From Candidatus Neomarinimicrobiota bacterium (lineage in GTDB: Bacteria > Fidelibacterota > UBA2242 > B5-G15), in assembly GCA_017656425.1 (NCBI GenBank), contig JACDNV010000010.1, positions 1 to 64,000 of the forward strand: DNA of 64,000 nucleotides. The letters are read 5' to 3'. The notes beneath the pieces were generated by a model. The model did no database searches and was not told the origin of the DNA. It was given only the letters and a program-made list of their open reading frames with translations. The position numbers and the translations under genes are program-made. Below are positions 1 through 64,000 of this stretch, piece after piece (within the stretch, counting starts at the first letter, position 1; each line of letters starts with the position of its first letter).

Positions 1-59
1 CTATTAGGGAAGGCGGTAGAACAGTTGGTGCCGGTGTCGTAACTCAGATTATTGAATGA
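1..59 (+). CDS. tuf: Elongation factor Tu, C-terminal end (partial)
   Basis: Only the last 18 codons are present, read in the frame starting at base 3 and ending in TGA at 57-59. They encode [17 protein letters not shown], the near-invariant end of EF-Tu domain 3. EF-Tu delivers aminoacyl-tRNA to the ribosome as a GTP complex. Its position just before rpsJ is the common str-S10 operon junction. The gene begins outside the window. Confidence 0.95.
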
Positions 60-81
60 TCAAAAGGTAGCGAGGTTAGAG

Positions 82-390
82 GTGCCTGGACAAAAAATAA
101 GAATAAGTTTAAAAGCTTACGATCATAATTTACTTGATAAAAGCGCAAAAAGAATAGTAGCTACAGCAAAAGCAACAGGGGCAGTGGTACGAGGTCCCAT
201 ACCCCTTCCTGCTCAACGTACTGTATATACTGTTTTAAGGTCGCCTCACGTGAATAAGAAGAGTAGGGAGCAATTCGAGGCAACAGTTCATAAGAGATTG
301 ATAGATATACTTAATTCGACTTCAAAGACAGTTGATGCTTTGATGAAGCTAGAATTACCGGCAGGAATTGATATTGAAATAAAAGTTTAA
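82..390 (+). CDS. rpsJ: 30S ribosomal protein S10
   Basis: S10 of the 30S head, also NusE in antitermination complexes. [13 protein letters not shown] near the N-terminus and the [11 protein letters not shown] loop are diagnostic. The open frame extends back to a TTG at 52 that overlaps tuf. I prefer GTG at 82: it gives 102 residues, the usual length, with the family-typical start just before GQKIRI, and it has GCGAGG at 70-75 as a ribosome binding site. First gene of the S10 block, 22 bases after tuf. Confidence 0.97.
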
Positions 391-400
391 TGGTAGAGAT

Positions 401-1027
401 ATGTTGGGAATATTAGGGAAAAAAATAGGTATGACACAAATATTTACAGAGGATGGGCAGGCGGTTCCAGTTACCGTTATTGAAGCAGGTCCATGCAAAG
501 TTGTGCAGGTGAAAACGAAAGAAAACGATGGGTATGATGCAGTCCAGCTTGGGTTCGAACACAAAAAAGAGCGTTTAGTGAATAAACCTCTATTAGGACA
601 TTTTAAAAAAGCCGGGGTAGTACCTTTCCGATACTTAAGGGAGTTTAGAGATTTTGATAACGAGTATTGTGAACCTGGGAAAGAAGTAACGGTTGATGTT
701 TTTACTGAAGGAGATATTATTAAGGTTACAGGTACTACAAAAGGTAAGGGCTTTCAGGGAGTTGTGAGAAGGCATGGTTTTGGGGGCGGTCCTAGAACAC
801 ATGGGCAAAGCGACCGTACTCGAGCACCTGGTTCTATTGGGGCGTCCTCTTTTCCCTCCAGAGTAATTAAGGGATTACGAATGGCTGGGAGGATGGGGGG
901 AAAAAAAGTAACAGTAAAAGGCTTGACTATTTTAAAAATAGATAAAGAAAATAATTTGCTCTTTGTCAAGGGTTCGATACCCGGACCAAGAAACGGCTTA
1001 GTAATAATACGGAGGCAAGAGAGTTGA
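401..1027 (+). CDS. rplC: 50S ribosomal protein L3
   Basis: L3 (208 aa) binds near the 3' end of 23S rRNA, nucleates 50S assembly and reaches the peptidyl-transferase centre with its central loop. The start [14 protein letters not shown] and the loop [20 protein letters not shown] followed by GLRMAGRMG identify it. Length is normal. Its stop overlaps the TTG start of rplD by four bases, so the two are probably translationally coupled. Confidence 0.98.
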
Positions 1028-1659
1028 AGGTTGAATTCCCGATTTATAAAAAGGATGGAACCAAGTCTGGAGAGAAATTAATAATAGAAAATCCTTCATT
1101 TGATATTGAGCCAAATGATCATGCTATTTACCTTGCTGTTAAGGTGGAACGTGCAAATAGTCGTCAGGGTACACATAGCACTAAGACAAGGGCAGAAGTT
1201 AGAGGAGGTGGAAGAAAACCCTGGAGGCAAAAAGGTACTGGAAGAGCAAGGGTTGGATCGATAAGGAGCCCACTCTGGGTAGGCGGTGGAGTCGTCTTTG
1301 GGCCTAAACCTAGAGATTATAGCTTAAAGATTAATAAGAAAGTAAAGCGGCTTGCAAGAAGGAGTGCTCTTGCATATAAATATAGGTCTGAGGCAATAAG
1401 GGTTGTGGAAAACTTGATTTTTGATGAGCCAAAAGCCAAAAATATAAGAGAATTATTGAGTGCTTTTAATCTTATGGATAAAAAGGTTACAATTCTGGTT
1501 TATAGAATGAACAGGAATATTGCACTTTCCTGTAGAAATTTTTATAATATCGCCCTATTTGAAGCACGGAATGCTTCAACTATTGATTTACTTGACAATG
1601 AAATTATTTTGTTTGAACCAGAAGGTTTAATGGAGTTAAATAGTCAACTTTTAGAATAA
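1024..1659 (+). CDS. rplD: 50S ribosomal protein L4
   Basis: L4 (211 aa) has an extended loop lining the peptide exit tunnel, visible here as RGGGRKPWRQKGTGRARVGS at about residues 60-79. The start is TTG at 1024 inside the end of rplC, with GGAGG about 8 bases upstream (around 1011-1015). In gamma-proteobacteria L4 also represses its own operon; no such leader can be judged here because the operon start is outside the window. Confidence 0.97.
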   Translation: MKVEFPIYKKDGTKSGEKLIIENPSFDIEPNDHAIYLAVKVERANSRQGTHSTKTRAEVRGGGRKPWRQKGTGRARVGSIRSPLWVGGGVVFGPKPRDYSLKINKKVKRLARRSALAYKYRSEAIRVVENLIFDEPKAKNIRELLSAFNLMDKKVTILVYRMNRNIALSCRNFYNIALFEARNASTIDLLDNEIILFEPEGLMELNSQLLE

Positions 1660-1676
1660 AAAGTTAGGGTTTTACG

Positions 1677-2000
1677 ATGTCTATAAAAGGTGATATAATA
1701 ATTGAGCCTATTCTAACAGAGAAGATGACGAAATTACAGGAAGAGCAGAACAAATATGCTTTTAAAGTCCATAGTGCTGCAAATAAGCACGAAATTAAGG
1801 CCGCAGTTGAAAGGAAATTTAATGTAAAGGTAAAAAAAGTTAATACCATGGGTATAAAAGGTAAAGTTAGACGAATGACGGTGAGAAGTGGTGGAAGAGT
1901 AATCAGGACTGAGGGTAGAACACCTTCGTGGAAGAAAGCGATAGTTACCTTAGAAGAGGGTTACAAAATAGATTTTTATCAGGGAGAAACGGCGGTGTAA
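1677..2000 (+). CDS. rplW: 50S ribosomal protein L23
   Basis: L23 (107 aa) sits at the tunnel exit and is a docking site for trigger factor and SRP. Seen: IIEPILTEKMTKLQEEQNKYAF at the start and NTMGIKGKVRR in the middle, both family hallmarks. It is slightly longer than the typical 95-100 residues because of a short C-terminal tail ending in YQGETAV. Seventeen bases separate it from rplD and three from rplB. Confidence 0.96.
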   Translation: MSIKGDIIIEPILTEKMTKLQEEQNKYAFKVHSAANKHEIKAAVERKFNVKVKKVNTMGIKGKVRRMTVRSGGRVIRTEGRTPSWKKAIVTLEEGYKIDFYQGETAV

Positions 2001-2003
2001 GCT

Positions 2004-2834
2004 ATGGGTATAAAGAAATTAAAACCAGTAACGTCAAGCACGAGATATATGTCCGTCAGCACATTCGAGGAGATTACTACCACAGAGCCCGAGCCAAGTC
2101 TTGTTGTACCATTGAAAAAGACAGGTGGCAGAAATAATCTAGGTAGAATTACAGTATGGCATCGTGGTGGTGGACACAAAAGGAAATATCGAATCATAGA
2201 TTTTAAAAGAGATAAACACGGTATTGAAGCTAAAGTAAAGACTATTGAATATGATCCAAATAGAAGTGCTAGAATTGCGCTTCTTGTATATAAAGATGGT
2301 GAAAAAAGGTATATAATAGCACCTGAAGGTTTGCAAGTAGGAGATACTGTAATATCTGGTGAAAATGTACCTATCAAGGTTGGTAACGCTTTACCATTAA
2401 GAAATATTCCCCCTGGAACTTTTGTTCATAATGTAGAGCTCTATCCTGGAAGAGGTGGAAAGATTGCAAGGAGTGCTGGTTCGTCTGTACAGATTATGGG
2501 GATTGAGAAAAAGTACGCAATATTGAAATTACCGTCTGGTGAAATGAGAAAAGTCAATGCTAATTGCTATGCAACAATTGGGGAAGTTGGAAATAAAGAT
2601 CATATCAACATATCTCTTGGTAAGGCGGGTCGGAGTCGATGGCTTGGAAGAAGACCTCACACCAGAGGAGTTGCTATGAATCCTATAGATCACCCAATGG
2701 GAGGTGGTGAAGGTAAAAGTTCAGGAGGTAGACACCCGACAACTCCATGGGGTAAGCCAACGAAGGGTTATAGAACAAGAAAAAAGAGAAAAGCAAGTGA
2801 TAAACTAATAATAAAGAGAAGATACGATAAATAG
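2004..2834 (+). CDS. rplB: 50S ribosomal protein L2
   Basis: L2 (276 aa) is a primary 23S rRNA binder needed for subunit association and peptidyl-transferase assembly. The core is clear: [20 protein letters not shown] near residue 47 and [16 protein letters not shown] near residue 220. The second position after DHP is Met instead of the His found in most bacteria (DHPHGGGEG). From memory, DHPMGGGEG is usual in Bacteroidetes/Chlorobi sequences, which makes it a lineage marker rather than a defect. Confidence 0.98.
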
Positions 2835-2844
2835 AGGAGATTAA

Positions 2845-3126
2845 ATGGCTCGATCTCTAAAAAAGGGTCCATATGTTGATGAAAAGTTGCTTAAGAAAGT
2901 AAAAAAGTTAAACGAAACAGGTCAGAAAAAAGTTATTAAAACCTGGTCAAGAAGGTCTACAATTATACCTGAATTTGTAGGACACACTTTTGCTGTCCAT
3001 AATGGAAATAAATTCATTCCAGTATATATAACAGAAAACATGGTTGGACATAAACTTGGTGAATTTGCACCAACAAGAACTTTTAGAGGACACGCAGGAG
3101 ATAAGAAGGAGAGAAAAAAGAGATAA
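2845..3126 (+). CDS. rpsS: 30S ribosomal protein S19
   Basis: S19 (93 aa) lies in the 30S head close to the A-site tRNA and pairs with S13. [19 protein letters not shown] at the start, [22 protein letters not shown] and [16 protein letters not shown] are textbook. An AGAGGAG ribosome binding site precedes the ATG. Its stop lies two bases before rplV. Confidence 0.98.
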
Positions 3127-3128
3127 AA

Positions 3129-3488
3129 ATGGAAGCAAGAGCAGTTAGTAGGTATATTAGACAGAGTCCAAGAAAATTGAGACAGTTAGTGGATTTAGTT
3201 AAGGGTATGAGAGTTCAAGAAGCTCTTAACACTTTGCACTTTAGTAAGAAAAGAGCGTCTAAGTATATTGAAAAGACCATCAGGTCTGCTGTTTCTAATT
3301 TAATCAATTCGGAATCCGGCCATAGCATTACTCCTGAAGAATTATATATAAAAAGTATATGGGTTGATCCGGGTCCGATGTGGAAAAGAGTAAGACCTGC
3401 TTCGATGGGAAGAGCCAGTTTAATAAGAAGGCGTACAAGTCATTTAAATGTAATTGTAGCCGAAATTGAAAAGAAAAGTAAAAAGTAG
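3129..3488 (+). CDS. rplV: 50S ribosomal protein L22
   Basis: L22 (119 aa) contributes a long beta-hairpin to the exit tunnel constriction. Seen: SRYIRQSPRKLRQLVDLVKG at the N-terminus and the hairpin region GPMWKRVRPASMGRAS followed by RRTSHLNVIVAE. The C-terminus is a short Lys-rich tail (EKKSKK). Length is near the family norm of 110-115. Confidence 0.97.
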   Translation: MEARAVSRYIRQSPRKLRQLVDLVKGMRVQEALNTLHFSKKRASKYIEKTIRSAVSNLINSESGHSITPEELYIKSIWVDPGPMWKRVRPASMGRASLIRRRTSHLNVIVAEIEKKSKK

Positions 3489-3497
3489 GGAGGAGCT

Positions 3498-4136
3498 TTG
3501 GGACAAAAGACACATCCAATAGGTTTTAGAATAGGGTTTAACAAAACTTGGGATAGTATTTGGTTTGATGAACGTAATTACAAGGATAAATTATTGCAGG
3601 ATTTTTATCTCAGAAGGTATTTAAATAATAGATTACCCAATGCTGGTATCTCCAAAATTGAAATAAAAAGGACTCCCAAGCTTATAACTGTGATTATACA
3701 TACATCAAGACCCGGTATGGTAATCGGACAGAAAGGGAGAGAGGTAGATCTACTAAAAGCCGAATTAAAGAAGCTTACTGGTACAGATGTGTATATAAAT
3801 GTTAATGAAGTAAAAAGGCCTGAGCTTGATGCGAGGCTTGTTGCAATGAATATTGCGGCTCAAATAGCAAGAAAAGTATCTTATAAGAAAGTTGTAAAAA
3901 AAGCAATCCAATCGGCTATGAGGCAGGGAGCTCAGGGTATTAAGATACAAGTATCCGGTCGATTAGGTGGTGCTGAAATGTCAAGAAAGGAGACTTATAA
4001 AGAGGGGAGAATCCCATTGCAAACTTTGAGATCAGACATAGATTATGCCTGTGAAGCATCATATACAACCTACGGATGTATTGGGGTAAAAGTATGGATA
4101 TGTAAAGGTGAAAAAATCAAGGTAGAAGGTGAATAA
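3498..4136 (+). CDS. rpsC: 30S ribosomal protein S3
   Basis: S3 (212 aa) forms part of the mRNA entry channel. An N-terminal [12 protein letters not shown] is followed by the KH domain with the loop [15 protein letters not shown] near residue 74, then the C-terminal domain with [10 protein letters not shown]. The start is TTG at 3498 after GGGAGG (3487-3492), giving the usual beginning MGQKTHP. Its TAA stop overlaps the ATG of rplP by one base (TAATG). Confidence 0.98.
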
Positions 4137-4555
4137 TGTTAGCGCCAAAAAAAGTTAAGTACAGGAAACAACAACGAGGTCGAATGAAAGGTATCGCAAC
4201 CAGGGGAAATGAAGTCTGTTTCGGAGAATATGGGCTAAAAGCTCTTGAACCTGGTTGGATAACGTCAAGGCAGATTGAGGCAGTTAGAGTAGCTATTACA
4301 AGAAAAGTCAGGAAACATGGGAAACTCTGGATCAGGATATTCCCTGATAAACCTGTGACCAAGAAGCCAGCAGAGACTCGTATGGGTAAGGGGAAAGGTA
4401 GCCCAGAATTTTGGGTAGCAGTTGTTAAACCGGGGAGAATACTCTTTGAGGTGGAAGTTGAGGATGAAAGCCAGGCTATCGAAGCTTTTAGAATTGGTTC
4501 TCACAAATTACCTATTAAGACAAAAATAGTTAAGAGAAAAGAAGTTGGTGAGTGA
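4136..4555 (+). CDS. rplP: 50S ribosomal protein L16
   Basis: L16 (139 aa) helps position aminoacyl-tRNA at the A site. Start [19 protein letters not shown], central [16 protein letters not shown] and [19 protein letters not shown] are diagnostic. The RMGKGKG loop holds the Arg hydroxylated by YcfD in E. coli; no such enzyme is seen in this window. It shares its first base with the rpsC stop. Confidence 0.98.
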
Positions 4556-4557
4556 AT

Positions 4558-4770
4558 ATGAAAAAACAGCAGTTAAGAGAAATGTCTATAGAGGAATTAA
4601 AAGCTAAACTTGCTGAGGATATTGAGACTCTTTCAAATTTGAGATTTCAAAAAGCTTTGCAACAGCTTGAAAATCCTGCTAAAATAAGGCAGATAAAAAA
4701 AGAAATAGCTCAGATAAAAACGGTATTACGTGAGTATGAGCTAGGTATAAGAAAGAAAAAGGAGAGTTAA
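4558..4770 (+). CDS. rpmC: 50S ribosomal protein L29
   Basis: L29 (70 aa from this start) is a small helical hairpin next to L23 at the tunnel exit. KKQQLREMSIEELKAKLAED and RFQKALQQLENPAKIRQIKK match the family. An in-frame GTG at 4552 would add two residues and overlap the rplP stop. I chose ATG at 4558 because it gives the common MK...REMS start. Confidence 0.95.
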   Translation: MKKQQLREMSIEELKAKLAEDIETLSNLRFQKALQQLENPAKIRQIKKEIAQIKTVLREYELGIRKKKES

Positions 4771-4794
4771 ATCGAAGGCAGAGGAATTTGTCGT

Positions 4795-5049
4795 ATGAGA
4801 GAAAGAGTAAAGAAGAAAATTTTTGTTGGTCGAGTAGTTAGTAATAAAATGGATAAAACCATTATTGTTGCAGTTGATAGATTGGTAAAACACCCATTAT
4901 ATAAAAAATATATTCGACGCACTAGCAAGTTTTATGCTCATGATCCAGAAAATAAGTGTAAAGAGGGTGATGTAGTAAAAATAATAGAATCAAGGCCATT
5001 GAGCAAATTAAAACGTTGGAGATTGTTGGAAATAGTTGATTCTAAATAG
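4795..5049 (+). CDS. rpsQ: 30S ribosomal protein S17
   Basis: S17 (84 aa) is an OB-fold protein binding 16S rRNA in the 30S body early in assembly. Seen: [39 protein letters not shown] and the closing [17 protein letters not shown]. It is the last gene of the classical S10 block. Twenty-eight bases follow before rplN, with no terminator visible, so the spc genes appear to be co-transcribed. Confidence 0.97.
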
Positions 5050-5077
5050 CTAAGCAATATTGATGAGGTAGGGTGCA

Positions 5078-5446
5078 ATGATTCAGCAGGAGAGTAGATT
5101 AAAGGTTGCAGATAATACGGGAGCTAAGGAAGTGCTGTGTATAAGGGTGCTAGGCGGTTCAGGGCGGAAGTATGCTTCACTTGGCGATATAATTGTAGTC
5201 TCGGTGAAACAGGCAACTCCTAATGGAATGGTAAAAAAGGGAGATAAGTCTAAGGCCGTTGTTGTGAGAACAAGAAAAGAGGTGAGGCGAAAAGATGGCT
5301 CATATATAAGGTTTGACGATAATGCAGTTGTACTGGTTGATAATAATTTAGAACCACGGGGGACAAGAATTTTTGGCCCTGTTGCCAGGGAATTGAGAGA
5401 CAGAAATTATATGAAAATTATTTCAATGGCACCGGAGGTTATTTAA
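5078..5446 (+). CDS. rplN: 50S ribosomal protein L14
   Basis: L14 (122 aa, the standard length) forms part of the intersubunit bridge with 16S rRNA. Start [20 protein letters not shown] and the closing [19 protein letters not shown] are near invariant. GAGGTAGGG upstream serves as ribosome binding site. It opens the spc block. Confidence 0.98.
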
Positions 5447-5447
5447 T

Positions 5448-5759
5448 ATGTTAAAGATAAAAAAGGGTGATATGGTTATGGTGATTTCTGGTGACGATAG
5501 GGGGAAAGTTGGAAAGGTATTAAAGGTGTTTCCAAAGAAAAATAGAGTTATTGTTGAGGGTGTTAATTTTATAAAGAGACATACAAGACCAAGCCAGAAA
5601 AATCCACAAGGTGGAATTATTGAAAAAGAAGCTCCCATTCATATTTCTAATGTGATGCTGTATCATGATGGTAATCCTACGAAAGTTGGATTTAAAATTC
5701 TGAAGGATGGTAGGAAGGTGAGATATTCAAAGAAAACGGGTGAAGTAATAGATACATAA
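5448..5759 (+). CDS. rplX: 50S ribosomal protein L24
   Basis: L24 (103 aa) is an early 50S assembly initiator with an N-terminal KOW motif, here [20 protein letters not shown] at residues 3-22, followed by [14 protein letters not shown] and the [15 protein letters not shown] segment. It starts one base after the rplN stop. Confidence 0.98.
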
Positions 5760-5775
5760 AGATTGAGGTGTAAAG

Positions 5776-6396
5776 GTGGCAAAGAAAGAATCAAAGAAAG
5801 AGAATGGTATTGAATATAGACCAAGATTACTTGAAGTTTATGAGAATGTTGTAATACCAAAGATGATGAAAATTTTTAAATATGAAAATAAATATCAGGT
5901 GCCGAAACTCGAGAAAATAACAATAAATATGGGAATAGGGCGTGCGAAAGAAGACCCGCAAAACCTAAAGAATGCGATGGAAGATTTAAAGGTAATATCA
6001 GGGCAACAACCGGTTATAACAAGGGCAAAGAAGTCAATTTCAAATTTTAAAATAAGAGCTGGTGACCCTGTTGGTTGCTTTGTAACATTAAGGGGATGGC
6101 GGATGTATGAATTTCTCGATAAGTTTATCTCGATCGCTGTTCCACGTATTCGTGATTTTACCGGTTTTTCTGATAAATCATTTGATGGGAAGGGGAATTT
6201 ATCTATTGGGATAAAGGAACAAATAATTTTTCCTGAGATAAATTATGATACTATTGATAGAATCAGAGGAATGGATATAACAATAACTACAACGGCCGAA
6301 ACTGATGAAGAGGCTTTTGAATTATTATCTTTAATGGGATTTCCATTTAGGAGAAAGAGGCAGCCAAAAATTGAAGAGGTTGAGGAGAGTAATTAG
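5776..6396 (+). CDS. rplE: 50S ribosomal protein L5
   Basis: L5 (206 aa) anchors 5S rRNA in the central protuberance and contacts P-site tRNA. Core motifs: [38 protein letters not shown] and [18 protein letters not shown]. It is about 25 residues longer than the usual ~180, from a charged N-terminal extension ([11 protein letters not shown]) and an acidic tail (EEVEESN). The start is GTG at 5776 after GATTGAGGTG, which fits as ribosome binding site. Confidence 0.97.
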
Positions 6397-6398
6397 AT

Positions 6399-6584
6399 AT
6401 GGCAAGGAAATCATTAATAGAAAAGGCAAAACGTAAACCAAAATTTTCAACAAGAAAAGTTAACAGATGCAGTATATGTGGGCGACCAAGAGGATACTAT
6501 AGGAAGTTCGGATTATGCCGTCTTTGTTTTAGAGAATTAGCTTTAAAGGGCGAAATACCAGGGATAAAAAAGGCAAGCTGGTAG
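6399..6584 (+). CDS. rpsN: 30S ribosomal protein S14, zinc-binding short form
   Basis: S14 type Z (61 aa) of the 30S head. It holds the zinc ribbon [20 protein letters not shown] (CxxC-x12-CxxC) and ends in GIKKASW. This short zinc form is the ancestral type; the longer zinc-free paralogue used under zinc limitation is not in this window. It begins two bases after rplE. Confidence 0.98.
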
Positions 6585-6594
6585 GGAGAGGGAT

Positions 6595-6993
6595 ATGTCT
6601 ATTACTGATCCAATTGCTGATTTTTTAACAAGAATTAGAAATGCACAAAAATCAGGGCATAGATGGGTTGACGCTCCTGCTTCGAATATGATAAAAAGGA
6701 TATCCCTTATATTGAAATATGAGGGTTTTATAAGGGATTTTGTTATAATCGAAGATGGTAAGCAGGGTATTGTCCGCCTATTCCTTAAATACGCAAAGGA
6801 TGGTATTCCAGTGATTCAGGGTTTAAAGAGAATTAGTCGACCCGGACGGAGAGTATATGTATCCTCTAATGAGATACCTAGGGTAATTGGTGGCCTCGGT
6901 ATAGCAATTTTGTCTACTTCAAAAGGAGTGATTACGGATAAAGTAGCAAGAAAAGAGAATGTTGGAGGCGAAGTTTTATGTTATATTTGGTAG
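6595..6993 (+). CDS. rpsH: 30S ribosomal protein S8
   Basis: S8 (132 aa) binds the central domain of 16S rRNA and in E. coli is the translational repressor of the spc operon. Start [18 protein letters not shown] and end [20 protein letters not shown] are diagnostic. GGGAGAGG precedes the ATG. Confidence 0.98.
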
Positions 6994-7012
6994 AAGGTAA
7001 GGAGATAGAAAA

Positions 7013-7552
7013 GTGTCAAGGATAGGTAGAAAACCGATAGAAATACCACAGGGAGTTAATGTTGAGATAAAAGGGAGGTATGTTAAAGTAAAAGGTCCTA
7101 AAGGTGAGCTGGATCTCGATATACATCCAGACATGACACTTGAGCTATTAGATAATCAATTAATTGTGAAAAGACCAACAGACAGTAAAAGACATAAATC
7201 ACTCCATGGATTAACAAGGCAGTTAATCGCAAATATGGTTGAGGGTGTGACAAAGGGTTATGAAAAAGTTCTATTACTTGAGGGAATAGGCTATTCTGTC
7301 GAAATGAAAGGTAAATCTTTACAGCTGAACGTTGGTTATTCTCATCCTGTATTATTTACTCCACCTCCAGGGATAACAATTGAAATTCCTAAACCATTGA
7401 CAGTTGTTGTACGTGGTATAGATAAACAGAGGGTCGGACAAGTTGCTGCTATGATAAGAAGCATAAGGCCTGTTGAACCGTATAAAGGCAAAGGAATACG
7501 TTACGAAGGTGAATACGTTAGAAGAAAAGCTGGAAAGAAGGTCGGAGCATAA
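7013..7552 (+). CDS. rplF: 50S ribosomal protein L6
   Basis: L6 (179 aa, standard) has two similar domains contacting 23S rRNA near the factor-binding site. Seen: MSRIGRKPIEIPQGVNVEI at the start, LLLEGIGYSVEMKGKSLQLN in the middle, and RPVEPYKGKGIRYEGEYVRR near the end. The start codon is GTG at 7013 after AAGGAG. Confidence 0.98.
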   Translation: MSRIGRKPIEIPQGVNVEIKGRYVKVKGPKGELDLDIHPDMTLELLDNQLIVKRPTDSKRHKSLHGLTRQLIANMVEGVTKGYEKVLLLEGIGYSVEMKGKSLQLNVGYSHPVLFTPPPGITIEIPKPLTVVVRGIDKQRVGQVAAMIRSIRPVEPYKGKGIRYEGEYVRRKAGKKVGA

Positions 7553-7569
7553 GAGAATAGGTGTACGTT

Positions 7570-7941
7570 ATGGACAGAATATTAAAGAAAAGGTTGGCAA
7601 GGTTAAGAAGAAAGAAGAGAGTGAGTAAAAAAGTTTTTGGAACTTCACAGAGACCGAGGCTAGTTGTATATAGGAGTTTGAAACACATATATGCTCAACT
7701 TGTTAATGATGAGGACGGCAAAACGATATTGGGAGTTTCTGATTTGAGTCCAGAGGTAAGAACACAAATCAACGTGAGCATGAGAAAGATAGATAAAAGT
7801 AGATTAGTTGGAAAAGCTTTGGCGAGAAAGGCTCTTGAGCACGGAATAAGACAGGTTGTGTTTGATAGAAATGGATACAAGTATCACGGGAGAGTTAAAG
7901 CATTAGCTGATGCAGCCAGAGAAGGCGGTTTGCAATTTTAA
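7570..7941 (+). CDS. rplR: 50S ribosomal protein L18
   Basis: L18 (123 aa from this start) binds 5S rRNA with L5. [20 protein letters not shown] and the C-terminal [20 protein letters not shown] are diagnostic. A GTG at 7561 would add three residues. ATG at 7570 is preferred because AGGTG at 7559-7563 stands six bases before it, and the product then begins like other L18 proteins. Confidence 0.96.
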
Positions 7942-7956
7942 GGGAGAGTAGTTGAA

Positions 7957-8478
7957 ATGATGTTGAAAAGAAGAAAAGTTGTGGATTCTTCACAACTTGA
8001 GTTATTAGAAGAGAAAATAATAAAAGTAAAACGTGTAGCTAAAGTTGTGACAGGTGGTAGAAGATTTAGCTTTAATGCGATAGTTGCTATAGGGGATGGA
8101 AAGGGCCATGTTGGAATTGGGCTCGGAAAAGCGGGAGAAGTAACTATAGCTATAGCAAAAGCTAAAGAAGCAGCGAAAAAAAATATGTATAAAATACCTA
8201 TCATAAATGGAACAATTCCACATGAAGCGGAGGCAAAATACGGATCATCAACTGTCCTATTGAAGCCTGCTGCTCCAGGAACTGGTATTATTGCGGGTGG
8301 TCCTATACGTGCCATAATGGAAGAATTGGGTGTTACGGATGTCCTGACAAAAGTTATAGGCTCAACCAATCCCCATAATGTTGCCAAAGCCACAATGAAA
8401 GCTTTATTAATGCTAAGGGATCCTATAACGATTGCTAGGATGAGAGACATAACTGTAAGGGAGTTGTTTGGCAAATGA
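7957..8478 (+). CDS. rpsE: 30S ribosomal protein S5
   Basis: S5 (173 aa) sits at the mRNA entry channel and affects accuracy. The double-stranded RNA-binding N-terminal domain carries VAKVVTGGRRFSFNAIVAIG, and the C-terminal domain has GTGIIAGGPIRAIMEELGV and KVIGSTNPHNVAKATM. Its TGA stop overlaps the rpmD start (ATGA). Confidence 0.98.
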   Translation: MMLKRRKVVDSSQLELLEEKIIKVKRVAKVVTGGRRFSFNAIVAIGDGKGHVGIGLGKAGEVTIAIAKAKEAAKKNMYKIPIINGTIPHEAEAKYGSSTVLLKPAAPGTGIIAGGPIRAIMEELGVTDVLTKVIGSTNPHNVAKATMKALLMLRDPITIARMRDITVRELFGK

Positions 8479-8678
8479 GTGCTAAGAAAAAACAAAAAAT
8501 GTTAAAAATTACTCAAATAAAGAGTGCTATTGGGTATAGAAAGAAAGCTAAATTAACACTTCAGGCCTTAGGATTAAGAAAAATGCATCAAACTGTAATA
8601 AAGGCTGATAATCCAGCGATAAGGGGTATGATAAGATCAATTTCTCATTTACTGAAAGTTGAGGAAGTAGAGCAATGA
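8475..8678 (+). CDS. rpmD: 50S ribosomal protein L30
   Basis: L30 (67 aa) is a small 23S rRNA-binding protein. From KMLKITQIKSAIGYRKKAKL through ALGLRKMHQTVIKADNPAIR it matches the family; about ten residues precede the usual start. ATG at 8475 overlaps the rpsE stop by four bases, and its own stop overlaps rplO the same way. An internal ATG near 8502 would give a more typical N-terminus. Confidence 0.95.
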   Translation: MSAKKKQKMLKITQIKSAIGYRKKAKLTLQALGLRKMHQTVIKADNPAIRGMIRSISHLLKVEEVEQ

Positions 8679-9121
8679 GTACAAATATATTATCATCACT
8701 AAAACCTGCTCAAGGGTCTGTGGAGAAAAGAAAGAGAGTTGGTAGAGGAGATGCTTCTGGTCATGGGGGTACTTCAGGAAGAGGGCATAAGGGTGAAATG
8801 TCCCGATCAGGATCAAAGAGGAGAGCATGGTTTGAAGGCGGGCAGATGCCCCTTTACAGAAGGATACCAAAGAGAGGATTTAAAAGCATCAATAAAATTG
8901 AATATCAGATTGTTAATATTAGAGATATTGAGAGAATTGATGCGGATGTAATAAAAATTGTAGATCTAAAAGAAAAAGGGTTGATTAAAACTTTAAACAA
9001 GCCTGTTAAGATCCTTGGAGATGGTGAGATTAAAAAAGCGGTTACTATTTATGCTAATGCTTTTAGTAAATCAGCAAAAGAAAAGATTGAAAAAGCTGGC
9101 GGAAAAGCAGAGGTAATATGA
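8675..9121 (+). CDS. rplO: 50S ribosomal protein L15
   Basis: L15 (148 aa) is a late-assembling 50S protein. The N-terminal rRNA-binding tail GRGDASGHGGTSGRGHKGEM and FEGGQMPLYRRIPKRGF are characteristic; the C-terminal domain ends KIEKAGGKAEVI. Both ends overlap their neighbours by ATGA junctions (rpmD and secY). Confidence 0.98.
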   Translation: MSTNILSSLKPAQGSVEKRKRVGRGDASGHGGTSGRGHKGEMSRSGSKRRAWFEGGQMPLYRRIPKRGFKSINKIEYQIVNIRDIERIDADVIKIVDLKEKGLIKTLNKPVKILGDGEIKKAVTIYANAFSKSAKEKIEKAGGKAEVI

Positions 9122-10455
9122 TTCAGCAATTTCAGAATATTATTAAAATACCTGAGCTTAAAAGGAGAATTCTTTATACTCTAGGTTTATTAACTGTATT
9201 TAGAATAGGTGCTCATATACCTATACCAGGTATTGATACGGAAGTACTTGGTGCTGCTATAAGAAATTTCTCTAATACATTATTTGGTTTATATGATTTA
9301 TTTGCTGGTGGTGCTTTCAGAAAGGCTACGGTTTTCGCTCTTGGAATAATGCCATATATTAGTGCTTCTATTATATTGCAATTGCTTGGTGCTGTATTCC
9401 CATATTTACAGAAATTACAAAGGGAAGGTGAAGAAGGAAGAAAAAAGATAACGCAGATGTCGAGATATTTAACAGTATTGATAGCACTTTTACAGGCATT
9501 TGGTATAAGCCAATTTTTAATGAGTCCGCAGATGTCAGCAAGAATTGGGGATAGACTATATCCTGTAGTTCCAAATCCAGGAGTTGGATTTGTACTACTT
9601 ACAATGCTCACATTAACTACTGGTACGATATTACTAATGTGGATAGGAGAGAGAATAACAGAGAGAGGGATTGGTAATGGTGTATCACTTATAATAATGG
9701 TTGGTATTCTTGCTCGATTTCCAAATGTTGTAATAAGTGAGATTACTCTAATAAAAGAGGGGGTAAGGGGAATATTCACCGAAGTGATTTTGATTGCTTT
9801 AATGTTTGTTATTGTTGGATTTGTAGTATTACTTACTCAAGGCACAAGAAAAATTCCGGTACAATATGCAAAAAGAATTGTTGGAAGAAAGGTTTACGGT
9901 GGGCAGGCTACTCATATCCCTTTAAGAGTGAATTCTGCTGGAGTAATGCCTATAATATTTGCACAGGCGATTATGTTCTTACCGAGTACAATTGCCACCT
10001 TTTTCCCGAATAGCGAATTTATTCAGGGTATAATGAGATTTTTCAGCATACAATCAGTAATATACTGGATTATTTACGGAATATTTATTATATTTTTTAC
10101 ATATTTTTATACTGCTATTGTGTTTAACCCTGTGGAAGTAGCGGATAATATGAAAAAATATGGTGGCTTTATTCCTGGTATAAGACCGGGAAAGAAAACC
10201 TCGGAATTTATTGATAACGTTTTGACAAGAGTTACTCTGCCGGGTTCAATATTTCTTGCATTTATAGCTGTTTTTCCATATGTATTAATGAAGGTGACAA
10301 AAATTAATTATGACCTCGCATCGTTTTATGGCGGTACTAGTTTGTTGATCATTGTGGGTGTGGCACTTGATACATTACAACAGATTGAATCACACTTGCT
10401 AATGAGACACTATGATGGATTTTTGAAGACAGGTAAAATTCGTGGTAGACGATAG
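9118..10455 (+). CDS. secY: Protein translocase subunit SecY
   Basis: SecY (445 aa) is the channel of the Sec translocon in the inner membrane. About ten hydrophobic helices are visible. The plug region GGAFRKATVFALGIMPYISAS and the cytoplasmic loop YAKRIVGRKVYGGQATHIPL, which contacts SecA and ribosomes, are conserved, as is the late loop GKKTSEFIDNVLTRVTLPGS. It lies between rplO and map; no adk gene intervenes, unlike many other bacteria. Confidence 0.98.
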   Translation: MIQQFQNIIKIPELKRRILYTLGLLTVFRIGAHIPIPGIDTEVLGAAIRNFSNTLFGLYDLFAGGAFRKATVFALGIMPYISASIILQLLGAVFPYLQKLQREGEEGRKKITQMSRYLTVLIALLQAFGISQFLMSPQMSARIGDRLYPVVPNPGVGFVLLTMLTLTTGTILLMWIGERITERGIGNGVSLIIMVGILARFPNVVISEITLIKEGVRGIFTEVILIALMFVIVGFVVLLTQGTRKIPVQYAKRIVGRKVYGGQATHIPLRVNSAGVMPIIFAQAIMFLPSTIATFFPNSEFIQGIMRFFSIQSVIYWIIYGIFIIFFTYFYTAIVFNPVEVADNMKKYGGFIPGIRPGKKTSEFIDNVLTRVTLPGSIFLAFIAVFPYVLMKVTKINYDLASFYGGTSLLIIVGVALDTLQQIESHLLMRHYDGFLKTGKIRGRR

Positions 10456-10460
10456 TAAGA

Positions 10461-11207
10461 ATGATATATATAAAAAATGATGAAGAGATTAAAAAAATGA
10501 GAGAAAGTTGTCAAATAGCCTATCAGACTGTTGTAATGCTTGGTAAATATATAAAACCTGGGATTAAAACAAAGGTGCTAGATAGACTTGCCTACGAATT
10601 TATTGTTTCAAAAAATGCTAAGCCCGCGTTTAAAGGATACAAAGGTTATCCGGCTACAATATGCATAAGCATAAATGAACAGGTTGTTCATGGAATCCCT
10701 GGAGATAGGATTTTAAAGGAAGGTGACATTGTCAGTGTCGATATTGGTACACTAAAGAACGGTTATTATGGTGATGTAGCATATACTTATGCTGTCGGTG
10801 ATATTGATGATGAGAAAAAAAGATTGCTGGAAGTAACCGAAAAAGCGTTATATAAGGGCATTGAAAAAGCAGTCCCCGGAAATTATTTGTCGGATATCGG
10901 GCACGCTATTCAATCCCATGTAGAAGCTAATGGATTTTCTGTTGTTAGAACGCTTGTGGGTCATGGTATTGGTAGAAATTTGCATGAGAGTCCTGAGGTT
11001 CCTAATTATGGAGAACCAGGTAGAGGTCCAGAGTTGAGAACTGGGATGACCCTTGCAATCGAACCAATGGTTAATACTGGAACATTCGAAGTCTATACAC
11101 TTGAAGATGGTTGGACTGTGGTGACACTTGATGGGAAACCATCAGCTCATTTTGAACATACTATTGTAATAACCGATAATGGTCCCGAAATTTTAACGAG
11201 AGATTAG
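10461..11207 (+). CDS. map: Methionine aminopeptidase, type I
   Basis: Removes the initiator Met from nascent proteins using a two-metal site. The five ligands are visible in order: the Asp pair in VSVDIGTLKNGYYGDVAY, His in GHGIGRNLHESPEVPNYG, Glu in AIEPMVNTG and Glu in a late segment of the pita-bread fold (HFEHTIVIT is the end of the domain). At 248 aa with no N-terminal zinc extension it is the short type Ia. It follows secY by five bases. Confidence 0.97.
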   Translation: MIYIKNDEEIKKMRESCQIAYQTVVMLGKYIKPGIKTKVLDRLAYEFIVSKNAKPAFKGYKGYPATICISINEQVVHGIPGDRILKEGDIVSVDIGTLKNGYYGDVAYTYAVGDIDDEKKRLLEVTEKALYKGIEKAVPGNYLSDIGHAIQSHVEANGFSVVRTLVGHGIGRNLHESPEVPNYGEPGRGPELRTGMTLAIEPMVNTGTFEVYTLEDGWTVVTLDGKPSAHFEHTIVITDNGPEILTRD

Positions 11208-11218
11208 GTGTATAATAG

Positions 11219-11437
11219 ATGGCAAAGGAGAAGTTAATAAGAGTTGACGGAATAATAAAAGAATGTCTGCCAAATGCGATGTTTAAGGTGGTACTTGAAA
11301 ATGGGCATGAGGTATTAGCACATGTTTCTGGGAAGATGAGGATGCATTTCATAAAGATTTTGCCTGGTGATAGAGTTACACTTGAGCTCTCTCCCTATGA
11401 TTTGAAAAGAGGTAGGATTATTTATAGATATAAGTGA
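11219..11437 (+). CDS. infA: Translation initiation factor IF-1
   Basis: IF-1 (72 aa, exact family length) is an OB-fold protein that blocks the A site during initiation. Seen: [39 protein letters not shown] and [20 protein letters not shown]. It is followed ten bases later by rpmJ. Confidence 0.98.
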
Positions 11438-11447
11438 GAGGTTATAA

Positions 11448-11561
11448 ATGAAAGTTAGAGCTTCAGTTAGGAAAATATGTGATAAGTGCAAGATAATTAG
11501 AAGGAAAGGTGTTGTTAGGGTAATTTGTATAAATCCTAAGCATAAGCAAAGACAGGGCTAA
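11448..11561 (+). CDS. rpmJ: 50S ribosomal protein L36, zinc-binding form
   Basis: A 37-codon gene read directly from the sequence: ATG at 11448, TAA at 11559-11561. The product begins [20 protein letters not shown] and ends NPKHKQRQG. The Cys11, Cys14, Cys27, His32 set is complete, so this is the C+ zinc form. L36 is the smallest 50S protein and binds 23S rRNA domains II/VI. GAGAGG stands upstream. Confidence 0.97.
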
Positions 11562-11579
11562 AAGTAAAGGGAGGTCGAT

Positions 11580-11966
11580 TTGGCAAGAATAGCTGGTGTA
11601 GATTTACCGAGAGATAAAAAAGCAAAAATAGGTTTAACATATATATATGGAATTGGGAGATCAAAAGCGGCGAAGATTTTGGAAAAAGCAAACGTTGATC
11701 CTGAAAAGCGAATAAAAGACTTAACAGATCAGGAAGTAAGAGCGATTAGAGAAATAATTGAAAAGGGAGAGAAAGTAGAGGGTGCTTTAAGAACTGAAGT
11801 CCAAATGAATATTAAAAGACTCATTGATATTGGTTGCTATAGGGGATTAAGGCACAGACGTGGACTACCTGTAAGGGGGCAGAGAACAAGAACGAATGCA
11901 AGAACAAGAAAAGGTCCGAGAAAGACAGTAGGAAAGAAAAAGAAAAAAGTTGGTAAGAAAGGTTAA
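11580..11966 (+). CDS. rpsM: 30S ribosomal protein S13
   Basis: S13 (128 aa) in the 30S head contacts P-site tRNA with its tail. Start [20 protein letters not shown] and the late [20 protein letters not shown] are diagnostic; the tail is strongly basic ([11 protein letters not shown]). The start codon is TTG at 11580 after AAGGGAGG. First gene of the alpha block. Confidence 0.98.
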
Positions 11967-11980
11967 TTTAGGGGGGAGAA

Positions 11981-12370
11981 GTGGCAAAGCGTTCAACTAC
12001 AAAAAAGAAGAAAAAAGTCAAAGTTGAGTCTGATGGTATAGCACATATAAAGGCAACTTTCAATAATACAATTATAACACTGGCTGATAAATATGGAAAT
12101 GTTATATCGTGGGCATCGGGTGGTACGGTTGGTTTTAAAGGTACGAGAAAAAGCACTCCTTTTGCAGCTCAGCAGGCTGCTATTAAAGCGGCGAAGGAGG
12201 CAATGGACCTTGGTTTAAAAAGGGTCGAAGTGTGGGTAAAAGGACCAGGGTCAGGTAGAGAAGCAGCTATACGGTCCCTACATTCCGCTGGGTTGCAAAT
12301 AACAGCTATTAAAGATGTAACACCTATTCCACACAATGGTTGCAGACCACCAAAAAGAAGGAGAATATAA
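11981..12370 (+). CDS. rpsK: 30S ribosomal protein S11
   Basis: S11 (129 aa) lies on the 30S platform near the E site. [37 protein letters not shown] and the end [20 protein letters not shown] identify it. It starts with GTG at 11981 after GGGGGGAG. The N-terminus is a short Lys-rich tail. Confidence 0.98.
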
Positions 12371-12392
12371 AGAAATAAAAAGAGGTTAAAAT

Positions 12393-13022
12393 ATGGCAAG
12401 ATATACAGGACCAAGGTGTAAATTATGTAGAAGAGAGGGTATGAAACTCTTTCTGAAAGGAGAAAGGTGTTTAACCGATAAGTGTTCTTTTGATAAACGA
12501 CCTTATCCACCAGGGCAACATGGACGAACATTAATTAGAAGACCCTCGAATTATGCACTTCAATTAAGGGAGAAACAGAAGATAAAAAGAATCTATGGGG
12601 TTTTAGAACGTCAGTTTAAAAGATATTTTGAAATGGCAAGCAGGATGAAAGGCAAAACAGGAGATAACTTAATGAAAATATTGGAATCAAGGTTTGATAA
12701 TGTGGTATATAGACTTGGATTTGCTGAATCCAGAAGCAAAGCAAGACAGCTTATAAGTCACGGGCATTTTGTTATAAACAATAGACCGGTAAATATACCT
12801 TCATATTTATTAAAACCAGGTGATGTTATTCAAGTCAAAGAGAAGAGCAGAAAATTAGCGACAATACATGAATCAATGAAGAGAATAAAAGGTGAACATG
12901 AATTACCATGGCTTATTCTTGAGAAAGGAAAGATGAGAGGAATATTTATACAACCACCAGAAAGGGAACAATTAGATTTGGATGTTAAAGAGTCATTAGT
13001 GGTTGAGTTGTATTCAAAGTAA
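12393..13022 (+). CDS. rpsD: 30S ribosomal protein S4, zinc-binding form
   Basis: S4 (209 aa) nucleates 16S assembly and in E. coli represses the alpha operon. The N-terminus ARYTGPRCKLCRREGMKLFL carries the first Cys pair; further Cys at about residues 26 and 31 (GERCLTDKCSF) complete the C+ zinc motif. The S4 RNA-binding domain follows with RLGFAESRSKARQLISHGHF. Confidence 0.98.
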   Translation: MARYTGPRCKLCRREGMKLFLKGERCLTDKCSFDKRPYPPGQHGRTLIRRPSNYALQLREKQKIKRIYGVLERQFKRYFEMASRMKGKTGDNLMKILESRFDNVVYRLGFAESRSKARQLISHGHFVINNRPVNIPSYLLKPGDVIQVKEKSRKLATIHESMKRIKGEHELPWLILEKGKMRGIFIQPPEREQLDLDVKESLVVELYSK

Positions 13023-13039
13023 AATAGTGAGGAGAATCG

Positions 13040-14017
13040 ATGCCAAATAAAAATGAAATAGTAGCAAAAGTTGAAAAGGATATTAGGGATAATACTTTTG
13101 GGATATTTACTTTTCAGCCCCTACAGAGGGGTTATGGCACAACAATTGGTAATGCCTTAAGAAGAGTTTTGCTTACATCAATCCCGGGTGCAGCTATCAC
13201 ATCAATAAGGATCGAAGGTATTATGCATGAATTCTCTACTATTGAGGGAGTTGTTGAAGATGTATCGGAGATTATTTTAAATCTTAAACAAGTAAGAATA
13301 AAGTTAATCGATCCAAAGCCTGAGAAAGTAAATATCCATCTTAAAGGTCCGGGTGAGTTTAAAGCAGGTATGATAGCTGAGCATACAAATGATTTTGAAA
13401 TAATGAATCCAGATCACCATATTTGTACAATGAATGAAGATGCAGACTTCAATATCGAACTTAAGGTATCTCAGGGAACTGGCTGGACGTCTGCAGATAA
13501 AAATAAAACTCCTGATGCACCTATAGGAACGATATTCATAGATTCAATATTTTCTCCTATAAAAAATGTAGCAATGAAAGTTGAAAATCTTCCAGGGACA
13601 CCAAAGGAGGTGTTAGAAAAACTGACCCTTGAGGTTACCACCGATGGTAGTATCAATCCTGAGGATGCAGTTAGCTATGCTGCGAGTTTACTCATGGATT
13701 ACTTCCAGCTATTTGTTACTGGAGAGGTTAAACCTATTGAGATAAAGACGGAAGAACCCGATGAGGAAAAAATCAGAATAAGAAATCTTCTTAAGAAGTC
13801 CGTTGATGAAATGGAACTTTCGGTTAGAGCATACAACTGTCTGAAAGCCAATAATATTAGAACAATTGCTGATCTTGTATCAAGGGATGAGCAGGAGATG
13901 TTGAAATTTAAAAATTTTGGTAGGAAGTCTCTGAACGAATTAATGATGAAATTGAAGGAAATGGGGTTACAATTTGGGATGGATGTTTCAATGTATTTGA
14001 ACTCGGATGAAGATTAA
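13040..14017 (+). CDS. rpoA: RNA polymerase alpha subunit
   Basis: RpoA (325 aa) dimerises to nucleate RNA polymerase assembly. The N-terminal domain includes QPLQRGYGTTIGNALRRVLL, the dimerisation core. The C-terminal domain (about residues 250-325) has the helix-hairpin-helix ELSVRAYNCLKANNIRTIAD and KNFGRKSLNEL, which contacts UP elements and activators. Placement between rpsD and rplQ is canonical. Confidence 0.98.
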   Translation: MPNKNEIVAKVEKDIRDNTFGIFTFQPLQRGYGTTIGNALRRVLLTSIPGAAITSIRIEGIMHEFSTIEGVVEDVSEIILNLKQVRIKLIDPKPEKVNIHLKGPGEFKAGMIAEHTNDFEIMNPDHHICTMNEDADFNIELKVSQGTGWTSADKNKTPDAPIGTIFIDSIFSPIKNVAMKVENLPGTPKEVLEKLTLEVTTDGSINPEDAVSYAASLLMDYFQLFVTGEVKPIEIKTEEPDEEKIRIRNLLKKSVDEMELSVRAYNCLKANNIRTIADLVSRDEQEMLKFKNFGRKSLNELMMKLKEMGLQFGMDVSMYLNSDED

Positions 14018-14037
14018 ACACCTTAGGAGAAAGAAAA

Positions 14038-14469
14038 ATGCAACACCAGAAGAGGGTTCCAAAGCTCGGTAGAAAGTCAAGTCATAGAAAAGCGTTACTA
14101 TCAAATCTAGCTATTCAGCTGGTTAAACATGGTAGAATTCAAACAACTCACGCAAAAGCAAAGGCATTAAGGAGCGTAATTGAGAGATTAATTACCTATG
14201 GCAAAAAAGGGACAGTTCATCATAGACGCCTGGCATTTAGAGTACTGCGGGATAGGAAGCTGGTAAAACTTCTTTTTGATCATATTGCTCCTCAGTATAT
14301 GAATCGACAGGGAGGATATACGAGAATTTTAAAGCTTGGTTTTAGAGATAATGATGCAGCAGAAATATCACTTATCGAATTTGTAGATTATAAAAAACCT
14401 GATGAAAAGAAATCCAAAGAAAAGATAAAAGAAAAGAAAACTAAGACCAAAGAAAAAGTCGAAAGTTGA
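14038..14469 (+). CDS. rplQ: 50S ribosomal protein L17
   Basis: L17 (143 aa) binds near the tunnel exit. The conserved part is LGRKSSHRKALLSNLAIQLV through YTRILKLGFRDNDAAEISLI. After about residue 118 there is a Lys/Glu-rich tail (KKSKEKIKEKKTKTKEK) not needed for the fold. It is the last gene of the super-operon; the next open frame starts within a dozen bases, but a terminator follows at 14505. Confidence 0.97.
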   Translation: MQHQKRVPKLGRKSSHRKALLSNLAIQLVKHGRIQTTHAKAKALRSVIERLITYGKKGTVHHRRLAFRVLRDRKLVKLLFDHIAPQYMNRQGGYTRILKLGFRDNDAAEISLIEFVDYKKPDEKKSKEKIKEKKTKTKEKVES

Positions 14470-14481
14470 TTGAATAGATGT

Positions 14482-15642
14482 ATGAAGAAAATCGTTTATT
14501 TTAAGAGGGCAGTTAATGTGGCTGCCTTTTTTTTTCTTATTACTTTCCAATTAAATTCACAGATAAGGAATCTAGGAATATGGGTTGTTAGAGATAGAGT
14601 CGTAAATAAGAAGGAGATTGATACTTTTATCAATTTTGCCTGTGAAAATAATTTTACAGATATATTTGTCCAGGTAAGAGGTAGAGATGATGCATTTTAT
14701 AATTCAAAGATTGTTAAGAAGTCTGAACTTATAAAGCCTCCAGCGTTTGATCCGCTTCAGTATACTATTACAAAAGCGAAAGACAAAGGATTAAGAGTGC
14801 ATGCGTGGATGAACATATATTTTGTATGGAGTTCTAAGGAATTTCCCTGGCCGGGGCATATTGTCCTTAAGCATCCAGATTGGTGTGCAATTGATAAAAG
14901 TTGTAATTTAGCTGGCGAATATGAAAAGATTCTATATCTAAAAAACAAAAAAGAAGGGATATTTCTTTCCCCCACGGTTAGTGATGTCAATAAATATTTA
15001 TTTGAGGTTGTAAAAGAAGTCATCGGAAACTATGATGTAGATGGAATTCATTTTGATTATATACGCTATCCTAATGGTAACTATGACTATAACCCGGAAG
15101 GTAGATATCTTTTCAAGAAAAGATATGGATTTGATCCTCTGCTCTTTACTATTTCAAATAAGGACTTTTTGAAAGATATTGATGATGTTATTTTTGATAC
15201 TCTGCTTTTCAGATGGAATAATTTTCTGAGATCAAGAATAACAAATTTTGTAAGAATGGTTAAAATTTATATTGATACTTCTGGATATAATGTCAGCATG
15301 AGCGCGGCAGTAAAACCTGATCCAATAGAGGCAAGAAACTATTATTTTCAGGATTGGATAAATTGGTTGGAAAAGGGGTATATGGACTTTGTAGTTCCTA
15401 TGAATTATACAAAGAGTGATAGAAGATTTGAAGAAATAGCGAGAGAAATTTCAAGCTTTTGTGGAAATGAAAAAGTCTGGATGGGTATTGCAGTTTATAA
15501 TCAGTCAGAATATGGGGCATGGGGTAAGACCTTGATTGCAATAGATAATGAATATAATAATATAGTCTATTTTTCATATGATTACTTGAAGAATAGGTAT
15601 TATATTTTAAGAAATGTTAAAAGACTTAAGAAACGTTATTAA
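14482..15642 (+). CDS. YddW-like secreted glycoside hydrolase (GHL10 family)
   Basis: A 386-aa protein with a cleavable signal peptide (MKKIVYFKRAVNVAAFFFLI, then QLNSQ). The rest resembles the 'glycosyl hydrolase-like 10' family (YddW, PF02638), which includes peptidoglycan-related hydrolases. Seen: GIWVVRDRVV at the start of the TIM barrel, ITKAKDKGLRVHAWMNIYFV, VDGIHFDYIRYPNGNYDYNP with conserved acidic residues, and WLEKGYMDFVVPMNYT. ATG at 14482 is preferred to TTG at 14470, although no strong ribosome binding site is visible. A rho-independent terminator lies inside the signal-peptide codons. Function is inferred from family resemblance only. Confidence 0.75.
   Translation: MKKIVYFKRAVNVAAFFFLITFQLNSQIRNLGIWVVRDRVVNKKEIDTFINFACENNFTDIFVQVRGRDDAFYNSKIVKKSELIKPPAFDPLQYTITKAKDKGLRVHAWMNIYFVWSSKEFPWPGHIVLKHPDWCAIDKSCNLAGEYEKILYLKNKKEGIFLSPTVSDVNKYLFEVVKEVIGNYDVDGIHFDYIRYPNGNYDYNPEGRYLFKKRYGFDPLLFTISNKDFLKDIDDVIFDTLLFRWNNFLRSRITNFVRMVKIYIDTSGYNVSMSAAVKPDPIEARNYYFQDWINWLEKGYMDFVVPMNYTKSDRRFEEIAREISSFCGNEKVWMGIAVYNQSEYGAWGKTLIAIDNEYNNIVYFSYDYLKNRYYILRNVKRLKKRY
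14505..14535 (+). terminator. Rho-independent terminator inside a signal-peptide coding region
   Basis: A 7-bp stem pairs 14506-14512 (AGGGCAG) with 14522-14528, with one G-U pair, around a 9-base loop. It is followed by nine T residues at 14527-14535. It ends the 29-gene ribosomal transcript 36 bases after rplQ. It also encodes residues 9-18 of the next protein: the T run supplies the FFF of the signal peptide. Confidence 0.75.
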
Positions 15643-15689
15643 ATTTTATTAGATGTTATTTATGATTGATTATTTAAAAGGAGGAAAAT

Positions 15690-15920
15690 ATGGAATCATC
15701 ATGGGCATATACCTTTATACTTTATCTTAAAGCTTTTGGCTGGGCACTGGTTGCATCAATAGGATTTGCGGTGGGTATAGGTTTTGCCATTAAGATTTTT
15801 GATCTTCTATCGAGTAATATTGATGAATGGGAAGAGATAAGAAGGGGTAATATCGGAGTTGCTCTTATAGTCGTGGCTCTTATTGTTATGGTTGGGCTTC
15901 TGATTTATAAAGTGATTTAA
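15690..15920 (+). CDS. DUF350-like small membrane protein
   Basis: A 76-aa protein with two predicted membrane helices: residues 8-35 (ILYLKAFGWALVASIGFAVG) and 52-75 (NIGVALIVVALIVMVGLLIY). They are joined by a polar loop with EWEEIRRGN. The helix-EEIxxGNxxVA-helix pattern resembles half of a DUF350 (UPF0719) protein, whose function is not established. A strong AAAGGAGG ribosome binding site precedes the ATG. It is convergent with the next gene and their stop codons overlap by four bases. Confidence 0.6.
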   Translation: MESSWAYTFILYLKAFGWALVASIGFAVGIGFAIKIFDLLSSNIDEWEEIRRGNIGVALIVVALIVMVGLLIYKVI

Positions 15921-17533
15921 ATAAGCCAGATCGGGTTTGTCAGACAAAATTTATCCTTTTCTGTAAATACTTCTGCCCGAAGGTGTCCACTTCTTAATTC
16001 TTGGATTTTTATTTTTTCCCTCACATTACTAACATTCTGATAATTTTTAGCGAAAATAAGTTTTTCAACTTTATTGTCTATCTGTCCGTTAAAAATTTTT
16101 ATTTCCTTTATTTTTCCAAAGAATTCTGATGATTTACTTTCAATACATATTTGTTTTACGGCATCTACAGGAGCCTGATTACCTATGTGATATAAGTTGT
16201 TCCCATTATCTTTTATCGTTATGTTTATGAAAGGACCATTGGATATTACAACCTGTCCCTTTTTGAGATTTTTTATAAGCTGATTAATACCTTTTGAAAT
16301 ATCTGTAAATACTATCGTTCGACATTCCCCAAATACTTGATAATTTCCTTCGTATAATTTGAATAAAGGAGTGCGCAATTGGCGAAACCTATTAAGGTTC
16401 CCATGTGAATCATTCCCTGCATAGATGTATTTTCTGGAACCTTTAAGAAGCTGTTTTATCCAGTTTTCCTTTCCCAGTCTGAAAGCGTTATCAATTTTTC
16501 CATTTAGAATCTGATGACCATCCAAGCTGTCAGATTTGTCATTGAAATTCCATATTCCCCTCTTTAGTAATATCCGCTGAACATATGGAAACAGGGTCAT
16601 CGGGTGAGCAGATGCTGTGAGCATAGAATCATCACCAATTTCTGCTATCTTACCATAAAAGTAAGCAATCTTATTGTCGAAAATTCCTTCAAAGCCATCG
16701 GCATTACCGGGAATAAAATTTTTGTTATTCAATACAAGCATATGTACATATCTGCCATGACCATTATCGACTGTTAATTCCTCTCCCGGAATTATAATAT
16801 AATCAGAGTATTTTTTATTGATCTCCTCTATTTCTTTACGTGAATTTTTAAATTTTATCAGATTTGGATCCTTTTTTGTCCATGTACCGAGTAAATCATC
16901 TAGATCATATGAATGATCTGTCACAGCATTGAAAGACAATCCCATTGGTTTGGCTATTTCTGGGAATAAGAATAAGGGCAAGCCAAATTCTACCTGATCC
17001 TCGGTATAATATGAGTGGCAGTGAATGTCTCCGCAGTGCCATCCATCTTTTGATGGAAGGCATTCCGGATCAATATGAACTGTTAGGTTTTTGTGAGAAA
17101 GTCCGGGGTAGTTATCATTTTTTACAATTAAATCTTTACCATTTATTTTAAAAAAACCCTTACAATTAATTTCCAAAGTTTTTCCTATAAAACCATTTAC
17201 TGTTATATGATAAATTTTTCCAAACCATTTTTGATTAATAGTCATGTTTTCATCTATCCGTATTGTATCCAGAAGTGTTCTTGTTGATTTATCGTAAATT
17301 GATATTATAATATGTTCTAGAAAGATTGGGAATTTATCAGCGTCTTTTAGTAATAAGAGGACAGGTAGGTAATCGCTATTGACTCTGTAGGGTGTATCGA
17401 AGATTATTTCAGGTTGTTTTTTGTATAAAATGCCTCGTAAAATTGGAATATATAGATGGATTTCAGCGTATAAAAAAAATATTAGGCTAATTATTGATAG
17501 TTTTTCGAGGTTATCGAATAGTAATTCTAACAT
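15917..17533 (-). CDS. CehA/McbA-like PHP-type metallohydrolase
   Basis: 538 aa on the minus strand. The N-terminus has one hydrophobic segment (SIISLIFFLYAEIHLYIPIL), probably a membrane anchor or uncleaved signal. A beta-rich region of about 150 residues follows. Then comes a PHP-like metal centre: DGWHCGDIHCHSYYTEDQ (HxH), FNAVTDHSYDLDDL, and later AGNDSHGN. CehA/McbA family members hydrolyse esters or carbamates, but others are uncharacterised. The substrate cannot be told here. It has no co-directional neighbour. Confidence 0.65.
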   Translation of the reverse strand: MLELLFDNLEKLSIISLIFFLYAEIHLYIPILRGILYKKQPEIIFDTPYRVNSDYLPVLLLLKDADKFPIFLEHIIISIYDKSTRTLLDTIRIDENMTINQKWFGKIYHITVNGFIGKTLEINCKGFFKINGKDLIVKNDNYPGLSHKNLTVHIDPECLPSKDGWHCGDIHCHSYYTEDQVEFGLPLFLFPEIAKPMGLSFNAVTDHSYDLDDLLGTWTKKDPNLIKFKNSRKEIEEINKKYSDYIIIPGEELTVDNGHGRYVHMLVLNNKNFIPGNADGFEGIFDNKIAYFYGKIAEIGDDSMLTASAHPMTLFPYVQRILLKRGIWNFNDKSDSLDGHQILNGKIDNAFRLGKENWIKQLLKGSRKYIYAGNDSHGNLNRFRQLRTPLFKLYEGNYQVFGECRTIVFTDISKGINQLIKNLKKGQVVISNGPFINITIKDNGNNLYHIGNQAPVDAVKQICIESKSSEFFGKIKEIKIFNGQIDNKVEKLIFAKNYQNVSNVREKIKIQELRSGHLRAEVFTEKDKFCLTNPIWLI

Positions 17534-17804
17534 AACGGGCTAAATTTTTTGAACTATTTCAAAAAGTGCAAAGGAAAAATGAGATTTCTCCTTGTGTGGA
17601 TTTACGCATCTGTAAGGTGTTTAATCGAGGAAGTATAGCAATATACTATGTAAAATAGAAGGATAAAATAAATTAGCATTTTATATTTTTCATCTTTGCA
17701 ATTTCTTATAATAAACTACTTCTCCGTTTTCAGTGCGTAGTAGCGACAGTGTAGGCGTTATTTCCCATTATTATATTGTATTTTATCCAAAGTCTAATTA
17801 GCAG
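17534..17804. other. AT-rich intergenic region with a small inverted repeat
   Basis: No credible gene. An inverted repeat pairs TTTTTGAA with TTCAAAAA at about 17546-17566, directly upstream of the minus-strand hydrolase gene, and could be an operator or part of its leader. The remainder is AT-rich up to the start of the repeat block at 17805. Confidence 0.4.
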
Positions 17805-18179
17805 GTCGTCACGAGGAGCGAGTAATACGAGCGACGAAGTGATCTGTTCTGCTAAGTTTGAAGGCATTATGGATTGTGTTTCTACATTCAGACTGATTGA
17901 TGCTCTTTCAAAGCAGATTGCTTCGCTTACGCTCGCAACGACGGGTGTGAGTATAGATTGCTTCGCTTACGCTCGCAACGACGGGTGTGGGTGCAGATTG
18001 CTTCGCTTACGCTCGCAACGACGGGTGTGGGTGCAGATTGCTTCGCTTACGCTCGCAACGACGGGTAAGTGGGTAGGCTGCTTCGCTGACGCTCGCAACG
18101 ACGGGTGTGGGGCGACACCTGCCATGTCATTGCAAGGAGCGAACGCCAGTGAGCGACGTGGCAATCTAAACTGAAAAAT
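17805..18179. repeat. Palindromic repeat block, copy A (375 bp)
   Basis: GC-rich block in AT-rich surroundings. It opens with an imperfect hairpin (TCAC 17809-17812 against GTGA 17839-17842). A unique-looking 70-base spacer follows, then five 40-bp tandem units, then a second hairpin (ATTGC 18129-18133 against GCAAT 18161-18165). It ends CTGAAAAAT. Copy B at 18535-18829 matches it nearly base for base except for two fewer tandem units (375 minus 295 equals 80). Confidence 0.9.
17915..18114. repeat. Five 40-bp tandem units in copy A
   Basis: The string AGATTGCTTCGCTTACGCTC recurs at an exact 40-base period (starts 17915, 17955, 17995, 18035). A diverged fifth unit starts at 18075 with GGCTGCTTCGCTGACGCTC. 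Each unit can form a TTGC/GCAA hairpin. It resembles a shortened reverse complement of the flanking hairpins, so all are one repeat family. Open frames through the array are periodic artefacts. Confidence 0.9.
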
Positions 18180-18183
18180 CAAC

Positions 18184-18465
18184 CTAACTGTAAAAATCCA
18201 TCCACTCAGGATTAACGCTATTTATAAGATCTATCTTCTTCCTTCTTGACCCTGCTTTTATCTGCTTCTCCCTTGAAATGGCATCAATCGGATTTTCATA
18301 AATCTCATAGTAAACAAGCTTGTTTATATTATATCTTTTCGTAAATGTGCTTCCAATACCAACCTTATGCTCATAAACTCTAACTTTTAGATTATTTGTA
18401 ACACCTGTATATAATACCGTATTATTTTTATTTGTCATTATATATACGTAATAAAGCTTTTGCAT
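18184..18465 (-). CDS. GIY-YIG nuclease family protein between repeat copies
   Basis: 93 aa, the usual size of stand-alone GIY-YIG proteins (COG2827/UPF0213). The catalytic core is present: YYVYIMTNKNNTVLYTGVT (the GIY and YIG strands), Arg in NNLKVRVYEHK, and Glu in AISREKQIKAGSRRKKIDLI; it ends NPEWMDFYS. The cellular substrate of this family is unknown. The gene starts 70 bases from repeat copy B and ends five bases from copy A, so repeats enclose it tightly. This suggests that the nuclease and repeats form one unit. Confidence 0.88.
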   Translation of the reverse strand: MQKLYYVYIMTNKNNTVLYTGVTNNLKVRVYEHKVGIGSTFTKRYNINKLVYYEIYENPIDAISREKQIKAGSRRKKIDLINSVNPEWMDFYS

Positions 18466-18534
18466 TTTTTATTATACCTTTTGATTATTGTATTACATTT
18501 TTTAAAATAATCAATATTAATTTTAATCCTACCA

Positions 18535-18829
18535 GTCGTCACGAGGAGCGAGTAAAACGAGCGACGAAGTGATCTGCTCTGCTAAGTTTGAAGGCATTAT
18601 GGATTGTGTTTCTACATTCAGACTGATTGATGCTCTTTCAAAGCAGATTGCTTCGCTTACGCTCGCAACGACGGGTGTGAGTATAGATTGCTTCGCTTAC
18701 GCTCGCAACGACGGGTGTGGGTGCAGATTGCTTCGCTTACGCTCGCAACGACGGGTGTGGGGCGACACCTGCCATGTCATTGCGAGGAGCGATCGATAGT
18801 GAGCGACGTGGCAATCTAATCTGAAAAAT
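18535..18829. repeat. Palindromic repeat block, copy B (295 bp)
   Basis: Direct-repeat partner of copy A, in the same orientation: same opening hairpin, same spacer, three 40-bp units (starts 18645, 18685, 18725), same closing hairpin (ATTGC 18779-18783, GCAAT 18811-18815) and same CTGAAAAAT end. The few differences are concentrated in the hairpin loops, for example GAACGCCAGT in A against GATCGATAGT in B. Confidence 0.9.
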
Positions 18830-18872
18830 TGAGGACAGTATGGAAAAGCAACCCATAGCTGTTACTGGAACA

Positions 18873-18964
18873 CTCTTTCAAAGCAGATTGCTTCGCTTAC
18901 GCTCGCAACGACGGGTAAGTGGGTAGGCTGCTTCGCTGACGCTCGCAGTGACGGGTAGGGGCAG
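18873..18964. repeat. Partial repeat copy C
   Basis: Starts with CTCTTTCAAAGCAGATTG, the spacer end found in copies A and B. It then has two 40-bp units (starts 18885 and 18925). The second is the diverged AAGTGGGTAGGCTGCTTCGC type seen in copy A but absent from copy B. The hairpin ends are missing and a decayed further unit (CAGGTTGCTTC) follows. The rest of 18965-19106 shows no gene. Confidence 0.8.
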
Positions 18965-19106
18965 GTTGCTTCTTTACCTCTTACATTAATGTGCTGAGTG
19001 TAACAGACTGGTTTTGCTTTTACTCATAGCGGTATATAATACATTATAAAACTTTTATTTGTTATGCAAATTAATAGCGTTTTTTAGATTATTCTTGTTA
19101 ATACAT

Positions 19107-20486
19107 TTAAAATTTATAGTCTATTGAAAAGAATGTTCTTGGTGCTGGATGAAATGAGTTTATATTTTTCCTATTTAGTGCAGTTAATAATGTTTCAGGA
19201 TAAAAGCCGATCTCTAAAGGAAGGTTTGCTTCTTCTATTTGAGCTTTATCTTTAAAATTTTTATACATTAGCCAGAATCCAGCTGTTGCTCCAATAGAAC
19301 TTAAAGTTAGATAAATGGTTGTATCATATTTTTTCTCAGAAGATATTAGATAAGCAATTCCACTACCGATAAAGTCGCCAGCAGCCTCACTCCATAATAC
19401 AAATTTGCCCTGATCTGAAGTAAAGTCTTTATTTCTAACAAGATGGCATCCAAGCATAGCTCCGATTATACCACCTACAATAGATGAAGCTGTATAAATT
19501 CTGTGTTCCTTTGGTTTAAAAAGATCGACAAGGGCTTGTGGAATTTGTATGCCAAGAATTCCAGTGGCTCTGTAAATATATGCATCACCTCTTGTAAATG
19601 GCTGGGTTTTGGATATTGATAGCCCTGATTTATATCCGAGGTACGAACCGATTAAAATACATGCTGAACTTGCACGTGCCTTATTTTCAACTGTAAAATT
19701 TAGTAAATCTGCGATTCCACATCCTAAGAGTAATCCAAAGTCTCCGGTAATACCAACGACTTCAGCTGAACCGGATGTCAATTTTAATCTGTTTGCGATT
19801 TTAAAACCGAGTACAAATTCAGTAACGCTAGCTAGCATGCTATATGTAAAACGGGTTCGATATGATGGGCTTTTGTTTATCAAAGATGGTATGAAGAAAC
19901 CATGTATTATCCCGCGTGTTCCAAGATAATGGCTTAATGTAGCAGCGGCATCTGTCACTTCAATATTTGATGTGTACGAGTATGGTAGATAGAAACCAAT
20001 GCCACCTAAAAGCATATAAGTCGCTACAGCCAATTTTGAATCATCAATATCGAGTGCTATCGGTGTAGCCCAACCATAATATAATAAAGAAAGTAACCTT
20101 GCATTCCATACAAATCTTGATCTTCCTTCCTGATTAAGGATAGTTTTAGGGGATTTTTGATAAAGTTCAGTGATGATTTTATGTCTTAAATCCATAACCT
20201 GGCTATAGTCAAGAGAAACCCTTGCTTTTAATAACTCATTTTTTGGTTTGTAGTAAATCTCAAGGACGTATAACGAGTCAGATAGCTGGAATAATCGAGC
20301 CTCCTGGAAATTCTGGTACTCTTTAAATAAACTCAGTTTTTTACCCAGTTTTGAATTTATTGTATAGAGTTTCCCTTTTTCATCGAAACTGGTAATTCGC
20401 TCCTGGGCGATTAGATAGGAAAATAACCCTATGCTCAACAATAGAATTGTAATCTTTTCAGAAACATTTCTTTGAATTATTTTCAT
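19107..20486 (-). CDS. Exported protein of unknown function
   Basis: 459 aa, not recognised. An N-terminal signal peptide is likely (KITILLLSIGLFSYLIAQ). About 120 soluble residues follow, then a long stretch of Gly-rich hydrophobic segments (YMLLGGIGFYLPYS, GLLLGCGIADLLNF, SIVGGIIGAMLGCHLV, LSSIGATAGFWLMY). The pattern recalls repeated short helices in a membrane. It ends FFSIDYKF; a C-terminal aromatic is common in outer-membrane proteins but not proof. Reverse-strand GAGGGGG precedes the ATG. It is divergent from efp. Confidence 0.6.
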   Translation of the reverse strand: MKIIQRNVSEKITILLLSIGLFSYLIAQERITSFDEKGKLYTINSKLGKKLSLFKEYQNFQEARLFQLSDSLYVLEIYYKPKNELLKARVSLDYSQVMDLRHKIITELYQKSPKTILNQEGRSRFVWNARLLSLLYYGWATPIALDIDDSKLAVATYMLLGGIGFYLPYSYTSNIEVTDAAATLSHYLGTRGIIHGFFIPSLINKSPSYRTRFTYSMLASVTEFVLGFKIANRLKLTSGSAEVVGITGDFGLLLGCGIADLLNFTVENKARASSACILIGSYLGYKSGLSISKTQPFTRGDAYIYRATGILGIQIPQALVDLFKPKEHRIYTASSIVGGIIGAMLGCHLVRNKDFTSDQGKFVLWSEAAGDFIGSGIAYLISSEKKYDTTIYLTLSSIGATAGFWLMYKNFKDKAQIEEANLPLEIGFYPETLLTALNRKNINSFHPAPRTFFSIDYKF

Positions 20487-20700
20487 AATATCCCCCTCAC
20501 TTTTACTTTATAAAGTTTAATTATTATTTTTAAATGTTTCTACTAATATTTTTAGATATTAATAAGCATTTTATAGTTTTTTATCTATTAAAAATACTTT
20601 AAACTGAGCTGAATATGCTATATTTCAAAGTTTAAAATTTTATTGACTATATTTTAATATAAAACTAAATTGCCGGTTGCATGACTGTAAGTTAATTAGA

Positions 20701-20708
20701 AAGGAGGG
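20701..20708 (+). promoter_or_regulatory. Ribosome binding site that decides the efp start
   Basis: AAGGAGGG, nearly the full anti-Shine-Dalgarno complement, ends eight bases before the ATC codon at 20717-20719. An in-frame TAG at 20711-20713 lies between them, so translation cannot begin further upstream. The first ATG at 20747 has no such site. Confidence 0.75.
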
Positions 20709-20716
20709 AATAGAAA

Positions 20717-21277
20717 ATCGCAACAACAGCAGACATCAGAAATGGAATGGTAATATTTTGGAACAATGGTTACTGGAAAATATTGGAATTCCAGCATGTT
20801 AAAATGGGGCGTGGTGGTGCATTTGTTCGGACAAAGCTTAAGAATTTAAGAACCGGACAGGTTGTGGAAAATACATTTAGATCTGGAGAGAAACTTGATG
20901 AGGTGAGGCTGGAGTCCAGACAAATGCAGTATCTTTATTTTGACGGCAGTAGTTATATTTTTATGGATACTGAAACTTACGAACAGATTCCAATAAGTAG
21001 TGAGCTTATCGAAGGTGTGAAAGTTTTTATAAAGGAAAATGATGAGGTTAATGTTTTATTTCATGATGCAGAACCTCTTGATATAAATTTACCAACATAC
21101 GTTATTTTGCAAGTTGTAGAGACAGAGCCCGGTATTAAGGGTGATACTGTCAGCGGTGCAACAAAACCTGCGAAATTAGAGACAGGACTGGTAGTACAGG
21201 TTCCTCTGTTCATAAATGAGGGGGATATGGTAAAAATAGACACAAGGGCAGGGGAATACATTGAAAGAGTTAAATAG
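20717..21277 (+). CDS. efp: Elongation factor P, apparent ATC start codon
   Basis: EF-P rescues ribosomes stalled at polyproline. Read from ATC at 20717 it has 186 residues, the family length, and begins (M)ATTADIRNGMVIFWNNGYW, which matches the conserved EF-P start. Beginning at ATG 20747 would lose the first ten residues. The three beta domains are intact and the end is VKIDTRAGEYIERVK. At the domain I loop tip, residues 29-36 read KMGRGGAF: Arg32 replaces the Lys usually modified there (PGKGGAF) and Met replaces Pro. accB follows ten bases later. Confidence 0.93.
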   Translation: MATTADIRNGMVIFWNNGYWKILEFQHVKMGRGGAFVRTKLKNLRTGQVVENTFRSGEKLDEVRLESRQMQYLYFDGSSYIFMDTETYEQIPISSELIEGVKVFIKENDEVNVLFHDAEPLDINLPTYVILQVVETEPGIKGDTVSGATKPAKLETGLVVQVPLFINEGDMVKIDTRAGEYIERVK

Positions 21278-21286
21278 AGAGGTTTT

Positions 21287-21772
21287 ATGGGAACCCAGGA
21301 AATTTTAGAGTTAGTAAAAATAATTGAATCTCACGACATTGAGGAGATAGAGATAAAGAAATGGTTCGGGACGACTATTAGAATAACAAAACGGAGGAAT
21401 GGTTCAATTACAACGGCAGTTTCACGTGGTGGCAATGTTAAGACTCAACCTGAGTTAGTAAAAACTATAGAAGAGGGTAAAGACAAGGAATTACCAAAAG
21501 AAGAGGTAGCTGAAGAGGTAAAATCTGATAAACTTTATGAAGTAAAGACTCCTATTGTTGGTACCTTTTATCGTGCACCATCCCCTGATGCGGACCCATA
21601 CGTAAAGGTTGGAGACCATGTTACCCAAGGTAAGCCTTTATGTATTATTGAAGCAATGAAAATTATGAATGTAATTGAGTCTGAAGTATCCGGTACAATA
21701 AAAAAGATACTTGTTGAAAATGGTCAACCTGTGGAATATAATCAAACATTATTTATAATTGAGAAAGATTAA
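21287..21772 (+). CDS. accB: Acetyl-CoA carboxylase biotin carboxyl carrier protein
   Basis: BCCP (161 aa) carries biotin between the two half-reactions of acetyl-CoA carboxylase in fatty acid synthesis. N-terminal [20 protein letters not shown], then an acidic linker, then the biotinyl domain [20 protein letters not shown]. The target lysine is Lys125 in EAMKIMN. It forms an operon with accC 21 bases later. accA/accD are not in the window. Confidence 0.97.
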
Positions 21773-21793
21773 CATATAGATTCAATTAGTGAA

Positions 21794-23161
21794 GTGATTA
21801 AAAAGGTTTTAATAGCTAATCGTGGAGAAATTGCTTTAAGAATTATAAGAGCATGTAAAGAATTAGGTATTGAAACTGTTGCCATTTATTCCACAGCAGA
21901 TGAGCTTTCTCTTCATGTTAGATTTGCTGATGAAGCTGTTTGTGTAGGACCTCCACCTTCTTCGGAAAGCTACTTGAAAGCGTCTCAGATTATAAGTGCT
22001 GCTATAATCACAAATGCCGATGCTATCCATCCCGGGTATGGTTTTCTTGCTGAGAATCAGGACTTTGCACAGATGTGTATAGATAACGGTTTAATTTTTA
22101 TAGGACCGAATCCAGAAGTTATTGCTCTTATGGGTGAGAAAGCTCTAGCAAAGGAGGTAGTCAAAAAAGCTGGAGGGCCAGTTATTCCCGGTAGTGATGG
22201 TGTTGTTAGAAACTTGAAAGACGCGAAAAAAATTGCTCACGATATAGGGTATCCAGTTTTGCTGAAAGCAAGTGCTGGCGGTGGTGGAAGAGGCATGAGG
22301 ATTGTCTGGGACGAAGGTGAAATGGATTCAGCTTACAATATGGCAAGTAGTGAAGCCAAAGCTGCCTTTGGTATCCCTGATCTTTATATTGAAAAGTTAA
22401 TAAGGGGAGCACGGCATATTGAAATACAGATATTGTGTGATCAGTACGGTAATGCGGTGCACCTAGGCGAACGAGAGTGTTCAATTCAGAGAAGACATCA
22501 AAAACTAATTGAGGAGTCTCCATCACCGGTTGTGGATGAAGAATTACGCAAAAAAATGGGTGAGACAGCGGTAAAAATTGCAAAGAGTGTAGGATATAAG
22601 AGTGCTGGCACAGTTGAGTTCTTACTTGATGAGGATAAGAATTTTTACTTTATGGAGATGAATACAAGAGTTCAGGTTGAGCATCCTGTGACTGAAATGG
22701 TTACAGGGGTAGATATAGTAAAGGAACAGTTGAGAATAGCGAGTGGTGAGAGAATCCCAGAATGGTATAGTAATATTAAATCACATGGGCATGCCATAGA
22801 ATGCAGAATCAATGCAGAGGATCCAGTAAATAATTTTAGGCCATCACCAGGTCATATATTTTCATTTCATGCCCCAGGTGGTCCGGGGACTAGAATGGAC
22901 ACCCATGTCTATGCTGGATATACCATACCACCTCATTATGATTCATTACTTGCAAAGTTAATAACTCACGGAAAAGATAGGGGAGAAGCTATCACACGTA
23001 TGAAAAGGGCTCTTGAGGAGACTATTTTTGAAGGAATACGTACAACTATTCCATTTCATATGGCAATATTGAAGGATGAAAATTTTATTAAAGGGAATTT
23101 TAATATAGAATTTTTAAATAGTTTTAAATTTAAACTGGAAGAAATATTGGAGGAGGTTTAG
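21794..23161 (+). CDS. accC: Acetyl-CoA carboxylase biotin carboxylase subunit
   Basis: AccC (455 aa) carboxylates biotin on BCCP using ATP and bicarbonate. It starts at GTG 21794 as [20 protein letters not shown]. The ATP-grasp domain has [15 protein letters not shown], and the metal and biotin side has [18 protein letters not shown]. Length and order are standard. It ends three bases before gcvH. Confidence 0.97.
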
Positions 23162-23164
23162 ATA

Positions 23165-23539
23165 ATGAACATACCTAAAAACTTAAAGTATACGAAAGAT
23201 CACGAATGGGTGCTTATAGAAGATGGTGTTGCGACTATTGGTATTACCGATTACGCTCAAAATGAACTTGGGGATATAGTATATGTAGAATTGCCCGAAG
23301 TCGGGAAGCTGGTTACAAAAGGGGATGCTGTGTCGACAATTGAAGCCGTAAAAACAGTTGCTGATGTTTATTCGCCTCTTTCAGGTGAAGTGAATGAAGT
23401 AAATGAAACGCTAGCAGATACGGCAGAGATTATTAACAAGGATCCATATGGAGAAGGCTGGATATTTAAATTGAAAATATCTAATAAAGATGAAATAAAT
23501 GATTTATTAACTGCAGAAGATTATAAAAAATTACTTTGA
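23165..23539 (+). CDS. gcvH: Glycine cleavage system H protein
   Basis: GcvH (124 aa) carries the lipoyl arm that takes the aminomethyl group from GcvP to GcvT. YTKDHEWVLIEDGVATIGIT and the lipoyl site IEAVKTVADVYSPLSGEV, with Lys63 as modified residue, are clear. It sits directly before gcvPA, one base apart. Confidence 0.97.
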   Translation: MNIPKNLKYTKDHEWVLIEDGVATIGITDYAQNELGDIVYVELPEVGKLVTKGDAVSTIEAVKTVADVYSPLSGEVNEVNETLADTAEIINKDPYGEGWIFKLKISNKDEINDLLTAEDYKKLL

Positions 23540-23540
23540 T

Positions 23541-24878
23541 ATGAAATATATTCCAAATACTCCAGAAACTGAGCTGGAAATCCTTAAAGAAATTGGTTAC
23601 AATTCTTTCGAAGAGTTGATTAGATTTATTCCAGAGAATTTAAAAAAGACCTGCAATATAAACTTGCCTGATGCTCATTCTGAATTAGAGATAGTAAAAT
23701 TGGTTCAAAATATTGCAAAAAAAAACCTGAATACAGAGAATTATATATCTTTCCTGGGTTGTGGAGTTTATGATCATTATGTCCCAGCTGTAATTGATGA
23801 TTTAATATCTCGCTCTGAATTCTACACTGCCTATACACCTTATCAGTCAGAAGTGAGTCAGGGTACTTTACAATCAATCTATGAATATCAATCGCTTATA
23901 TGTGAGTTAATGGGGATGGAGATTTCCAATGCTTCTATGTACGATGGAGCAACAGCTATATCAGAAGCTATATTTATGTCATGTAATATTACAGGGAAAG
24001 GGAGGGCGGTTATCTCTTCTCTGCTTAATCCCTTTTATATCGAAGTTATAAAGACCTATGCTGAGGGTCGTGGAATGGAAATATCGTTCTTAGGTGAGGA
24101 TAATGGATCGACAGATTTTAATGATATTGAAAATATTTCAAGAGATTCTGCTTGCCTTGTTATTCAGAGTCCAAACTATCTTGGTACTATTGAAAAAATA
24201 AATGGATTAAAGTCGAAATTGGATAAAAATACGTTACTGATACTGGTTGTTGATCCAATATCGCTTGGAATTTTAAAAAGTCCGGGTGAGCTGGGTGCTG
24301 ATATTGCAGTGGCAGAAGGGCAAAGCTTAGGTATTCATCAGTCATTCGGAGGACCATTCTTGGGAGTATTGACAGCGAGAAAAGAATTTATCAGATACAT
24401 GCCTGGAAGAATTGCTGGAGCTACGGAGGATATAAAGGGCAGACGTGCATATACACTGGTATTGCAAACAAGAGAACAGCATATAAGAAGAGAAAAAGCA
24501 ACATCCAATATTTGTACTAATCAGGCACTTATGGCTTTATCAGCTTGCATATATTTATCATTACTAGGGAAAAGTGGTATTAGGAAAGTTGGCGAGCTTT
24601 GCATAAAGAAAAGCCATTATTTATATGATAAAATAATTCAACTCAAGGGTTTTAAATCAGTGTATAACAAACCATTTTTCAAAGAATTTGTAATTTCCAC
24701 TCCAGCAAAACCAAAAGAAATAATAAAAGCGGCATTGGGGGAGGGATTCTTTGCTGGAGTGGAATTGGAAAAATTTGATAAAAATAGAGAAAATCAAATT
24801 CTATTAGCTGTGACTGAAAAAAGAAGCAAAGAGGAGATGGATCAATTTATTTCTTTTCTTAGAAAATTTGAAAGTTGA
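23541..24878 (+). CDS. gcvPA: Glycine dehydrogenase (decarboxylating) subunit 1
   Basis: GcvPA (445 aa) is the N-terminal half of the two-subunit P protein, which decarboxylates glycine with PLP. YIPNTPETELEILKEIGYNS, YTPYQSEVSQGTLQSIYEYQ and GRIAGATEDIKGRRAYTLVL are typical. The PLP-lysine is expected on subunit 2 (gcvPB), which is not next door: the following gene is GGGPS. gcvPB and gcvT must lie outside the window. Confidence 0.95.
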   Translation: MKYIPNTPETELEILKEIGYNSFEELIRFIPENLKKTCNINLPDAHSELEIVKLVQNIAKKNLNTENYISFLGCGVYDHYVPAVIDDLISRSEFYTAYTPYQSEVSQGTLQSIYEYQSLICELMGMEISNASMYDGATAISEAIFMSCNITGKGRAVISSLLNPFYIEVIKTYAEGRGMEISFLGEDNGSTDFNDIENISRDSACLVIQSPNYLGTIEKINGLKSKLDKNTLLILVVDPISLGILKSPGELGADIAVAEGQSLGIHQSFGGPFLGVLTARKEFIRYMPGRIAGATEDIKGRRAYTLVLQTREQHIRREKATSNICTNQALMALSACIYLSLLGKSGIRKVGELCIKKSHYLYDKIIQLKGFKSVYNKPFFKEFVISTPAKPKEIIKAALGEGFFAGVELEKFDKNRENQILLAVTEKRSKEEMDQFISFLRKFES

Positions 24879-24879
24879 T

Positions 24880-25632
24880 ATGGATGTCTATAATTATTTG
24901 TTAAAAGTAAAAGAGCGAAAGGGAGCTGGTTACCTTATACTGGTTGATCCAGACACTAGGAAGGATAGTGATTTAGAAAAATTCGTTAAGCTAATTAATG
25001 AAAGTGATGTTGATGCGGTTCTTGTAGGTGGGAGTTTGTTGTTTGATTCAGATTTTCAAGAGTGTGCAAGGATAGTCAAGAGTGCAAGCAATATACCTGT
25101 TATCATTTTCCCAGGTTCTGTTAAGCAGATTTCCGGGTATGCTGATGCGATTTTATTTATTTCTCTTATTAGTGGGAGAAATCCCTACTATCTTTTTGGT
25201 GAGCATGTGATTGCAGCACCGGTAATTAAACGATTGGGTATTGAGGCAATTTCGACAGGTTATATGCTTATAGAATCAGGTAGAATGACAACTGCAGAAT
25301 ATATGAGTAATACAAAACCATTGCCATCTGACAAACCAGAAATTGCGGCGGCTCATGCCCTAGCTGCCCAGTATATGGGGATGAAAATGATTTATCTTGA
25401 AGCTGGAAGTGGTGCTGAAAATTCAGTACCTAACGAGATGGTCGAGATTGTTAGCCGGTATGTGGAAATTCCTGTAATTGTAGGGGGTGGAATAAGAGAT
25501 CCTGAGACTGCAAAGGAGAAGGTTGAGTCCGGAGCAAGTTTCGTAGTTACTGGCAATGTGCTTAATGATAATTCTAATCTAAGTTTGATAAAAGAATTTG
25601 CTGATGCGATTCATGTAAAAGGAAATAAATAA
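24880..25632 (+). CDS. Geranylgeranylglyceryl/heptaprenylglyceryl phosphate synthase
   Basis: 250 aa, a TIM-barrel prenyltransferase of the GGGPS/PcrB family (COG1646). It joins a polyprenyl chain to sn-glycerol-1-phosphate, making archaeal-type ether lipid precursors. Seen: LILVDPDTRKD, DAVLVGGSLLFD, IIFPGSVKQIS, KMIYLEAGSGAENSVPNEM and IPVIVGGGIRDPE, which form the phosphate-binding strands. Bacterial members in the FCB group are known (group II). The chain length used and the source of glycerol-1-phosphate are not shown here. ATG at 24880 follows the gcvPA stop; a TTG at 24868 is an alternative. Confidence 0.88.
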   Translation: MDVYNYLLKVKERKGAGYLILVDPDTRKDSDLEKFVKLINESDVDAVLVGGSLLFDSDFQECARIVKSASNIPVIIFPGSVKQISGYADAILFISLISGRNPYYLFGEHVIAAPVIKRLGIEAISTGYMLIESGRMTTAEYMSNTKPLPSDKPEIAAAHALAAQYMGMKMIYLEAGSGAENSVPNEMVEIVSRYVEIPVIVGGGIRDPETAKEKVESGASFVVTGNVLNDNSNLSLIKEFADAIHVKGNK

Positions 25633-26213
25633 TGATTGATAATATGAGAAATGAAATAAAATCACAATTGCTGGATAGCGCTAAAGTGAAAAAACGTTTA
25701 TCCGTAGAGTATTTAGATGTTATCGAAGAGGCTGCTGTAACATTATTAGATTGCATAAAGTCTGGTCATAAGGTTCTTTTATGTGGTAACGGTGGATCTG
25801 CAGCGGATGCTCAACATTTAGCTGCCGAGATGGTGGTTAGATTAAGGTTGGATAGAAAGCCTATCAGGGCTATTTCCCTTACTACCGATACAAGCCTTAT
25901 TACAGCAATGACAAATGATTATGGGTTCGAAGATCTCTTTGCGAGGCAGGTAGAAGCATTAGGTGATGAAGGAGATGTACTTATTGGAATTACCACAAGC
26001 GGTAATTCAGAAAATGTAATAAGAGCTGTCAAGAAGGCAAAACAGATGGGTTTAAAAAGTATAGTTTTGACAGGCAAAGGGGGCGGCAGGATAAATAATC
26101 TGGCTGATATTATGATAATTGTGCCATCAAATGATGTACAAAGAATACAGGAATCCCATATAACCATTGGTCATATTTTGTGTGATATAATGGAAAAGGG
26201 TCTTTTTGGCTGA
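25632..26213 (+). CDS. gmhA: Phosphoheptose isomerase-like SIS protein
   Basis: 193 aa, single SIS domain. GmhA converts sedoheptulose-7-phosphate to heptose-7-phosphate for LPS core. The markers are LLCGNGGSAADAQHLAAEMV, TTDTSLITAMTNDYGFEDLF, GITTSGNSENVI and ESHITIGHILCDIMEKGLF. The ATG overlaps the GGGPS stop by one base. DiaA-type paralogues look similar, so the role in heptose synthesis is likely but not certain. Confidence 0.88.
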   Translation: MIDNMRNEIKSQLLDSAKVKKRLSVEYLDVIEEAAVTLLDCIKSGHKVLLCGNGGSAADAQHLAAEMVVRLRLDRKPIRAISLTTDTSLITAMTNDYGFEDLFARQVEALGDEGDVLIGITTSGNSENVIRAVKKAKQMGLKSIVLTGKGGGRINNLADIMIIVPSNDVQRIQESHITIGHILCDIMEKGLFG

Positions 26214-26234
26214 TATCGAAGATGGACTTATTTA

Positions 26235-27125
26235 ATGCAAAAAGTATTAAAAGAATTTTTAAACTATTTGAAAATTGAAAGAAAGCTTTCTGATAATACA
26301 ATTTCTTCATATAAAATAGATTTAGAACGATATGTAAAATACCTCAAAGATATAGGAATAAATAGCTTTTCTTTAATTACAACTTTAACAATACAGAATT
26401 ATTTAAAATTATTATCAGAGATAGGGTTAATGTCTTCAAGTATAGCAAGGAATATCAGTTCTATAAGAACTTTCCACCGTTTTCTTGTGGATGAGGGTGT
26501 AACAGATAAAGATCCATCAGAGCTTGTACAGAGTCCAAAGCTCCCTAAGAAGTTACCTACCGTATTAACAATTCAAGAAATTGATCAGATATTTCAGCAA
26601 ATTGATACATCTACACATATAGGTTTGCGTGATAAGGCGATTATTGAAACTCTCTATTCTACGGGAATAAGGGTATCGGAACTGACAGGTATGAGAACTG
26701 GGGACATATTCTGGGAAGAAAATGTGATCAGAATCATTGGTAAGGGTTCAAAAGAGAGATTTGTACCTTTTGGTGAGAAAGCGAAAGTAGATTTACACAG
26801 ATATATCGAGACAACAAGAAGATTCTATACAAGAAAAAGGGTGAGTAAAGATTATTTATTCTTAAATTTTAGGGGTGAACCATTGACGAGAATTGGAGTC
26901 TGGAAGTTGATAAAAAAATATGTGAAAATGGCAGGCATTAAAAAGAAAATTAGCCCTCATGTATTCAGACATTCATTTGCTACCCACCTTATTGAGGGTG
27001 GAGCTGACATTAGGGCTGTTCAGGAAATGCTCGGGCATGCAGATATATCGACAACTCAAATATACACTCATCTGGATAGAAAATATTTAATGGAAGTACA
27101 CAAAAAATATCATCCGAGGTGGTAA
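26235..27125 (+). CDS. xerD: Tyrosine recombinase XerC/XerD
   Basis: 296 aa, the size of XerC/D, which resolve chromosome dimers at dif. The N-terminal SAM-like domain has NYLKIERKLSDNTISSYKID. The catalytic domain shows TGIRVSELTGM (Arg146), SPHVFRHSFATHLIEGGADI (H-x-x-R), LGHADISTTQIYTHL and nucleophile Tyr277. It sits in a housekeeping operon, not a mobile element. I cannot separate XerC from XerD; many FCB bacteria use one or both. Confidence 0.9.
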   Translation: MQKVLKEFLNYLKIERKLSDNTISSYKIDLERYVKYLKDIGINSFSLITTLTIQNYLKLLSEIGLMSSSIARNISSIRTFHRFLVDEGVTDKDPSELVQSPKLPKKLPTVLTIQEIDQIFQQIDTSTHIGLRDKAIIETLYSTGIRVSELTGMRTGDIFWEENVIRIIGKGSKERFVPFGEKAKVDLHRYIETTRRFYTRKRVSKDYLFLNFRGEPLTRIGVWKLIKKYVKMAGIKKKISPHVFRHSFATHLIEGGADIRAVQEMLGHADISTTQIYTHLDRKYLMEVHKKYHPRW

Positions 27126-27128
27126 GTT

Positions 27129-27764
27129 ATGAATTTACAGGAGATTATACTTTTAATTCCCCCAATATTACTTGCATTGACATTTCATGAGTATATGCAT
27201 GGCTATGTAGCGTATAAATTAGGTGATCCTACCCCAAAGATGGCTGGAAGGCTAAGTCTTAATCCATTAATACATCTTGATCCGTTGGGAACAATAATGT
27301 TATTCATCGTTCGTTTTGGGTGGGCAAGACCAGTTCCAGTTAATCCTTCCTACTTTCGCGATCCAAAAAGAGGAATGTTATATACGTCTCTGGCAGGTCC
27401 ATCTGCAAATATGGTAATTGCTCTGTTAAGTGGTTTATTCTTGAGAATATTAAGGGGAGGATTTTTGGAATTTCTCCCCGATCAGATTTTAAAGCCTATT
27501 GCTATAATGACTATTCTCAGTATTCAAATAAATGTCGCACTGGCGATTTTTAATCTTCTTCCAATACCACCCTTGGATGGTTCAAAAATATTTTTCAGTT
27601 TACTACCAAAAAGGTATGAAGAAGTAGCATTTAAATATGAAAGATATGGTTCAATAATTCTATTTGGTATAATTATGATAAGCTGGGGAACGGGTATTTC
27701 GATATTTGGTGCTATTATTTATCCTTTTGTTGATTTTTTTACGAGACTATTTGGAGGTATTTAA
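27129..27764 (+). CDS. Site-2 protease-like M50 family membrane peptidase
   Basis: 211 aa with about five membrane helices. Zinc site HEYMH at residues 20-24 in the first helix (LLALTFHEYMHGYVAYKLGD), and the third ligand region NLLPIPPLDGSKIF in a later helix. This is the short YwhC-like group without PDZ domains. Its substrates are unknown. It is three bases downstream of the xer gene and one base upstream of a small membrane protein gene. Confidence 0.88.
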   Translation: MNLQEIILLIPPILLALTFHEYMHGYVAYKLGDPTPKMAGRLSLNPLIHLDPLGTIMLFIVRFGWARPVPVNPSYFRDPKRGMLYTSLAGPSANMVIALLSGLFLRILRGGFLEFLPDQILKPIAIMTILSIQINVALAIFNLLPIPPLDGSKIFFSLLPKRYEEVAFKYERYGSIILFGIIMISWGTGISIFGAIIYPFVDFFTRLFGGI

Positions 27765-27765
27765 A

Positions 27766-27942
27766 ATGGTATTAAATCGCCTTTTCCGTCAAAAGGTGAG
27801 AGGGTATTTTGAAGGCAGGCGATTTCGTTTCAGACGCATTACCCATGATACCAAGAGAATGACACGACCTATGTGGTGGCTAATTGCTATGGCTTTAATT
27901 GTGCTTGCGTTGATATATTATCTCAATAAGATTGCCAGATAG
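27766..27942 (+). CDS. Small basic single-pass membrane protein, unknown
   Basis: 58 aa starting at ATG 27766 behind GGAGG (27752-27756). The frame is open further upstream only through overlap with the M50 gene. Residues 1-33 are extremely Arg-rich (RLFRQKVRGYFEGRRFRFRR), and residues 36-55 form one helix (MWWLIAMALIVLALIYYLNK). Charge distribution predicts the N-terminus in the cytoplasm. I do not recognise a family. The spacing suggests co-translation with the protease. Confidence 0.7.
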   Translation: MVLNRLFRQKVRGYFEGRRFRFRRITHDTKRMTRPMWWLIAMALIVLALIYYLNKIAR

Positions 27943-27969
27943 TTTTATGAGTAGGGAGTCCTTCGTACC

Positions 27970-29007
27970 ATGGTTCAGCTTGTTGAGTGTATACCGAATA
28001 TTAGTGAAGGTAGAGAAAAGGCAGCCATTGATAAAATAGTAAATGCAATAAAATCTGTTAATGGGGTATATGTACTGGATGTCTATTCAGATCAGGACAC
28101 AAATAGAACAGTAATTACGTTTGTTGGGAATATTGACGGTATTTTTAAGGCTTCATTCGACTGTATAAAAAAGGCAATTGAATTGATTGATATGAGGTTT
28201 CACAACGGTATTCATCCTCGGATAGGGGCGGTTGATGTATTTCCTATTGTTCCGATTACCGGGGTGAGTATCAACAAATGTATTGAGGTGAGTCATAGGC
28301 TTGCAAAAATGGTTTCTGATGAGTTAGATATACCCGTCTATTTATATGAGAAATCGGCTCAATTTCCACAACGAGTTAAACTGGAAAATATTCGAAGAGG
28401 GGGTTATGAAAAATTGGCCGAGAAGATAATAAAACCTGAGTGGTATCCTGATTATGGTAAGCCAGTTTTTGTTCCAAAAAGTGGTGCAATTGTAATGGGT
28501 GTAAGGGAACCTCTTATCGCTTATAATATAAATCTTAACACAAAAGATAAAAGGATAGCGGATGAAATTGCTGGTGAGATTAGGGAAAGTGGAAACGCTA
28601 TAAATCAGTTAGCTGAAGGAAATAAGAGAAGACCTGGTTTATTTAAAAGTGTAAAAGCCATTGGATGGTATAGAGAGGAGCTGGGCATTACCCAGGTTTC
28701 AACAAATATTACCGATTATAGGATTGCTCCTCTGCATAAAGTATATCTTGAGGTTGAGAGGAAGGCAAAAGAAAAAGGGGTAGAGTTGTTTGGTTCGGAG
28801 ATTGTTGGTCTGGTACCAAAGGAAGCTATAATCTCAGCGGGATTATACTTCCTCGGAAAGAGCAATGAGGAGAAAAATAGTATTCAAGAAAAAGAAATAA
28901 TAAATGCTGCAGTAAAAGGTCTCTGTTTGAATAAGTGGAATATGTTTAAACCTGAGGAAAAAATTCTCGAATATAAAATTGAGAAAATAACTGGTATTAA
29001 AATTTAA
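27970..29007 (+). CDS. ftcD: Glutamate formimidoyltransferase
   Basis: 345 aa. Transfers the formimino group from formiminoglutamate to tetrahydrofolate, linking histidine breakdown to one-carbon metabolism. VECIPNISEGREKAAIDKIV, HPRIGAVDVFPIVPITG, GVREPLIAYNINLNT and ELFGSEIVGLVPKEA match the formiminotransferase N and C subdomains. The cyclodeaminase domain found in animal FTCD is absent. No other histidine-degradation gene is in the window. Confidence 0.93.
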   Translation: MVQLVECIPNISEGREKAAIDKIVNAIKSVNGVYVLDVYSDQDTNRTVITFVGNIDGIFKASFDCIKKAIELIDMRFHNGIHPRIGAVDVFPIVPITGVSINKCIEVSHRLAKMVSDELDIPVYLYEKSAQFPQRVKLENIRRGGYEKLAEKIIKPEWYPDYGKPVFVPKSGAIVMGVREPLIAYNINLNTKDKRIADEIAGEIRESGNAINQLAEGNKRRPGLFKSVKAIGWYREELGITQVSTNITDYRIAPLHKVYLEVERKAKEKGVELFGSEIVGLVPKEAIISAGLYFLGKSNEEKNSIQEKEIINAAVKGLCLNKWNMFKPEEKILEYKIEKITGIKI

Positions 29008-29021
29008 AGTATAGGGGCATT

Positions 29022-30785
29022 TTGCCAAATATAAAGATTTTACCTGAGACATTAACAAATAAAATAGCGGCTGGTGAGGTTGTTCAGAGACCTTCATCTG
29101 TTGTGAAAGAACTTATAGAAAATTCCATTGATGCTGGTGCTACCGAAATAAATGTTATTATAAAAAATGGTGGCAGGTCACTTATACAGGTTGTTGACAA
29201 TGGTAGTGGAATGGATAAAGATGATCTACTGCTTGCCTTTGAAAGATATGCTACTAGTAAGATATACACCGAGAAAGATTTATATAATATCAAAACTCTT
29301 GGTTTTAGGGGTGAGGCACTTGCAAGTATCGCATCAGTGTCGATGGTAGAAGCAATATCCGGAATAAAAGGTGAAGAAGAAGCTCATAGACTTGAAGTAG
29401 TTGGAGGTACCTTTAAAAAGATAGAGCCTTGCCCTAATATAGGTGGTACATCGATAAGTGTTAAAAATTTGTTTTTTAACGTTCCCGCAAGAAGAAAGTT
29501 TTTGAAATCCGCCGAGGTTGAGTTCAGACATATCATTGGTATATTTAGAAAATTCACTTTGTCATTTCCTGAATTGATGTTCACTTTGGTTCATAATGAA
29601 AGGGAAATTTATATCTTACATGCGGAGAATTTGCTTGATAGAATTGGCAACCTTTTTTCAAAGGATTATGTTGACAATTTAATTGAGGTTAATGATGGAA
29701 ATGAAGTTTTTTCTATAACAGGTTATATAGGGAATCTAAATTTACTGAGAAATCGTAGAGGGGAACAATTTTGGTTTGTGAATGGAAGATATATTGTTAA
29801 CAGAACATTGAATAATGCTGTATTGGGTGCTTATTCACCATTGATATCGGGTGAAGAATACCCTTTTTATTGTCTAAAATTATCAATAGAGCCGTTTCAG
29901 GTTGATGTTAATGTTCATCCTTCTAAAATGGAAATAAAATTCAAAGATGAGTACAATATTTATAACCAGATAAAAAATATACTTGCTAAGTATGTAAATA
30001 AGCTAAGAGAAAAACTTCCAGGTTTTGATTATATCCCTATAACTGATTTTTATAAAAAAGAAAAGGAGATGGGAAAAATCTTAACGAACGGTATTAAGAA
30101 AGAATCAGACAGACAGGGGTCTTTTTTGGAGGCTATTCGAAAAAGTACTCCTGACTGGAAAGAGAGGGCACGAAAATTTTCTGAGGTGATAAGAAGAGAG
30201 GAGGAGCAGCCAGGGGAAGTTGGAATACCGGTTTTTCAATTTGCAAAAAGGTATATCATTACACAGACTAAAAGTGGTATTATTATAATAGATCAACATG
30301 TTGCTCATGAGCGTATACTTTATGAAGAAGCTTATAATTCAATAAAAGAAAAAAACTGGAAATCTCAGCAGCTTCTGTTTCCACAGGTAGTGGAATTAAC
30401 ATATGAGGATTATTCTATTTTACTTGAAATACTTCCATACCTTGAAAAGATAGGTTTTAAATTGAGAGATTTTGGTAAAAATGCTGTGATTGTAGAGGCT
30501 GTCCCTGCAGGTATGAGATGGGGTATAGAATCAACTATAATAAAGGAGATAATAGATGGCTATCTCGAGAATAAAAAAGATGAACCAAGTGCAACTAAAA
30601 ATGTTATTGCTTCTTATTCATGTAAAGCAGCAATCAAATCTGGCGATAAATTGACTGAAGAAGAAATGATAACCCTTGTTAATAAGCTATTTATGACAAA
30701 CAATCCTTATTTTTGTCCTCATGGTAGACCAATTATAGTAAATTTGACCATTGATGAAATCGATAAAAGATTTGGTAGAAAATAA
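29022..30785 (+). CDS. mutL: DNA mismatch repair protein MutL
   Basis: 587 aa. The N-terminal GHKL ATPase has KIAAGEVVQRPSSVVKELIE, SIDAGA, DNGSGMDKDDL and TLGFRGEALASIASV. The C-terminal domain holds the endonuclease motif DQHVAHERILYEE (DQHAxxERxxYE type), SCKAAIKSGDKLTEEE and CPHGRPI, so this MutL should nick DNA itself, as in bacteria without MutH. The start is TTG at 29022. mutS is not in the window. Confidence 0.96.
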   Translation: MPNIKILPETLTNKIAAGEVVQRPSSVVKELIENSIDAGATEINVIIKNGGRSLIQVVDNGSGMDKDDLLLAFERYATSKIYTEKDLYNIKTLGFRGEALASIASVSMVEAISGIKGEEEAHRLEVVGGTFKKIEPCPNIGGTSISVKNLFFNVPARRKFLKSAEVEFRHIIGIFRKFTLSFPELMFTLVHNEREIYILHAENLLDRIGNLFSKDYVDNLIEVNDGNEVFSITGYIGNLNLLRNRRGEQFWFVNGRYIVNRTLNNAVLGAYSPLISGEEYPFYCLKLSIEPFQVDVNVHPSKMEIKFKDEYNIYNQIKNILAKYVNKLREKLPGFDYIPITDFYKKEKEMGKILTNGIKKESDRQGSFLEAIRKSTPDWKERARKFSEVIRREEEQPGEVGIPVFQFAKRYIITQTKSGIIIIDQHVAHERILYEEAYNSIKEKNWKSQQLLFPQVVELTYEDYSILLEILPYLEKIGFKLRDFGKNAVIVEAVPAGMRWGIESTIIKEIIDGYLENKKDEPSATKNVIASYSCKAAIKSGDKLTEEEMITLVNKLFMTNNPYFCPHGRPIIVNLTIDEIDKRFGRK

Positions 30786-31710
30786 GATAGTGCCAGTAAT
30801 TACAGGACCTACTGCAATAGGAAAGACTGACGTTGGTATAGCTATAGCTAAAAAAATTAATGGTGAGATTATCTCGGTTGATTCCCGCCAGATTTACAAA
30901 GGTTTAGATATTGGGACTTCGAAACCAACATTAAGGCAACAATCCGAAATCTCACATCATCTTATAGATTTACTTGAGATTGAAGAAAAGATAAGTGCAG
31001 GCAGATGTAGAGAGCTTGCCAATGAAGCAATAAAGGGTATTTTTTCCAGAGGCAAAATACCAATATTAGTTGGTGGTGCGGGATTATACATAAAAGCAAT
31101 TGTAAAAGGACTATTTAAAAGCAGTAGGACTGATCAGTTAATCAGAGAAGAGATAAGACAGGAATTAAAAAAACGCGGTAATATTTATTTGTATAACAAA
31201 CTTGTGGACATTGATCCTGATTATGCACTGAAAATTCATATAAATGATGCAAAACGTATAACAAGGGCACTGGAACTTTATAAAATGACAGGTAAAAAAC
31301 CCAGTGAACTTTTTAAGGAGGGATCGGTCACCTTACCGTATAATTTTAGAATATTCATTTTAAATACAAAAAGGGATTATCTATATGATAGGATAAATAA
31401 AAGAGTTGATTTAATGATTCAGGAAGGATTAATTGATGAGGTAAGGAGTTTTTTGAAGCAGGGGAAAAGAAGTCATCTTGAATATTTATTAACTCTGGGC
31501 TATAAAGAGGTCATTCATTATCTGGATAATAAATGTACGAAAGAGGAGATGATAGAAAATTTGAAAAAGAATACAAGGCAATATGCTAAAAGGCAGTTGA
31601 CTTGGTTCAGACATCAGCTTGATGGCAAATGGATTGATGTGAAACCAGGAGAAGAGCCTGTGCAGGTGGCTGATAGAATTTTAAAAATTTTAATAGATGC
31701 AGAAAACTAA
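30754..31710 (+). CDS. miaA: tRNA dimethylallyltransferase
   Basis: Adds a dimethylallyl group to A37 of tRNAs reading UNN codons. P-loop GPTAIGKTDVGIAIAKKING, ISVDSRQIYKGLDIGTSKP, PILVGGAGLYIKA and RQYAKRQLTWFRHQ are typical. ATG at 30754 overlaps mutL by 32 bases. GTG at 30790 would leave only two residues before the P-loop strand, so I keep the earlier start with modest confidence. Length (318 aa) is normal. Confidence 0.94.
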   Translation: MKSIKDLVENKIVPVITGPTAIGKTDVGIAIAKKINGEIISVDSRQIYKGLDIGTSKPTLRQQSEISHHLIDLLEIEEKISAGRCRELANEAIKGIFSRGKIPILVGGAGLYIKAIVKGLFKSSRTDQLIREEIRQELKKRGNIYLYNKLVDIDPDYALKIHINDAKRITRALELYKMTGKKPSELFKEGSVTLPYNFRIFILNTKRDYLYDRINKRVDLMIQEGLIDEVRSFLKQGKRSHLEYLLTLGYKEVIHYLDNKCTKEEMIENLKKNTRQYAKRQLTWFRHQLDGKWIDVKPGEEPVQVADRILKILIDAEN

Positions 31711-31741
31711 TAGATTTTATTATTTTATTAGAATAAATTCT

Positions 31742-31873
31742 ATGATGAAAATGATCATAAGCCGCGGATTCAAAAGGAAAATTATTGAAGCGGAAGAGTG
31801 GGATAAGAAATTTTCAAATACCCCACACTTTCGAATTCTTATTAAAAAAGATAACCATAGAAGACAAATTTAA
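31742..31873 (+). CDS. Possible 43-residue pyr leader peptide
   Basis: ATG at 31742, TAA at 31871-31873. The stop overlaps the first bases of the terminator stem in front of pyrR. The product (MMKMIISRGFKRKIIEAEEW, then DKKFSNTPHFRILIKKDNHR, then RQI) resembles nothing I know. No ribosome binding site is visible, so it may not be translated. Its placement resembles the E. coli pyrBI leader, also a short ORF that runs into its attenuator. Confidence 0.35.
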   Translation: MMKMIISRGFKRKIIEAEEWDKKFSNTPHFRILIKKDNHRRQI

Positions 31874-31899
31874 TCCACCTTTTAAGGTGGATTTTTTTT
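31872..31899 (+). terminator. Terminator/attenuator in the pyr leader
   Basis: AATCCACC at 31872-31879 pairs with GGTGGATT at 31886-31893, extended by a T-A pair, around a loop of about five bases. A run of eight T residues follows (31892-31899). It stands 16 bases before the pyrR start, so transcription must read through it to reach pyrR, unless an unseen promoter lies between. It could be the miaA terminator or a pyrimidine-responsive attenuator. I did not find a clear PyrR-binding loop upstream. Confidence 0.75.
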
Positions 31900-31914
31900 A
31901 ATTGGAGAGAAGAT

Positions 31915-32469
31915 ATGAATGAGAGGGTTAAATTAAAAGTAGCCGATGAAAATAGTATAAACAGAACAATTACAAGGCTTACCCATGAGATACTTGAGAA
32001 AAATAAAGGTATATACAATCTGGTAATCGTGGGCATAAGGACAAGAGGAGAGTATATTGCAAAGAGGGTTGCCGAGAAAATAGAGAAAATTGAGAACGTT
32101 AAAATGCAGATAGGAGTGCTTGATGTGGTGCTTTACCGGGATGATCTAAGATTAAGAACGAAAATACCAAAAGTACAGATAAGCGATATTCCATTCGAAA
32201 TTGATGATAAGACTGTTGTATTGGTTGATGATGTAATCTATACTGGCAGGACTACACGTGCAGCACTCGATGCTTTAGTTGATTACGGTAGACCTGCGAA
32301 GATACAGTTAGCGGTTCTTGTTGATCGTGGTGGTAGGGAGATGCCAATTTGCCCTGATTATATAGGTATGAAGTTACCAGTATCTGTTGGTGAGGAAGTC
32401 AGAGTTAAAGTAAAAGAAGTAGACGGTGAAGATGGAGTTTTTATAGTGGAGGTGGTAGATGAGTCTTAG
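31915..32469 (+). CDS. pyrR: Bifunctional pyr regulator/uracil phosphoribosyltransferase
   Basis: 184 aa. PyrR binds pyr mRNA leaders when UMP is high and favours termination; it also has weak uracil phosphoribosyltransferase activity. The PRPP loop is VVLVDDVIYTGRTTRAALDA, and YNLVIVGIRTRGEYIAKRVA and LVDRGGREMPICPDYIG are typical. GGAGAGAAG precedes the ATG. Heading the pyr operon after a terminator fits autoregulation. Confidence 0.96.
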   Translation: MNERVKLKVADENSINRTITRLTHEILEKNKGIYNLVIVGIRTRGEYIAKRVAEKIEKIENVKMQIGVLDVVLYRDDLRLRTKIPKVQISDIPFEIDDKTVVLVDDVIYTGRTTRAALDALVDYGRPAKIQLAVLVDRGGREMPICPDYIGMKLPVSVGEEVRVKVKEVDGEDGVFIVEVVDES

Positions 32470-33385
32470 TATAGAGCATTTGTTAGGATTAGATGGTGTG
32501 CCAAAGGAAGATATAGAGGCGATACTTGAAACAGCATTTTCATTTAGAGAGGTTCTAGAAAGACCTATAAAAAAGGTGCCCTCACTTCAGGGTAAAACAG
32601 TCGTAAATCTATTTTTTGAACCATCAACTAGGACAAGGCTATCCTTTGAAATAGCTGAAAAGAGACTGTCGGCTGATATTATAAACTTTTCGGCAAGTGT
32701 GAGCAGTTTGGAAAAGGGTGAAAGTTTAAAAGATACAGTACAGAATATACTAGCCATGAAGGTTGATGGAATAGTAATAAGGCATTCGGACCCTGGTGCC
32801 GCAAAACTACTTACAAAATTTGTAGATGCCGCAGTAATAAATGCTGGAGATGGGACTCATGAGCATCCCACACAGGCTTTACTTGATATGATGTCGATAA
32901 AGGAAAAGCTGGGTACACTTGAGGATATTAATGTAGCAATAGTTGGAGACATAAAGCACAGTAGAGTTGCTCTTTCGAATATATTTGGATTAAAAACAAT
33001 GGGAGCCAATGTGTTTTTGTGTGGACCTCCCACGTTTATTCCTGTAGGAGTTGAGACCCTTGGTGTACGTGTTTTAAAGGATATTGATGAGGTTCTGGAA
33101 ATTGCAGATGTAGTAAATGTTTTGAGAATTCAGAGAGAGAGACAGGGTAGGGGATATATCCCATCTTTGAGGGAATACAGAGCTCGTTTTGGATTGACGA
33201 AAGAAAGGCTTGATAAAATAAAAAGGAGGCTTGTCATTATGCATCCTGGTCCTATGAACAGAGGTGTAGAGATAGATTCTGAAGTTGCTGAAAGCGAGCA
33301 CTCAATTATATTGCATCAAGTTCTGAATGGAGTAGCGGTAAGGATGGCAGTGTTGTTTCTACTACTTGGTGGAAAGAAGGAGTAA
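32459..33385 (+). CDS. pyrB: Aspartate carbamoyltransferase catalytic chain
   Basis: PyrB (308 aa) makes carbamoyl-aspartate, the committed step of pyrimidine synthesis. Carbamoyl-phosphate site FFEPSTRTRLSFEIAEKRL; also VIRHSDPGAA, GDGTHEHPTQALLDMMSI and the late MHPGPMNRGVEI. It overlaps pyrR by 11 bases and is followed four bases later by pyrC. No pyrI regulatory chain is present. Confidence 0.97.
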   Translation: MSLSIEHLLGLDGVPKEDIEAILETAFSFREVLERPIKKVPSLQGKTVVNLFFEPSTRTRLSFEIAEKRLSADIINFSASVSSLEKGESLKDTVQNILAMKVDGIVIRHSDPGAAKLLTKFVDAAVINAGDGTHEHPTQALLDMMSIKEKLGTLEDINVAIVGDIKHSRVALSNIFGLKTMGANVFLCGPPTFIPVGVETLGVRVLKDIDEVLEIADVVNVLRIQRERQGRGYIPSLREYRARFGLTKERLDKIKRRLVIMHPGPMNRGVEIDSEVAESEHSIILHQVLNGVAVRMAVLFLLLGGKKE

Positions 33386-33389
33386 AAAA

Positions 33390-34691
33390 ATGAAAATAAA
33401 AAAATTAGAAAAGAAGGTTTTATTAAAAAATGGTCTGGTAGTTGATTTTGACAATCGTGATTTTATTAAAAAAGACATTTTAATAATAGATGGAAAAATT
33501 AGAGAAATAAAGGAAAGTATCAATGTGGGCGATGATTATAAGGTTTATGATTTGAAAGGATATGTAATATCCCCAGGATTTATAGACGTGCATGTGCATT
33601 TTAGAGAGCCGGGTTATGAAAATGCGGAGACGCTTGAGACAGGGTCAAAAGCCGCGCTGGCAGGTGGCTTTTCACATGTTTTTTGTATGCCGAATACAGA
33701 GCCTCCGATTGACAATGCGGAGATGGTAAAATATGTTTATGAAAGGTCAGAATCACTCCCTATCAACATTTATCCAATAGCTGCTATAACAAAGGGGAGG
33801 AAGGGACAGGAGATAACAGAGATGGCAGAGATTGCCGAGTTTGGTGCAATGGCTTTTTCGGACGATGGTAGTTATGTCCAGAATCCACTGGTTATGAGAT
33901 TAGCAATGGAATATTCAAAGCTTGTCAATCGACCAATTGTTGATCATGCTGAAGATGAATTGTTAAAAGATAATGGTGTTATGAATGAAAGTGAAGTCTC
34001 TACGAGACTAGGACTTAAAGGAAATCCAGCTGTTGCGGAAGAGATTGCAGTTTATAGAGACATAGCTCTGGCTAAATTCACAGGTGCGCATATACATATT
34101 GCTCATGTTACAACCGCAAAAGCTGTTGAGTTAATAAGGAAAGCAAAAGCAGAGGGCGTCAAGGTTACAGCGGAGGTTACTCCACATCACTTAGTGTTAA
34201 CAGAAGACTATATGATTGATTTTGATGCCAATGGGAAAGTGCAACCTCCTCTGAGAAACAAAAAAGATGTGGAAGCGCTTATTGAAGGATTGAAAGATGG
34301 TACGATTGATATAATTGCAACTGATCATGCGCCACACCCCATAGAAACCAAAGAAACGACAATAAATGAAGCTTCAAGTGGTATGATAGGGCTTGAATCT
34401 GCATTTGGATTACTCGTTACGCACCTTGTGCATGAACGAAAGATTCCATTGATAGATATACTTGAAAAAATTACGATTAATCCAATGAAAATTTTTAATA
34501 TACCAGCATCTGGTATTGAAGTGGGCAAAGAAGCCAACGTAACCATATTTGATTCCGATGAGTGGTGGATATTCAAAAGGGAAAATATTTATTCAAAATC
34601 ATATAACACTCCCTTTATCGGTTGTGAATTGTTAGGTAAAGTAAAGCATGTAATAAACAAGAATTTTATCTCAATTATGGATAATGAATAA
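33390..34691 (+). CDS. pyrC: Dihydroorotase
   Basis: Closes carbamoyl-aspartate to dihydroorotate. Zinc ligands in GFIDVHVHFREPGYENAET; also CMPNTEPPIDNAEMV, HAEDE, HIAHVTTAKAVELIRKAKAE and IATDHAPHPIETK. The frame is open from 33366, but ATG at 33390 has AAGGAG at 33377-33382 and gives 433 residues, typical of type I dihydroorotase. Last gene of the pyr group. Confidence 0.96.
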   Translation: MKIKKLEKKVLLKNGLVVDFDNRDFIKKDILIIDGKIREIKESINVGDDYKVYDLKGYVISPGFIDVHVHFREPGYENAETLETGSKAALAGGFSHVFCMPNTEPPIDNAEMVKYVYERSESLPINIYPIAAITKGRKGQEITEMAEIAEFGAMAFSDDGSYVQNPLVMRLAMEYSKLVNRPIVDHAEDELLKDNGVMNESEVSTRLGLKGNPAVAEEIAVYRDIALAKFTGAHIHIAHVTTAKAVELIRKAKAEGVKVTAEVTPHHLVLTEDYMIDFDANGKVQPPLRNKKDVEALIEGLKDGTIDIIATDHAPHPIETKETTINEASSGMIGLESAFGLLVTHLVHERKIPLIDILEKITINPMKIFNIPASGIEVGKEANVTIFDSDEWWIFKRENIYSKSYNTPFIGCELLGKVKHVINKNFISIMDNE

Positions 34692-34792
34692 TAGTTTTCT
34701 GAGTTATCTTTTATTTTTTTAATATTTAACTAATATAACTTCTGGTTTAATTACCTTAGGTTTAATTCAAGAAATAGTTGAATAGAGGCCTA

Positions 34793-34820
34793 TTTACAAA
34801 AAGTTTACATAAAATTTACT
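34793..34820 (+). promoter_or_regulatory. Pho box: three TTTACA-type repeats, 11-bp period
   Basis: TTTACA at 34793-34798 and 34804-34809, and TTTACT at 34815-34820, spaced exactly 11 bases, as expected for tandem PhoB/PhoP response-regulator sites on one face of the helix. They lie 69-96 bases before pstS, the classic phosphate-starvation target. Downstream AT-rich sequence could hold a -10, but I cannot pick one. Confidence 0.75.
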
Positions 34821-34888
34821 CTTATTTAATACTCATTTTGTTAAATACGATGTAATTTCACAGTTCTGATGAAAAATGAGAGGAAGTT

Positions 34889-35917
34889 ATGAAAAAACTG
34901 ATTATAGTTACAATTTTAATCTTATCAGTCTTTTTTAGAGCAAATCCTGCCGATCTTATAGGAGCAGGAGCCACATTTCCATATCTATTGTATTCGAAAA
35001 TGTTCAGTGAATATAAGAAGCAATATGGAATAAAAGTCAATTACCAGGCAATTGGTTCTGGAGGGGGCGTAAGGCAGATAAGGGAAAAGACTGTTGATTT
35101 TGGTGCTTCAGATGCGTTTTTGAGTGATGAAGAAATGAAAATGTTTTCCGATGAGGTAGTCCACATCCCTATATGTGCTGGTGCTGTAGTGATTACCTAT
35201 AATCTACCTGGGAATCCAGAGTTAAAACTTTCCCAGGATGTTATAGCGGATATATTTCTTGGAAAGATAACAAAATGGAATGATCCGAAGATACAAAAGT
35301 TGAATCCAGAGGTTAAGTTGCCCAATCTAAAGGTTTTAGTTGTGCACAGGTCTGATGGTAGTGGTACGACATATATTTTTAGCGATTATCTAAGTAAGAT
35401 TAGTAAGGAGTGGAAAAAGAAAGTCGGTGCCGGTAAGTCTTTGCGATGGCCTGTTGGGGTTGGAGCAAAAGGTAATTCTGGTGTTACAGGGATGATAAAA
35501 CAAATCCCTGGTACTATAGGCTATGTAGAGTTTGCTTATGCTTTACAGAATCGGTTGCCGATAGCACTTATTAAAAATAAAAGTGGCAAATTCATAAAAC
35601 CCTCTATTGAAACAGTAAAATTATCTGCGGAAACTAAGCTACCAGATGATATGAGAGTATCCCTTACAGATACAGATGCACCTGAAGGATATCCTATCAC
35701 CGGCTTTACATGGTTAATTGTCTACAAAGAATTAAAGAATGGTGGTTTAACATATGAAAAAGCGAAAGAGCTGATAAATCTTCTCTGGTGGATGGTCCAT
35801 GATGGACAAAAGTATACAGTAAATTTACATTATGCTCCTCTTTCTGATTTAGCTCAAAAAAAAGCAGAAATTATACTAAGGTCAATAACTTATGAGGGTA
35901 AAAAATTACTTGACTAA
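34889..35917 (+). CDS. pstS: Phosphate ABC transporter substrate-binding protein
   Basis: 342 aa with a signal peptide (KKLIIVTILILSVFFRANPA). Phosphate ligands sit in GAGATFPYLLYSKM, GSGGGVRQIREKTVDFGASD and HRSDGSGTTYIFSDYL. It binds periplasmic phosphate for PstCAB. GAGGAAG precedes the ATG. First gene of a five-gene pst-phoU operon behind the Pho box. Confidence 0.97.
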   Translation: MKKLIIVTILILSVFFRANPADLIGAGATFPYLLYSKMFSEYKKQYGIKVNYQAIGSGGGVRQIREKTVDFGASDAFLSDEEMKMFSDEVVHIPICAGAVVITYNLPGNPELKLSQDVIADIFLGKITKWNDPKIQKLNPEVKLPNLKVLVVHRSDGSGTTYIFSDYLSKISKEWKKKVGAGKSLRWPVGVGAKGNSGVTGMIKQIPGTIGYVEFAYALQNRLPIALIKNKSGKFIKPSIETVKLSAETKLPDDMRVSLTDTDAPEGYPITGFTWLIVYKELKNGGLTYEKAKELINLLWWMVHDGQKYTVNLHYAPLSDLAQKKAEIILRSITYEGKKLLD

Positions 35918-35932
35918 GATTAGCAGGATTAG

Positions 35933-36802
35933 ATGAATATCGATAAAATTTTCAAAGCTGGATTATTTTTGGCTGGTTTTATAACGATGCTACTGATTAT
36001 TGCTTCTTTTATATCTCTATTGATTGAAAGTATACCTGCTATAAAAGCCTTTGGGATAAGATTTTTAACCTCATCGACCTGGGATCCAGTTTTAGAAGAA
36101 TTTGGATTTTTACCATTTTTTATCGGGACGTTATTAACATCCATTATGGCACTTCTGATATCTATTCCCTTTTCTCTTGCTGTATCTCTTTTTCTTAGTG
36201 AGTATTTTAAATCAGGGATAATAAGTAAAATATTGAATTATGCAACCGACTTGCTTTCTGGAATACCATCGGTAATATATGGATTCTGGGGTCTATTTGT
36301 GCTGATGCCTGTCGTTAGATATATTGAAATGAAATTGGGGATAATTCCATACGGAGTTGGAATATTAACTGCTTCATTAATCCTATCAATTATGATAATT
36401 CCTTTCTCTTCTTCTGTGGCAAGAGAGGTTATAAGGCTTGTTCCTAGTGATATAAAAGAAGCTGCATATTCTATGGGAGCGACCCATTTTGAAGTTATAA
36501 GAAAAATTATCCTTCCCTATTCAAAATCTGGTATATTTGCCGGTATAATGCTTGCATTTGGCAGGGCTCTTGGTGAAACAATGGCGGTTACTATGGTTAT
36601 TGGGAATGCAAATAGAATTCCCAAATCTCTTTTTGAACCAGGGAATACTCTTGCTTCGGTAATTGCTAATGAATTTGCTGAAGCTTCCAGCGATATTCAT
36701 CTTAGTGCATTAATAGAGCTTGGTTTACTTCTTTTCATTGTTACTCTTATTATAAATTTTGCCGGGAGTCTTGTAATTAAGAGGTTTGAAATTGAAAAAT
36801 AA
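35933..36802 (+). CDS. pstC: Phosphate ABC transporter permease PstC
   Basis: 289 aa, about six membrane helices. Characteristic segments are LLSGIPSVIYGFWGLFVLMP, the EAA loop EAAYSMGATHFEVIRKIILP, and FGRALGETMAVTMVIGNANR. It pairs with PstA in the inner membrane. It ends by overlapping pstA. Confidence 0.96.
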   Translation: MNIDKIFKAGLFLAGFITMLLIIASFISLLIESIPAIKAFGIRFLTSSTWDPVLEEFGFLPFFIGTLLTSIMALLISIPFSLAVSLFLSEYFKSGIISKILNYATDLLSGIPSVIYGFWGLFVLMPVVRYIEMKLGIIPYGVGILTASLILSIMIIPFSSSVAREVIRLVPSDIKEAAYSMGATHFEVIRKIILPYSKSGIFAGIMLAFGRALGETMAVTMVIGNANRIPKSLFEPGNTLASVIANEFAEASSDIHLSALIELGLLLFIVTLIINFAGSLVIKRFEIEK

Positions 36803-37634
36803 TATAGGGAAAAGAATATTTTTAAACCATTTGTTTAAGGTGCTGATAATATCTCTATCTCTATTTACAATTATCCCATTATTTTTAATTCTATATCACA
36901 TAGTAAAAAACGGCATAAGTGTTATTGATTTTGAATTTTTTATAAGATTGCCCAAACCACCAGGAGAGGAAGGCGGGGGAATTTTACATTCACTTGTTGG
37001 GACTTTAATCCTTGTTATAATAGCTTTCATTATTGCTACTCCATTGGGGATATTTACCGGTGTTTTTCTGGCTGAAGTTAAAGACAGGTTTAGTAACAAT
37101 TTAAGATTTTTAATAAATATAATACAGGGAATCCCATCGATTGTGATAGGAATCCTCGTTTACATCTGGATTGTTATTCCAATGGGTGGTTTTAGTGCAT
37201 TTGCAGGTGGTGTCGCATTAGCGATTATGATGCTGCCAGTGGTAATTAAATCAACAGAAGAAACTATAAAGATGATTCCTGATACATTGAAGGAGGCCTC
37301 CTATTCTCTTGGAGTTAACTATACACGGACAATATTAAAAGTGGTAATTCCCTCGGGATTTGGTGGTATAGCCTCTGGATTAATTGTAGCTATATCAAGA
37401 GTTGCTGGTGAAACCGCTCCGCTTTTGTTCACTGCCTTTGGTAGTTCATTTTTGAATGTTAATCCTTTTAAACCTATTGATGCATTGCCCTTGCTTGTAT
37501 TTAACTATGCAATGAGCCTTTATGAAAGCTGGCATCGCATCGCCTGGGGAGCATCTTTTGTATTACTGGTATTTGTTTTAATTCTTAATGTTCTTGTAAA
37601 AATTGCAGGAGCGAAATGGAGAACACGGTTTTAA
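36792..37634 (+). CDS. pstA: Phosphate ABC transporter permease PstA
   Basis: 280 aa from TTG at 36792. A TTG two codons earlier (36786) is closer to the GAGG at 36781-36784, so the later one has better spacing. Six helices; [20 protein letters not shown], the EAA loop [20 protein letters not shown], and [20 protein letters not shown] are diagnostic. It overlaps pstC by 11 bases and pstB by 19. Confidence 0.95.
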
Positions 37635-38377
37635 GGATTGAAAATCTCTTTGCTGGTTATAATGATAGTGGATGGATATTGAAAGATATTAATCTATCAA
37701 TCTATAAGAATAGGGTTACAACTATTATGGGACCTTCGGGGTGTGGCAAGACAACACTGATAAGGTGTATAAACCGCATGCACGAACTGACTGATGGAGC
37801 AATGGCAAAGGGTGAAATTTATCTGGATAATGAAAATATTTTTGAGATAAATCCTATACTTCTTAGAAGAAGAATCGGGATGGTGTTCCAAAGACCAAAT
37901 CCATTTCCTACTATGAGCATATATGATAATGTTATTTCGGGCTATATTCTGAATGGGTTAAAACTTTCCAAGAGAGAAAAAGATGAAATTGTGGAGGATG
38001 CTTTAAGGAAGGCATTTCTATGGGATGAGGTAAAGGATGTGCTTCATAGAAAAGGGACTTTTTTATCTGGTGGACAGCAGCAGAGATTATGTATAGCGAG
38101 AGCGCTTGCTATGAAACCTGAGATAATCCTTCTTGATGAACCAACTTCTGCACTTGATCCAAAAGCTACGGCAATGATTGAGGAGTTGATTGTGGATTTA
38201 AAAAATAATGTGACAGTGTTGTTGGTAACTCATAACATAGCCCAAGCAGCAAGGGTTTCCGATTATACAGCCTTTTTATATCTTGGAAACCTTATAGAGT
38301 ATGGAGAGACCCAGAAACTATTCACTGTACCGAAGGATAAAAGAACAGAAGAATATTTAACTGGAAAATTTGGTTAA
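37616..38377 (+). CDS. pstB: Phosphate ABC transporter ATP-binding protein
   Basis: 253 aa. Walker [21 protein letters not shown], the Q-loop with [17 protein letters not shown], signature [20 protein letters not shown] and Walker [17 protein letters not shown] after the Q-loop is a PstB hallmark. CAGGAG in the pstA end serves as ribosome binding site. Confidence 0.97.
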
Positions 38378-38409
38378 TAGAGGTTATTTTTGTATTTGCG
38401 AGAGATGAT

Positions 38410-39069
38410 ATGGTTAATAAAGAATTAAATTTATTAATAGAAGAAATTATTGAATATTCCCACCTTATAATAGATATGGTGGAAGGTAGTGTGAAGGGGC
38501 TCGTTGAAAAAAATAGAGATATTTTAACAAAAGTAATTGATGATATGGAGAGTCGAGCGAATGCATATGAAATAGAAATAGACAGAAATTGTGCTGAATT
38601 TATTGTCAAGTATCAACCTCGAGCTATCGATCTCAGAACGGTTTTAATGATTCTCAAAATGAATAATGATCTTGAAAGAATGGGAGACCATGCTGTAAAT
38701 GCCAGTGAGAGTGCACTGTTTTTGATCCAAAGACCTGAAGTGAAACCTCTGATAGATATTCCAAGGATGGCTGAGATTTCGGTTAAGATGCTGAAAGATG
38801 CAGTTAAAGCATTTGTTAACGGAGATATAGGGCTTGCTAAGACTGTATGTGAACGAGATGATATTGTAGATAATTTGGCTGATCAGGTCTTAAGGGAGCT
38901 ATTGACTTACATGGCTTCAGATCCTTCTACTATTGAGAGATCCCTTCATTTGTTGCGTGTTTCCAGTAATCTTGAAAGAATTGCTGATCTATCGACAAAT
39001 ATTTCAGAGGATGTTGTTTTTATTGTCTCGGGAAAAGTAATTAAACATCACGAAAGTGAAATAGAATAG
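38410..39069 (+). CDS. phoU: Phosphate signalling regulator PhoU
   Basis: 219 aa, two three-helix PhoU repeats with the metal motif KMNNDLERMGDHAVN in the first and RVSSNLERIADLSTNISEDV in the second. It links transporter state to the PhoR kinase and keeps the regulon off when phosphate is plentiful. No phoB/phoR genes are in the window although a Pho box is. Confidence 0.96.
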   Translation: MVNKELNLLIEEIIEYSHLIIDMVEGSVKGLVEKNRDILTKVIDDMESRANAYEIEIDRNCAEFIVKYQPRAIDLRTVLMILKMNNDLERMGDHAVNASESALFLIQRPEVKPLIDIPRMAEISVKMLKDAVKAFVNGDIGLAKTVCERDDIVDNLADQVLRELLTYMASDPSTIERSLHLLRVSSNLERIADLSTNISEDVVFIVSGKVIKHHESEIE

Positions 39070-39176
39070 ATATATTTATTTTTTCTATCTTGGACTTTTA
39101 TGAAATCACTTTCCTCTTATATCTTGTGATAGACTGATTAAAATTTTATATTTTAACAAATATATGTGAGGGAATT

Positions 39177-41996
39177 ATGGATGTAAGAAAATTGTGTGCT
39201 GCCGCTTTGATAGTGATAATAGTTTTTCTTAATGCCTGTAATGTTGGTAATAGAAATATCGAAATGATTAAAAATGGCGTAGTTGTTAAAATCGATAGTC
39301 TCAATATAAAAATACAGTTTTATTCAGATAATATAGTAAGGGTTGTGAAATGGTTTCCATCGGGAACTGATAAGAAATTGAGTCTATCAGTGGTTGTTAC
39401 CAGAATCCCCCGCGTTAAATATCGAATGGAAAAAGATAGTGAAAAAATATCCATTGAAACATCAGCAATGACGTTGAAAATTAATAGAAAAAATGGTAGT
39501 ATCGTTTACGGTAATAATGATGGGAAGACCATTTTAGCTGAGTTCGGGCGTCCTGTATTTGAGCCATTCAAAGATCAATACGAGAATTCATTTCATATTT
39601 CACAGAAGTTTATTCTTAACGATGCCGATGGTATATATGGTCTTGGCCAGCATCAGTATGGTTACATGAATTATAGAGGTAAAAAGGTGGTCTTGGTTCA
39701 GTCAAATACAGATGCTGTTAATCCGTTTCTAATATCCACTGGAAATTTTGGGATGTTATGGGATAATTATAGTAAGACCATTTTTGAAGATAAGGAGCAA
39801 TACATGCAAATGTGGTCTGATGTTGGAGATAATATAGATTATTATTTCATTTGCGGCAAAAGTATGGACGATGTGATAAAAGGCTATAGATACCTGACTG
39901 GAGATGCTCCTCTTTATGGTAAGTGGGTTTATGGTTATTGGCAGAGTAAAGAACATTATGATACTCAAGAAGAAATACTCAGTGTAGCGAGGAAGTATCG
40001 TAAGTTAAAGATACCAATTGATAACATAATACAGGATTGGAGATACTGGGGGGATAATGACAAATGGAGCGGTATGGTTTTTGATCCTGTTCGATATCCC
40101 GATCCCGATACTATGGTAAGGGAGCTTCATGATTTGAATTTTCATCTTATGATTTCCATTTGGCCCGGATTGGGACAAAACACTGAAATATATAAAGAAA
40201 TGAAGAAGTATGGATATTTATATGATATTGTTGGATGGGCAAACTTCAAGTATTATGACGCCTTCAACCCAGCTGCCAATGATATTTACTGGAAGTATTT
40301 GAAAAAAGGGTTATACGATAAGGGAATTGATGCATTCTGGATTGATTCCACAGAGCCAGATATTGTGAATGCTACAACAAAAGAATCACAGGAATATGAA
40401 ATGAAGAAAGTTGGAAAATGTTATCTTGGTTCATGGGCGAGATACCTGAATGCTTATTCGCTTGTAATGATGGACGCATTATATAAAAAGCTTAGAAATG
40501 TAACAGACAGAAAGAGAGTTTATCTATTAACTCGATCTGCATTTGCAGGACAGCAGCGAACAGCTGCTACTACCTGGTCCGGTGATATAGGAGCGAGCTG
40601 GGATATTTACAGGAAGCAGATCTCAGCTGGATTGAATTTTTGCATGTCAGGGATTCCTTATTGGACTTTTGATATAGGAGCTTTTGTCATTGGTGCTTAT
40701 GGGGGTGTATTTATCAATGGAGGGAAAGATCCTTCATATCAGGAGTTATATACCAGGATGTTTCAATTTGGTGCATTTTGTCCAATATTTCGTGCTCACG
40801 GTTCTGAGACACCCAGAGAGATATGGGAATTTGGAGAGTTTACAGATATACTAATAAAATTTGTCAATCTAAGATATCGCTTACTTCCATATATTTATTC
40901 CCTTGCATGGAAAGTTACATCTGAAGGGTATACCTATATGAGGGGCTTGGCAATGGATTTTCCTGATGACCTTGATACCTATGATATTGATGATGAATAT
41001 ATGTTTGGCCCGTCGATGCTTATCTGCCCTGTTACAACTTATATGTATTATAAACCACCAGAACATAGTATCCTAATAACACCTGAACATTTTATGACTA
41101 AGGATGGTGAGCGAGGAGTGCTTGCTAAATATTTTATTGATTCCGATTTTAAAATCCAATCGCATACTCAGATAGAACCTTGCATTAACCATATGTGGTA
41201 TACAGGAAGGCCAGAATATATGACCGATTCCGCTTTTTCTGTAATATGGGAAGGATACCTAATTCCCAATGAGACAGGTAAACATCAATTTCACTTGATT
41301 AGCTATGACTATAAGAACATTTATATCAATGGAAGAAAATTGGATTATGTTTATACAAGTGTAGAGCAGTATACAGAACCGATTTTTCTCAAATCAGGTA
41401 AAAAATATGATTTTCGATTAGAACTACAGAATAGATCTACGGGTGCAGCGAAAATGAAACTTTATTGGAAAACACCAAGTATATTCACTCGTGAGAAGCA
41501 AAATGTAGAGCGGTTTAAGATTCGAAATGTGTACTTACCACGGAGTAATCTATGGTATGATTTCTGGACAGGCAATGTTTATCAGGGTGGTCAGATGATT
41601 GTTGCCGAAGCTCCTATTGACAAAATACCGATATATATAAAAGCTGGCTCTATTTTGCCTATGGGACCATTTATTGAATTTGCTGACCAAAAACCTGCTG
41701 ATCCAATTGAAATTAGAATTTATCCTGGTAAAGACAGTAGATTTACATTATATGAAGATGAAGGCGATGGGTACAATTATGAAATGGGTATATATTCGAC
41801 GATAGATTTTATATGGGATGATGAAAATAAAACATTAACAATCGATAAAAGGAAAGGTAGCTACCCTGGAATGCTTAAAGAGAGAACATTCAATGTAGTT
41901 ATTGTGGTACCGGGTAAAGGTGTAGGTGTCGAAGAGACAAAAAACCCAACAAAAACTATAAAATATAAAGGGAAAAGATTGATTGTGAGATTTTAA
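39177..41996 (+). CDS. GH31 family lipoprotein glycosidase with inserted PA14 domain
   Basis: 939 aa. A lipoprotein signal (ALIVIIVFLNAC) predicts membrane anchoring. The GH31 N-terminal beta domain is followed by the barrel: PLYGKWVYGYWQSKEHYDTQ, IIQDWRYWG, nucleophile Asp390 in FWIDSTEPD and acid/base Asp470 in TWSGDIGASWD. At about residues 640-770 an insertion (KYFIDSDFKIQSHTQIEPCI, then SFSVIWEGYLIPNETG-like strands) looks like a PA14 carbohydrate-binding domain. GH31 with PA14 is seen in alpha-xylosidases acting on xyloglucan, but alpha-glucosidase is also possible. It appears monocistronic, after phoU. Confidence 0.88.
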   Translation: MDVRKLCAAALIVIIVFLNACNVGNRNIEMIKNGVVVKIDSLNIKIQFYSDNIVRVVKWFPSGTDKKLSLSVVVTRIPRVKYRMEKDSEKISIETSAMTLKINRKNGSIVYGNNDGKTILAEFGRPVFEPFKDQYENSFHISQKFILNDADGIYGLGQHQYGYMNYRGKKVVLVQSNTDAVNPFLISTGNFGMLWDNYSKTIFEDKEQYMQMWSDVGDNIDYYFICGKSMDDVIKGYRYLTGDAPLYGKWVYGYWQSKEHYDTQEEILSVARKYRKLKIPIDNIIQDWRYWGDNDKWSGMVFDPVRYPDPDTMVRELHDLNFHLMISIWPGLGQNTEIYKEMKKYGYLYDIVGWANFKYYDAFNPAANDIYWKYLKKGLYDKGIDAFWIDSTEPDIVNATTKESQEYEMKKVGKCYLGSWARYLNAYSLVMMDALYKKLRNVTDRKRVYLLTRSAFAGQQRTAATTWSGDIGASWDIYRKQISAGLNFCMSGIPYWTFDIGAFVIGAYGGVFINGGKDPSYQELYTRMFQFGAFCPIFRAHGSETPREIWEFGEFTDILIKFVNLRYRLLPYIYSLAWKVTSEGYTYMRGLAMDFPDDLDTYDIDDEYMFGPSMLICPVTTYMYYKPPEHSILITPEHFMTKDGERGVLAKYFIDSDFKIQSHTQIEPCINHMWYTGRPEYMTDSAFSVIWEGYLIPNETGKHQFHLISYDYKNIYINGRKLDYVYTSVEQYTEPIFLKSGKKYDFRLELQNRSTGAAKMKLYWKTPSIFTREKQNVERFKIRNVYLPRSNLWYDFWTGNVYQGGQMIVAEAPIDKIPIYIKAGSILPMGPFIEFADQKPADPIEIRIYPGKDSRFTLYEDEGDGYNYEMGIYSTIDFIWDDENKTLTIDKRKGSYPGMLKERTFNVVIVVPGKGVGVEETKNPTKTIKYKGKRLIVRF

Positions 41997-42140
41997 TAGT
42001 TAATATGAATTTTATTTCAATGTCGAATCTATTGAATGACGGGGATTATGAAATCTCAGAAAAAAATTGCTTTTTTATATTTGTGCATTTAAAATTAATT
42101 TATAGATAGTATAATTCTAAGATATGATAAAGAATAAGAC

Positions 42141-43409
42141 ATGGGATTAATTTTAGAGAAAAAATATATAGATGAAAGTTGGGATTTTGAAGATGCGAAT
42201 ACAAAAACTCTAACCCATTGTTTTCATAACTATCCTGCAATGATGATTCCTCAGGTTGCAGCAAGACTTATAGAAAAATATGGGAGAAATGCAGATCTAT
42301 TATTTGATCCTTATTGTGGTACAGGAACATCATTGGTAGAGGCAAATATGAGAAATATTAATGCTATTGGAACAGATTTAAATCCACTTGCTCGTTTAAT
42401 TGCTAAAGCCAAAACCACTCCAATAAGTATTGAAATACTCGATCTATACCTGAAGGACTTTTATGATTTGATTTTCAATTTACGATTTGGAATAAAAAAA
42501 TATACTCACTTTGACATACCTGTATTTGATAATATCGATTATTGGTTTACCGATGATGTTCAAAAGAAATTAGCAATTTTAAAACATTATATTGATAACA
42601 TAGATAACGAACCTATAAAAAACTTTTTTTTGGTAGCTTTTAGTGAAACTGTTAGGGAAAGTTCTTTAACCAGAAATGGTGAATTCAAACTTTATAGAAT
42701 TGCAGAAAAGGATATCAAAACCTTTAATCCCGATGTATATGGAATTATGGAGAGTAAACTATCTAGAAATAGGAAAGGTTTAATTGAGTTTTTGAATAAT
42801 AAGCAAAATAATTCTACTTCACAAATTTGTTGTTTTAATACAGTTTACAATATTCCCGAAGAAATATTGCCAAACGATTCTGTAGATATAGTTGTAACAT
42901 CGCCTCCTTATGGAGATTCTCGAACAACAGTTGCTTATGGTCAGTTTTCTAGGTTGGCCAATCAATGGTTAGGTTTTGAAACAGCTTCAAAATTAGATAA
43001 CGAATTGATGGGAGGTAAAAAACCCAAAGAAATAGGAAAATTTGGAATTAAAATCATTGATGAAACAATAGAGCAAGTTGGTAACAAAGATGAAAAAAGA
43101 GTAAAAGATGTTTATTCTTTTTATAAGGATTATTTGGCTTCTATAAATAACATTTCCAAGGTAATAAAAAAGAATGGATTTGCATGTTTTGTGGTTGGAA
43201 ACCGAAGAGTCAAATCTATAACTTTGCCCACAGATGAAATAACATCTGAAATTTTTAAAATTAATGGATTTCACCATATTGAAACAATAATTAGAAGGAT
43301 TCCTAATAAAAGAATGCCATTAAAAAATAGCCCAACGAATATAAAAGGAGAAAAGGATTCTACAATGAATTATGAATATATTGTTGTTATGCAAAAGGTC
43401 GAAAATTAA
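42141..43409 (+). CDS. Type II DNA methyltransferase, probably N4-cytosine
   Basis: 422 aa. AdoMet motif I is FDPYCGTGTSLVEA from residue 55, followed by IGTDLNPLARLIAKAKT. Catalytic motif IV is SPPYGDS from Ser254. SPPY indicates an exocyclic amino methylase; with an MvaI/BcnI-type partner, N4-methylcytosine is likely. AT content is higher than in neighbouring housekeeping genes, consistent with acquisition. The nuclease gene follows 15 bases later. Confidence 0.85.
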   Translation: MGLILEKKYIDESWDFEDANTKTLTHCFHNYPAMMIPQVAARLIEKYGRNADLLFDPYCGTGTSLVEANMRNINAIGTDLNPLARLIAKAKTTPISIEILDLYLKDFYDLIFNLRFGIKKYTHFDIPVFDNIDYWFTDDVQKKLAILKHYIDNIDNEPIKNFFLVAFSETVRESSLTRNGEFKLYRIAEKDIKTFNPDVYGIMESKLSRNRKGLIEFLNNKQNNSTSQICCFNTVYNIPEEILPNDSVDIVVTSPPYGDSRTTVAYGQFSRLANQWLGFETASKLDNELMGGKKPKEIGKFGIKIIDETIEQVGNKDEKRVKDVYSFYKDYLASINNISKVIKKNGFACFVVGNRRVKSITLPTDEITSEIFKINGFHHIETIIRRIPNKRMPLKNSPTNIKGEKDSTMNYEYIVVMQKVEN

Positions 43410-43424
43410 AAAAGGTACTTGTAT

Positions 43425-44123
43425 ATGAATTTGAAAGAATTAACTAATAGATTGCAAAATATAAGTGATATGGGATATATAAGAGCTTTAAGAAGAGGGA
43501 GCACAGGAATCGGTTATACTTTTGAGTCACTGTTTGGATTAGAGGAGACAAATATTCCAATTCCTGATATAGGAGGAAGGGTTGAAATAAAAACGACTCG
43601 CAAAGATAGTTCGTCGCTTGTTACGCTTTTTACCTTTAATAGAGGTGTTTGGTTAAGGAAACAAAAAGAAATTATAGAACAATTTGGTTATGAGGATAAA
43701 AACGGAAGGAAAGCTTTAAAATCAACAATATTTTTTAATAGACCAAATTCTTTGGGATTAATTATAGAAATTGACGAAAGTAAAAAAGTAATAAGACTAT
43801 TGTCTTCCAATGATATTTTGTTGGCAGAATGGGATATCTATGTTGTAGTCGGAGTTTTTTCTTCAAAATTAAGTCGATTATTGTTTGTTCTAGCTGATAG
43901 GCGTGCTGTTCAAGGTCATGAGGAGTTTCACTTTAATGAAGCCTACCTTTTAACAGAACCAAATCCAAGAAACTTTATAGATGCCATTAAAAATTCACTT
44001 GTTGGGATTGATTTAAGAATGCATTTGAAAGAAAATGAAACGGTTAGAAATAGAGGAACGGGTTTTAGAATAAGAGAAAAGGATATTTATGAGCTTTATG
44101 GGAATAGACGTAGATTGTTGTAA
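43425..44123 (+). CDS. MvaI/BcnI-family restriction endonuclease
   Basis: 232 aa. Start NLKELTNRLQNISDMGYIRA; GSTGIGYTFESLFGLEET and PDIGGRVEIKTTRKDS match the MvaI/BcnI family, with the latter giving the D...ExK active site. Family members cut CCWGG (MvaI) or CCSGG (BcnI), often as monomers; the exact target cannot be told. ATG at 43425 is preferred to TTG at 43419. Paired with the methylase, it completes a type II restriction-modification system. Confidence 0.82.
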   Translation: MNLKELTNRLQNISDMGYIRALRRGSTGIGYTFESLFGLEETNIPIPDIGGRVEIKTTRKDSSSLVTLFTFNRGVWLRKQKEIIEQFGYEDKNGRKALKSTIFFNRPNSLGLIIEIDESKKVIRLLSSNDILLAEWDIYVVVGVFSSKLSRLLFVLADRRAVQGHEEFHFNEAYLLTEPNPRNFIDAIKNSLVGIDLRMHLKENETVRNRGTGFRIREKDIYELYGNRRRLL

Positions 44124-44335
44124 CTTGATTTAATTTGATTTTTGATGTTCAATATTTAATCAAGGTTATTAATCTTCATCTTTAGTAATGTAAATTTAAT
44201 TTTACCTGATAAGAGAATATATAAGAATAAATAAGATAGATTTAAAATTACCTCCTAATTTGCTAAAAAAATCTTGATTATGACCTCGAGTAATTGTAAG
44301 TTTTTTGGCTTTTTAATTATTAAGGTGAATGATAT

Positions 44336-44785
44336 ATGAGTAAGAAAATGTTTAAAACATATTTTCCAAAAAGGGATGATATAAAGCGCGAATGGGTGTT
44401 AGTAGATGCCGAGGGTAAAAGCCTTGGTAGGTTGGCGAGTAAAATAGCAAGTATTTTAAGAGGTAAGAATAAGCCTTATTTTAGCCCACATCTTGATACA
44501 GGTGATTTTGTAGTAGTGATTAATGCAGATAAAGTGAGATTGACAGGTAAAAAAGCTAGTCAGAAAACCTACTTTAAGCATTCAGGATATCTTGGTGGGT
44601 GGAGGCAGATCCCTTTTAAAGAGATGTTAGCCAAGCATCCAGAGAGAATAATAAAACATGCTGTTTGGGGGATGTTACCAAAAAATAGATTGGGAAGGAA
44701 AATTTTTAAGAAATTAAAGGTTTATTCTGGAACTGAGCATCCCCACCAGGCTCAAAAACCCCAAGAAATAGAAATAGAAGGGTAA
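44336..44785 (+). CDS. rplM: 50S ribosomal protein L13
   Basis: L13 (149 aa) is an early 50S assembly protein. Seen: [53 protein letters not shown] and [27 protein letters not shown] precedes the ATG. It starts a translation operon that continues at least to frr. The 212 bases upstream (44124-44335) are AT-rich and probably hold its promoter. Confidence 0.98.
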
Positions 44786-44791
44786 TATCTA

Positions 44792-45184
44792 ATGTCTGTT
44801 GAGGAATATGTAGCTACAGGTAGAAGAAAAACATCTGTCGCAAGGCTTAGAATGAAGCCAGGAAGCGGTAAATTTATTGTAAATGGAAAGCCTGTGGAAG
44901 AATATTTTACCCGTGTAGATCATAGAAGTAGGGTTATACAGCCATTCAAGGTTACAAATTTGTTTGGAAAGTTTGACGTCAGGGTAAAGGTTAGTGGTGG
45001 TGGTATAACAGGACAAACTGATGCTGTAAGGCATGCTGTTGCAAGAGCACTTGAGAAATATGATCCGGAATTGAGGAAGATATTGAAACCTGCTGGTTTA
45101 TTATCAAGGGATCCAAGAGTAAAAGAGAGAAAGAAGTACGGTTTAAGAGGTGCAAGGCGTGCATTTCAGTTTTCTAAACGATAA
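44792..45184 (+). CDS. rpsI: 30S ribosomal protein S9
   Basis: S9 (130 aa); its C-terminal tail reaches the P-site tRNA. YVATGRRKTSVARLRMKPGS, VSGGGITGQTDAVRHAVARA and the tail KKYGLRGARRAFQFSKR are diagnostic. Seven bases after rplM, as in most bacteria. Confidence 0.98.
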   Translation: MSVEEYVATGRRKTSVARLRMKPGSGKFIVNGKPVEEYFTRVDHRSRVIQPFKVTNLFGKFDVRVKVSGGGITGQTDAVRHAVARALEKYDPELRKILKPAGLLSRDPRVKERKKYGLRGARRAFQFSKR

Positions 45185-45206
45185 TATTTTAAATTAGGGT
45201 TTGTGT

Positions 45207-45980
45207 ATGGCAGAGATAACATTTGAAACGTTATGGAAAGCTGGAGCGCATTTTGGGCATCTAAAGAGTAAATGGAATCCCAAAATGCGGGATTATATAT
45301 TTGCAGAGAAAAATAAGATACATATAATTGATCTAAAGAAAACCCAGAAGTGTCTTGAGGATGCGTTGAGATTTATTCGGGAAACGGTAAGAAATGGTGG
45401 GACTGTTCTATTTGTGGGTACAAAAAAGCAAGCAAAGGAAGTTGTTCAAAAAGAAGCTGATAGATGTGGAATGTTTTATGTAGTCGAAAGGTGGCTTGGT
45501 GGTACTCTCACGAATTTCCAAACGATAAAAAAAAGTATAAAGAGGCTGCAGGAGCTTGAAGAGCTTAAAAAGACTGGTTACGGTGAATCTTATACTAAAA
45601 AAGAGAGATTGATGCTGGAAAGGGAGAGGGAAAAATTAGCTATCTTGCATCGTGGTATCCGTGATATGAAATTTTTACCAGACGTGCTGGTTGTTGTAGA
45701 TGAAGCCCATGAGAGAACCGCGGTTTTAGAAGCAAATAGACTTGCTATTCCAGTAGTTGCGATTGTAGATACCAATGGGGATCCTACATTAGTGGATTAT
45801 CCCATTCCAGCGAATGACGATTCAATACAAACTATACAGTTAATGGTAGGCAAGATTGCCGATGCTATAATAGAAGCAAAAGGCTCAAGTTTTGTAGATG
45901 AAGGACAAACAAAAGAAAGTGTCCACGAAGAGAGTGTAGAAAAACAGGAGCAGGCACAGGGGATGGAAGATGAAAATTGA
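45207..45980 (+). CDS. rpsB: 30S ribosomal protein S2
   Basis: S2 (257 aa) binds at the back of the 30S neck. [20 protein letters not shown] and [20 protein letters not shown] are typical; the C-terminus is an acidic, Gln/Glu-rich tail. ATG at 45207 follows TTAGGG; an in-frame TTG at 45201 is less likely. Its end overlaps tsf by 11 bases. Confidence 0.97.
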
Positions 45981-46569
45981 TGTTGAATTAGTGAAAAAGC
46001 TTCGTGATATGACAGGCAGTGGAGTAATGGACTGCAAAGGGGCTTTGAAAGAAGCTGATGGTGATATAGAAAAAGCTGTAGAAATTCTGCGCAAAAAAGG
46101 AATAGCAAAAGCGGAGAAGAAAGCAGGGAGAGAAGTGAAGGAAGGTCTTATCTGGTCATACATTCATCCCGGTAATAAGATAGGAGTTTTGGTGGAAGTT
46201 AACTGTGAGACAGATTTTGTTGCTAGGACAGATGATTTTAAGAATTTCACAAAAGATATAGCAATGCAAATTGCGGCGACAAATCCTCTTGCTATTACAA
46301 GGGAAGATATTGATCCAAAAATCATTGAAAAAGAGAAGGAAATCTATGCTGAGCAAGCAAAAGCTCAGGGTAAGCCTGAAGCTGTTATAGAAAAAATAGT
46401 TGAGGGAAGACTGGAAAAATATTTTCAGGAAGCTTGTTTAATGGAGCAGCCTTTTGTAAAAGACCCTCAGAAGACAATAAAAGATTACCTGACGGAAATG
46501 GTAGCAAAGCTTGGCGAGAATATAGTCATATCAAGGTTTGTAAGATTCCAGCTTGGCGTTTACGAATAA
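45970..46569 (+). CDS. tsf: Elongation factor Ts
   Basis: 199 aa, the short EF-Ts form with one core subdomain instead of two (E. coli has 283). It exchanges GDP on EF-Tu. The UBA-like start [20 protein letters not shown] and [16 protein letters not shown], with the TDFVAR contact to EF-Tu, are clear. Translation overlaps rpsB. Confidence 0.97.
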
Positions 46570-46586
46570 TATAAATTAAAAAAATA

Positions 46587-47306
46587 ATGACAAAACCAAT
46601 TTTTAAGCGTGTAATATTGAAATTCTCTGGTGAAGCGCTTGGTGGTAAAAAACATAACGGTATTGATCCTGAGATTACAGAATATATTGTTGAAGAGATA
46701 AAGTCAATAAAGGAGTTGGGGACGAAGGTTGGTATAGTTGTTGGTGGTGGGAATTTCATACGTGGTGTAAATTCCGAAGGTACAGGGCTTTTAAGAATTA
46801 CTGCAGACTATATGGGAATGATGGCTACCATAATGAATGCCCTTGCACTCAGAGATTTTTTCAGGAAAAAGGGGATAGAAGCTGTAGTTACATCCGCTAT
46901 AAATGTTGAAAATGTTACAGTTCCTCTTTTTATAGATAAGTTGAATGTGGAATTGGATAAAGGGAAAGTCTTAATTTTTGCTGGTGGTACAGGTAGGCCT
47001 TTTGTTAGTACTGATACAGCGGCAGCTATACGGGCATGTGAGTTTTCGGCTGATGCAATAATAAAAGGCACAAAAGTTGACGGTATTTATGATAAAGATC
47101 CCGAAGTTTATCCTGATGCGACATTTATACAGGATATTACATTTAATGATGTTCTTAAAAAAGGTTTAAATGTTATGGATATGACAGCTTTTGCAATGTG
47201 TCAGACGTATAACATTCCTGTTATTATTTATAATATGAATAAAAGAGGTTATTTAAAAAGAATAATAACTGGTGAGAAGCTTGGTAGTATAATTCATGGG
47301 GTATAA
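46587..47306 (+). CDS. pyrH: UMP kinase
   Basis: PyrH (239 aa) phosphorylates UMP. KPIFKRVILKFSGEALGGKK, VGIVVGGGNFIRGV, ADYMGMMATIMNALALRDFF and GGTGRPFVSTDTAAAIRACE identify the amino-acid-kinase fold of the bacterial UMP kinase. It sits between tsf and frr as in most bacteria. Confidence 0.97.
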   Translation: MTKPIFKRVILKFSGEALGGKKHNGIDPEITEYIVEEIKSIKELGTKVGIVVGGGNFIRGVNSEGTGLLRITADYMGMMATIMNALALRDFFRKKGIEAVVTSAINVENVTVPLFIDKLNVELDKGKVLIFAGGTGRPFVSTDTAAAIRACEFSADAIIKGTKVDGIYDKDPEVYPDATFIQDITFNDVLKKGLNVMDMTAFAMCQTYNIPVIIYNMNKRGYLKRIITGEKLGSIIHGV

Positions 47307-47308
47307 AT

Positions 47309-47866
47309 ATGCTGGATGAGATATTAAAAGATGCCGAAGAAAGAATGAAAAAAAGTGTTGAGAATACCAGACATGAGCTTTTAACAATTAGGACAGGTAG
47401 AGCTACTCCTACTCTATTAGATGGAATAAAAGTTGAGTATTATGGCTCTATGGTACCTTTAAGGCAAATAGCAAATGTTGTGACTCCTGAAGCGAGGTTA
47501 ATAGTTGTAAATCCCTTTGATAGGTCGGCACTGGCGTCTATTGAGAAAGCCATTATTCAGGCAAATCTTGGATTAAATCCAATGAATGATGGTAATGTTA
47601 TTCGGATACCTATACCTCCTCTGACTGAGGAAAGAAGGAAAGAACTGGTAAAAATCGTTCATAAGCTTGCGGAGGATGGAAGAGTTGCAATTAGAAATAT
47701 AAGAAGAGATGCAAATGATATGATTAAGGAACTGAAAACAAACCATGAAATATCCGAGGATGAGGCAGAGCTCTATCTTGAAAAAGTACAGAAATTGACT
47801 GATAAATATATAGAAGAGATAAATTCAATGTTAAAGAGCAAAGAAAAAGAACTTATGGAAAATTAA
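47309..47866 (+). CDS. frr: Ribosome recycling factor
   Basis: RRF (185 aa) splits post-termination ribosomes with EF-G. LTIRTGRATPTLLDGIKVEY, PLRQIANVVTPEARLIVVNP and DGNVIRIPIPPLTEERRKEL are diagnostic. It begins three bases after pyrH. An AT-rich inverted sequence between 47866 and 47895 (AAAATTTTAT...ATAAATTTT) may end both this operon and the converging nrdJ. Confidence 0.98.
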   Translation: MLDEILKDAEERMKKSVENTRHELLTIRTGRATPTLLDGIKVEYYGSMVPLRQIANVVTPEARLIVVNPFDRSALASIEKAIIQANLGLNPMNDGNVIRIPIPPLTEERRKELVKIVHKLAEDGRVAIRNIRRDANDMIKELKTNHEISEDEAELYLEKVQKLTDKYIEEINSMLKSKEKELMEN

Positions 47867-47922
47867 AATTTTATTTATAGATATAAATTTTATAATAATT
47901 CCCTTTTCGTGTGTATTTTTTA

Positions 47923-50316
47923 TTAGCATTTTGACCATCCGCACATGGGACATGTCAGGCATCCGCTTTCGTGATAAACGGTAGTGCCACACTCTGGACA
48001 TGTAGTTATTAATTTTTTGTTATCTGTATTACTGGAATGATCGTCGCCAATCTTTGCATCGAGCTGTTGCAATTCTATTGGACTATTATGTAGTTCAATA
48101 CCATTCTTCCCATTTCCACTTACATTTTTATTCTGTTTTTCTTTTTCATTAATATACCATTCAAGGGATTTGGCAATGGCATCGGGTGTTGAAAGTATAA
48201 CTTCGCCGTTTTCCCATACGGGACTTGGCCCACCAATACCTTTCAACTGCTTTATAATATCTTTTACATCAATTCCTGATCTCAGAGCAAGGGAAATTAA
48301 TCTTCCGATTGCCTCAGATTCTTCCTGAGCCTGGCTTCCTGCCTTACCTATATTTGTAAAGACCTCACATAATCCGTATTCATCTTCATTTATTGTTATA
48401 TACAAGTTACCTGAGCCAGTTTTTACCCTTTTTGTTATTCCCTTTGTTACGGTAGGTCTTGTCCGGGGATGAATCTTATGGGGTTTAGATGATTCTTTTT
48501 TATGTTCTTTTTTCTTGCCGATATATAATACCTGCTGATCCTTGCTTCCATCTCTATAAATGGTTATACCCTTACAGCCAAGTTCATAAGCAAGCATGTA
48601 TGCTTTTTTTACATCTTCTACCGATGATTCTTTTCTGAAATTACATGTCTTGCTTACGGCATTATCTGTGTATTTCTGGAAAGCAGCCTGCATTCTGACG
48701 TGCCATTCTGGGGAAATATCATGGGCGGTTACAAATACCTCTTTAATCCATTTGGGTATCTCAGGTATATTCTGTATCGATCCTTTTTTTTCTATTCTTT
48801 CCATGAGTTCGCTTGTATATATGTTTTCTTCGCGGCATGCTTCCTCAAAATATGGATTTATATAGAGAAGATTGGTCCCATTCATTACACTTTTAGTATA
48901 AACAAGTGAGAATAAAGGTTCTATGCCGCTTGAACATTCTGCGATCATAGAAATAGTACCTGTTGGGGCAATTGTTGTAACGGTAGCATTTCTTAATTTT
49001 GGACCGTCAGGATAAAAAATGCTCTCTTTCCATTCAGGAAATGTTCCTCTTTCTTTTGCTAAATCAATGCTTTTTAACTTTGCTACCTCACTGATGAATT
49101 TCATTACTTTTTCTGCAATTTCGAGCGATTTGTCTGAATTATACGGTATACGTAATTTTATAAGCATATCAGCGAAACCCATTATTCCGAGACCAATTTT
49201 TCTTGTTTTTTTAACCATTTCTTCAATTTTCTTTATAGGAAATTTGTTGATATCTATGACATTATCAAGGAAATGCACTGCTTTTTCTACCACTTCTGCC
49301 AGTCTATCAAAGTCTATACTATCATTAACAACAAAATTAGCGAGGTTAATTGAACCAAGATTGCATGATTCATATGGCAACAGGGGTTGTTCGCCACATG
49401 GGTTTGTTGCTTCTATCTGACCCAACTTTGGAGTAGGGTTGTGTTCATTTATCTTGTCAATAAAAATAATACCAGGGTCTCCACACTTCCAGGCATTTTC
49501 TGTAATTAAATTAAAAACTTCTCTTGCATTTAATTTACCTGATACTTTACCATCCTTTGGGTTAATTAGCTCGTAATCTTCTCCCTTTTTGACTTTTTCC
49601 ATAAATTCATTTGTTACAGCAACTGATATATTGAAATTGCTAAGCTCATTTGGGTCAAGTTTGCAGTTAATAAATTCGATAATATCAGGATGGTCGACCC
49701 TTAAAATGCCCATATTGGCTCCGCGCCTTGTGCCACCCTGCTTTACAGCTTCTGTTGCTGAGTTATAAACTTTCATAAAAGAGACTGGACCACTTGCTAC
49801 TCCATTTGTAGACCTTACTATACTATTTTTTGGTCTTATTCTTGAAAAAGAAAATCCTGTTCCACCACCACTTTTGTGAATAAGTGCAGTATCTTTCAAC
49901 GTCTGAAATATTGATTCCATTGAATCTTCTATTGGCAATACAAAACAGGCAGCAAGTTGACCGAGCTCTCTTCCAGCATTCATTAAGGTTGGAGAGTTTG
50001 GCATGAAGTCTTTATTTGCCATTAAGTTGTAAAAATCAATGATTGTCTTTTTTACTTCATCTTTGGAAGCATTGTATAGAAAATCTACTTTACCGATCGT
50101 GCTCGCTACTCGCCACAGCATATCCTCAGGTGTTTCGATGATATTACCGTTACTATCCTTTTTAAGATATCGGCGCTGAAGCACTTCCATTGCATTCCTT
50201 GAAAAATGAGGTTCTAACAGAGTTCCATTACCATAGAATTCATTTCTATCTATCGTAATTTCAGTTAACTCTCCCATTGACATTTCCCCCATTATTGTTT
50301 CCCTATTTTTACCCAC
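47923..50316 (-). CDS. nrdJ: Vitamin B12-dependent ribonucleotide reductase (class II)
   Basis: 797 aa. Reduces ribonucleotides to deoxyribonucleotides using adenosylcobalamin. Seen: NSPTLMNAGRELGQLAACFV, IHKSGGGTGFSFSRIRPKNS, QGGTRRGANMGILRVDHPDI, the NPCGEQPLLPYESCNLGSIN loop and APTGTISMIAECSSGIEPLF. The C-terminal zinc ribbon CPECGTTVYHESGCLTCPMC holds the reducing cysteines. It works with or without oxygen. The region upstream has two NrdR-like boxes. Confidence 0.97.
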   Translation of the reverse strand: MGKNRETIMGEMSMGELTEITIDRNEFYGNGTLLEPHFSRNAMEVLQRRYLKKDSNGNIIETPEDMLWRVASTIGKVDFLYNASKDEVKKTIIDFYNLMANKDFMPNSPTLMNAGRELGQLAACFVLPIEDSMESIFQTLKDTALIHKSGGGTGFSFSRIRPKNSIVRSTNGVASGPVSFMKVYNSATEAVKQGGTRRGANMGILRVDHPDIIEFINCKLDPNELSNFNISVAVTNEFMEKVKKGEDYELINPKDGKVSGKLNAREVFNLITENAWKCGDPGIIFIDKINEHNPTPKLGQIEATNPCGEQPLLPYESCNLGSINLANFVVNDSIDFDRLAEVVEKAVHFLDNVIDINKFPIKKIEEMVKKTRKIGLGIMGFADMLIKLRIPYNSDKSLEIAEKVMKFISEVAKLKSIDLAKERGTFPEWKESIFYPDGPKLRNATVTTIAPTGTISMIAECSSGIEPLFSLVYTKSVMNGTNLLYINPYFEEACREENIYTSELMERIEKKGSIQNIPEIPKWIKEVFVTAHDISPEWHVRMQAAFQKYTDNAVSKTCNFRKESSVEDVKKAYMLAYELGCKGITIYRDGSKDQQVLYIGKKKEHKKESSKPHKIHPRTRPTVTKGITKRVKTGSGNLYITINEDEYGLCEVFTNIGKAGSQAQEESEAIGRLISLALRSGIDVKDIIKQLKGIGGPSPVWENGEVILSTPDAIAKSLEWYINEKEKQNKNVSGNGKNGIELHNSPIELQQLDAKIGDDHSSNTDNKKLITTCPECGTTVYHESGCLTCPMCGWSKC

Positions 50317-50368
50317 ACCATACTAAAAATAATATAGAAATAAAATTACCAATTTGCAATACAATATT

Positions 50369-50384
50369 ATACAATATTTTGTAT
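50369..50384 (-). promoter_or_regulatory. NrdR-like box 1 upstream of nrdJ
   Basis: ATACAATATTTTGTAT, an inverted repeat (ATACAA/TTGTAT) agreeing at 13 of 16 positions with the NrdR box pattern as I recall it (aCaCwAtATaTwGtgt). It lies 53-68 bases upstream of the nrdJ start. NrdR is the ATP/dATP-sensing repressor of ribonucleotide reductase genes. A partial repeat (ATACAATATT) is at 50359-50368. Confidence 0.6.
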
Positions 50385-50399
50385 TTGAACTAATAAAGA

Positions 50400-50415
50400 T
50401 AACAATTACTTGTAT
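50400..50415 (-). promoter_or_regulatory. NrdR-like box 2 upstream of nrdJ
   Basis: TAACAATTACTTGTAT, a weaker match (about 10 of 16) whose start is exactly 31 bases from box 1. NrdR boxes normally occur in pairs about three helical turns apart, so the spacing supports both. The remaining sequence to the tRNA at 50535 is AT-rich without a gene. Confidence 0.5.
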
Positions 50416-50534
50416 TTTTTAAGTATTCGATTAGCTTATCTAAATTAGTTAAAAATGGTCTTAGAACAATGTGCTTAAAATGATTTTTAATATTTTTTAT
50501 CATTTCTTAAATTTATTATAATGATTTTTGATAA

Positions 50535-50605
50535 GCGGGTGTAGTTCAGTGGTAGAACACCAGCTTCCCAAGCTGGATACGAGGGTTCGATTCCCTTCAC
50601 CCGCT
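50535..50605 (+). tRNA. tRNA-Gly (anticodon CCC)
   Basis: 71 bases. The acceptor arm GCGGGTG (50535-50541) pairs with CACCCGC (50598-50604), followed by discriminator T. Anticodon stem CCAGC/GCTGG encloses loop TTCCCAA, giving CCC. The T arm contains GGTTCGATTCC. CCA is not encoded. It stands alone, 48 bases before the DUF512 gene. Confidence 0.95.
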
Positions 50606-50653
50606 CGATTTTCCCTCTTTGTAATTTTAAAACAAAATTAAAGTATGAATTAA

Positions 50654-51943
50654 ATGGTTAAAATATTAAAGATTGAAATGGATAGCATTGCAATGAAAGT
50701 TGGAATTTTACCGGGTGATTTCCTTGTTTCCATAAATGGACACGAGATAAATGATTTAATAGACCTGAAGTACTACGTTGCTGATGAAACAATTAATGTG
50801 AGGACAAAACGGGATGGGCAATTTATTGATTATGAAATAGAGAAGGATTATGATGATGAGCTCGGTATAGTTATTGAAGATTTTGAAGTTAGATCATGTA
50901 ATAATAATTGTATTTTCTGTTTCGCAATGCAAAATCCTCCTGGCCTTAGAAAAGCATTATATTTTAAGGATGAGGATTATAGACTTTCCTTTTTATATGG
51001 TAATTATATAACGATGACAAATCTTGAAGAATCTGATCTTGAACGCATAGTGCGTATGAGATTATCTCCATTATATATTTCAGTACATGCAACAGATAAG
51101 AATCTGAGGAAAAAGATTTTTCAACGGGACAGTGATGATTATCTTTTTGATAAATTGGACTATTTAATGCGAGGCGAGATAGAGCTTCATGCTCAAATTG
51201 TTTTAATGCCAGGGATAAATGATGGAGAAGCCTTAGAGAAAACAATTTCTGATTTATATCATTATAAAAGTTCAATCAAATCAGTGGCTATAGTTCCAGT
51301 GGGACTGACTAAATTTAGAAAAAACAGATACAAACTGACACCTGTTGACTCTGAATACGCAAGGAAGCTAATAAGGTGTTCAAAAAATTGGACAAAAAAT
51401 TATTTTAATTCGGAGGGGAATAAATTTGTCTACTTATCAGATGAGATTTTTCTTCTGGCAAATAGGACTATACCAGTTTCAAGTTATTATGGTTTCTATT
51501 ATCAATTGGATAATGGTGTAGGACTGACCAGATATATGCTGGATGAGTTCAGGAAGATAATCAAAAAATTACCGAAGAAAATCAAAGGTAATAAGAGGGC
51601 ATTATTTGTAACGGGAGTACTTGCAAGATCAGTACTTAATAATTACGTAATATCCTATTTGAATACTATTGATGGATTACATGTTGATACTGTAAGTGTT
51701 ATTAATAATTTTTTTGGCGATTCTATAACTGTTTCGGGTTTGTTGGCAGGTGTAGATATTGTAGAACAGTTGAAGGATATTGTAAATAGTTATGACGTGA
51801 TAGTTTTACCGCCCCGGTGTATAAATGAAGATTGCTTATTCATAGATGATATGACCATAGAAGATATTGAACGGGAATTGGGCAAAAAAGTAATTGTTTT
51901 TAACGAAAATTTTTTTGATTTAATAAATCATGTCCAGAAATAG
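50654..51943 (+). CDS. DUF512 radical SAM protein with PDZ domain
   Basis: 429 aa. The N-terminal PDZ-like segment AMKVGILPGDFLVSINGHEI is followed by the radical SAM cluster Cys82, Cys86, Cys89 (CNNNCIFCF, an unusual CxxxCxxC), then KDEDYRLSFLYGNYITMTNL, and a C-terminal DUF512 region with FVTGVLA and DVIVLPPRCINEDCLF. The reaction is unknown. The same PDZ-rSAM-DUF512 gene lies next to der in Clostridia and others, as here, where it overlaps der by 14 bases; that suggests a ribosome or tRNA role. Confidence 0.88.
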   Translation: MVKILKIEMDSIAMKVGILPGDFLVSINGHEINDLIDLKYYVADETINVRTKRDGQFIDYEIEKDYDDELGIVIEDFEVRSCNNNCIFCFAMQNPPGLRKALYFKDEDYRLSFLYGNYITMTNLEESDLERIVRMRLSPLYISVHATDKNLRKKIFQRDSDDYLFDKLDYLMRGEIELHAQIVLMPGINDGEALEKTISDLYHYKSSIKSVAIVPVGLTKFRKNRYKLTPVDSEYARKLIRCSKNWTKNYFNSEGNKFVYLSDEIFLLANRTIPVSSYYGFYYQLDNGVGLTRYMLDEFRKIIKKLPKKIKGNKRALFVTGVLARSVLNNYVISYLNTIDGLHVDTVSVINNFFGDSITVSGLLAGVDIVEQLKDIVNSYDVIVLPPRCINEDCLFIDDMTIEDIERELGKKVIVFNENFFDLINHVQK

Positions 51944-53246
51944 TCCAATTGTTGCAATAGTTGGACGTCCCAATGTGGGAAAATCTACCTTATTTAATAG
52001 ATTAATAAAAAAGAGAAGAGCTATAGTTCACTCTGAAGCTGGGATAACCAGAGATAGGATTAGTGAAATAGTTACCTGGGGTGGCAATAGGTTTGTCCTT
52101 GTCGATACTGGTGGGTATAGTACTGATGAAAATGTAATTTCTAAGGCTATCAGGAAGCAGGTGGAGTTTGCAGTTAATGAGGCAGATCTTATACTATTTA
52201 TTGTGGATGTGAAGAGTGGAATTGTTTCTGAGGATAGAGAAGTAGCGAGTTTGTTACGGAAATCGGGAAAGGAAGTGATATTGGTTGTGAATAAGGTTGA
52301 TAATGAGAAACTTCAAAATGATGTAGTTGAATTTTATGAGCTTGGTTTTGACGAACCCGTTTTAATCTCTGCTCTTCATGGCTCAAATACGGGTGATTTG
52401 CTGGATTTAATTATTAAGAAACTACCATTTGTAACAGCAGATAAAGAGATAGATGAGAATAAAATTAAACTTACAATAGTGGGTATGCCGAATGTAGGGA
52501 AATCATCGATATTAAACGCACTATTAGGTAAAGAAGTTAGTATAATAACAGAGATACCGGGAACGACGAGAGATACTGTGGACACGACTGTCAAGTATTA
52601 TGGAAACGAGATAGTATTGATAGATACTGCTGGACTTAGAAAGAAAAGCGCTGTAAAGAGTGATATAGAGTTTTACAGTGCAATTAGAACAATTCAAGCA
52701 ATAGAAAGATGTGACATTGCGGCTGTTGTAATTGATGCTGTTAAAGGTATAGGGGTAAATGATATAAATATCATTCGAAAGGTTATCGAGAAAGGAAAAG
52801 GAATGATGATTATTGTAAATAAATGGGATTTGATCGAGAAAAAACATGACACTATGGATATATATAAAAAAAATTTAATAAGTAGATTAAATATATTAAA
52901 AGATTATCCAATACTTTTTACATCGGCTATTACAAAAAAGAGAATATTTCAAATATATCCTACTGCACTGCAAATATATGAAAATCTAACAAGGCGCATT
53001 CCAACAAGTAAACTGAACGATAGCATACTTCAGATAATAAAAGCAATGCCTCCTCCTTCCTATAAAGGTAAATTTATTCATATAAAATATGTAACCCAGA
53101 TTAAACAAGCCCCTCCTGTTTTCGTCTTCTTTTGCAATGAGCCAAGAGGAATAAAAGAAAACTATAGAAAATTTTTAGAGAATAAAATAAGGGAAATATG
53201 TGATTTTATGGGCGTTCCAATAAAGTTACTTTTTAGAGGGAAATAG
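51930..53246 (+). CDS. der: Ribosome biogenesis GTPase Der (EngA)
   Basis: 438 aa with two GTPase domains: GRPNVGKSTLFNRLIKKRRA with DTGG and NKVD, and GMPNVGKSSILNALLGKEVS with DTAGLRKK and NKWD. A C-terminal KH-like domain of about 80 residues follows. It acts late in 50S maturation. The ATG overlaps the DUF512 gene. Confidence 0.97.
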   Translation: MSRNSPIVAIVGRPNVGKSTLFNRLIKKRRAIVHSEAGITRDRISEIVTWGGNRFVLVDTGGYSTDENVISKAIRKQVEFAVNEADLILFIVDVKSGIVSEDREVASLLRKSGKEVILVVNKVDNEKLQNDVVEFYELGFDEPVLISALHGSNTGDLLDLIIKKLPFVTADKEIDENKIKLTIVGMPNVGKSSILNALLGKEVSIITEIPGTTRDTVDTTVKYYGNEIVLIDTAGLRKKSAVKSDIEFYSAIRTIQAIERCDIAAVVIDAVKGIGVNDINIIRKVIEKGKGMMIIVNKWDLIEKKHDTMDIYKKNLISRLNILKDYPILFTSAITKKRIFQIYPTALQIYENLTRRIPTSKLNDSILQIIKAMPPPSYKGKFIHIKYVTQIKQAPPVFVFFCNEPRGIKENYRKFLENKIREICDFMGVPIKLLFRGK

Positions 53247-53248
53247 AT

Positions 53249-54895
53249 TTGTCTTTTAAAAATGTGATCTTTATATGTTTGTTTTCATTATCCACCATTT
53301 ATTCCACTTCACTTTTAGAGCAATTGGGTATTGACGAGAGGGAGTTAACGAGTTTTAATAGTAAGGATGACCTGGGTTTAATAGCGTATATAAATAAGAA
53401 AGGATTATATAAAATATCATCTCGTCCACAGCTACCCGAATATATACTGAGTACTGATGGACATTTTAAAATACATTATACAACTACAGGTCAGGATTCT
53501 GTAAGTATAGATGATAAAGATAATAATGGGATACCTGATTATATAGATGAGGTGTCCAGGACAGCGGAAAGGGCCTATAGACTTCTTATTGATACACTTG
53601 GCTTTGAACCTCCGCCTATTGATGGTGTAGATGGAGATGAGATTGATATATATGTAAGAAATTTAAAAGGGAATTATTACGGAATAACCTGGCCTGAAAA
53701 TGCGGTAACTTCAACTAAGCGTGAGTATGATTATACTTCTTACCTGGAAATAGACAATGACTATTCAGAGACGGCATACAATACAAAGGGGATTGATGCA
53801 CTTCATGTTACAATATCTCATGAATTTTTTCATATGGTACAATTGGGGTATAATTGGTATCAGTCAAATAATGTTGACCAAACGAATGGAGATACGTTTT
53901 TTTTAGAGTGGTGCTCCGTTTGGTTTGAGGAAAGAGCATATCCTGAAGCCAATGATTATTTGAACTATTTAGGACAATTTTTTTATTTCCCATATAAATC
54001 AGTCTGGGATAATAGTTATAGCTATTCTCTGGGTATTTTTTTACGATATGTTTTTGATTTATATGGAGAGAAGATAATAAAAGAGATATGGGATAAGATC
54101 GGTGAGAATAAGTATGCCATGGATGCATTTAATGAGATAATGAGTGGTTATAATACAAATATGGCTGAGCTATGGAATGGATTTTTTTATAAAATATATT
54201 ATTCAAATAATAAATATGATCCAGATAGGTCACTTTGTGCTGATGCGAAGTTCTTTCCTCCTTTGAATTATTCTTTTGTTGGTAACTTTTTTAACAGGGA
54301 TACTATCTGTATAGGTAAGAGAGTCAACAGATATGCGACTTTACCTGTACTTCTGACATTTAACGATAGGTGTATTATTCAAATTACTGATATTAGTAAA
54401 AATTTTGAACTTACAATCTTCGGGTATTTGATTGATAGATATTTGAAGGATGATATATTCGGGGTTATTGGAAATTCAAGGTATTTTCCCCTTGGATGGT
54501 TTGGTTCTCATGATACTCTTGCATTTTTTATAACTAACACAAGTCTGGATAGCAGTATTTCTGTTTCTTTTAATGCATTGGCAATACCAGAAGGTGTTGA
54601 AATTTCTAGTGAAATAACAAAGATTTATCCGAACCCGTTATTTACAGATGATTCTCGATTAAGTATCGAATTATTTTCCGATAATAGTTATGATAAAGTT
54701 AGTGTGAATTTATTTGATATACTGGGTAGAAAAGTATATTCCAGATATATTGAAAAAGATATCGAGTTGGGTATAAATATCATTGATATAGATATTAGCG
54801 AATTTACTAAAATAAACCTATCATCGGGTGTTTATATAGTTCATGTGAAACTGGGGGAAAATAATATTTATAAAAAAGTAACATTTCTGAGGTAG
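53249..54895 (+). CDS. Secreted zinc metalloprotease-like protein with T9SS sorting domain
   Basis: 548 aa. Signal peptide NVIFICLFSLSTIYS; TTG start at 53249 after AGAGGG. GHFKIHYTTTGQDSV and DKDNNGIPDYIDEVSRTAER precede a zinc site HEFFH at residues 191-195, with FLEWCSVWFEERAYPEAND downstream, as in the MXAN_6640 group of putative metalloproteases. The last ~80 residues (KIYPNPLFTDDSRLSIELFS, then FDILGRKVYSR, ending VHVKLGENNIYKKVTFLR) are a type A type IX secretion sorting domain. The substrate is unknown. Confidence 0.82.
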   Translation: MSFKNVIFICLFSLSTIYSTSLLEQLGIDERELTSFNSKDDLGLIAYINKKGLYKISSRPQLPEYILSTDGHFKIHYTTTGQDSVSIDDKDNNGIPDYIDEVSRTAERAYRLLIDTLGFEPPPIDGVDGDEIDIYVRNLKGNYYGITWPENAVTSTKREYDYTSYLEIDNDYSETAYNTKGIDALHVTISHEFFHMVQLGYNWYQSNNVDQTNGDTFFLEWCSVWFEERAYPEANDYLNYLGQFFYFPYKSVWDNSYSYSLGIFLRYVFDLYGEKIIKEIWDKIGENKYAMDAFNEIMSGYNTNMAELWNGFFYKIYYSNNKYDPDRSLCADAKFFPPLNYSFVGNFFNRDTICIGKRVNRYATLPVLLTFNDRCIIQITDISKNFELTIFGYLIDRYLKDDIFGVIGNSRYFPLGWFGSHDTLAFFITNTSLDSSISVSFNALAIPEGVEISSEITKIYPNPLFTDDSRLSIELFSDNSYDKVSVNLFDILGRKVYSRYIEKDIELGINIIDIDISEFTKINLSSGVYIVHVKLGENNIYKKVTFLR

Positions 54896-54896
54896 T

Positions 54897-55478
54897 ATGT
54901 ATAATGAGATTGTAAATGAGGTTGAATATACCGAAAAAATTGTTGATTCGAAATTTCTCGGTTATGTTTATAAAATACAGACTAAAAATGAGGGTTATGG
55001 TAAAATAGAAAAGGTAAAGAAAATGCATCCAAAAGCTACTCATGTATGCTGGGCAATGCGATACTTGGACCAAGATACCGGACAATTGTATTATTATTTT
55101 GATGATGCGGGAGAACCTTCTGGTACAGCAGGTAAACCTATATTAAAAGTACTGAGTAACAGGGGTTTAGTAAATTTGATCTGCATTGTTGTTAGGTATT
55201 TTGGCGGAACAAAACTTGGTAAAGGGGGACTGATAAGAGCATACAGTAATATAACGACAAGAACCGTAGAGAAGGCGGGAATTACTGCGTATGAGAAAAT
55301 AATAAAAGATTGTTTTTACGTTGGTTATAAAGAACTGCCCAATATTGTAAATATATTAAGGTCTAACAATCTAGATTATAACCTAGATTATAAAGAGGAT
55401 GTGGTAAAGATTACAACTGAGATAAAAGAATCTTTGTATAAGAAATTAAAAAATAAACTGAGTGTGTTATCAAAATAA
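54897..55478 (+). CDS. YigZ/IMPACT family protein
   Basis: 193 aa (UPF0029). EKIVDSKFLGYVYKIQT at the start, HPKATHVCWAMRY, DDAGEPSGTAGKPILKVL and VVRYFGGTKLGKGGLIRAYS are the IMPACT hallmarks, followed by a C-terminal ferredoxin-like domain. Bacterial members are of unknown function, with suggested links to translation. It starts one base after the protease gene. Confidence 0.93.
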   Translation: MYNEIVNEVEYTEKIVDSKFLGYVYKIQTKNEGYGKIEKVKKMHPKATHVCWAMRYLDQDTGQLYYYFDDAGEPSGTAGKPILKVLSNRGLVNLICIVVRYFGGTKLGKGGLIRAYSNITTRTVEKAGITAYEKIIKDCFYVGYKELPNIVNILRSNNLDYNLDYKEDVVKITTEIKESLYKKLKNKLSVLSK

Positions 55479-55482
55479 AAGA

Positions 55483-55648
55483 TCCTGCAATGGCAAAGTG
55501 AGATTAACTGGAACCCAGCTTAGTCACGGTGGGTGCCTCCCGAGCGGTTCAAGCTTCCTCGACGAAGAGGCCTGCTTTCCGCGCCCGGAGTTGAGCTCCC
55601 TTTCTTGTGGTGTTGGTCCCAGCAATACAGCACTTTGCCATTGCAGGA
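55483..55648 (+). ncRNA. Candidate long-hairpin RNA, 6S-like
   Basis: A perfect 18-bp closing stem pairs 55483-55500 (TCCTGCAATGGCAAAGTG) with 55631-55648. Inside, CTGGAACC pairs with GGTCCCAG with one mismatch, CTCC/GGAG and GCGG/CCGC form further helices, and AAGC/GCTT plus CCTC-loop-GAGG make the tip. The result is one long interrupted hairpin of ~166 bases, far richer in GC than its surroundings. Size and shape fit 6S RNA (ssrS), but I could not match 6S sequence motifs. It lacks SRP, RNase P and tmRNA signatures. Strand is assumed from the preceding gene. Confidence 0.55.
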
Positions 55649-56421
55649 AGCTCTATTTATTCATTCTGTTTTCAATTACCGCAAATTTAATATAAGTAGT
55701 CTACTACATAACATCAAGAGGTATTTTAAGTTTCCTAATATTTTTTATACATGTGTAAATGTTTATACTTGTACAAAAGCATTTATAGGTTCATTCAATT
55801 TAAAGAGATAATTATAAAAGTGGAGTTGACTAAATTCGAGTTTGGATAAACATTAATAAAATATTTATTGTTTCTAAAGCCATTAATTAAGGAAATTTTA
55901 ATTAAAAAGAGTGTTAGAAAAATTTAATTATATAGTGATAAAGAACTAAGAAAAGTTTGAGAAATTTGATATTGTTGGAGATAATATCAAATGTATGGTA
56001 ATAGGATATATAAGAGGTGAATTTAATTGCAGAAATTTAAAAGCAGATTTTTAACAAAATAATATATACCGGGTGACAAAGGGTGGTTATATATTAGATG
56101 CCGATATTTCTATATATACGCTCGATTATACATCCTGGAAAGAGAGCATTATGGCAGGAAAGCCCTTAAGAGAAATTTTTAGGATAGTTATAAATAATAT
56201 TTGAGTCTCATTTAAAAATGTGATTATAGTTAGTGATAATATAAACACTGATAGAATGGTACGATTAATCCTGGTATGAGCACATGTCTGGTAAAAACAG
56301 ATAAATATTGATGTATTTAATAAAGCCATGATAAAGTCTCAATTTATCCTTGATTCTATAAAAAGTCTTAAAGATATTATCGATTGCTAAATTGTATGAT
56401 CATGCACAGAGGAGGGTGTGA
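55649..56421. other. AT-rich gap with possible gene remnants
   Basis: No intact gene. Short open stretches in different frames read like decayed coding sequence: about 56071-56205 (VTKGGYILDADISIYTLDYT...), about 56211-56279 (SFKNVIIVSDNINTDRMVRL...) and about 56306-56389 (NIDVFNKAMIKSQFILDSIK...), each interrupted by stops. I do not recognise the parent. This could also be chance in AT-rich DNA. Confidence 0.3.
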
Positions 56422-56424
56422 GTG

Positions 56425-57636
56425 ATGAGGAAATTATTGATTGTATTTTTAATTATAGGAAATTTGGTTTTCCCACAGAAATTTGAAAAGCTGGCATTAA
56501 CTCCACCAATGGGTTGGAATAGCTGGAATACTTTTGGTATGAATATTAATGAAAAAGTAATAAAAGAAGTAGCTGATGCTATGGTTGAATATGGATTACT
56601 TGATGCTGGATACGAATATGTTGTTATTGATGACGGATGGGCGAATGAGAGAGATAGTTTAGGATTTATTGTACCTGACCCTGAAAAATTTCCATCGGGA
56701 ATGAAAGCGCTTGCTGATTATGTTCATTCAAAGGGTCTAAAATTTGGGATTTATTCTTGTGCGGGCTGGAAAACCTGCGGCGGCAGACCAGGATCGAGGG
56801 GATATGAGTTCCAGGATGCGATTAAATATGCTGAGTGGGGTGTTGACTATTTAAAATATGATTGGTGTTATACCGACTCAAGAGATGCAAAGGATGCTTA
56901 TACTATTATGAGAAATGCTTTATTTAAAGCAGGTAGACCAATTGTCTTCAGTATTTGTGAATGGGGAACAAATAAACCATGGGAATGGGCAAAAGATATC
57001 GGTCATTTATGGAGAACTACAGGTGATATTATAAAGGATAATCCAAGCTTTGATGGTGTGGTGAACCACGGTTCATGGAAATCATGGGGAGTGATGAGAA
57101 TTGCTGATATGACCGAACCCTTGAGACAATATGCAGGACCCGATCACTGGAATGATCCGGATATGCTTGTAGTTGGGATGGGCATGACAGAAGCAGAGGA
57201 TAGAGCCCATTTTTCACTCTGGTGTATGATGGCAGCTCCATTATTTGCCGGTAACGATGTAAGAAATATGTCCCAGACCACGATTGAAATATTGACTAAT
57301 AAGGAAGTAATAGCGGTGGATCAGGATTTTCTGGGAATACCGGGGTTTAGATTTAGGCAGGAAAATGGAATAGAGGTTTGGTATAGACCACTAAATGGTG
57401 AAGATTGGGCTGTTTTATTTTTAAATAGGAGTCTTGAAACTAAAGATATTTTTTGGGATTGGAGAAAAAATTATACATGGGATGGCATATCCCAAAGGTC
57501 CTTTGATTGTAATAAAACTACTTATTCGATTAGGGATTTATGGGAGCACAAAAATATAGGAACAACGGAAAAACCATTCAGAAGAAAACTTATATCCCAT
57601 GATGTTGCAATGTTACGATTAATACCTGAAAAATAA
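56425..57636 (+). CDS. GH27 alpha-galactosidase, secreted
   Basis: 403 aa. Signal peptide RKLLIVFLIIGNLVFPQ. The GH27 core is unmistakable: LALTPPMGWNSWNTFG, YVVIDDGWANERDSLG, KFGIYSCAGWKTCGGRPGSR, nucleophile Asp146 in YLKYDWCYTDS, acid/base Asp201 in LWRTTGDI and AGPDHWNDPDMLVVGMGMTE. It removes terminal alpha-galactose, for example from galactomannan or raffinose sugars, in the periplasm or outside. ATG at 56425 follows GGAGGG; GTG at 56422 is an alternative. Confidence 0.95.
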   Translation: MRKLLIVFLIIGNLVFPQKFEKLALTPPMGWNSWNTFGMNINEKVIKEVADAMVEYGLLDAGYEYVVIDDGWANERDSLGFIVPDPEKFPSGMKALADYVHSKGLKFGIYSCAGWKTCGGRPGSRGYEFQDAIKYAEWGVDYLKYDWCYTDSRDAKDAYTIMRNALFKAGRPIVFSICEWGTNKPWEWAKDIGHLWRTTGDIIKDNPSFDGVVNHGSWKSWGVMRIADMTEPLRQYAGPDHWNDPDMLVVGMGMTEAEDRAHFSLWCMMAAPLFAGNDVRNMSQTTIEILTNKEVIAVDQDFLGIPGFRFRQENGIEVWYRPLNGEDWAVLFLNRSLETKDIFWDWRKNYTWDGISQRSFDCNKTTYSIRDLWEHKNIGTTEKPFRRKLISHDVAMLRLIPEK

Positions 57637-57690
57637 TAATTTGAAAAATTCTATTGTAGTGTTTAATTTAGATGCCGATTTTTGTAAAAT

Positions 57691-57765
57691 GGGCGCTTAG
57701 CTCAGCTGGTATAGAGCGCCGCCCTTACAAGGCGGAGGTCATCCGTTCGAGTCGGATAGCGCCCA
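57691..57765 (+). tRNA. tRNA-Val (anticodon TAC)
   Basis: 75 bases. Acceptor GGGCGCT (57691-57697) pairs with AGCGCCC (57758-57764), discriminator A. Anticodon stem CCGCC/GGCGG around loop CTTACAA gives TAC. T loop GTTCGAGTC is normal. CCA is not encoded. The following 175 bases (57766-57940) are AT-rich with no gene. Confidence 0.95.
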
Positions 57766-57940
57766 CAAATTTTTTACACCCAGATATTTATAATGGATTA
57801 ATTATTTAATACTTGTCTACAAATACATATATAATTGTGAAGTATATACGATTATGTAAATACAAATTTTTAGTTAAATTATTAGTAGGTTTAGAGATAG
57901 GTTAGTTTCGATATTGCTTAGGATTGAGAGGGTTTGTTGA

Positions 57941-59005
57941 ATGAAAATAGCTATGATGAGCCTGTGGAATGCTGCTAATGGACCTTCTATTCATGCGGAA
58001 TTGGTTGGTCGGTCATGGGTAGAGCTTGGTCATAAATTAATAGTATTTTCAGCAATTGAACATCCAGATGCCAGACCAACCGGGCAAATGGATGAGGAGT
58101 ACGTTATAAGAAATTTTTCTGTGAAAAATGTGCATCCATATACACGGGCTTCTTATTTTGATCCCAGTTCAATTTTTGAAAGCAACTATGAAGTTTTTGT
58201 AGCTCAAAATGTGGAGAGGCTACCTGCGGAGAAACTGTTAGAGATATGGCATAATATTAAGGAAAAGGCAAAGACAATAATGGTTGTACACGAAGGGAAA
58301 GCTCCTGATGATCCACTTTACTATAAATTCGATTGGGATGCTATCGTATGTTTCGATGATAGGTATAGGGAGTTCCTTGTCAAATACTGGAGTGAGGAGA
58401 TAATTCATAAGATACCTTATCCATATGCTCCATATAAACCAGGAGATAAAATAAAGGCAAGGCAGAAGTTGGGATTGAAACATAATCAAAAAATTGTATT
58501 TTCCTTTGGTTTTCGTGCTGACGATATTTTACCCGTTTTACCTGCTTTAAAGAAATTAAGCAGTGATTTTGATTTAAAATACTTAGTGGTATTAAATCCT
58601 GAATGTAATTGGAAAATTGTTGATGAGCAAAGGAAAGAATATGATTTTCTTGATTTAAAAATAAAAGCATTAGCCATTGATGAAATATATACTTATCTAT
58701 ATGCTTCTGATGCACTGCTAATACATAGGGAAAGCAATAAAAAATATAAGGCTGTAATTTCAAGTACTGTGTGCCAGGTGCTCGGGGCGGGGTGTCCAAT
58801 AGTCTTTCATGATTCAAATTACATTGAAACTTATGGTAATGAAATTATTAAATATAAAGACAGTGAGGATCTTGTTGAGAAGTTGAAGAAACTTTTTGTC
58901 GAAGGTTTTGATAGAGAAATTGTAAAGAAATTCCTGGAGAAAAATAACTGTTATGAAGTTGCTAAGAGATTTATAAATATTTTTAAGGGTTTATTGGAGG
59001 GATGA
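57941..59005 (+). CDS. GT-B glycosyltransferase, partner of GH130
   Basis: 354 aa, resembling GT4-type glycosyltransferases of the GT-B fold. N-terminal MKIAMMSLWNAANGPSIHAE, mid segment KARQKLGLKHNQKIVFSFGF (start of the nucleotide-sugar domain), and YASDALLIHRESNKKYKAVI with AGCPIVFHDSNYIETYG, where donor-binding residues sit. The exact sugar is unknown. It is three bases before a GH130 phosphorylase gene, which suggests that one makes and the other breaks the same mannoside. Confidence 0.75.
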   Translation: MKIAMMSLWNAANGPSIHAELVGRSWVELGHKLIVFSAIEHPDARPTGQMDEEYVIRNFSVKNVHPYTRASYFDPSSIFESNYEVFVAQNVERLPAEKLLEIWHNIKEKAKTIMVVHEGKAPDDPLYYKFDWDAIVCFDDRYREFLVKYWSEEIIHKIPYPYAPYKPGDKIKARQKLGLKHNQKIVFSFGFRADDILPVLPALKKLSSDFDLKYLVVLNPECNWKIVDEQRKEYDFLDLKIKALAIDEIYTYLYASDALLIHRESNKKYKAVISSTVCQVLGAGCPIVFHDSNYIETYGNEIIKYKDSEDLVEKLKKLFVEGFDREIVKKFLEKNNCYEVAKRFINIFKGLLEG

Positions 59006-59008
59006 ATT

Positions 59009-60181
59009 ATGGAAAGAATGAAAATTGAATTGAAAAACTTTGATGATGGTGAAATTATAAAATTTGGTGGCGAATACTACATGTTTAAGCTAAACAGTTT
59101 TAATGGAAATCCTGTTGTAAAACCTGAAGATCTTGGGCTTGTCTGGCAAGATAAGGACGAAGTAAAAATTGGGGCAGTGTTTAATGGAGGTGCAGATATT
59201 TTTGATAATAAGGTGATTTTAACGCCTCGTTGTCATAGGGGTTATTATAAAACGAAATGGTTTGATCCAAAATTGGGTTTTGAAAGAACGATACTTGAAA
59301 ACTACATTTCAGAGGTATGGATGTTGGAAAGTGAGGATGGAATTAATTTTAAAGTGAGGGATGATGTCGTAATAAAGGGTGACGGAACCGAACATGGAGA
59401 TTTTATGTATGGAATTGAGGATATAAGGATTATAAAGACAAAGGGGAAATATCTATTAATATTAATAGGGTGTGGTAAGGTAAAACCACCTTTTAAAGGT
59501 GAAAACGCCGACAGAGTTGCTATATATAGTACCGAAGACTTTAATAAAATTGAATATCATGGCATTATCTCATCGTTTGATTCAAGAAATGCAATATTAC
59601 TTGAACATGATAAAGGTTATTATATGTTTTTGCGATTTCATCCAAATATATATCTGGTAAAATTTGATGACCTTGATGTACTATTAGAACCAAAAGTAAA
59701 TAAGGAGTTCTGGGATAATGTATATGAACATAAAGAAAGATATTTCTTCCTTGGAATAGGGGACTATCCACACGAAAAAGAGAAAATTGGTCCTGGTACT
59801 CAGTTGATTTTAACGAATGAGGGATGGTTATTTATTTATCATGCTGTCGGCAGAATCGATAAAGAGATATGTCGGCAATATGGATTAAATGAGGGTATTG
59901 ATAGAGGATATAGCGTTAATATTGCACTTTTAGATTATGATAATCCAGCGAGAATAATAGCGCGTTCGAAGTTTCCGTTTTATATCCCGGGTAAACCATA
60001 CGAACTTTATGGGGATACAGATTATCCGGTTGACGTTCCTGCGGTCGTTTTTCCTATGGGGGCGTTTGCTATTGAAAATAAGCTATTTATTTATGCAGGT
60101 AGTGGGGATAAATACGAAATTCTTTTGAGTTGCGATGTTGAAATGCTTGTGGATTTTATGTGCAGGTATTACAGGAGATAA
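59009..60181 (+). CDS. GH130 family mannoside phosphorylase
   Basis: 390 aa. GH130 enzymes phosphorolyse beta-mannosides to alpha-mannose-1-phosphate. NGNPVVKPEDLG, GIEDIRI with catalytic Asp138, IGPGTQLILTNEGWLFIYHA, YSVNIALLDYDNPARIIARS and YAGSGDKYEILLS run through the five-blade propeller. No signal peptide, so it is cytoplasmic. Subfamilies act on Man-beta-1,4-Glc, beta-1,4-mannooligosaccharides or beta-1,2-mannosides; the sequence alone does not settle which. Confidence 0.9.
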   Translation: MERMKIELKNFDDGEIIKFGGEYYMFKLNSFNGNPVVKPEDLGLVWQDKDEVKIGAVFNGGADIFDNKVILTPRCHRGYYKTKWFDPKLGFERTILENYISEVWMLESEDGINFKVRDDVVIKGDGTEHGDFMYGIEDIRIIKTKGKYLLILIGCGKVKPPFKGENADRVAIYSTEDFNKIEYHGIISSFDSRNAILLEHDKGYYMFLRFHPNIYLVKFDDLDVLLEPKVNKEFWDNVYEHKERYFFLGIGDYPHEKEKIGPGTQLILTNEGWLFIYHAVGRIDKEICRQYGLNEGIDRGYSVNIALLDYDNPARIIARSKFPFYIPGKPYELYGDTDYPVDVPAVVFPMGAFAIENKLFIYAGSGDKYEILLSCDVEMLVDFMCRYYRR

Positions 60182-60262
60182 GAAGGGAAGAGGTGTTTTA
60201 TTGCAATAAAAATTATTATTTCAAAAGTGATAGAATTTTTTTAAATTGTAAGGCAATTTGAT

Positions 60263-60335
<73 letters not shown>

Positions 60336-60843
60336 CAAAAATTAATTAAAAATGTGGAGTGTAGAATTAAGGATTAGAAGAAAAGTATATTTTCTAATTG
60401 CCTGTTATTCCAAATTTAATAACTGCACATTATTCATTTTCAATCTATAATTGAAAAAGGTTGTGGGTTCTCTCATGGGATCTTCGGGTGGGTTTTTTGA
60501 TCCCTTCTGAAGATATTACAACTCTACAGGTAAAGTTACAGTTTAGATATTGTTTGGATGGGATGTGATATATGTTATAAGGAGTCAAGAGTGATATATA
60601 TAAACTGGTCAGATCAATTACATTAACACATTAATTATCATGTGTACTCAGACTTAATGATACAGGATTGATTATCTCTATATGTTCAATGTTACCATAA
60701 TAAATTAAAATTTTAATTATGAAAGACTTATGGAATATAATTTCTGCGATAGCTGTGCTTTTTTAATTGCCACCTTTAAATCAATCGATTTTATTGCTCT
60801 CTATTATATGCATGGTTTTTCAAATAAATTAACAAAAAAATCC
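60336..60843. other. AT-rich gap before the peptide operon
   Basis: No gene found. At 60477-60514 two mutually exclusive helices are possible: GGGATC (60477-60482) with GATCCC (60499-60504), or ATCTTC (60480-60485) with GAAGAT (60509-60514), with six T residues at 60493-60498 in the loop. It may be a terminator or a chance structure. Confidence 0.35.
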
Positions 60844-60870
60844 TTGACAAAAAAAACAGTTTAGTAAAAT
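60844..60870 (+). promoter_or_regulatory. Candidate sigma-70 promoter of the peptide operon
   Basis: A perfect -35 TTGACA (60844-60849) and -10 TAAAAT (60865-60870), 15 bases apart, slightly short of the ideal 17. A GC-richer leader of about 110 bases follows before the peptide gene. Confidence 0.5.
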
Positions 60871-60937
60871 TAATTCAAGTTATAAAGGGGCAGAGAAAAT
60901 TGTGGGGATGTGGGTTGGCGTTATATGAAACTATGAT

Positions 60938-60956
60938 GTCGGATTAATAGTCCGAC
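60938..60956 (+). promoter_or_regulatory. Leader hairpin before the peptide gene
   Basis: GTCGGA (60938-60943) pairs with TCCGAC (60951-60956) around a 7-base loop in the 5' leader, 15 bases before GGAGGG. Without a T run it is not a terminator; it may stabilise the mRNA of a highly expressed peptide or control its translation. Confidence 0.5.
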
Positions 60957-60983
60957 GGAAAAAAGAGAGAGGAGGGATTAGTC

Positions 60984-61187
60984 GTGAAAAGATTAGTATT
61001 CATTCTATTCCTAATTTTGTTATTATCGTTTACGTTTGTACCATTATCAAATGCTTGGGTTGCTATGAGTGTTGCATTGAAACTACCTGATCCAATGAGT
61101 CAACTTGGATTTGGAATGGTAGGTGTTTATTGGGGTTATGTAGCAGGCCTAGCCTCCGGTTTGGCAGGAGCAATTGTTGCAGCATAA
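60984..61187 (+). CDS. Small secreted Gly/Ala-rich peptide, bacteriocin-like precursor
   Basis: 67 aa from GTG at 60984 behind GAGGAGGG. Residues 1-24 form a Sec-type signal (MKRLVFILFLILLLSFTFVP, then LSNA). Cleavage after SNA would give a 43-residue mature peptide starting WVAMSVALKLPDPMSQLGFG and ending YVAGLASGLAGAIVAA. It is nearly uncharged, hydrophobic and Gly/Ala-rich, without Cys. The AxxA/GxxxG-rich end recalls circular bacteriocins of the gassericin A type, which also end in Ala-Ala, though those are about 58 residues. A SpoIIM-family gene and ABC transporter genes follow. Confidence 0.7.
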   Translation: MKRLVFILFLILLLSFTFVPLSNAWVAMSVALKLPDPMSQLGFGMVGVYWGYVAGLASGLAGAIVAA

Positions 61188-61729
61188 TTATAGCAAAAAA
61201 ATCCTTTTTAGTAAAAATTATTAAATTAAGTTTTAGAACAAGAATTTGTTTTGCCTTTCTGCTGTTCGCTTTTGGATTATTAGTAAGTGGGTTTATTAAA
61301 ATAGGTATTCATGAAGATTTAGTAATTCAGAAAAAAATTGATATTAATAGTAATACTCTGTTTGTAAGAATTTTTGTTAATAATTTATTAGTAATACTGA
61401 TCAATATTTCGGGATGCTATATATTTGGATTAACTCCAATATTTTCACTTATTTCCAATGGATTTTTTATAGGATTCTGGTTAAAATTTGCCATGTTAAA
61501 TATCGAAAACTGGCACATTTTTTTATTAAAAAAATTTATGCCGCACAGTATTGAAATCATTGGGATCATATTAAGCGGAGCAATTGGTATAAAGGGAGTA
61601 AAAAGATTCTACATAAAAAGTTTCAATCCATCTATTGAACTAACGGAGAGTAAATTTGAAATAATTTTTTCAATATTAATAATTACACTATCAGCTTTAA
61701 TCGAGGCTTATGTATCTGCAAAATTATAA
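61130..61729 (+). CDS. SpoIIM/DUF95 family membrane protein
   Basis: Up to 199 aa, about five membrane helices. It shows the SpoIIM pattern FVRIFVNNLLVILINISGCY, NGFFIGFWLKFAML and PHSIEIIGIILSGAIGI. DUF95 members are hallmark proteins of circular bacteriocin clusters (for example As-48C), needed for production and probably maturation. The only canonical start is TTG at 61130, deep inside the peptide gene, and its first 18 residues (GLCSRPSLRFGRSNCC) do not look like this family. True initiation could be at ATA 61184, which overlaps the peptide stop as ATAA. Confidence 0.75.
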   Translation: MGLCSRPSLRFGRSNCCSIIIAKKSFLVKIIKLSFRTRICFAFLLFAFGLLVSGFIKIGIHEDLVIQKKIDINSNTLFVRIFVNNLLVILINISGCYIFGLTPIFSLISNGFFIGFWLKFAMLNIENWHIFLLKKFMPHSIEIIGIILSGAIGIKGVKRFYIKSFNPSIELTESKFEIIFSILIITLSALIEAYVSAKL

Positions 61730-62303
61730 GGATTTATTTGGTAAACTTTTGGACAGGTATAAATACTTCGGTATCTTATTTCCTATTTTAGTTTCTATGT
61801 TATCTATTATTAATGTTGCTCTTATTTCAGGAAAGATTAGAAGTGCTCAATTCGATTATTATTTTAAACCTTTTTTCTACATTACAATATTTAACATACC
61901 CTTTACTATTCTTATTCTGTGGTTACTTATGACGTCTCTCTTGAATTTCATTGATAATATTTTGATGCAATTAGACGAAGAAAAAAATTTCTCCAGGCTT
62001 TTTCTGGGGATTGGTTACGGTTTCATATTTTTCTTTCTTTCTCAATTTTATACTTTTTACCTGTTCAAATTTAAAATTGGTGACATTTTAGAAATAAATG
62101 GTTTGACCGGATTGGTTAGTCAATATGGATTTAATAAAATAAATACAATTGCGTTTTTTCTTTTTAGCCTGTGGTGTGTATTTATAAACAGAATAATTTA
62201 TAGAACAAAAATATATATAGACGTTTTGATATTGGTTCTTATTAATTCTTTGTATTTCTTCCTAAGTTTATTACGATCATTATGGCAAAATACATTAAGT
62301 TGA
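61710..62303 (+). CDS. Multi-pass membrane protein, unknown
   Basis: 197 aa with about five hydrophobic helices (YFGILFPILVSMLSIINVAL, FYITIFNIPFTILILWLLMT, GIGYGFIFFFLSQFYTFYLF, TIAFFLFSLWCVF, ILVLINSLYFFLSLLRSLW). The arrangement weakly recalls YIP1-type proteins, but I would not assign it. It overlaps the SpoIIM gene by 20 bases and the next gene by 22, so it belongs to the peptide operon; immunity or export is a reasonable guess. Confidence 0.65.
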   Translation: MYLQNYKDLFGKLLDRYKYFGILFPILVSMLSIINVALISGKIRSAQFDYYFKPFFYITIFNIPFTILILWLLMTSLLNFIDNILMQLDEEKNFSRLFLGIGYGFIFFFLSQFYTFYLFKFKIGDILEINGLTGLVSQYGFNKINTIAFFLFSLWCVFINRIIYRTKIYIDVLILVLINSLYFFLSLLRSLWQNTLS

Positions 62304-62779
62304 TTATATATTGCATTAAATATAATCTTAGAAAAAATTACAACAATGAAACATTCTTTGATTCATTTTACAGAAATTTGATATTTTACTCGACATGGAT
62401 AACTGTAGTATTTATGCTGTATTTGTTTAAGGTATATAATAGATCACTTCTTCAGATATTTATTTATGCATTGATAATTTTTATAATATTCTTACTGAAT
62501 AGATGGAAATCAAAATCTCTTCGTTTACCATTTATATCCATAGCGTTTCTACCTAAAGGTAAAAGGTTTTTAATATTTTACGAAATATTAATTAATATAT
62601 TTTCGCTATCTTTTATTTCAAGTGCTTTAATTTCTCTTTTATTTCCTCTGTATAACGACATCCCCTTTTCCCTTTTATTAATAATATTAGCCAATGTAAT
62701 TTCTATAACTACATTAGTCATAAGGAGAAAGTCCGAAGGATCTCTTTTGAGAAATGAAATTTATAGATTTTATTATTAA
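62282..62779 (+). CDS. Membrane protein, possible ABC-2-type permease subunit
   Basis: 165 aa, four helices (LIFYSTWITVVFMLYLFKVY, IFIYALIIFIIFLLNRW, LINIFSLSFISSALISLLFP, FSLLLIILANVISITTLVIR). Between helices 2 and 3 the segment KSLRLPFISIAFLPKGKRFL resembles the coupling region after the 'TKSRSIAFWLTVPYGFHYIF' pattern in the next protein. This suggests the two are divergent permease subunits. The family is not identified. Confidence 0.6.
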   Translation: MAKYIKLIIYCIKYNLRKNYNNETFFDSFYRNLIFYSTWITVVFMLYLFKVYNRSLLQIFIYALIIFIIFLLNRWKSKSLRLPFISIAFLPKGKRFLIFYEILINIFSLSFISSALISLLFPLYNDIPFSLLLIILANVISITTLVIRRKSEGSLLRNEIYRFYY

Positions 62780-63464
62780 GGAAACACATAGATGTAATTA
62801 TCTTAGAAAATCCTATTATCTTATGATGGTATTATTACTTTTTCTGATTTCAATGGGTATATTAAAAGTATTCACTCCACTTTTAACAAGTTTACCCGAG
62901 GAGATTGTTGTCTGTATGTCTCCTTTTATCCCGTACTCTATCTGCCTTTTTTTATTTAATACGTTTTTACCAACAAAATCAAGGTCGATAGCTTTCTGGC
63001 TAACAGTGCCATATGGATTCCATTATATCTTCAGGAGATCGTTTTTATATTCTCTTATTATATACTCTTTATTTTCTTTATTATTAGCTTTATTGTGGGG
63101 TTTTTCTTCCTATATATGCATAAGTACTCTGATTATATATAATATCTGGCTTTTTTCCTGCCTGGTTTTGATTGTTTATTTACAGCCAATAGATCCGTAT
63201 AGCAAATTATTTTATAAATTAAATTTCAGGATTGCCGGGTATAATCTTTTGAATTCATTTCCAGCAATTTCATATATGTATTCTGTATATCTTTTGATTA
63301 TGTTAAAAAAAGAGACTTTAGAGGTATATCTAAATAGATATGAAAGTGCAATAATTGTGTCATTGTTCTTATTTTCTATACTGAATACTTATCTAATCTT
63401 ACTTTTATCAAGAAAGTATGTATTAAACAACAAAAGTAGAATATTTGTGAGGATGAAATTATGA
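62754..63464 (+). CDS. Membrane protein, probable ABC permease subunit
   Basis: 236 aa, about six helices. A cytoplasmic N-terminus (KFIDFIIKETHRCNYLRKSY) precedes the first helix. TKSRSIAFWLTVPYGFHYIF lies between helices 2 and 3, where ABC-2 permeases contact the ATPase. Its stop overlaps the start of the ATPase gene by four bases (ATGA), which makes it the likely channel partner. Confidence 0.65.
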   Translation: MKFIDFIIKETHRCNYLRKSYYLMMVLLLFLISMGILKVFTPLLTSLPEEIVVCMSPFIPYSICLFLFNTFLPTKSRSIAFWLTVPYGFHYIFRRSFLYSLIIYSLFSLLLALLWGFSSYICISTLIIYNIWLFSCLVLIVYLQPIDPYSKLFYKLNFRIAGYNLLNSFPAISYMYSVYLLIMLKKETLEVYLNRYESAIIVSLFLFSILNTYLILLLSRKYVLNNKSRIFVRMKL

Positions 63465-64000
63465 TAAGTTTGTCAAGTCTGTATTATAAAATTGGAAATT
63501 TTGAATTAAAGATACCTGAGCTAATTTTTGCAAAGGGTAAGATATATAAAATAAAAGGTGGGAATGGCTCCGGGAAAACAACGCTACTCAGACTCATATG
63601 TGGATTATATAGACAAAACTCTGGCAGAATTGAAATCTTCGGAGCAAGCAATCAAGATGAAAATTGGTTATATAGGGCAGGAATATACTTGGACGAAAGT
63701 TTCCTGATTGACTATTTGACTCCTCTTGAGTTTCTAAATTTTAAGGGTTTATTTTATAAAATAAAACCAGTAGTAATAGATAAATTTTCAAACGAAATTA
63801 ATGAATCCATTTCATATAAGCTTTTTTCTAACGAGAAACTAATAAGGGAATTGTCGCAAGGAAATAAAAAGAAAGTTGGTATTTACTCTTCATTTATGCA
63901 CGATCCTGAAATATTAATCTTCGATGAACCATTTGAAGGGCTGGATGAAAAAGGACGGTTTCTCTTGATTAAATTATTAAGTGAAAAAATTTGCGATAGA
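63461..64000 (+). CDS. ABC transporter ATP-binding protein (partial)
   Basis: 180 codons from ATG at 63461 to the window end, no stop reached. Walker A GGNGSGKTTLLRLICG at residues 33-48, signature ELSQGNKKKVGIYSSFM near residue 131 and Walker B EILIFDEPFEGLDE are intact. It should power export of the peptide by the preceding membrane proteins, or self-protection against it. The C-terminal part lies outside the window. Confidence 0.92.
   Translation, partial: MISLSSLYYKIGNFELKIPELIFAKGKIYKIKGGNGSGKTTLLRLICGLYRQNSGRIEIFGASNQDENWLYRAGIYLDESFLIDYLTPLEFLNFKGLFYKIKPVVIDKFSNEINESISYKLFSNEKLIRELSQGNKKKVGIYSSFMHDPEILIFDEPFEGLDEKGRFLLIKLLSEKICDR

Follow-up and report, generated by a model that had tools for sequence, protein, structure and literature searches.

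We analysed the gene for elongation factor P (efp) in a stretch of 64,000 nucleotides from the genome of an uncultured Candidatus Neomarinimicrobiota bacterium (the window). Translation of efp very probably begins at an AUC codon at position 20717. We favour a joint explanation, to which we assign a probability of roughly 0.75, in which the ordinary initiator fMet-tRNA(CAU) would initiate at this AUC with the help of a strong Shine-Dalgarno (SD) sequence, and in which EF-P output would be sensitive to initiation factor IF3. The features of the locus are as follows (G001 is the second genome of the family, described below):

20643..20671, + strand: candidate promoter TTGACT-17-TAAATT, which would give a leader of ~38 nt and aligns with TTGACA-17-TAAATT in G001
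20700..20707, + strand: SD sequence AAAGGAGG of efp, 9 nt before the ATC and identical in G001
20711..20713, + strand: in-frame TAG, read from the sequence, which excludes earlier efp starts
20717..20719, + strand: probable ATC start codon of efp, at the same position in G001, with the upstream frame closed by the TAG at 20711
20717..21277, + strand: efp, elongation factor P, 186 codons from the AUC plus stop
20747..20749, + strand: first in-frame ATG of efp (codon 11), without an SD; the mechanical ORF start and the likely automatic annotation
21287..21772, + strand: gene for an accB-like biotin carboxyl carrier protein, next after efp, named from its translation; same gene order in G001

The start codon and N-terminus of EF-P

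From the TAG at 20711 the efp frame continues with AAA (20714), ATC (20717-20719), GCA ACA ACA GCA GAC ATC AGA AAT GGA and ATG (20747). No ATG, GTG or TTG lies in this frame between the TAG and the ATC, and the TAG itself bears out the claim of an earlier note on this DNA that no start is possible before the ATC.

The protein read from the ATC matches the Pfam models EFP_N, EFP OB and Elong-fact-P_C, all above cut-off, and thus has the three domains of an EF-P (KOW-like N-terminal, OB and C-terminal), with a full N-terminus provided that translation starts at the ATC. Solved EF-P structures in the PDB align with residues 4-185 of the ATC-started protein, and the gene is present in a single copy in the genome. 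The EFP_N score is 95 bits from the ATC (match from residue 3) versus 80 bits from the ATG at 20747, a start that loses 8 profile positions. D6 and G10, which never vary among 12 EF-Ps drawn from several phyla, and T4, which hardly varies, all precede Met11. The earlier note had placed the coded N-terminus at the ATC and had held that a start at the ATG would cost conserved residues; both points agree with these results. At the tip of EF-P, residue 32 is Arg instead of Lys (KMGRGGAF; KMARGGAF in G001). A search for EarP gave no match, but control queries likewise gave none.

G001 (locus L031) belongs to a different genus and is the sole other genome of the family that was compared (n=2 for the family). 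Its EF-P is 83% identical to that of the source genome in protein and 75% in DNA (421/558 bases). Its efp has an ATC at the same position behind the same SD, AAAGGAGGGAA, with no upstream in-frame ATG, GTG or TTG, so the outcome that the earlier note had named as adverse, relatives all beginning at the later Met, was not what the comparison gave. A 1-nt indel separates the two genomes between SD and ATC, and the alignment is gap-free from the ATC onward; the spacer is therefore not read in the efp frame in both genomes. Across codons 2-10 the two sequences differ at 0, 2 and 6 sites in codon positions 1, 2 and 3; four of the codon changes are synonymous and two alter the residue (T to I, R to K). 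The spacer indel and the excess of third-position differences together argue that coding begins at the ATC.

With no usable ATG, GTG or TTG, an AUH codon at SD distance, and a start kept in G001 and absent from the other families of the order, efp very probably joins the few genes known to start with AUH, and the mechanism is not new. In the open-access literature our searches turned up no efp gene described as having an AUH start.

Shine-Dalgarno sequence, leader and alternative starts

The motif AAGGAGGG lies at 20701-20708, 8 nt from its end to the ATC, as the earlier note had it. Pairing was evaluated against the anti-SD CACCTCCTTT, taken from four 16S genes of the same order; the source assembly has no 16S gene, and some tRNAs are absent from it too. 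The one match in the genome to the 16S 3'-end pattern lay outside any rRNA and was discarded. Among 18 efp genes of the order, the strongest predicted SD/anti-SD duplex (-12.4 kcal/mol) belongs to exactly the two ATC-started genes, the others ranging from -5.9 to -11.3 kcal/mol. The strong SD looks like compensation for a weak start codon, although the 18 genes come from related genomes and are not independent.

The candidate promoter motif is no commoner than in shuffled sequence, and folding of the efp leader in both genomes of the family revealed no structure beyond that of shuffles. Control by a riboswitch or hairpin is unlikely given this lack of structure and the shortness of the leader, if the candidate promoter is right. 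The leader contains a mini-ORF at 20681-20695 (ATG ACT GTA AGT TAA); the G001 leader contains an unrelated one (GTG AAG CAT TTT ATT TTT TAG) that ends directly before the SD.

Three other accounts of the start were weighed against initiation at the AUC. The real start could be the ATG at 20747, giving a protein ten residues shorter: no canonical start comes earlier in the frame, and G001 retains Met11. We regard this as very improbable, since that ATG has no SD, its use would leave the strong SD before the ATC without a gene and discard T4, D6 and G10, the Pfam score falls, and the substitutions in codons 2-10 are of the coding type. About equally improbable is that initiation is coupled to the leader mini-ORF, or that another frame is used with slippage; a tiny ORF does end just before the SD in both leaders, but the two differ in sequence and length and are without an SD, and short ORFs are frequent by chance. 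An assembly or sequencing error for ATG would need only one base, but the same ATC recurs in an independent assembly of another genus at the identities given above, which in practice refutes an error.

Elsewhere, at window positions 17805-18972, 227-nt direct repeats (99% identical, at 17805 and 18535) enclose a small GIY-YIG-like ORF (18184-18465, - strand). In the repeats a 40-nt unit, GCAGATTGCTTCGCTTACGCTCGCAACGACGGGTGTGGGT, recurs in arrays. Contig C9 carries a 97% identical copy of the ORF close to related repeats, and most searched genomes of the order have weaker homologues. ORF and repeats are possibly a mobile repeat cassette.

Rarity of such starts in the phylum and the genome

A single pattern for the N-terminus of efp was run over 245 genomes from the phylum; it misses genes with another second codon, and the counts are hence those of a sample. 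The version of the pattern with ATH matched in 8 genomes, and only the matches in the two family members are efp; the six others fell by chance in frames that are unrelated or closed. The version with ATG, GTG or TTG matched in 138 genomes. After four evident non-efp rows had been set aside, 136 comparable rows comprised 105 ATG, 17 TTG and 14 GTG starts. Within the same order efp starts are mostly TTG or GTG (TTG in all cases read in family f4, TTG in f3, GTG or ATG in f2). GTG or TTG efp starts recur outside the order, in families f31 and f8 and in one genus of f26, so that weak starts of this gene have probably evolved on more than one occasion within the phylum.

Start codons of the source genome were surveyed in a 784-kb sample (28% of the genome; 621 ORFs of at least 100 codons) that deliberately included the stretch with infC as a positive control. 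A strong SD was linked to a canonical start in 141 ORFs (109 ATG, 18 GTG, 14 TTG) and to an ATH or CTG, with no SD-linked canonical start, in 5. The only convincing ATH starts in the sample are those of efp (ATC) and infC (ATA). Three other candidates were dropped: a ribosomal-protein frame with a nearby ATG, a frame in which the match lay deep inside, and a glycine-rich overlapping frame.

The classic example of a gene with an AUH start is infC. Its frame in the source genome (locus L116, G000 contig C7, about 40220) lacks a canonical start ahead of codon 77 and most likely starts, to judge from the sequence, at an ATA 7 nt after AGGAGG. At all 24 infC loci examined in the order and its neighbours (L111-L134), the interval from the upstream stop to the beginning of the match is free of ATG, GTG and TTG. 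Much of the order shares an ATA with GAA A(A/G)A directly behind it, frequently with an ATC in front (ATC ATA GAA); the exact infC start codon in family f4 is ambiguous. That infC lacks a canonical start indicates that this organism uses AUH starts where such starts are known. The analogy with infC drawn by the earlier note is thereby strengthened: the organism's own infC has no ATG, GTG or TTG start, but the term 'autoregulated' does not carry over directly to efp because EF-P, unlike IF3, does not select start codons.

Initiator tRNA, IF3 and known systems

One initiator-like tRNA was found, at window position 60263, with anticodon CAT, a GGG/CCC anticodon stem and an unpaired 1:72. A special initiator tRNA was considered and rejected, the only initiator-like tRNA in a tRNA set that is incomplete (tRNA-Ile(GAU) was not found) having CAU. 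We propose that the ordinary fMet-tRNA(CAU) would initiate efp at AUC 20717, that mispairing at the third base of the codon would weaken initiation, and that the 8-bp SD 9 nt upstream would hold the initiator in place and offset the weak AUC. IF3 makes 30S complexes unstable unless they sit on ATG, GTG or TTG, and infC, which has ATT or ATC starts, is regulated in this way (PMC5472188). Since IF3 rejects such complexes, efp output would be expected to follow IF3 inversely, with less EF-P made when IF3 abounds and more when it is in short supply, as with infC.

We hold IF3-dependent control of efp only tentatively, at rather less than an even chance. A competing account has nearly even odds: the AUC may set no more than a low, fixed rate of EF-P synthesis, or may reflect near-neutral drift offset by the SD, with no regulation by IF3. 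The sequence fits a constant low level as well as it fits IF3 control, efp starts in the order are already weak (TTG or GTG) with SDs of varying strength, and E. coli pcnB is described as translationally limited by its AUU. Since TTG suffices for most of the order, the AUC could be a drift to a weak start. Two observations point the other way, neither decisively: TTG and GTG, though weak, are not used here, and infC alone joins efp in having a convincing ATH start in the sample. A bolder reading, likewise at less than an even chance, is a joint arrangement in which IF3 discrimination in this lineage would govern infC (AUA) and efp (AUC) together, coupling initiation stringency to the relief of proline stalling.

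A conserved AUC in a core elongation-factor gene would widen the set of genes open to IF3 control and would give a simple link between IF3 and EF-P. Gene finders limited to ATG, GTG and TTG will cut the first ten residues from EF-P and will miss the correct start of IF3 in the order.

AUH starts are rare, and to our knowledge only a handful are well documented in bacteria (infC, pcnB, and sigR with GTC). The likeness of efp to infC (AUU, AUC or AUA; autoregulated in E. coli) lies in a translation-factor gene with an AUH start, a strong SD and no canonical alternative; the infC product itself discriminates between starts and so closes a feedback loop, whereas control of efp would run one way from IF3. 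pcnB differs from efp in encoding poly(A) polymerase, and we know of nothing that ties this enzyme to elongation. It resembles efp in that its product is not an initiation factor and its AUU start limits translation, according to PMC9410913 and its reference 76; the same source gives AUU as the start of both infC and pcnB in E. coli (PMC9410913). Streptomyces sigR shares with efp a conserved noncanonical start, a strong SD (AGGAGGTG) and misannotation by gene finders (PMC5472188). It starts at GTC rather than ATC, and its repression by IF3 has been shown experimentally (PMC5472188), whereas IF3 control of efp is a proposal. Closest in gene and position are the TTG- and GTG-started efp genes of the same order, which also have a weak start, but one whose codons IF3 accepts and whose predicted SDs are weaker.

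Follow-up and report, generated by a model that had tools for sequence, protein, structure and literature searches.

The uncultured, double-membraned bacterium investigated here carries a foreign-looking operon whose probable product is a very short peptide, exported and active on membranes. We hold, with moderate confidence, that this peptide is a short, hydrophobic, SpoIIM-dependent bacteriocin that the operon makes, exports and protects against. The operon lies at the end of the window (i.e., the whole stretch of 64,000 nucleotides that was analyzed) and consists, in this order, of genes for a precursor peptide, a SpoIIM/DUF95 protein, the membrane proteins P3, P4 and P5, and an ABC ATPase. 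A scan of public genome contigs yielded one relative, contig QNBN01000143.1 (hereafter L003), from a Guaymas MAG that its own record labels “Spirochaetes bacterium B62_G9.” It holds the same six genes in the same order, followed, as in the genome studied here, by the end of a ZIP transporter gene. Two copies of the operon are known in all.

Organization of the operon

The features of the locus, with positions in the window, are as follows:

60833..60983, + strand: 5' region, left edge of the homologous block (the blastn block begins at 60833)
60984..61187, + strand: gene of the 67-aa precursor peptide (Sec-like leader of 24 aa, neutral hydrophobic core of 43 aa)
61056..61405, + strand: divergent cassette (core, short gap and the first ~60 SpoIIM residues), 65-77% identity to L003
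61196..61729, + strand: SpoIIM/DUF95 membrane protein (PF01944 domain at 61253-61717; start codon not settled)
61710..62303, + strand: membrane protein P3, 197 aa (Yip1-like below threshold in the window and in L003)
62282..62779, + strand: membrane protein P4, 165 aa, basic (pI 10), without family match
62754..63464, + strand: membrane protein P5, 236 aa, without family match
63461..64000, continuing beyond the end of the window, + strand: ABC transporter ATPase (PF00005)

A preliminary description of this DNA had placed three membrane proteins and an ABC ATPase downstream of the SpoIIM gene, and this was borne out: the ATPase matches PF00005 (E 1.5e-20) and is 214 aa long when complete in the genome (L002 7462-8106), ending at contig base 64105. 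The same description had every gene overlapping the next, which holds from SpoIIM through the ATPase (by 20 bases for SpoIIM/P3, 22 for P3/P4, 26 for P4/P5, and 4 for P5/ATPase), but for the precursor and SpoIIM genes hinges on an unclear start codon (see below).

In profile searches P3 to P5 gave no significant family match, permease families included, and their profile comparison with the gassericin permease, with two or three sequences per profile, was uninformative. P3 resembles Yip1 (PF04893) below the cut-off in both copies (E 0.097 in the window and 0.12 in L003), and its AlphaFold model had a pLDDT of 47; Yip1 proteins have often been reported from circular-bacteriocin clusters (PMC8534725, PMC8659200). 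P5 is a possible permease partner of the ATPase and P4 a possible immunity protein or transporter subunit. P4 is basic and hydrophobic, yet with 165 aa larger than a dedicated small immunity protein, and the operon has no second small ORF that could represent a dedicated small cationic hydrophobic immunity gene.

The precursor peptide

The 67-residue precursor with a Sec-like signal and an Ala-Ala end, as originally described, is present at 60984-61187. Its ORF has a GTG start with GGAGGGAT upstream as Shine-Dalgarno sequence. The 24-aa leader, MKRLVFILFLILLLSFTFVPLSNA, resembles a Sec signal: it contains Lys-Arg and a long run of hydrophobic residues, and Ser-Asn-Ala precedes Trp25. As read from the sequence, S-N-A fits the -3/-1 rule of signal peptidase, and the precursor is presumably cut after Ser-Asn-Ala or after Asn. 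Cleavage after SNA would leave a core of 43 aa in the window and 44 aa in L003 (whole precursors 67 and 68 aa). The cores contain one basic residue in the window and none in L003, and their GRAVY values of 1.11 and 1.01, respectively, compare with 1.00 for the circular cores of subgroup ii.

That the precursor is a real gene follows from L003, where the ORF is likewise uninterrupted and its leader nearly the same; conservation of the small ORF alongside the membrane genes had been set beforehand as a check, and the second genome indeed keeps both. A search of the phylum with a precursor profile returned, besides the window, only low-scoring stretches (up to 17.9 bits), most of which sit inside long or stop-interrupted frames. 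Searches of Pfam, NCBIfam and PHROGs with the precursor gave no significant match, the circular-bacteriocin families included. A GTA holin match (E 0.11) was treated as noise. Profile comparison with three PF12173-type (gassericin A-type) precursors aligned 23 columns around the end of the leader (E 0.068), with no profile support across the core.

The helical bundle that had been anticipated for the peptide did not appear in structure prediction. AlphaFold, with two sequences behind the model and the core modelled as a linear chain, gave one short helix (residues 2-9) and one long helix (13-42) that form no saposin bundle (pLDDT 74, pTM 0.35), and this model had no match in the PDB at E<=10. 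Such a two-helix hydrophobic model would suit a linear secreted bacteriocin, from which signal peptidase removes the leader and whose unmodified core is active, SpoIIM and the ABC transporter serving for immunity or expulsion only. The fit of S-N-A to the signal peptidase rule and the lack of a gene for a processing enzyme in the operon point the same way, but in published bacteriocin clusters SpoIIM is bound to the circular class (PMC13289728, PMC5695211), and we consider a linear product unlikely.

The SpoIIM protein and its start codon

The assignment of the second gene to SpoIIM/DUF95 in the preliminary description is firmly supported: in the search of the window it matched PF01944 with E 3.6e-14 and 53.4 bits, twice the cut-off score (26.9). 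The same protein matched with E 2.3e-14 in the search of the genome, and the L003 copy with E 1.1e-14. The family is broad and was also matched in several well-known genomes, e.g., those of Bacillus subtilis and Methanocaldococcus jannaschii. Relatives of this SpoIIM were found neither in viral contigs nor in plasmids, where one weak match was returned (E 0.04), and a profile comparison of the two SpoIIM sets, with two or three sequences per profile, was uninformative.

The start of the gene (61184-61230; L003 4232-4273) has no standard start codon common to both copies. In the window the sole option in frame is TTG at 61130, inside the precursor gene. In L003 a TAA stop lies in this frame downstream of the equivalent point, so that either the shared start is non-standard or the two copies start differently; at L003 4271 a TTG stands in place of the TTA of the window. 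The gene might start at an ATT and be coupled to the precursor. Residue numbers of SpoIIM are counted here from base 61226; residues 1-60 reach from the first membrane segment across the first loop into the beginning of the second segment.

Probable horizontal acquisition, and the host

The operon looks horizontally acquired, as indicated by three lines of evidence. Its G+C content is 27.7%, against 35-37% around it. SpoIIM exceeds the cut-off in only 1 of 245 genomes of the phylum, namely this one; a search of the phylum for P5 gave nothing convincing. Finally, the operon block is 93% identical between the window and L003 (blastn), whereas flanking DNA is only 68% identical. To the left of the operon L003 carries genes that we take, from general sequence knowledge, to encode MutS, a porin-like protein and NFACT, and this block recurs in the genome studied here in the same order, at that lower identity, on another contig with different neighbors.

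The L003 contig is possibly misassembled, with its right part derived from a close relative of our organism, since the join adjoins a dispersed repeat and the end of the ZIP gene agrees to 99.5% with that of this genome. The arguments from G+C content, distribution and mosaic structure are independent of this join. The repeat in question (L003 3617-3865) lies just left of the operon and has several partial copies in this genome, one of them near a contig end. Another repeat family, both dispersed and tandem, occurs downstream of the ZIP gene at L002 9168-9541 (contig 65167-65540) and also at 17890-18955 of the window. Further along, a phosphoketolase (XFP) gene (L002 9655-12027; contig 65654-68026) lies between the operon and a set of CRISPR-Cas genes for Cas6, a TM1802-type large subunit, Cas7 and Cas5 (L002 12212-16473; contig 68211-72472).

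The host had been taken for a Gram-negative-type bacterium, and five Omp85 matches in its genome indicate that it has an outer membrane. An exported peptide must therefore cross this membrane or act from the periplasm.

A divergent block spanning the core and the SpoIIM N-terminus

The similarity of the two copies is uneven. At the nucleotide level the leader is 92% identical to L003, the core 65%, the gap 76% and SpoIIM residues 1-60 77%, after which identity returns to 96% for the rest of SpoIIM (from residue 61) and 97-98% from P3 to the ATPase. The core has a dS of 0.64 and a dN of 0.46; dS is 0.79 for SpoIIM residues 1-30, 0.22 for residues 31-60, and 0.04-0.11 in P3-P5 and the ATPase. 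Fisher's test on the divergent block gave p 4e-44, a descriptive value as the block was picked after looking. Because synonymous divergence itself differs so strongly, selection on the protein is not the whole reason, and an exchanged segment is the simplest account of the divergent block. Throughout the divergent part the frame is open, with PDPMSQ, G-x-YW and VAG kept, and the gene is therefore under constraint. Seven codons near the end of P4 (62732-62752) are absent, in frame, from the L003 copy.

The divergent block suits an exchanged specificity cassette, and its extent suggests that SpoIIM residues 1-60 contact the peptide, although linkage alone could yield the joint divergence of the core and the SpoIIM N-terminus, the cassette being contiguous. 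A leader that is kept beside a core that varies would be expected of competition peptides. Peptide signals and their receptors, however, also typically pair a variable core with a partner that varies along with it, and the operon might accordingly encode a secreted signaling peptide (pheromone) with its exporter and a receptor-like membrane protein, for which the Sec-like leader would be suitable too. We regard this as very improbable, as the operon contains no gene for a sensor kinase or regulator, and the core is long and strongly hydrophobic.

The same comparison bears on the idea that the peptide is no bacteriocin but stays in the membrane, as a small subunit of an envelope complex of SpoIIM and the ABC transporter or as its regulator. 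The strong hydrophobicity of the peptide and the breadth of the SpoIIM family would agree with this. Such a subunit would, however, be expected to be conserved like its partners, while the core is the least conserved part and the proteins partnering it are 94-96% identical between the copies; the operon is, moreover, rare and foreign in composition. This makes a membrane subunit distinctly improbable.

The 5' region upstream of the precursor was also thought to carry a promoter-like site and a leader hairpin of its own. For the promoter, TTGACA (60844) and TAAAAT are indeed present, but they are separated by a 15-nt spacer, and promoter-like sites were not enriched there in a consensus scan. 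The leader hairpin is not conserved, with -10.3 kcal/mol (z -2.65) in the window and -1.9 kcal/mol in L003, and was dropped as a regulatory element because of its absence from the second copy. Positions 60893-60982 form a variable 5' untranslated stretch (68-88% identity to L003); the exchange may have involved more than one piece, or this stretch may be free to drift. It includes a GT-rich sequence (GTGGGGATGTGGGTTGGCGTTATATGAAAC) followed by a strong hairpin, in a single copy in the window.

Proposed function

A bacteriocin role of the operon is supported by the exchange of the core together with the horizontal transfer. The genes, the SpoIIM domain, the second copy, the foreign composition and the mosaic are observed facts; that the peptide is antimicrobial, where it is cut, that SpoIIM recognizes it and that it becomes circular we infer, and these inferences could be combined as follows. 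The Sec-like leader would thread the precursor into the inner membrane, where it would be cut after Ser-Asn-Ala (or after Asn). SpoIIM, P3-P5 and the ABC ATPase would then process the core, export it or neutralize it, and perhaps also close it into a ring. Recognition of the particular core would fall to SpoIIM's first membrane segment and loop, hence their divergence along with it, and the operon would spread between bacteria with an exchangeable core-plus-recognition cassette. Cyclisation of the core is plausible but falls somewhat short of probable, and gains a little if the product is a bacteriocin.

Knocking out the DUF95 gene of leucocyclicin Q led to intracellular accumulation of the circular peptide, while circularisation of garvicin ML stopped on loss of biosynthetic genes (PMC6131525). 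In view of these results the role of SpoIIM may be transport and protection rather than joining.

A bolder reading, which we think rather unlikely, is that the two copies represent a new class of SpoIIM-processed peptides in uncultured outer-membrane bacteria, with a two-helix core that at 43-44 aa is much shorter than in all circular bacteriocins and is circular or otherwise processed by SpoIIM, and with the core and SpoIIM N-terminus exchanged as one cassette. SpoIIM counts as the protein that defines the class of circular bacteriocins. If this reading is true, it would indicate the first membrane segment and loop of SpoIIM as the peptide-recognition site, a long-open question for this group. 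The two copies, 96-98% identical downstream of the divergent block of core and SpoIIM 1-60, form a natural experiment, in which swaps within this block would test which part of SpoIIM reads the peptide.

Comparison with known bacteriocins

The preliminary description had called the locus a circular-bacteriocin-like cluster. The SpoIIM protein and the conserved small ORF uphold this likeness, whereas “circular” itself is backed neither by a family match nor by a bundle in the AlphaFold model nor by a core of known length. The cluster shares with the circular class a SpoIIM/DUF95 protein and a small precursor adjoining it whose leader is presumably cleaved. It differs by the lack of a match to a described family, by a core outside the range of 58-70 aa if the presumed cut site is right, and by the lack of a polybasic region, which is present in all circular bacteriocins but butyrivibriocin AR10 (PMC7132975). 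Since several defining features were tested and did not apply, we do not yet file it as a circular bacteriocin, although it may function like one.

The closest resemblance is to subgroup ii (gassericin A, plantacyclin B21AG; PF12173), in which SpoIIM likewise comes directly after the precursor, with an ABC ATPase and a permease behind it, and which has a hydrophobic leader and a neutral hydrophobic core of similar hydropathy. Two SpoIIM proteins from plasmid loci, those for gassericin A and plantacyclin B21AG, match PF01944 more weakly than ours (E 3.3e-6 and 4.3e-8, respectively). The Asn beside the presumed cut and, in the window core, small C-terminal residues with a final Ala are also alike (PMC8659200). 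Different are the core of 43-44 aa instead of 58 without a PF12173 match, the 24-aa Sec-like leader, the extra membrane proteins P3-P5, the position of the ATPase as the last gene, and the host with an outer membrane. Furthermore, conservation here lies in the leader and variation in the core, whereas published circular families keep the core and vary in the leader (PMC8659200).

A true circular bacteriocin, with residues 25-67 joined from W25 to A67 as in gassericin A, would be a narrower form of the bacteriocin explanation favored above. The precursor-SpoIIM-ABC layout, the hydrophobic core ending in Ala and an Asn close to the presumed cut, which subgroup ii also has (PMC8659200), argue for it. 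Weighed against a core shorter than the known 58-70 aa (PMC7132975) and without polybasic stretch, predicted helices that form no saposin bundle, and a core without profile support, it is a tentative possibility that we tend to doubt.

Subgroup i (AS-48, cerecyclin, pumilarin) also combines SpoIIM, an ABC ATPase and several membrane proteins, and Yip1 has been reported from many clusters (PMC8534725, PMC8659200), which P3 resembles below threshold; its cores, however, are longer and cationic.

Members of the lactococcin 972 group have a precursor with a Sec signal, a membrane immunity protein and an ABC ATPase. The operon shares the Sec-type precursor, a membrane protein and the ATPase with them; it differs in that its peptide has no match to the lactococcin 972 family, SpoIIM is present, and its ATPase scores 69.9 bits with the lactococcin 972 model TIGR03608, below the cut-off of 254.85.

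The SpoIIM-based clusters found in the literature come almost exclusively from Firmicutes; a few actinobacterial ones and single cases in Novosphingobium and Thermotogae are reported as well (PMC5695211, PMC8534725). SpoIIM-based bacteriocin operons are a known kind, and what is new here is the combination of a short core, an exchanged cassette and an uncultured host lineage with two membranes.
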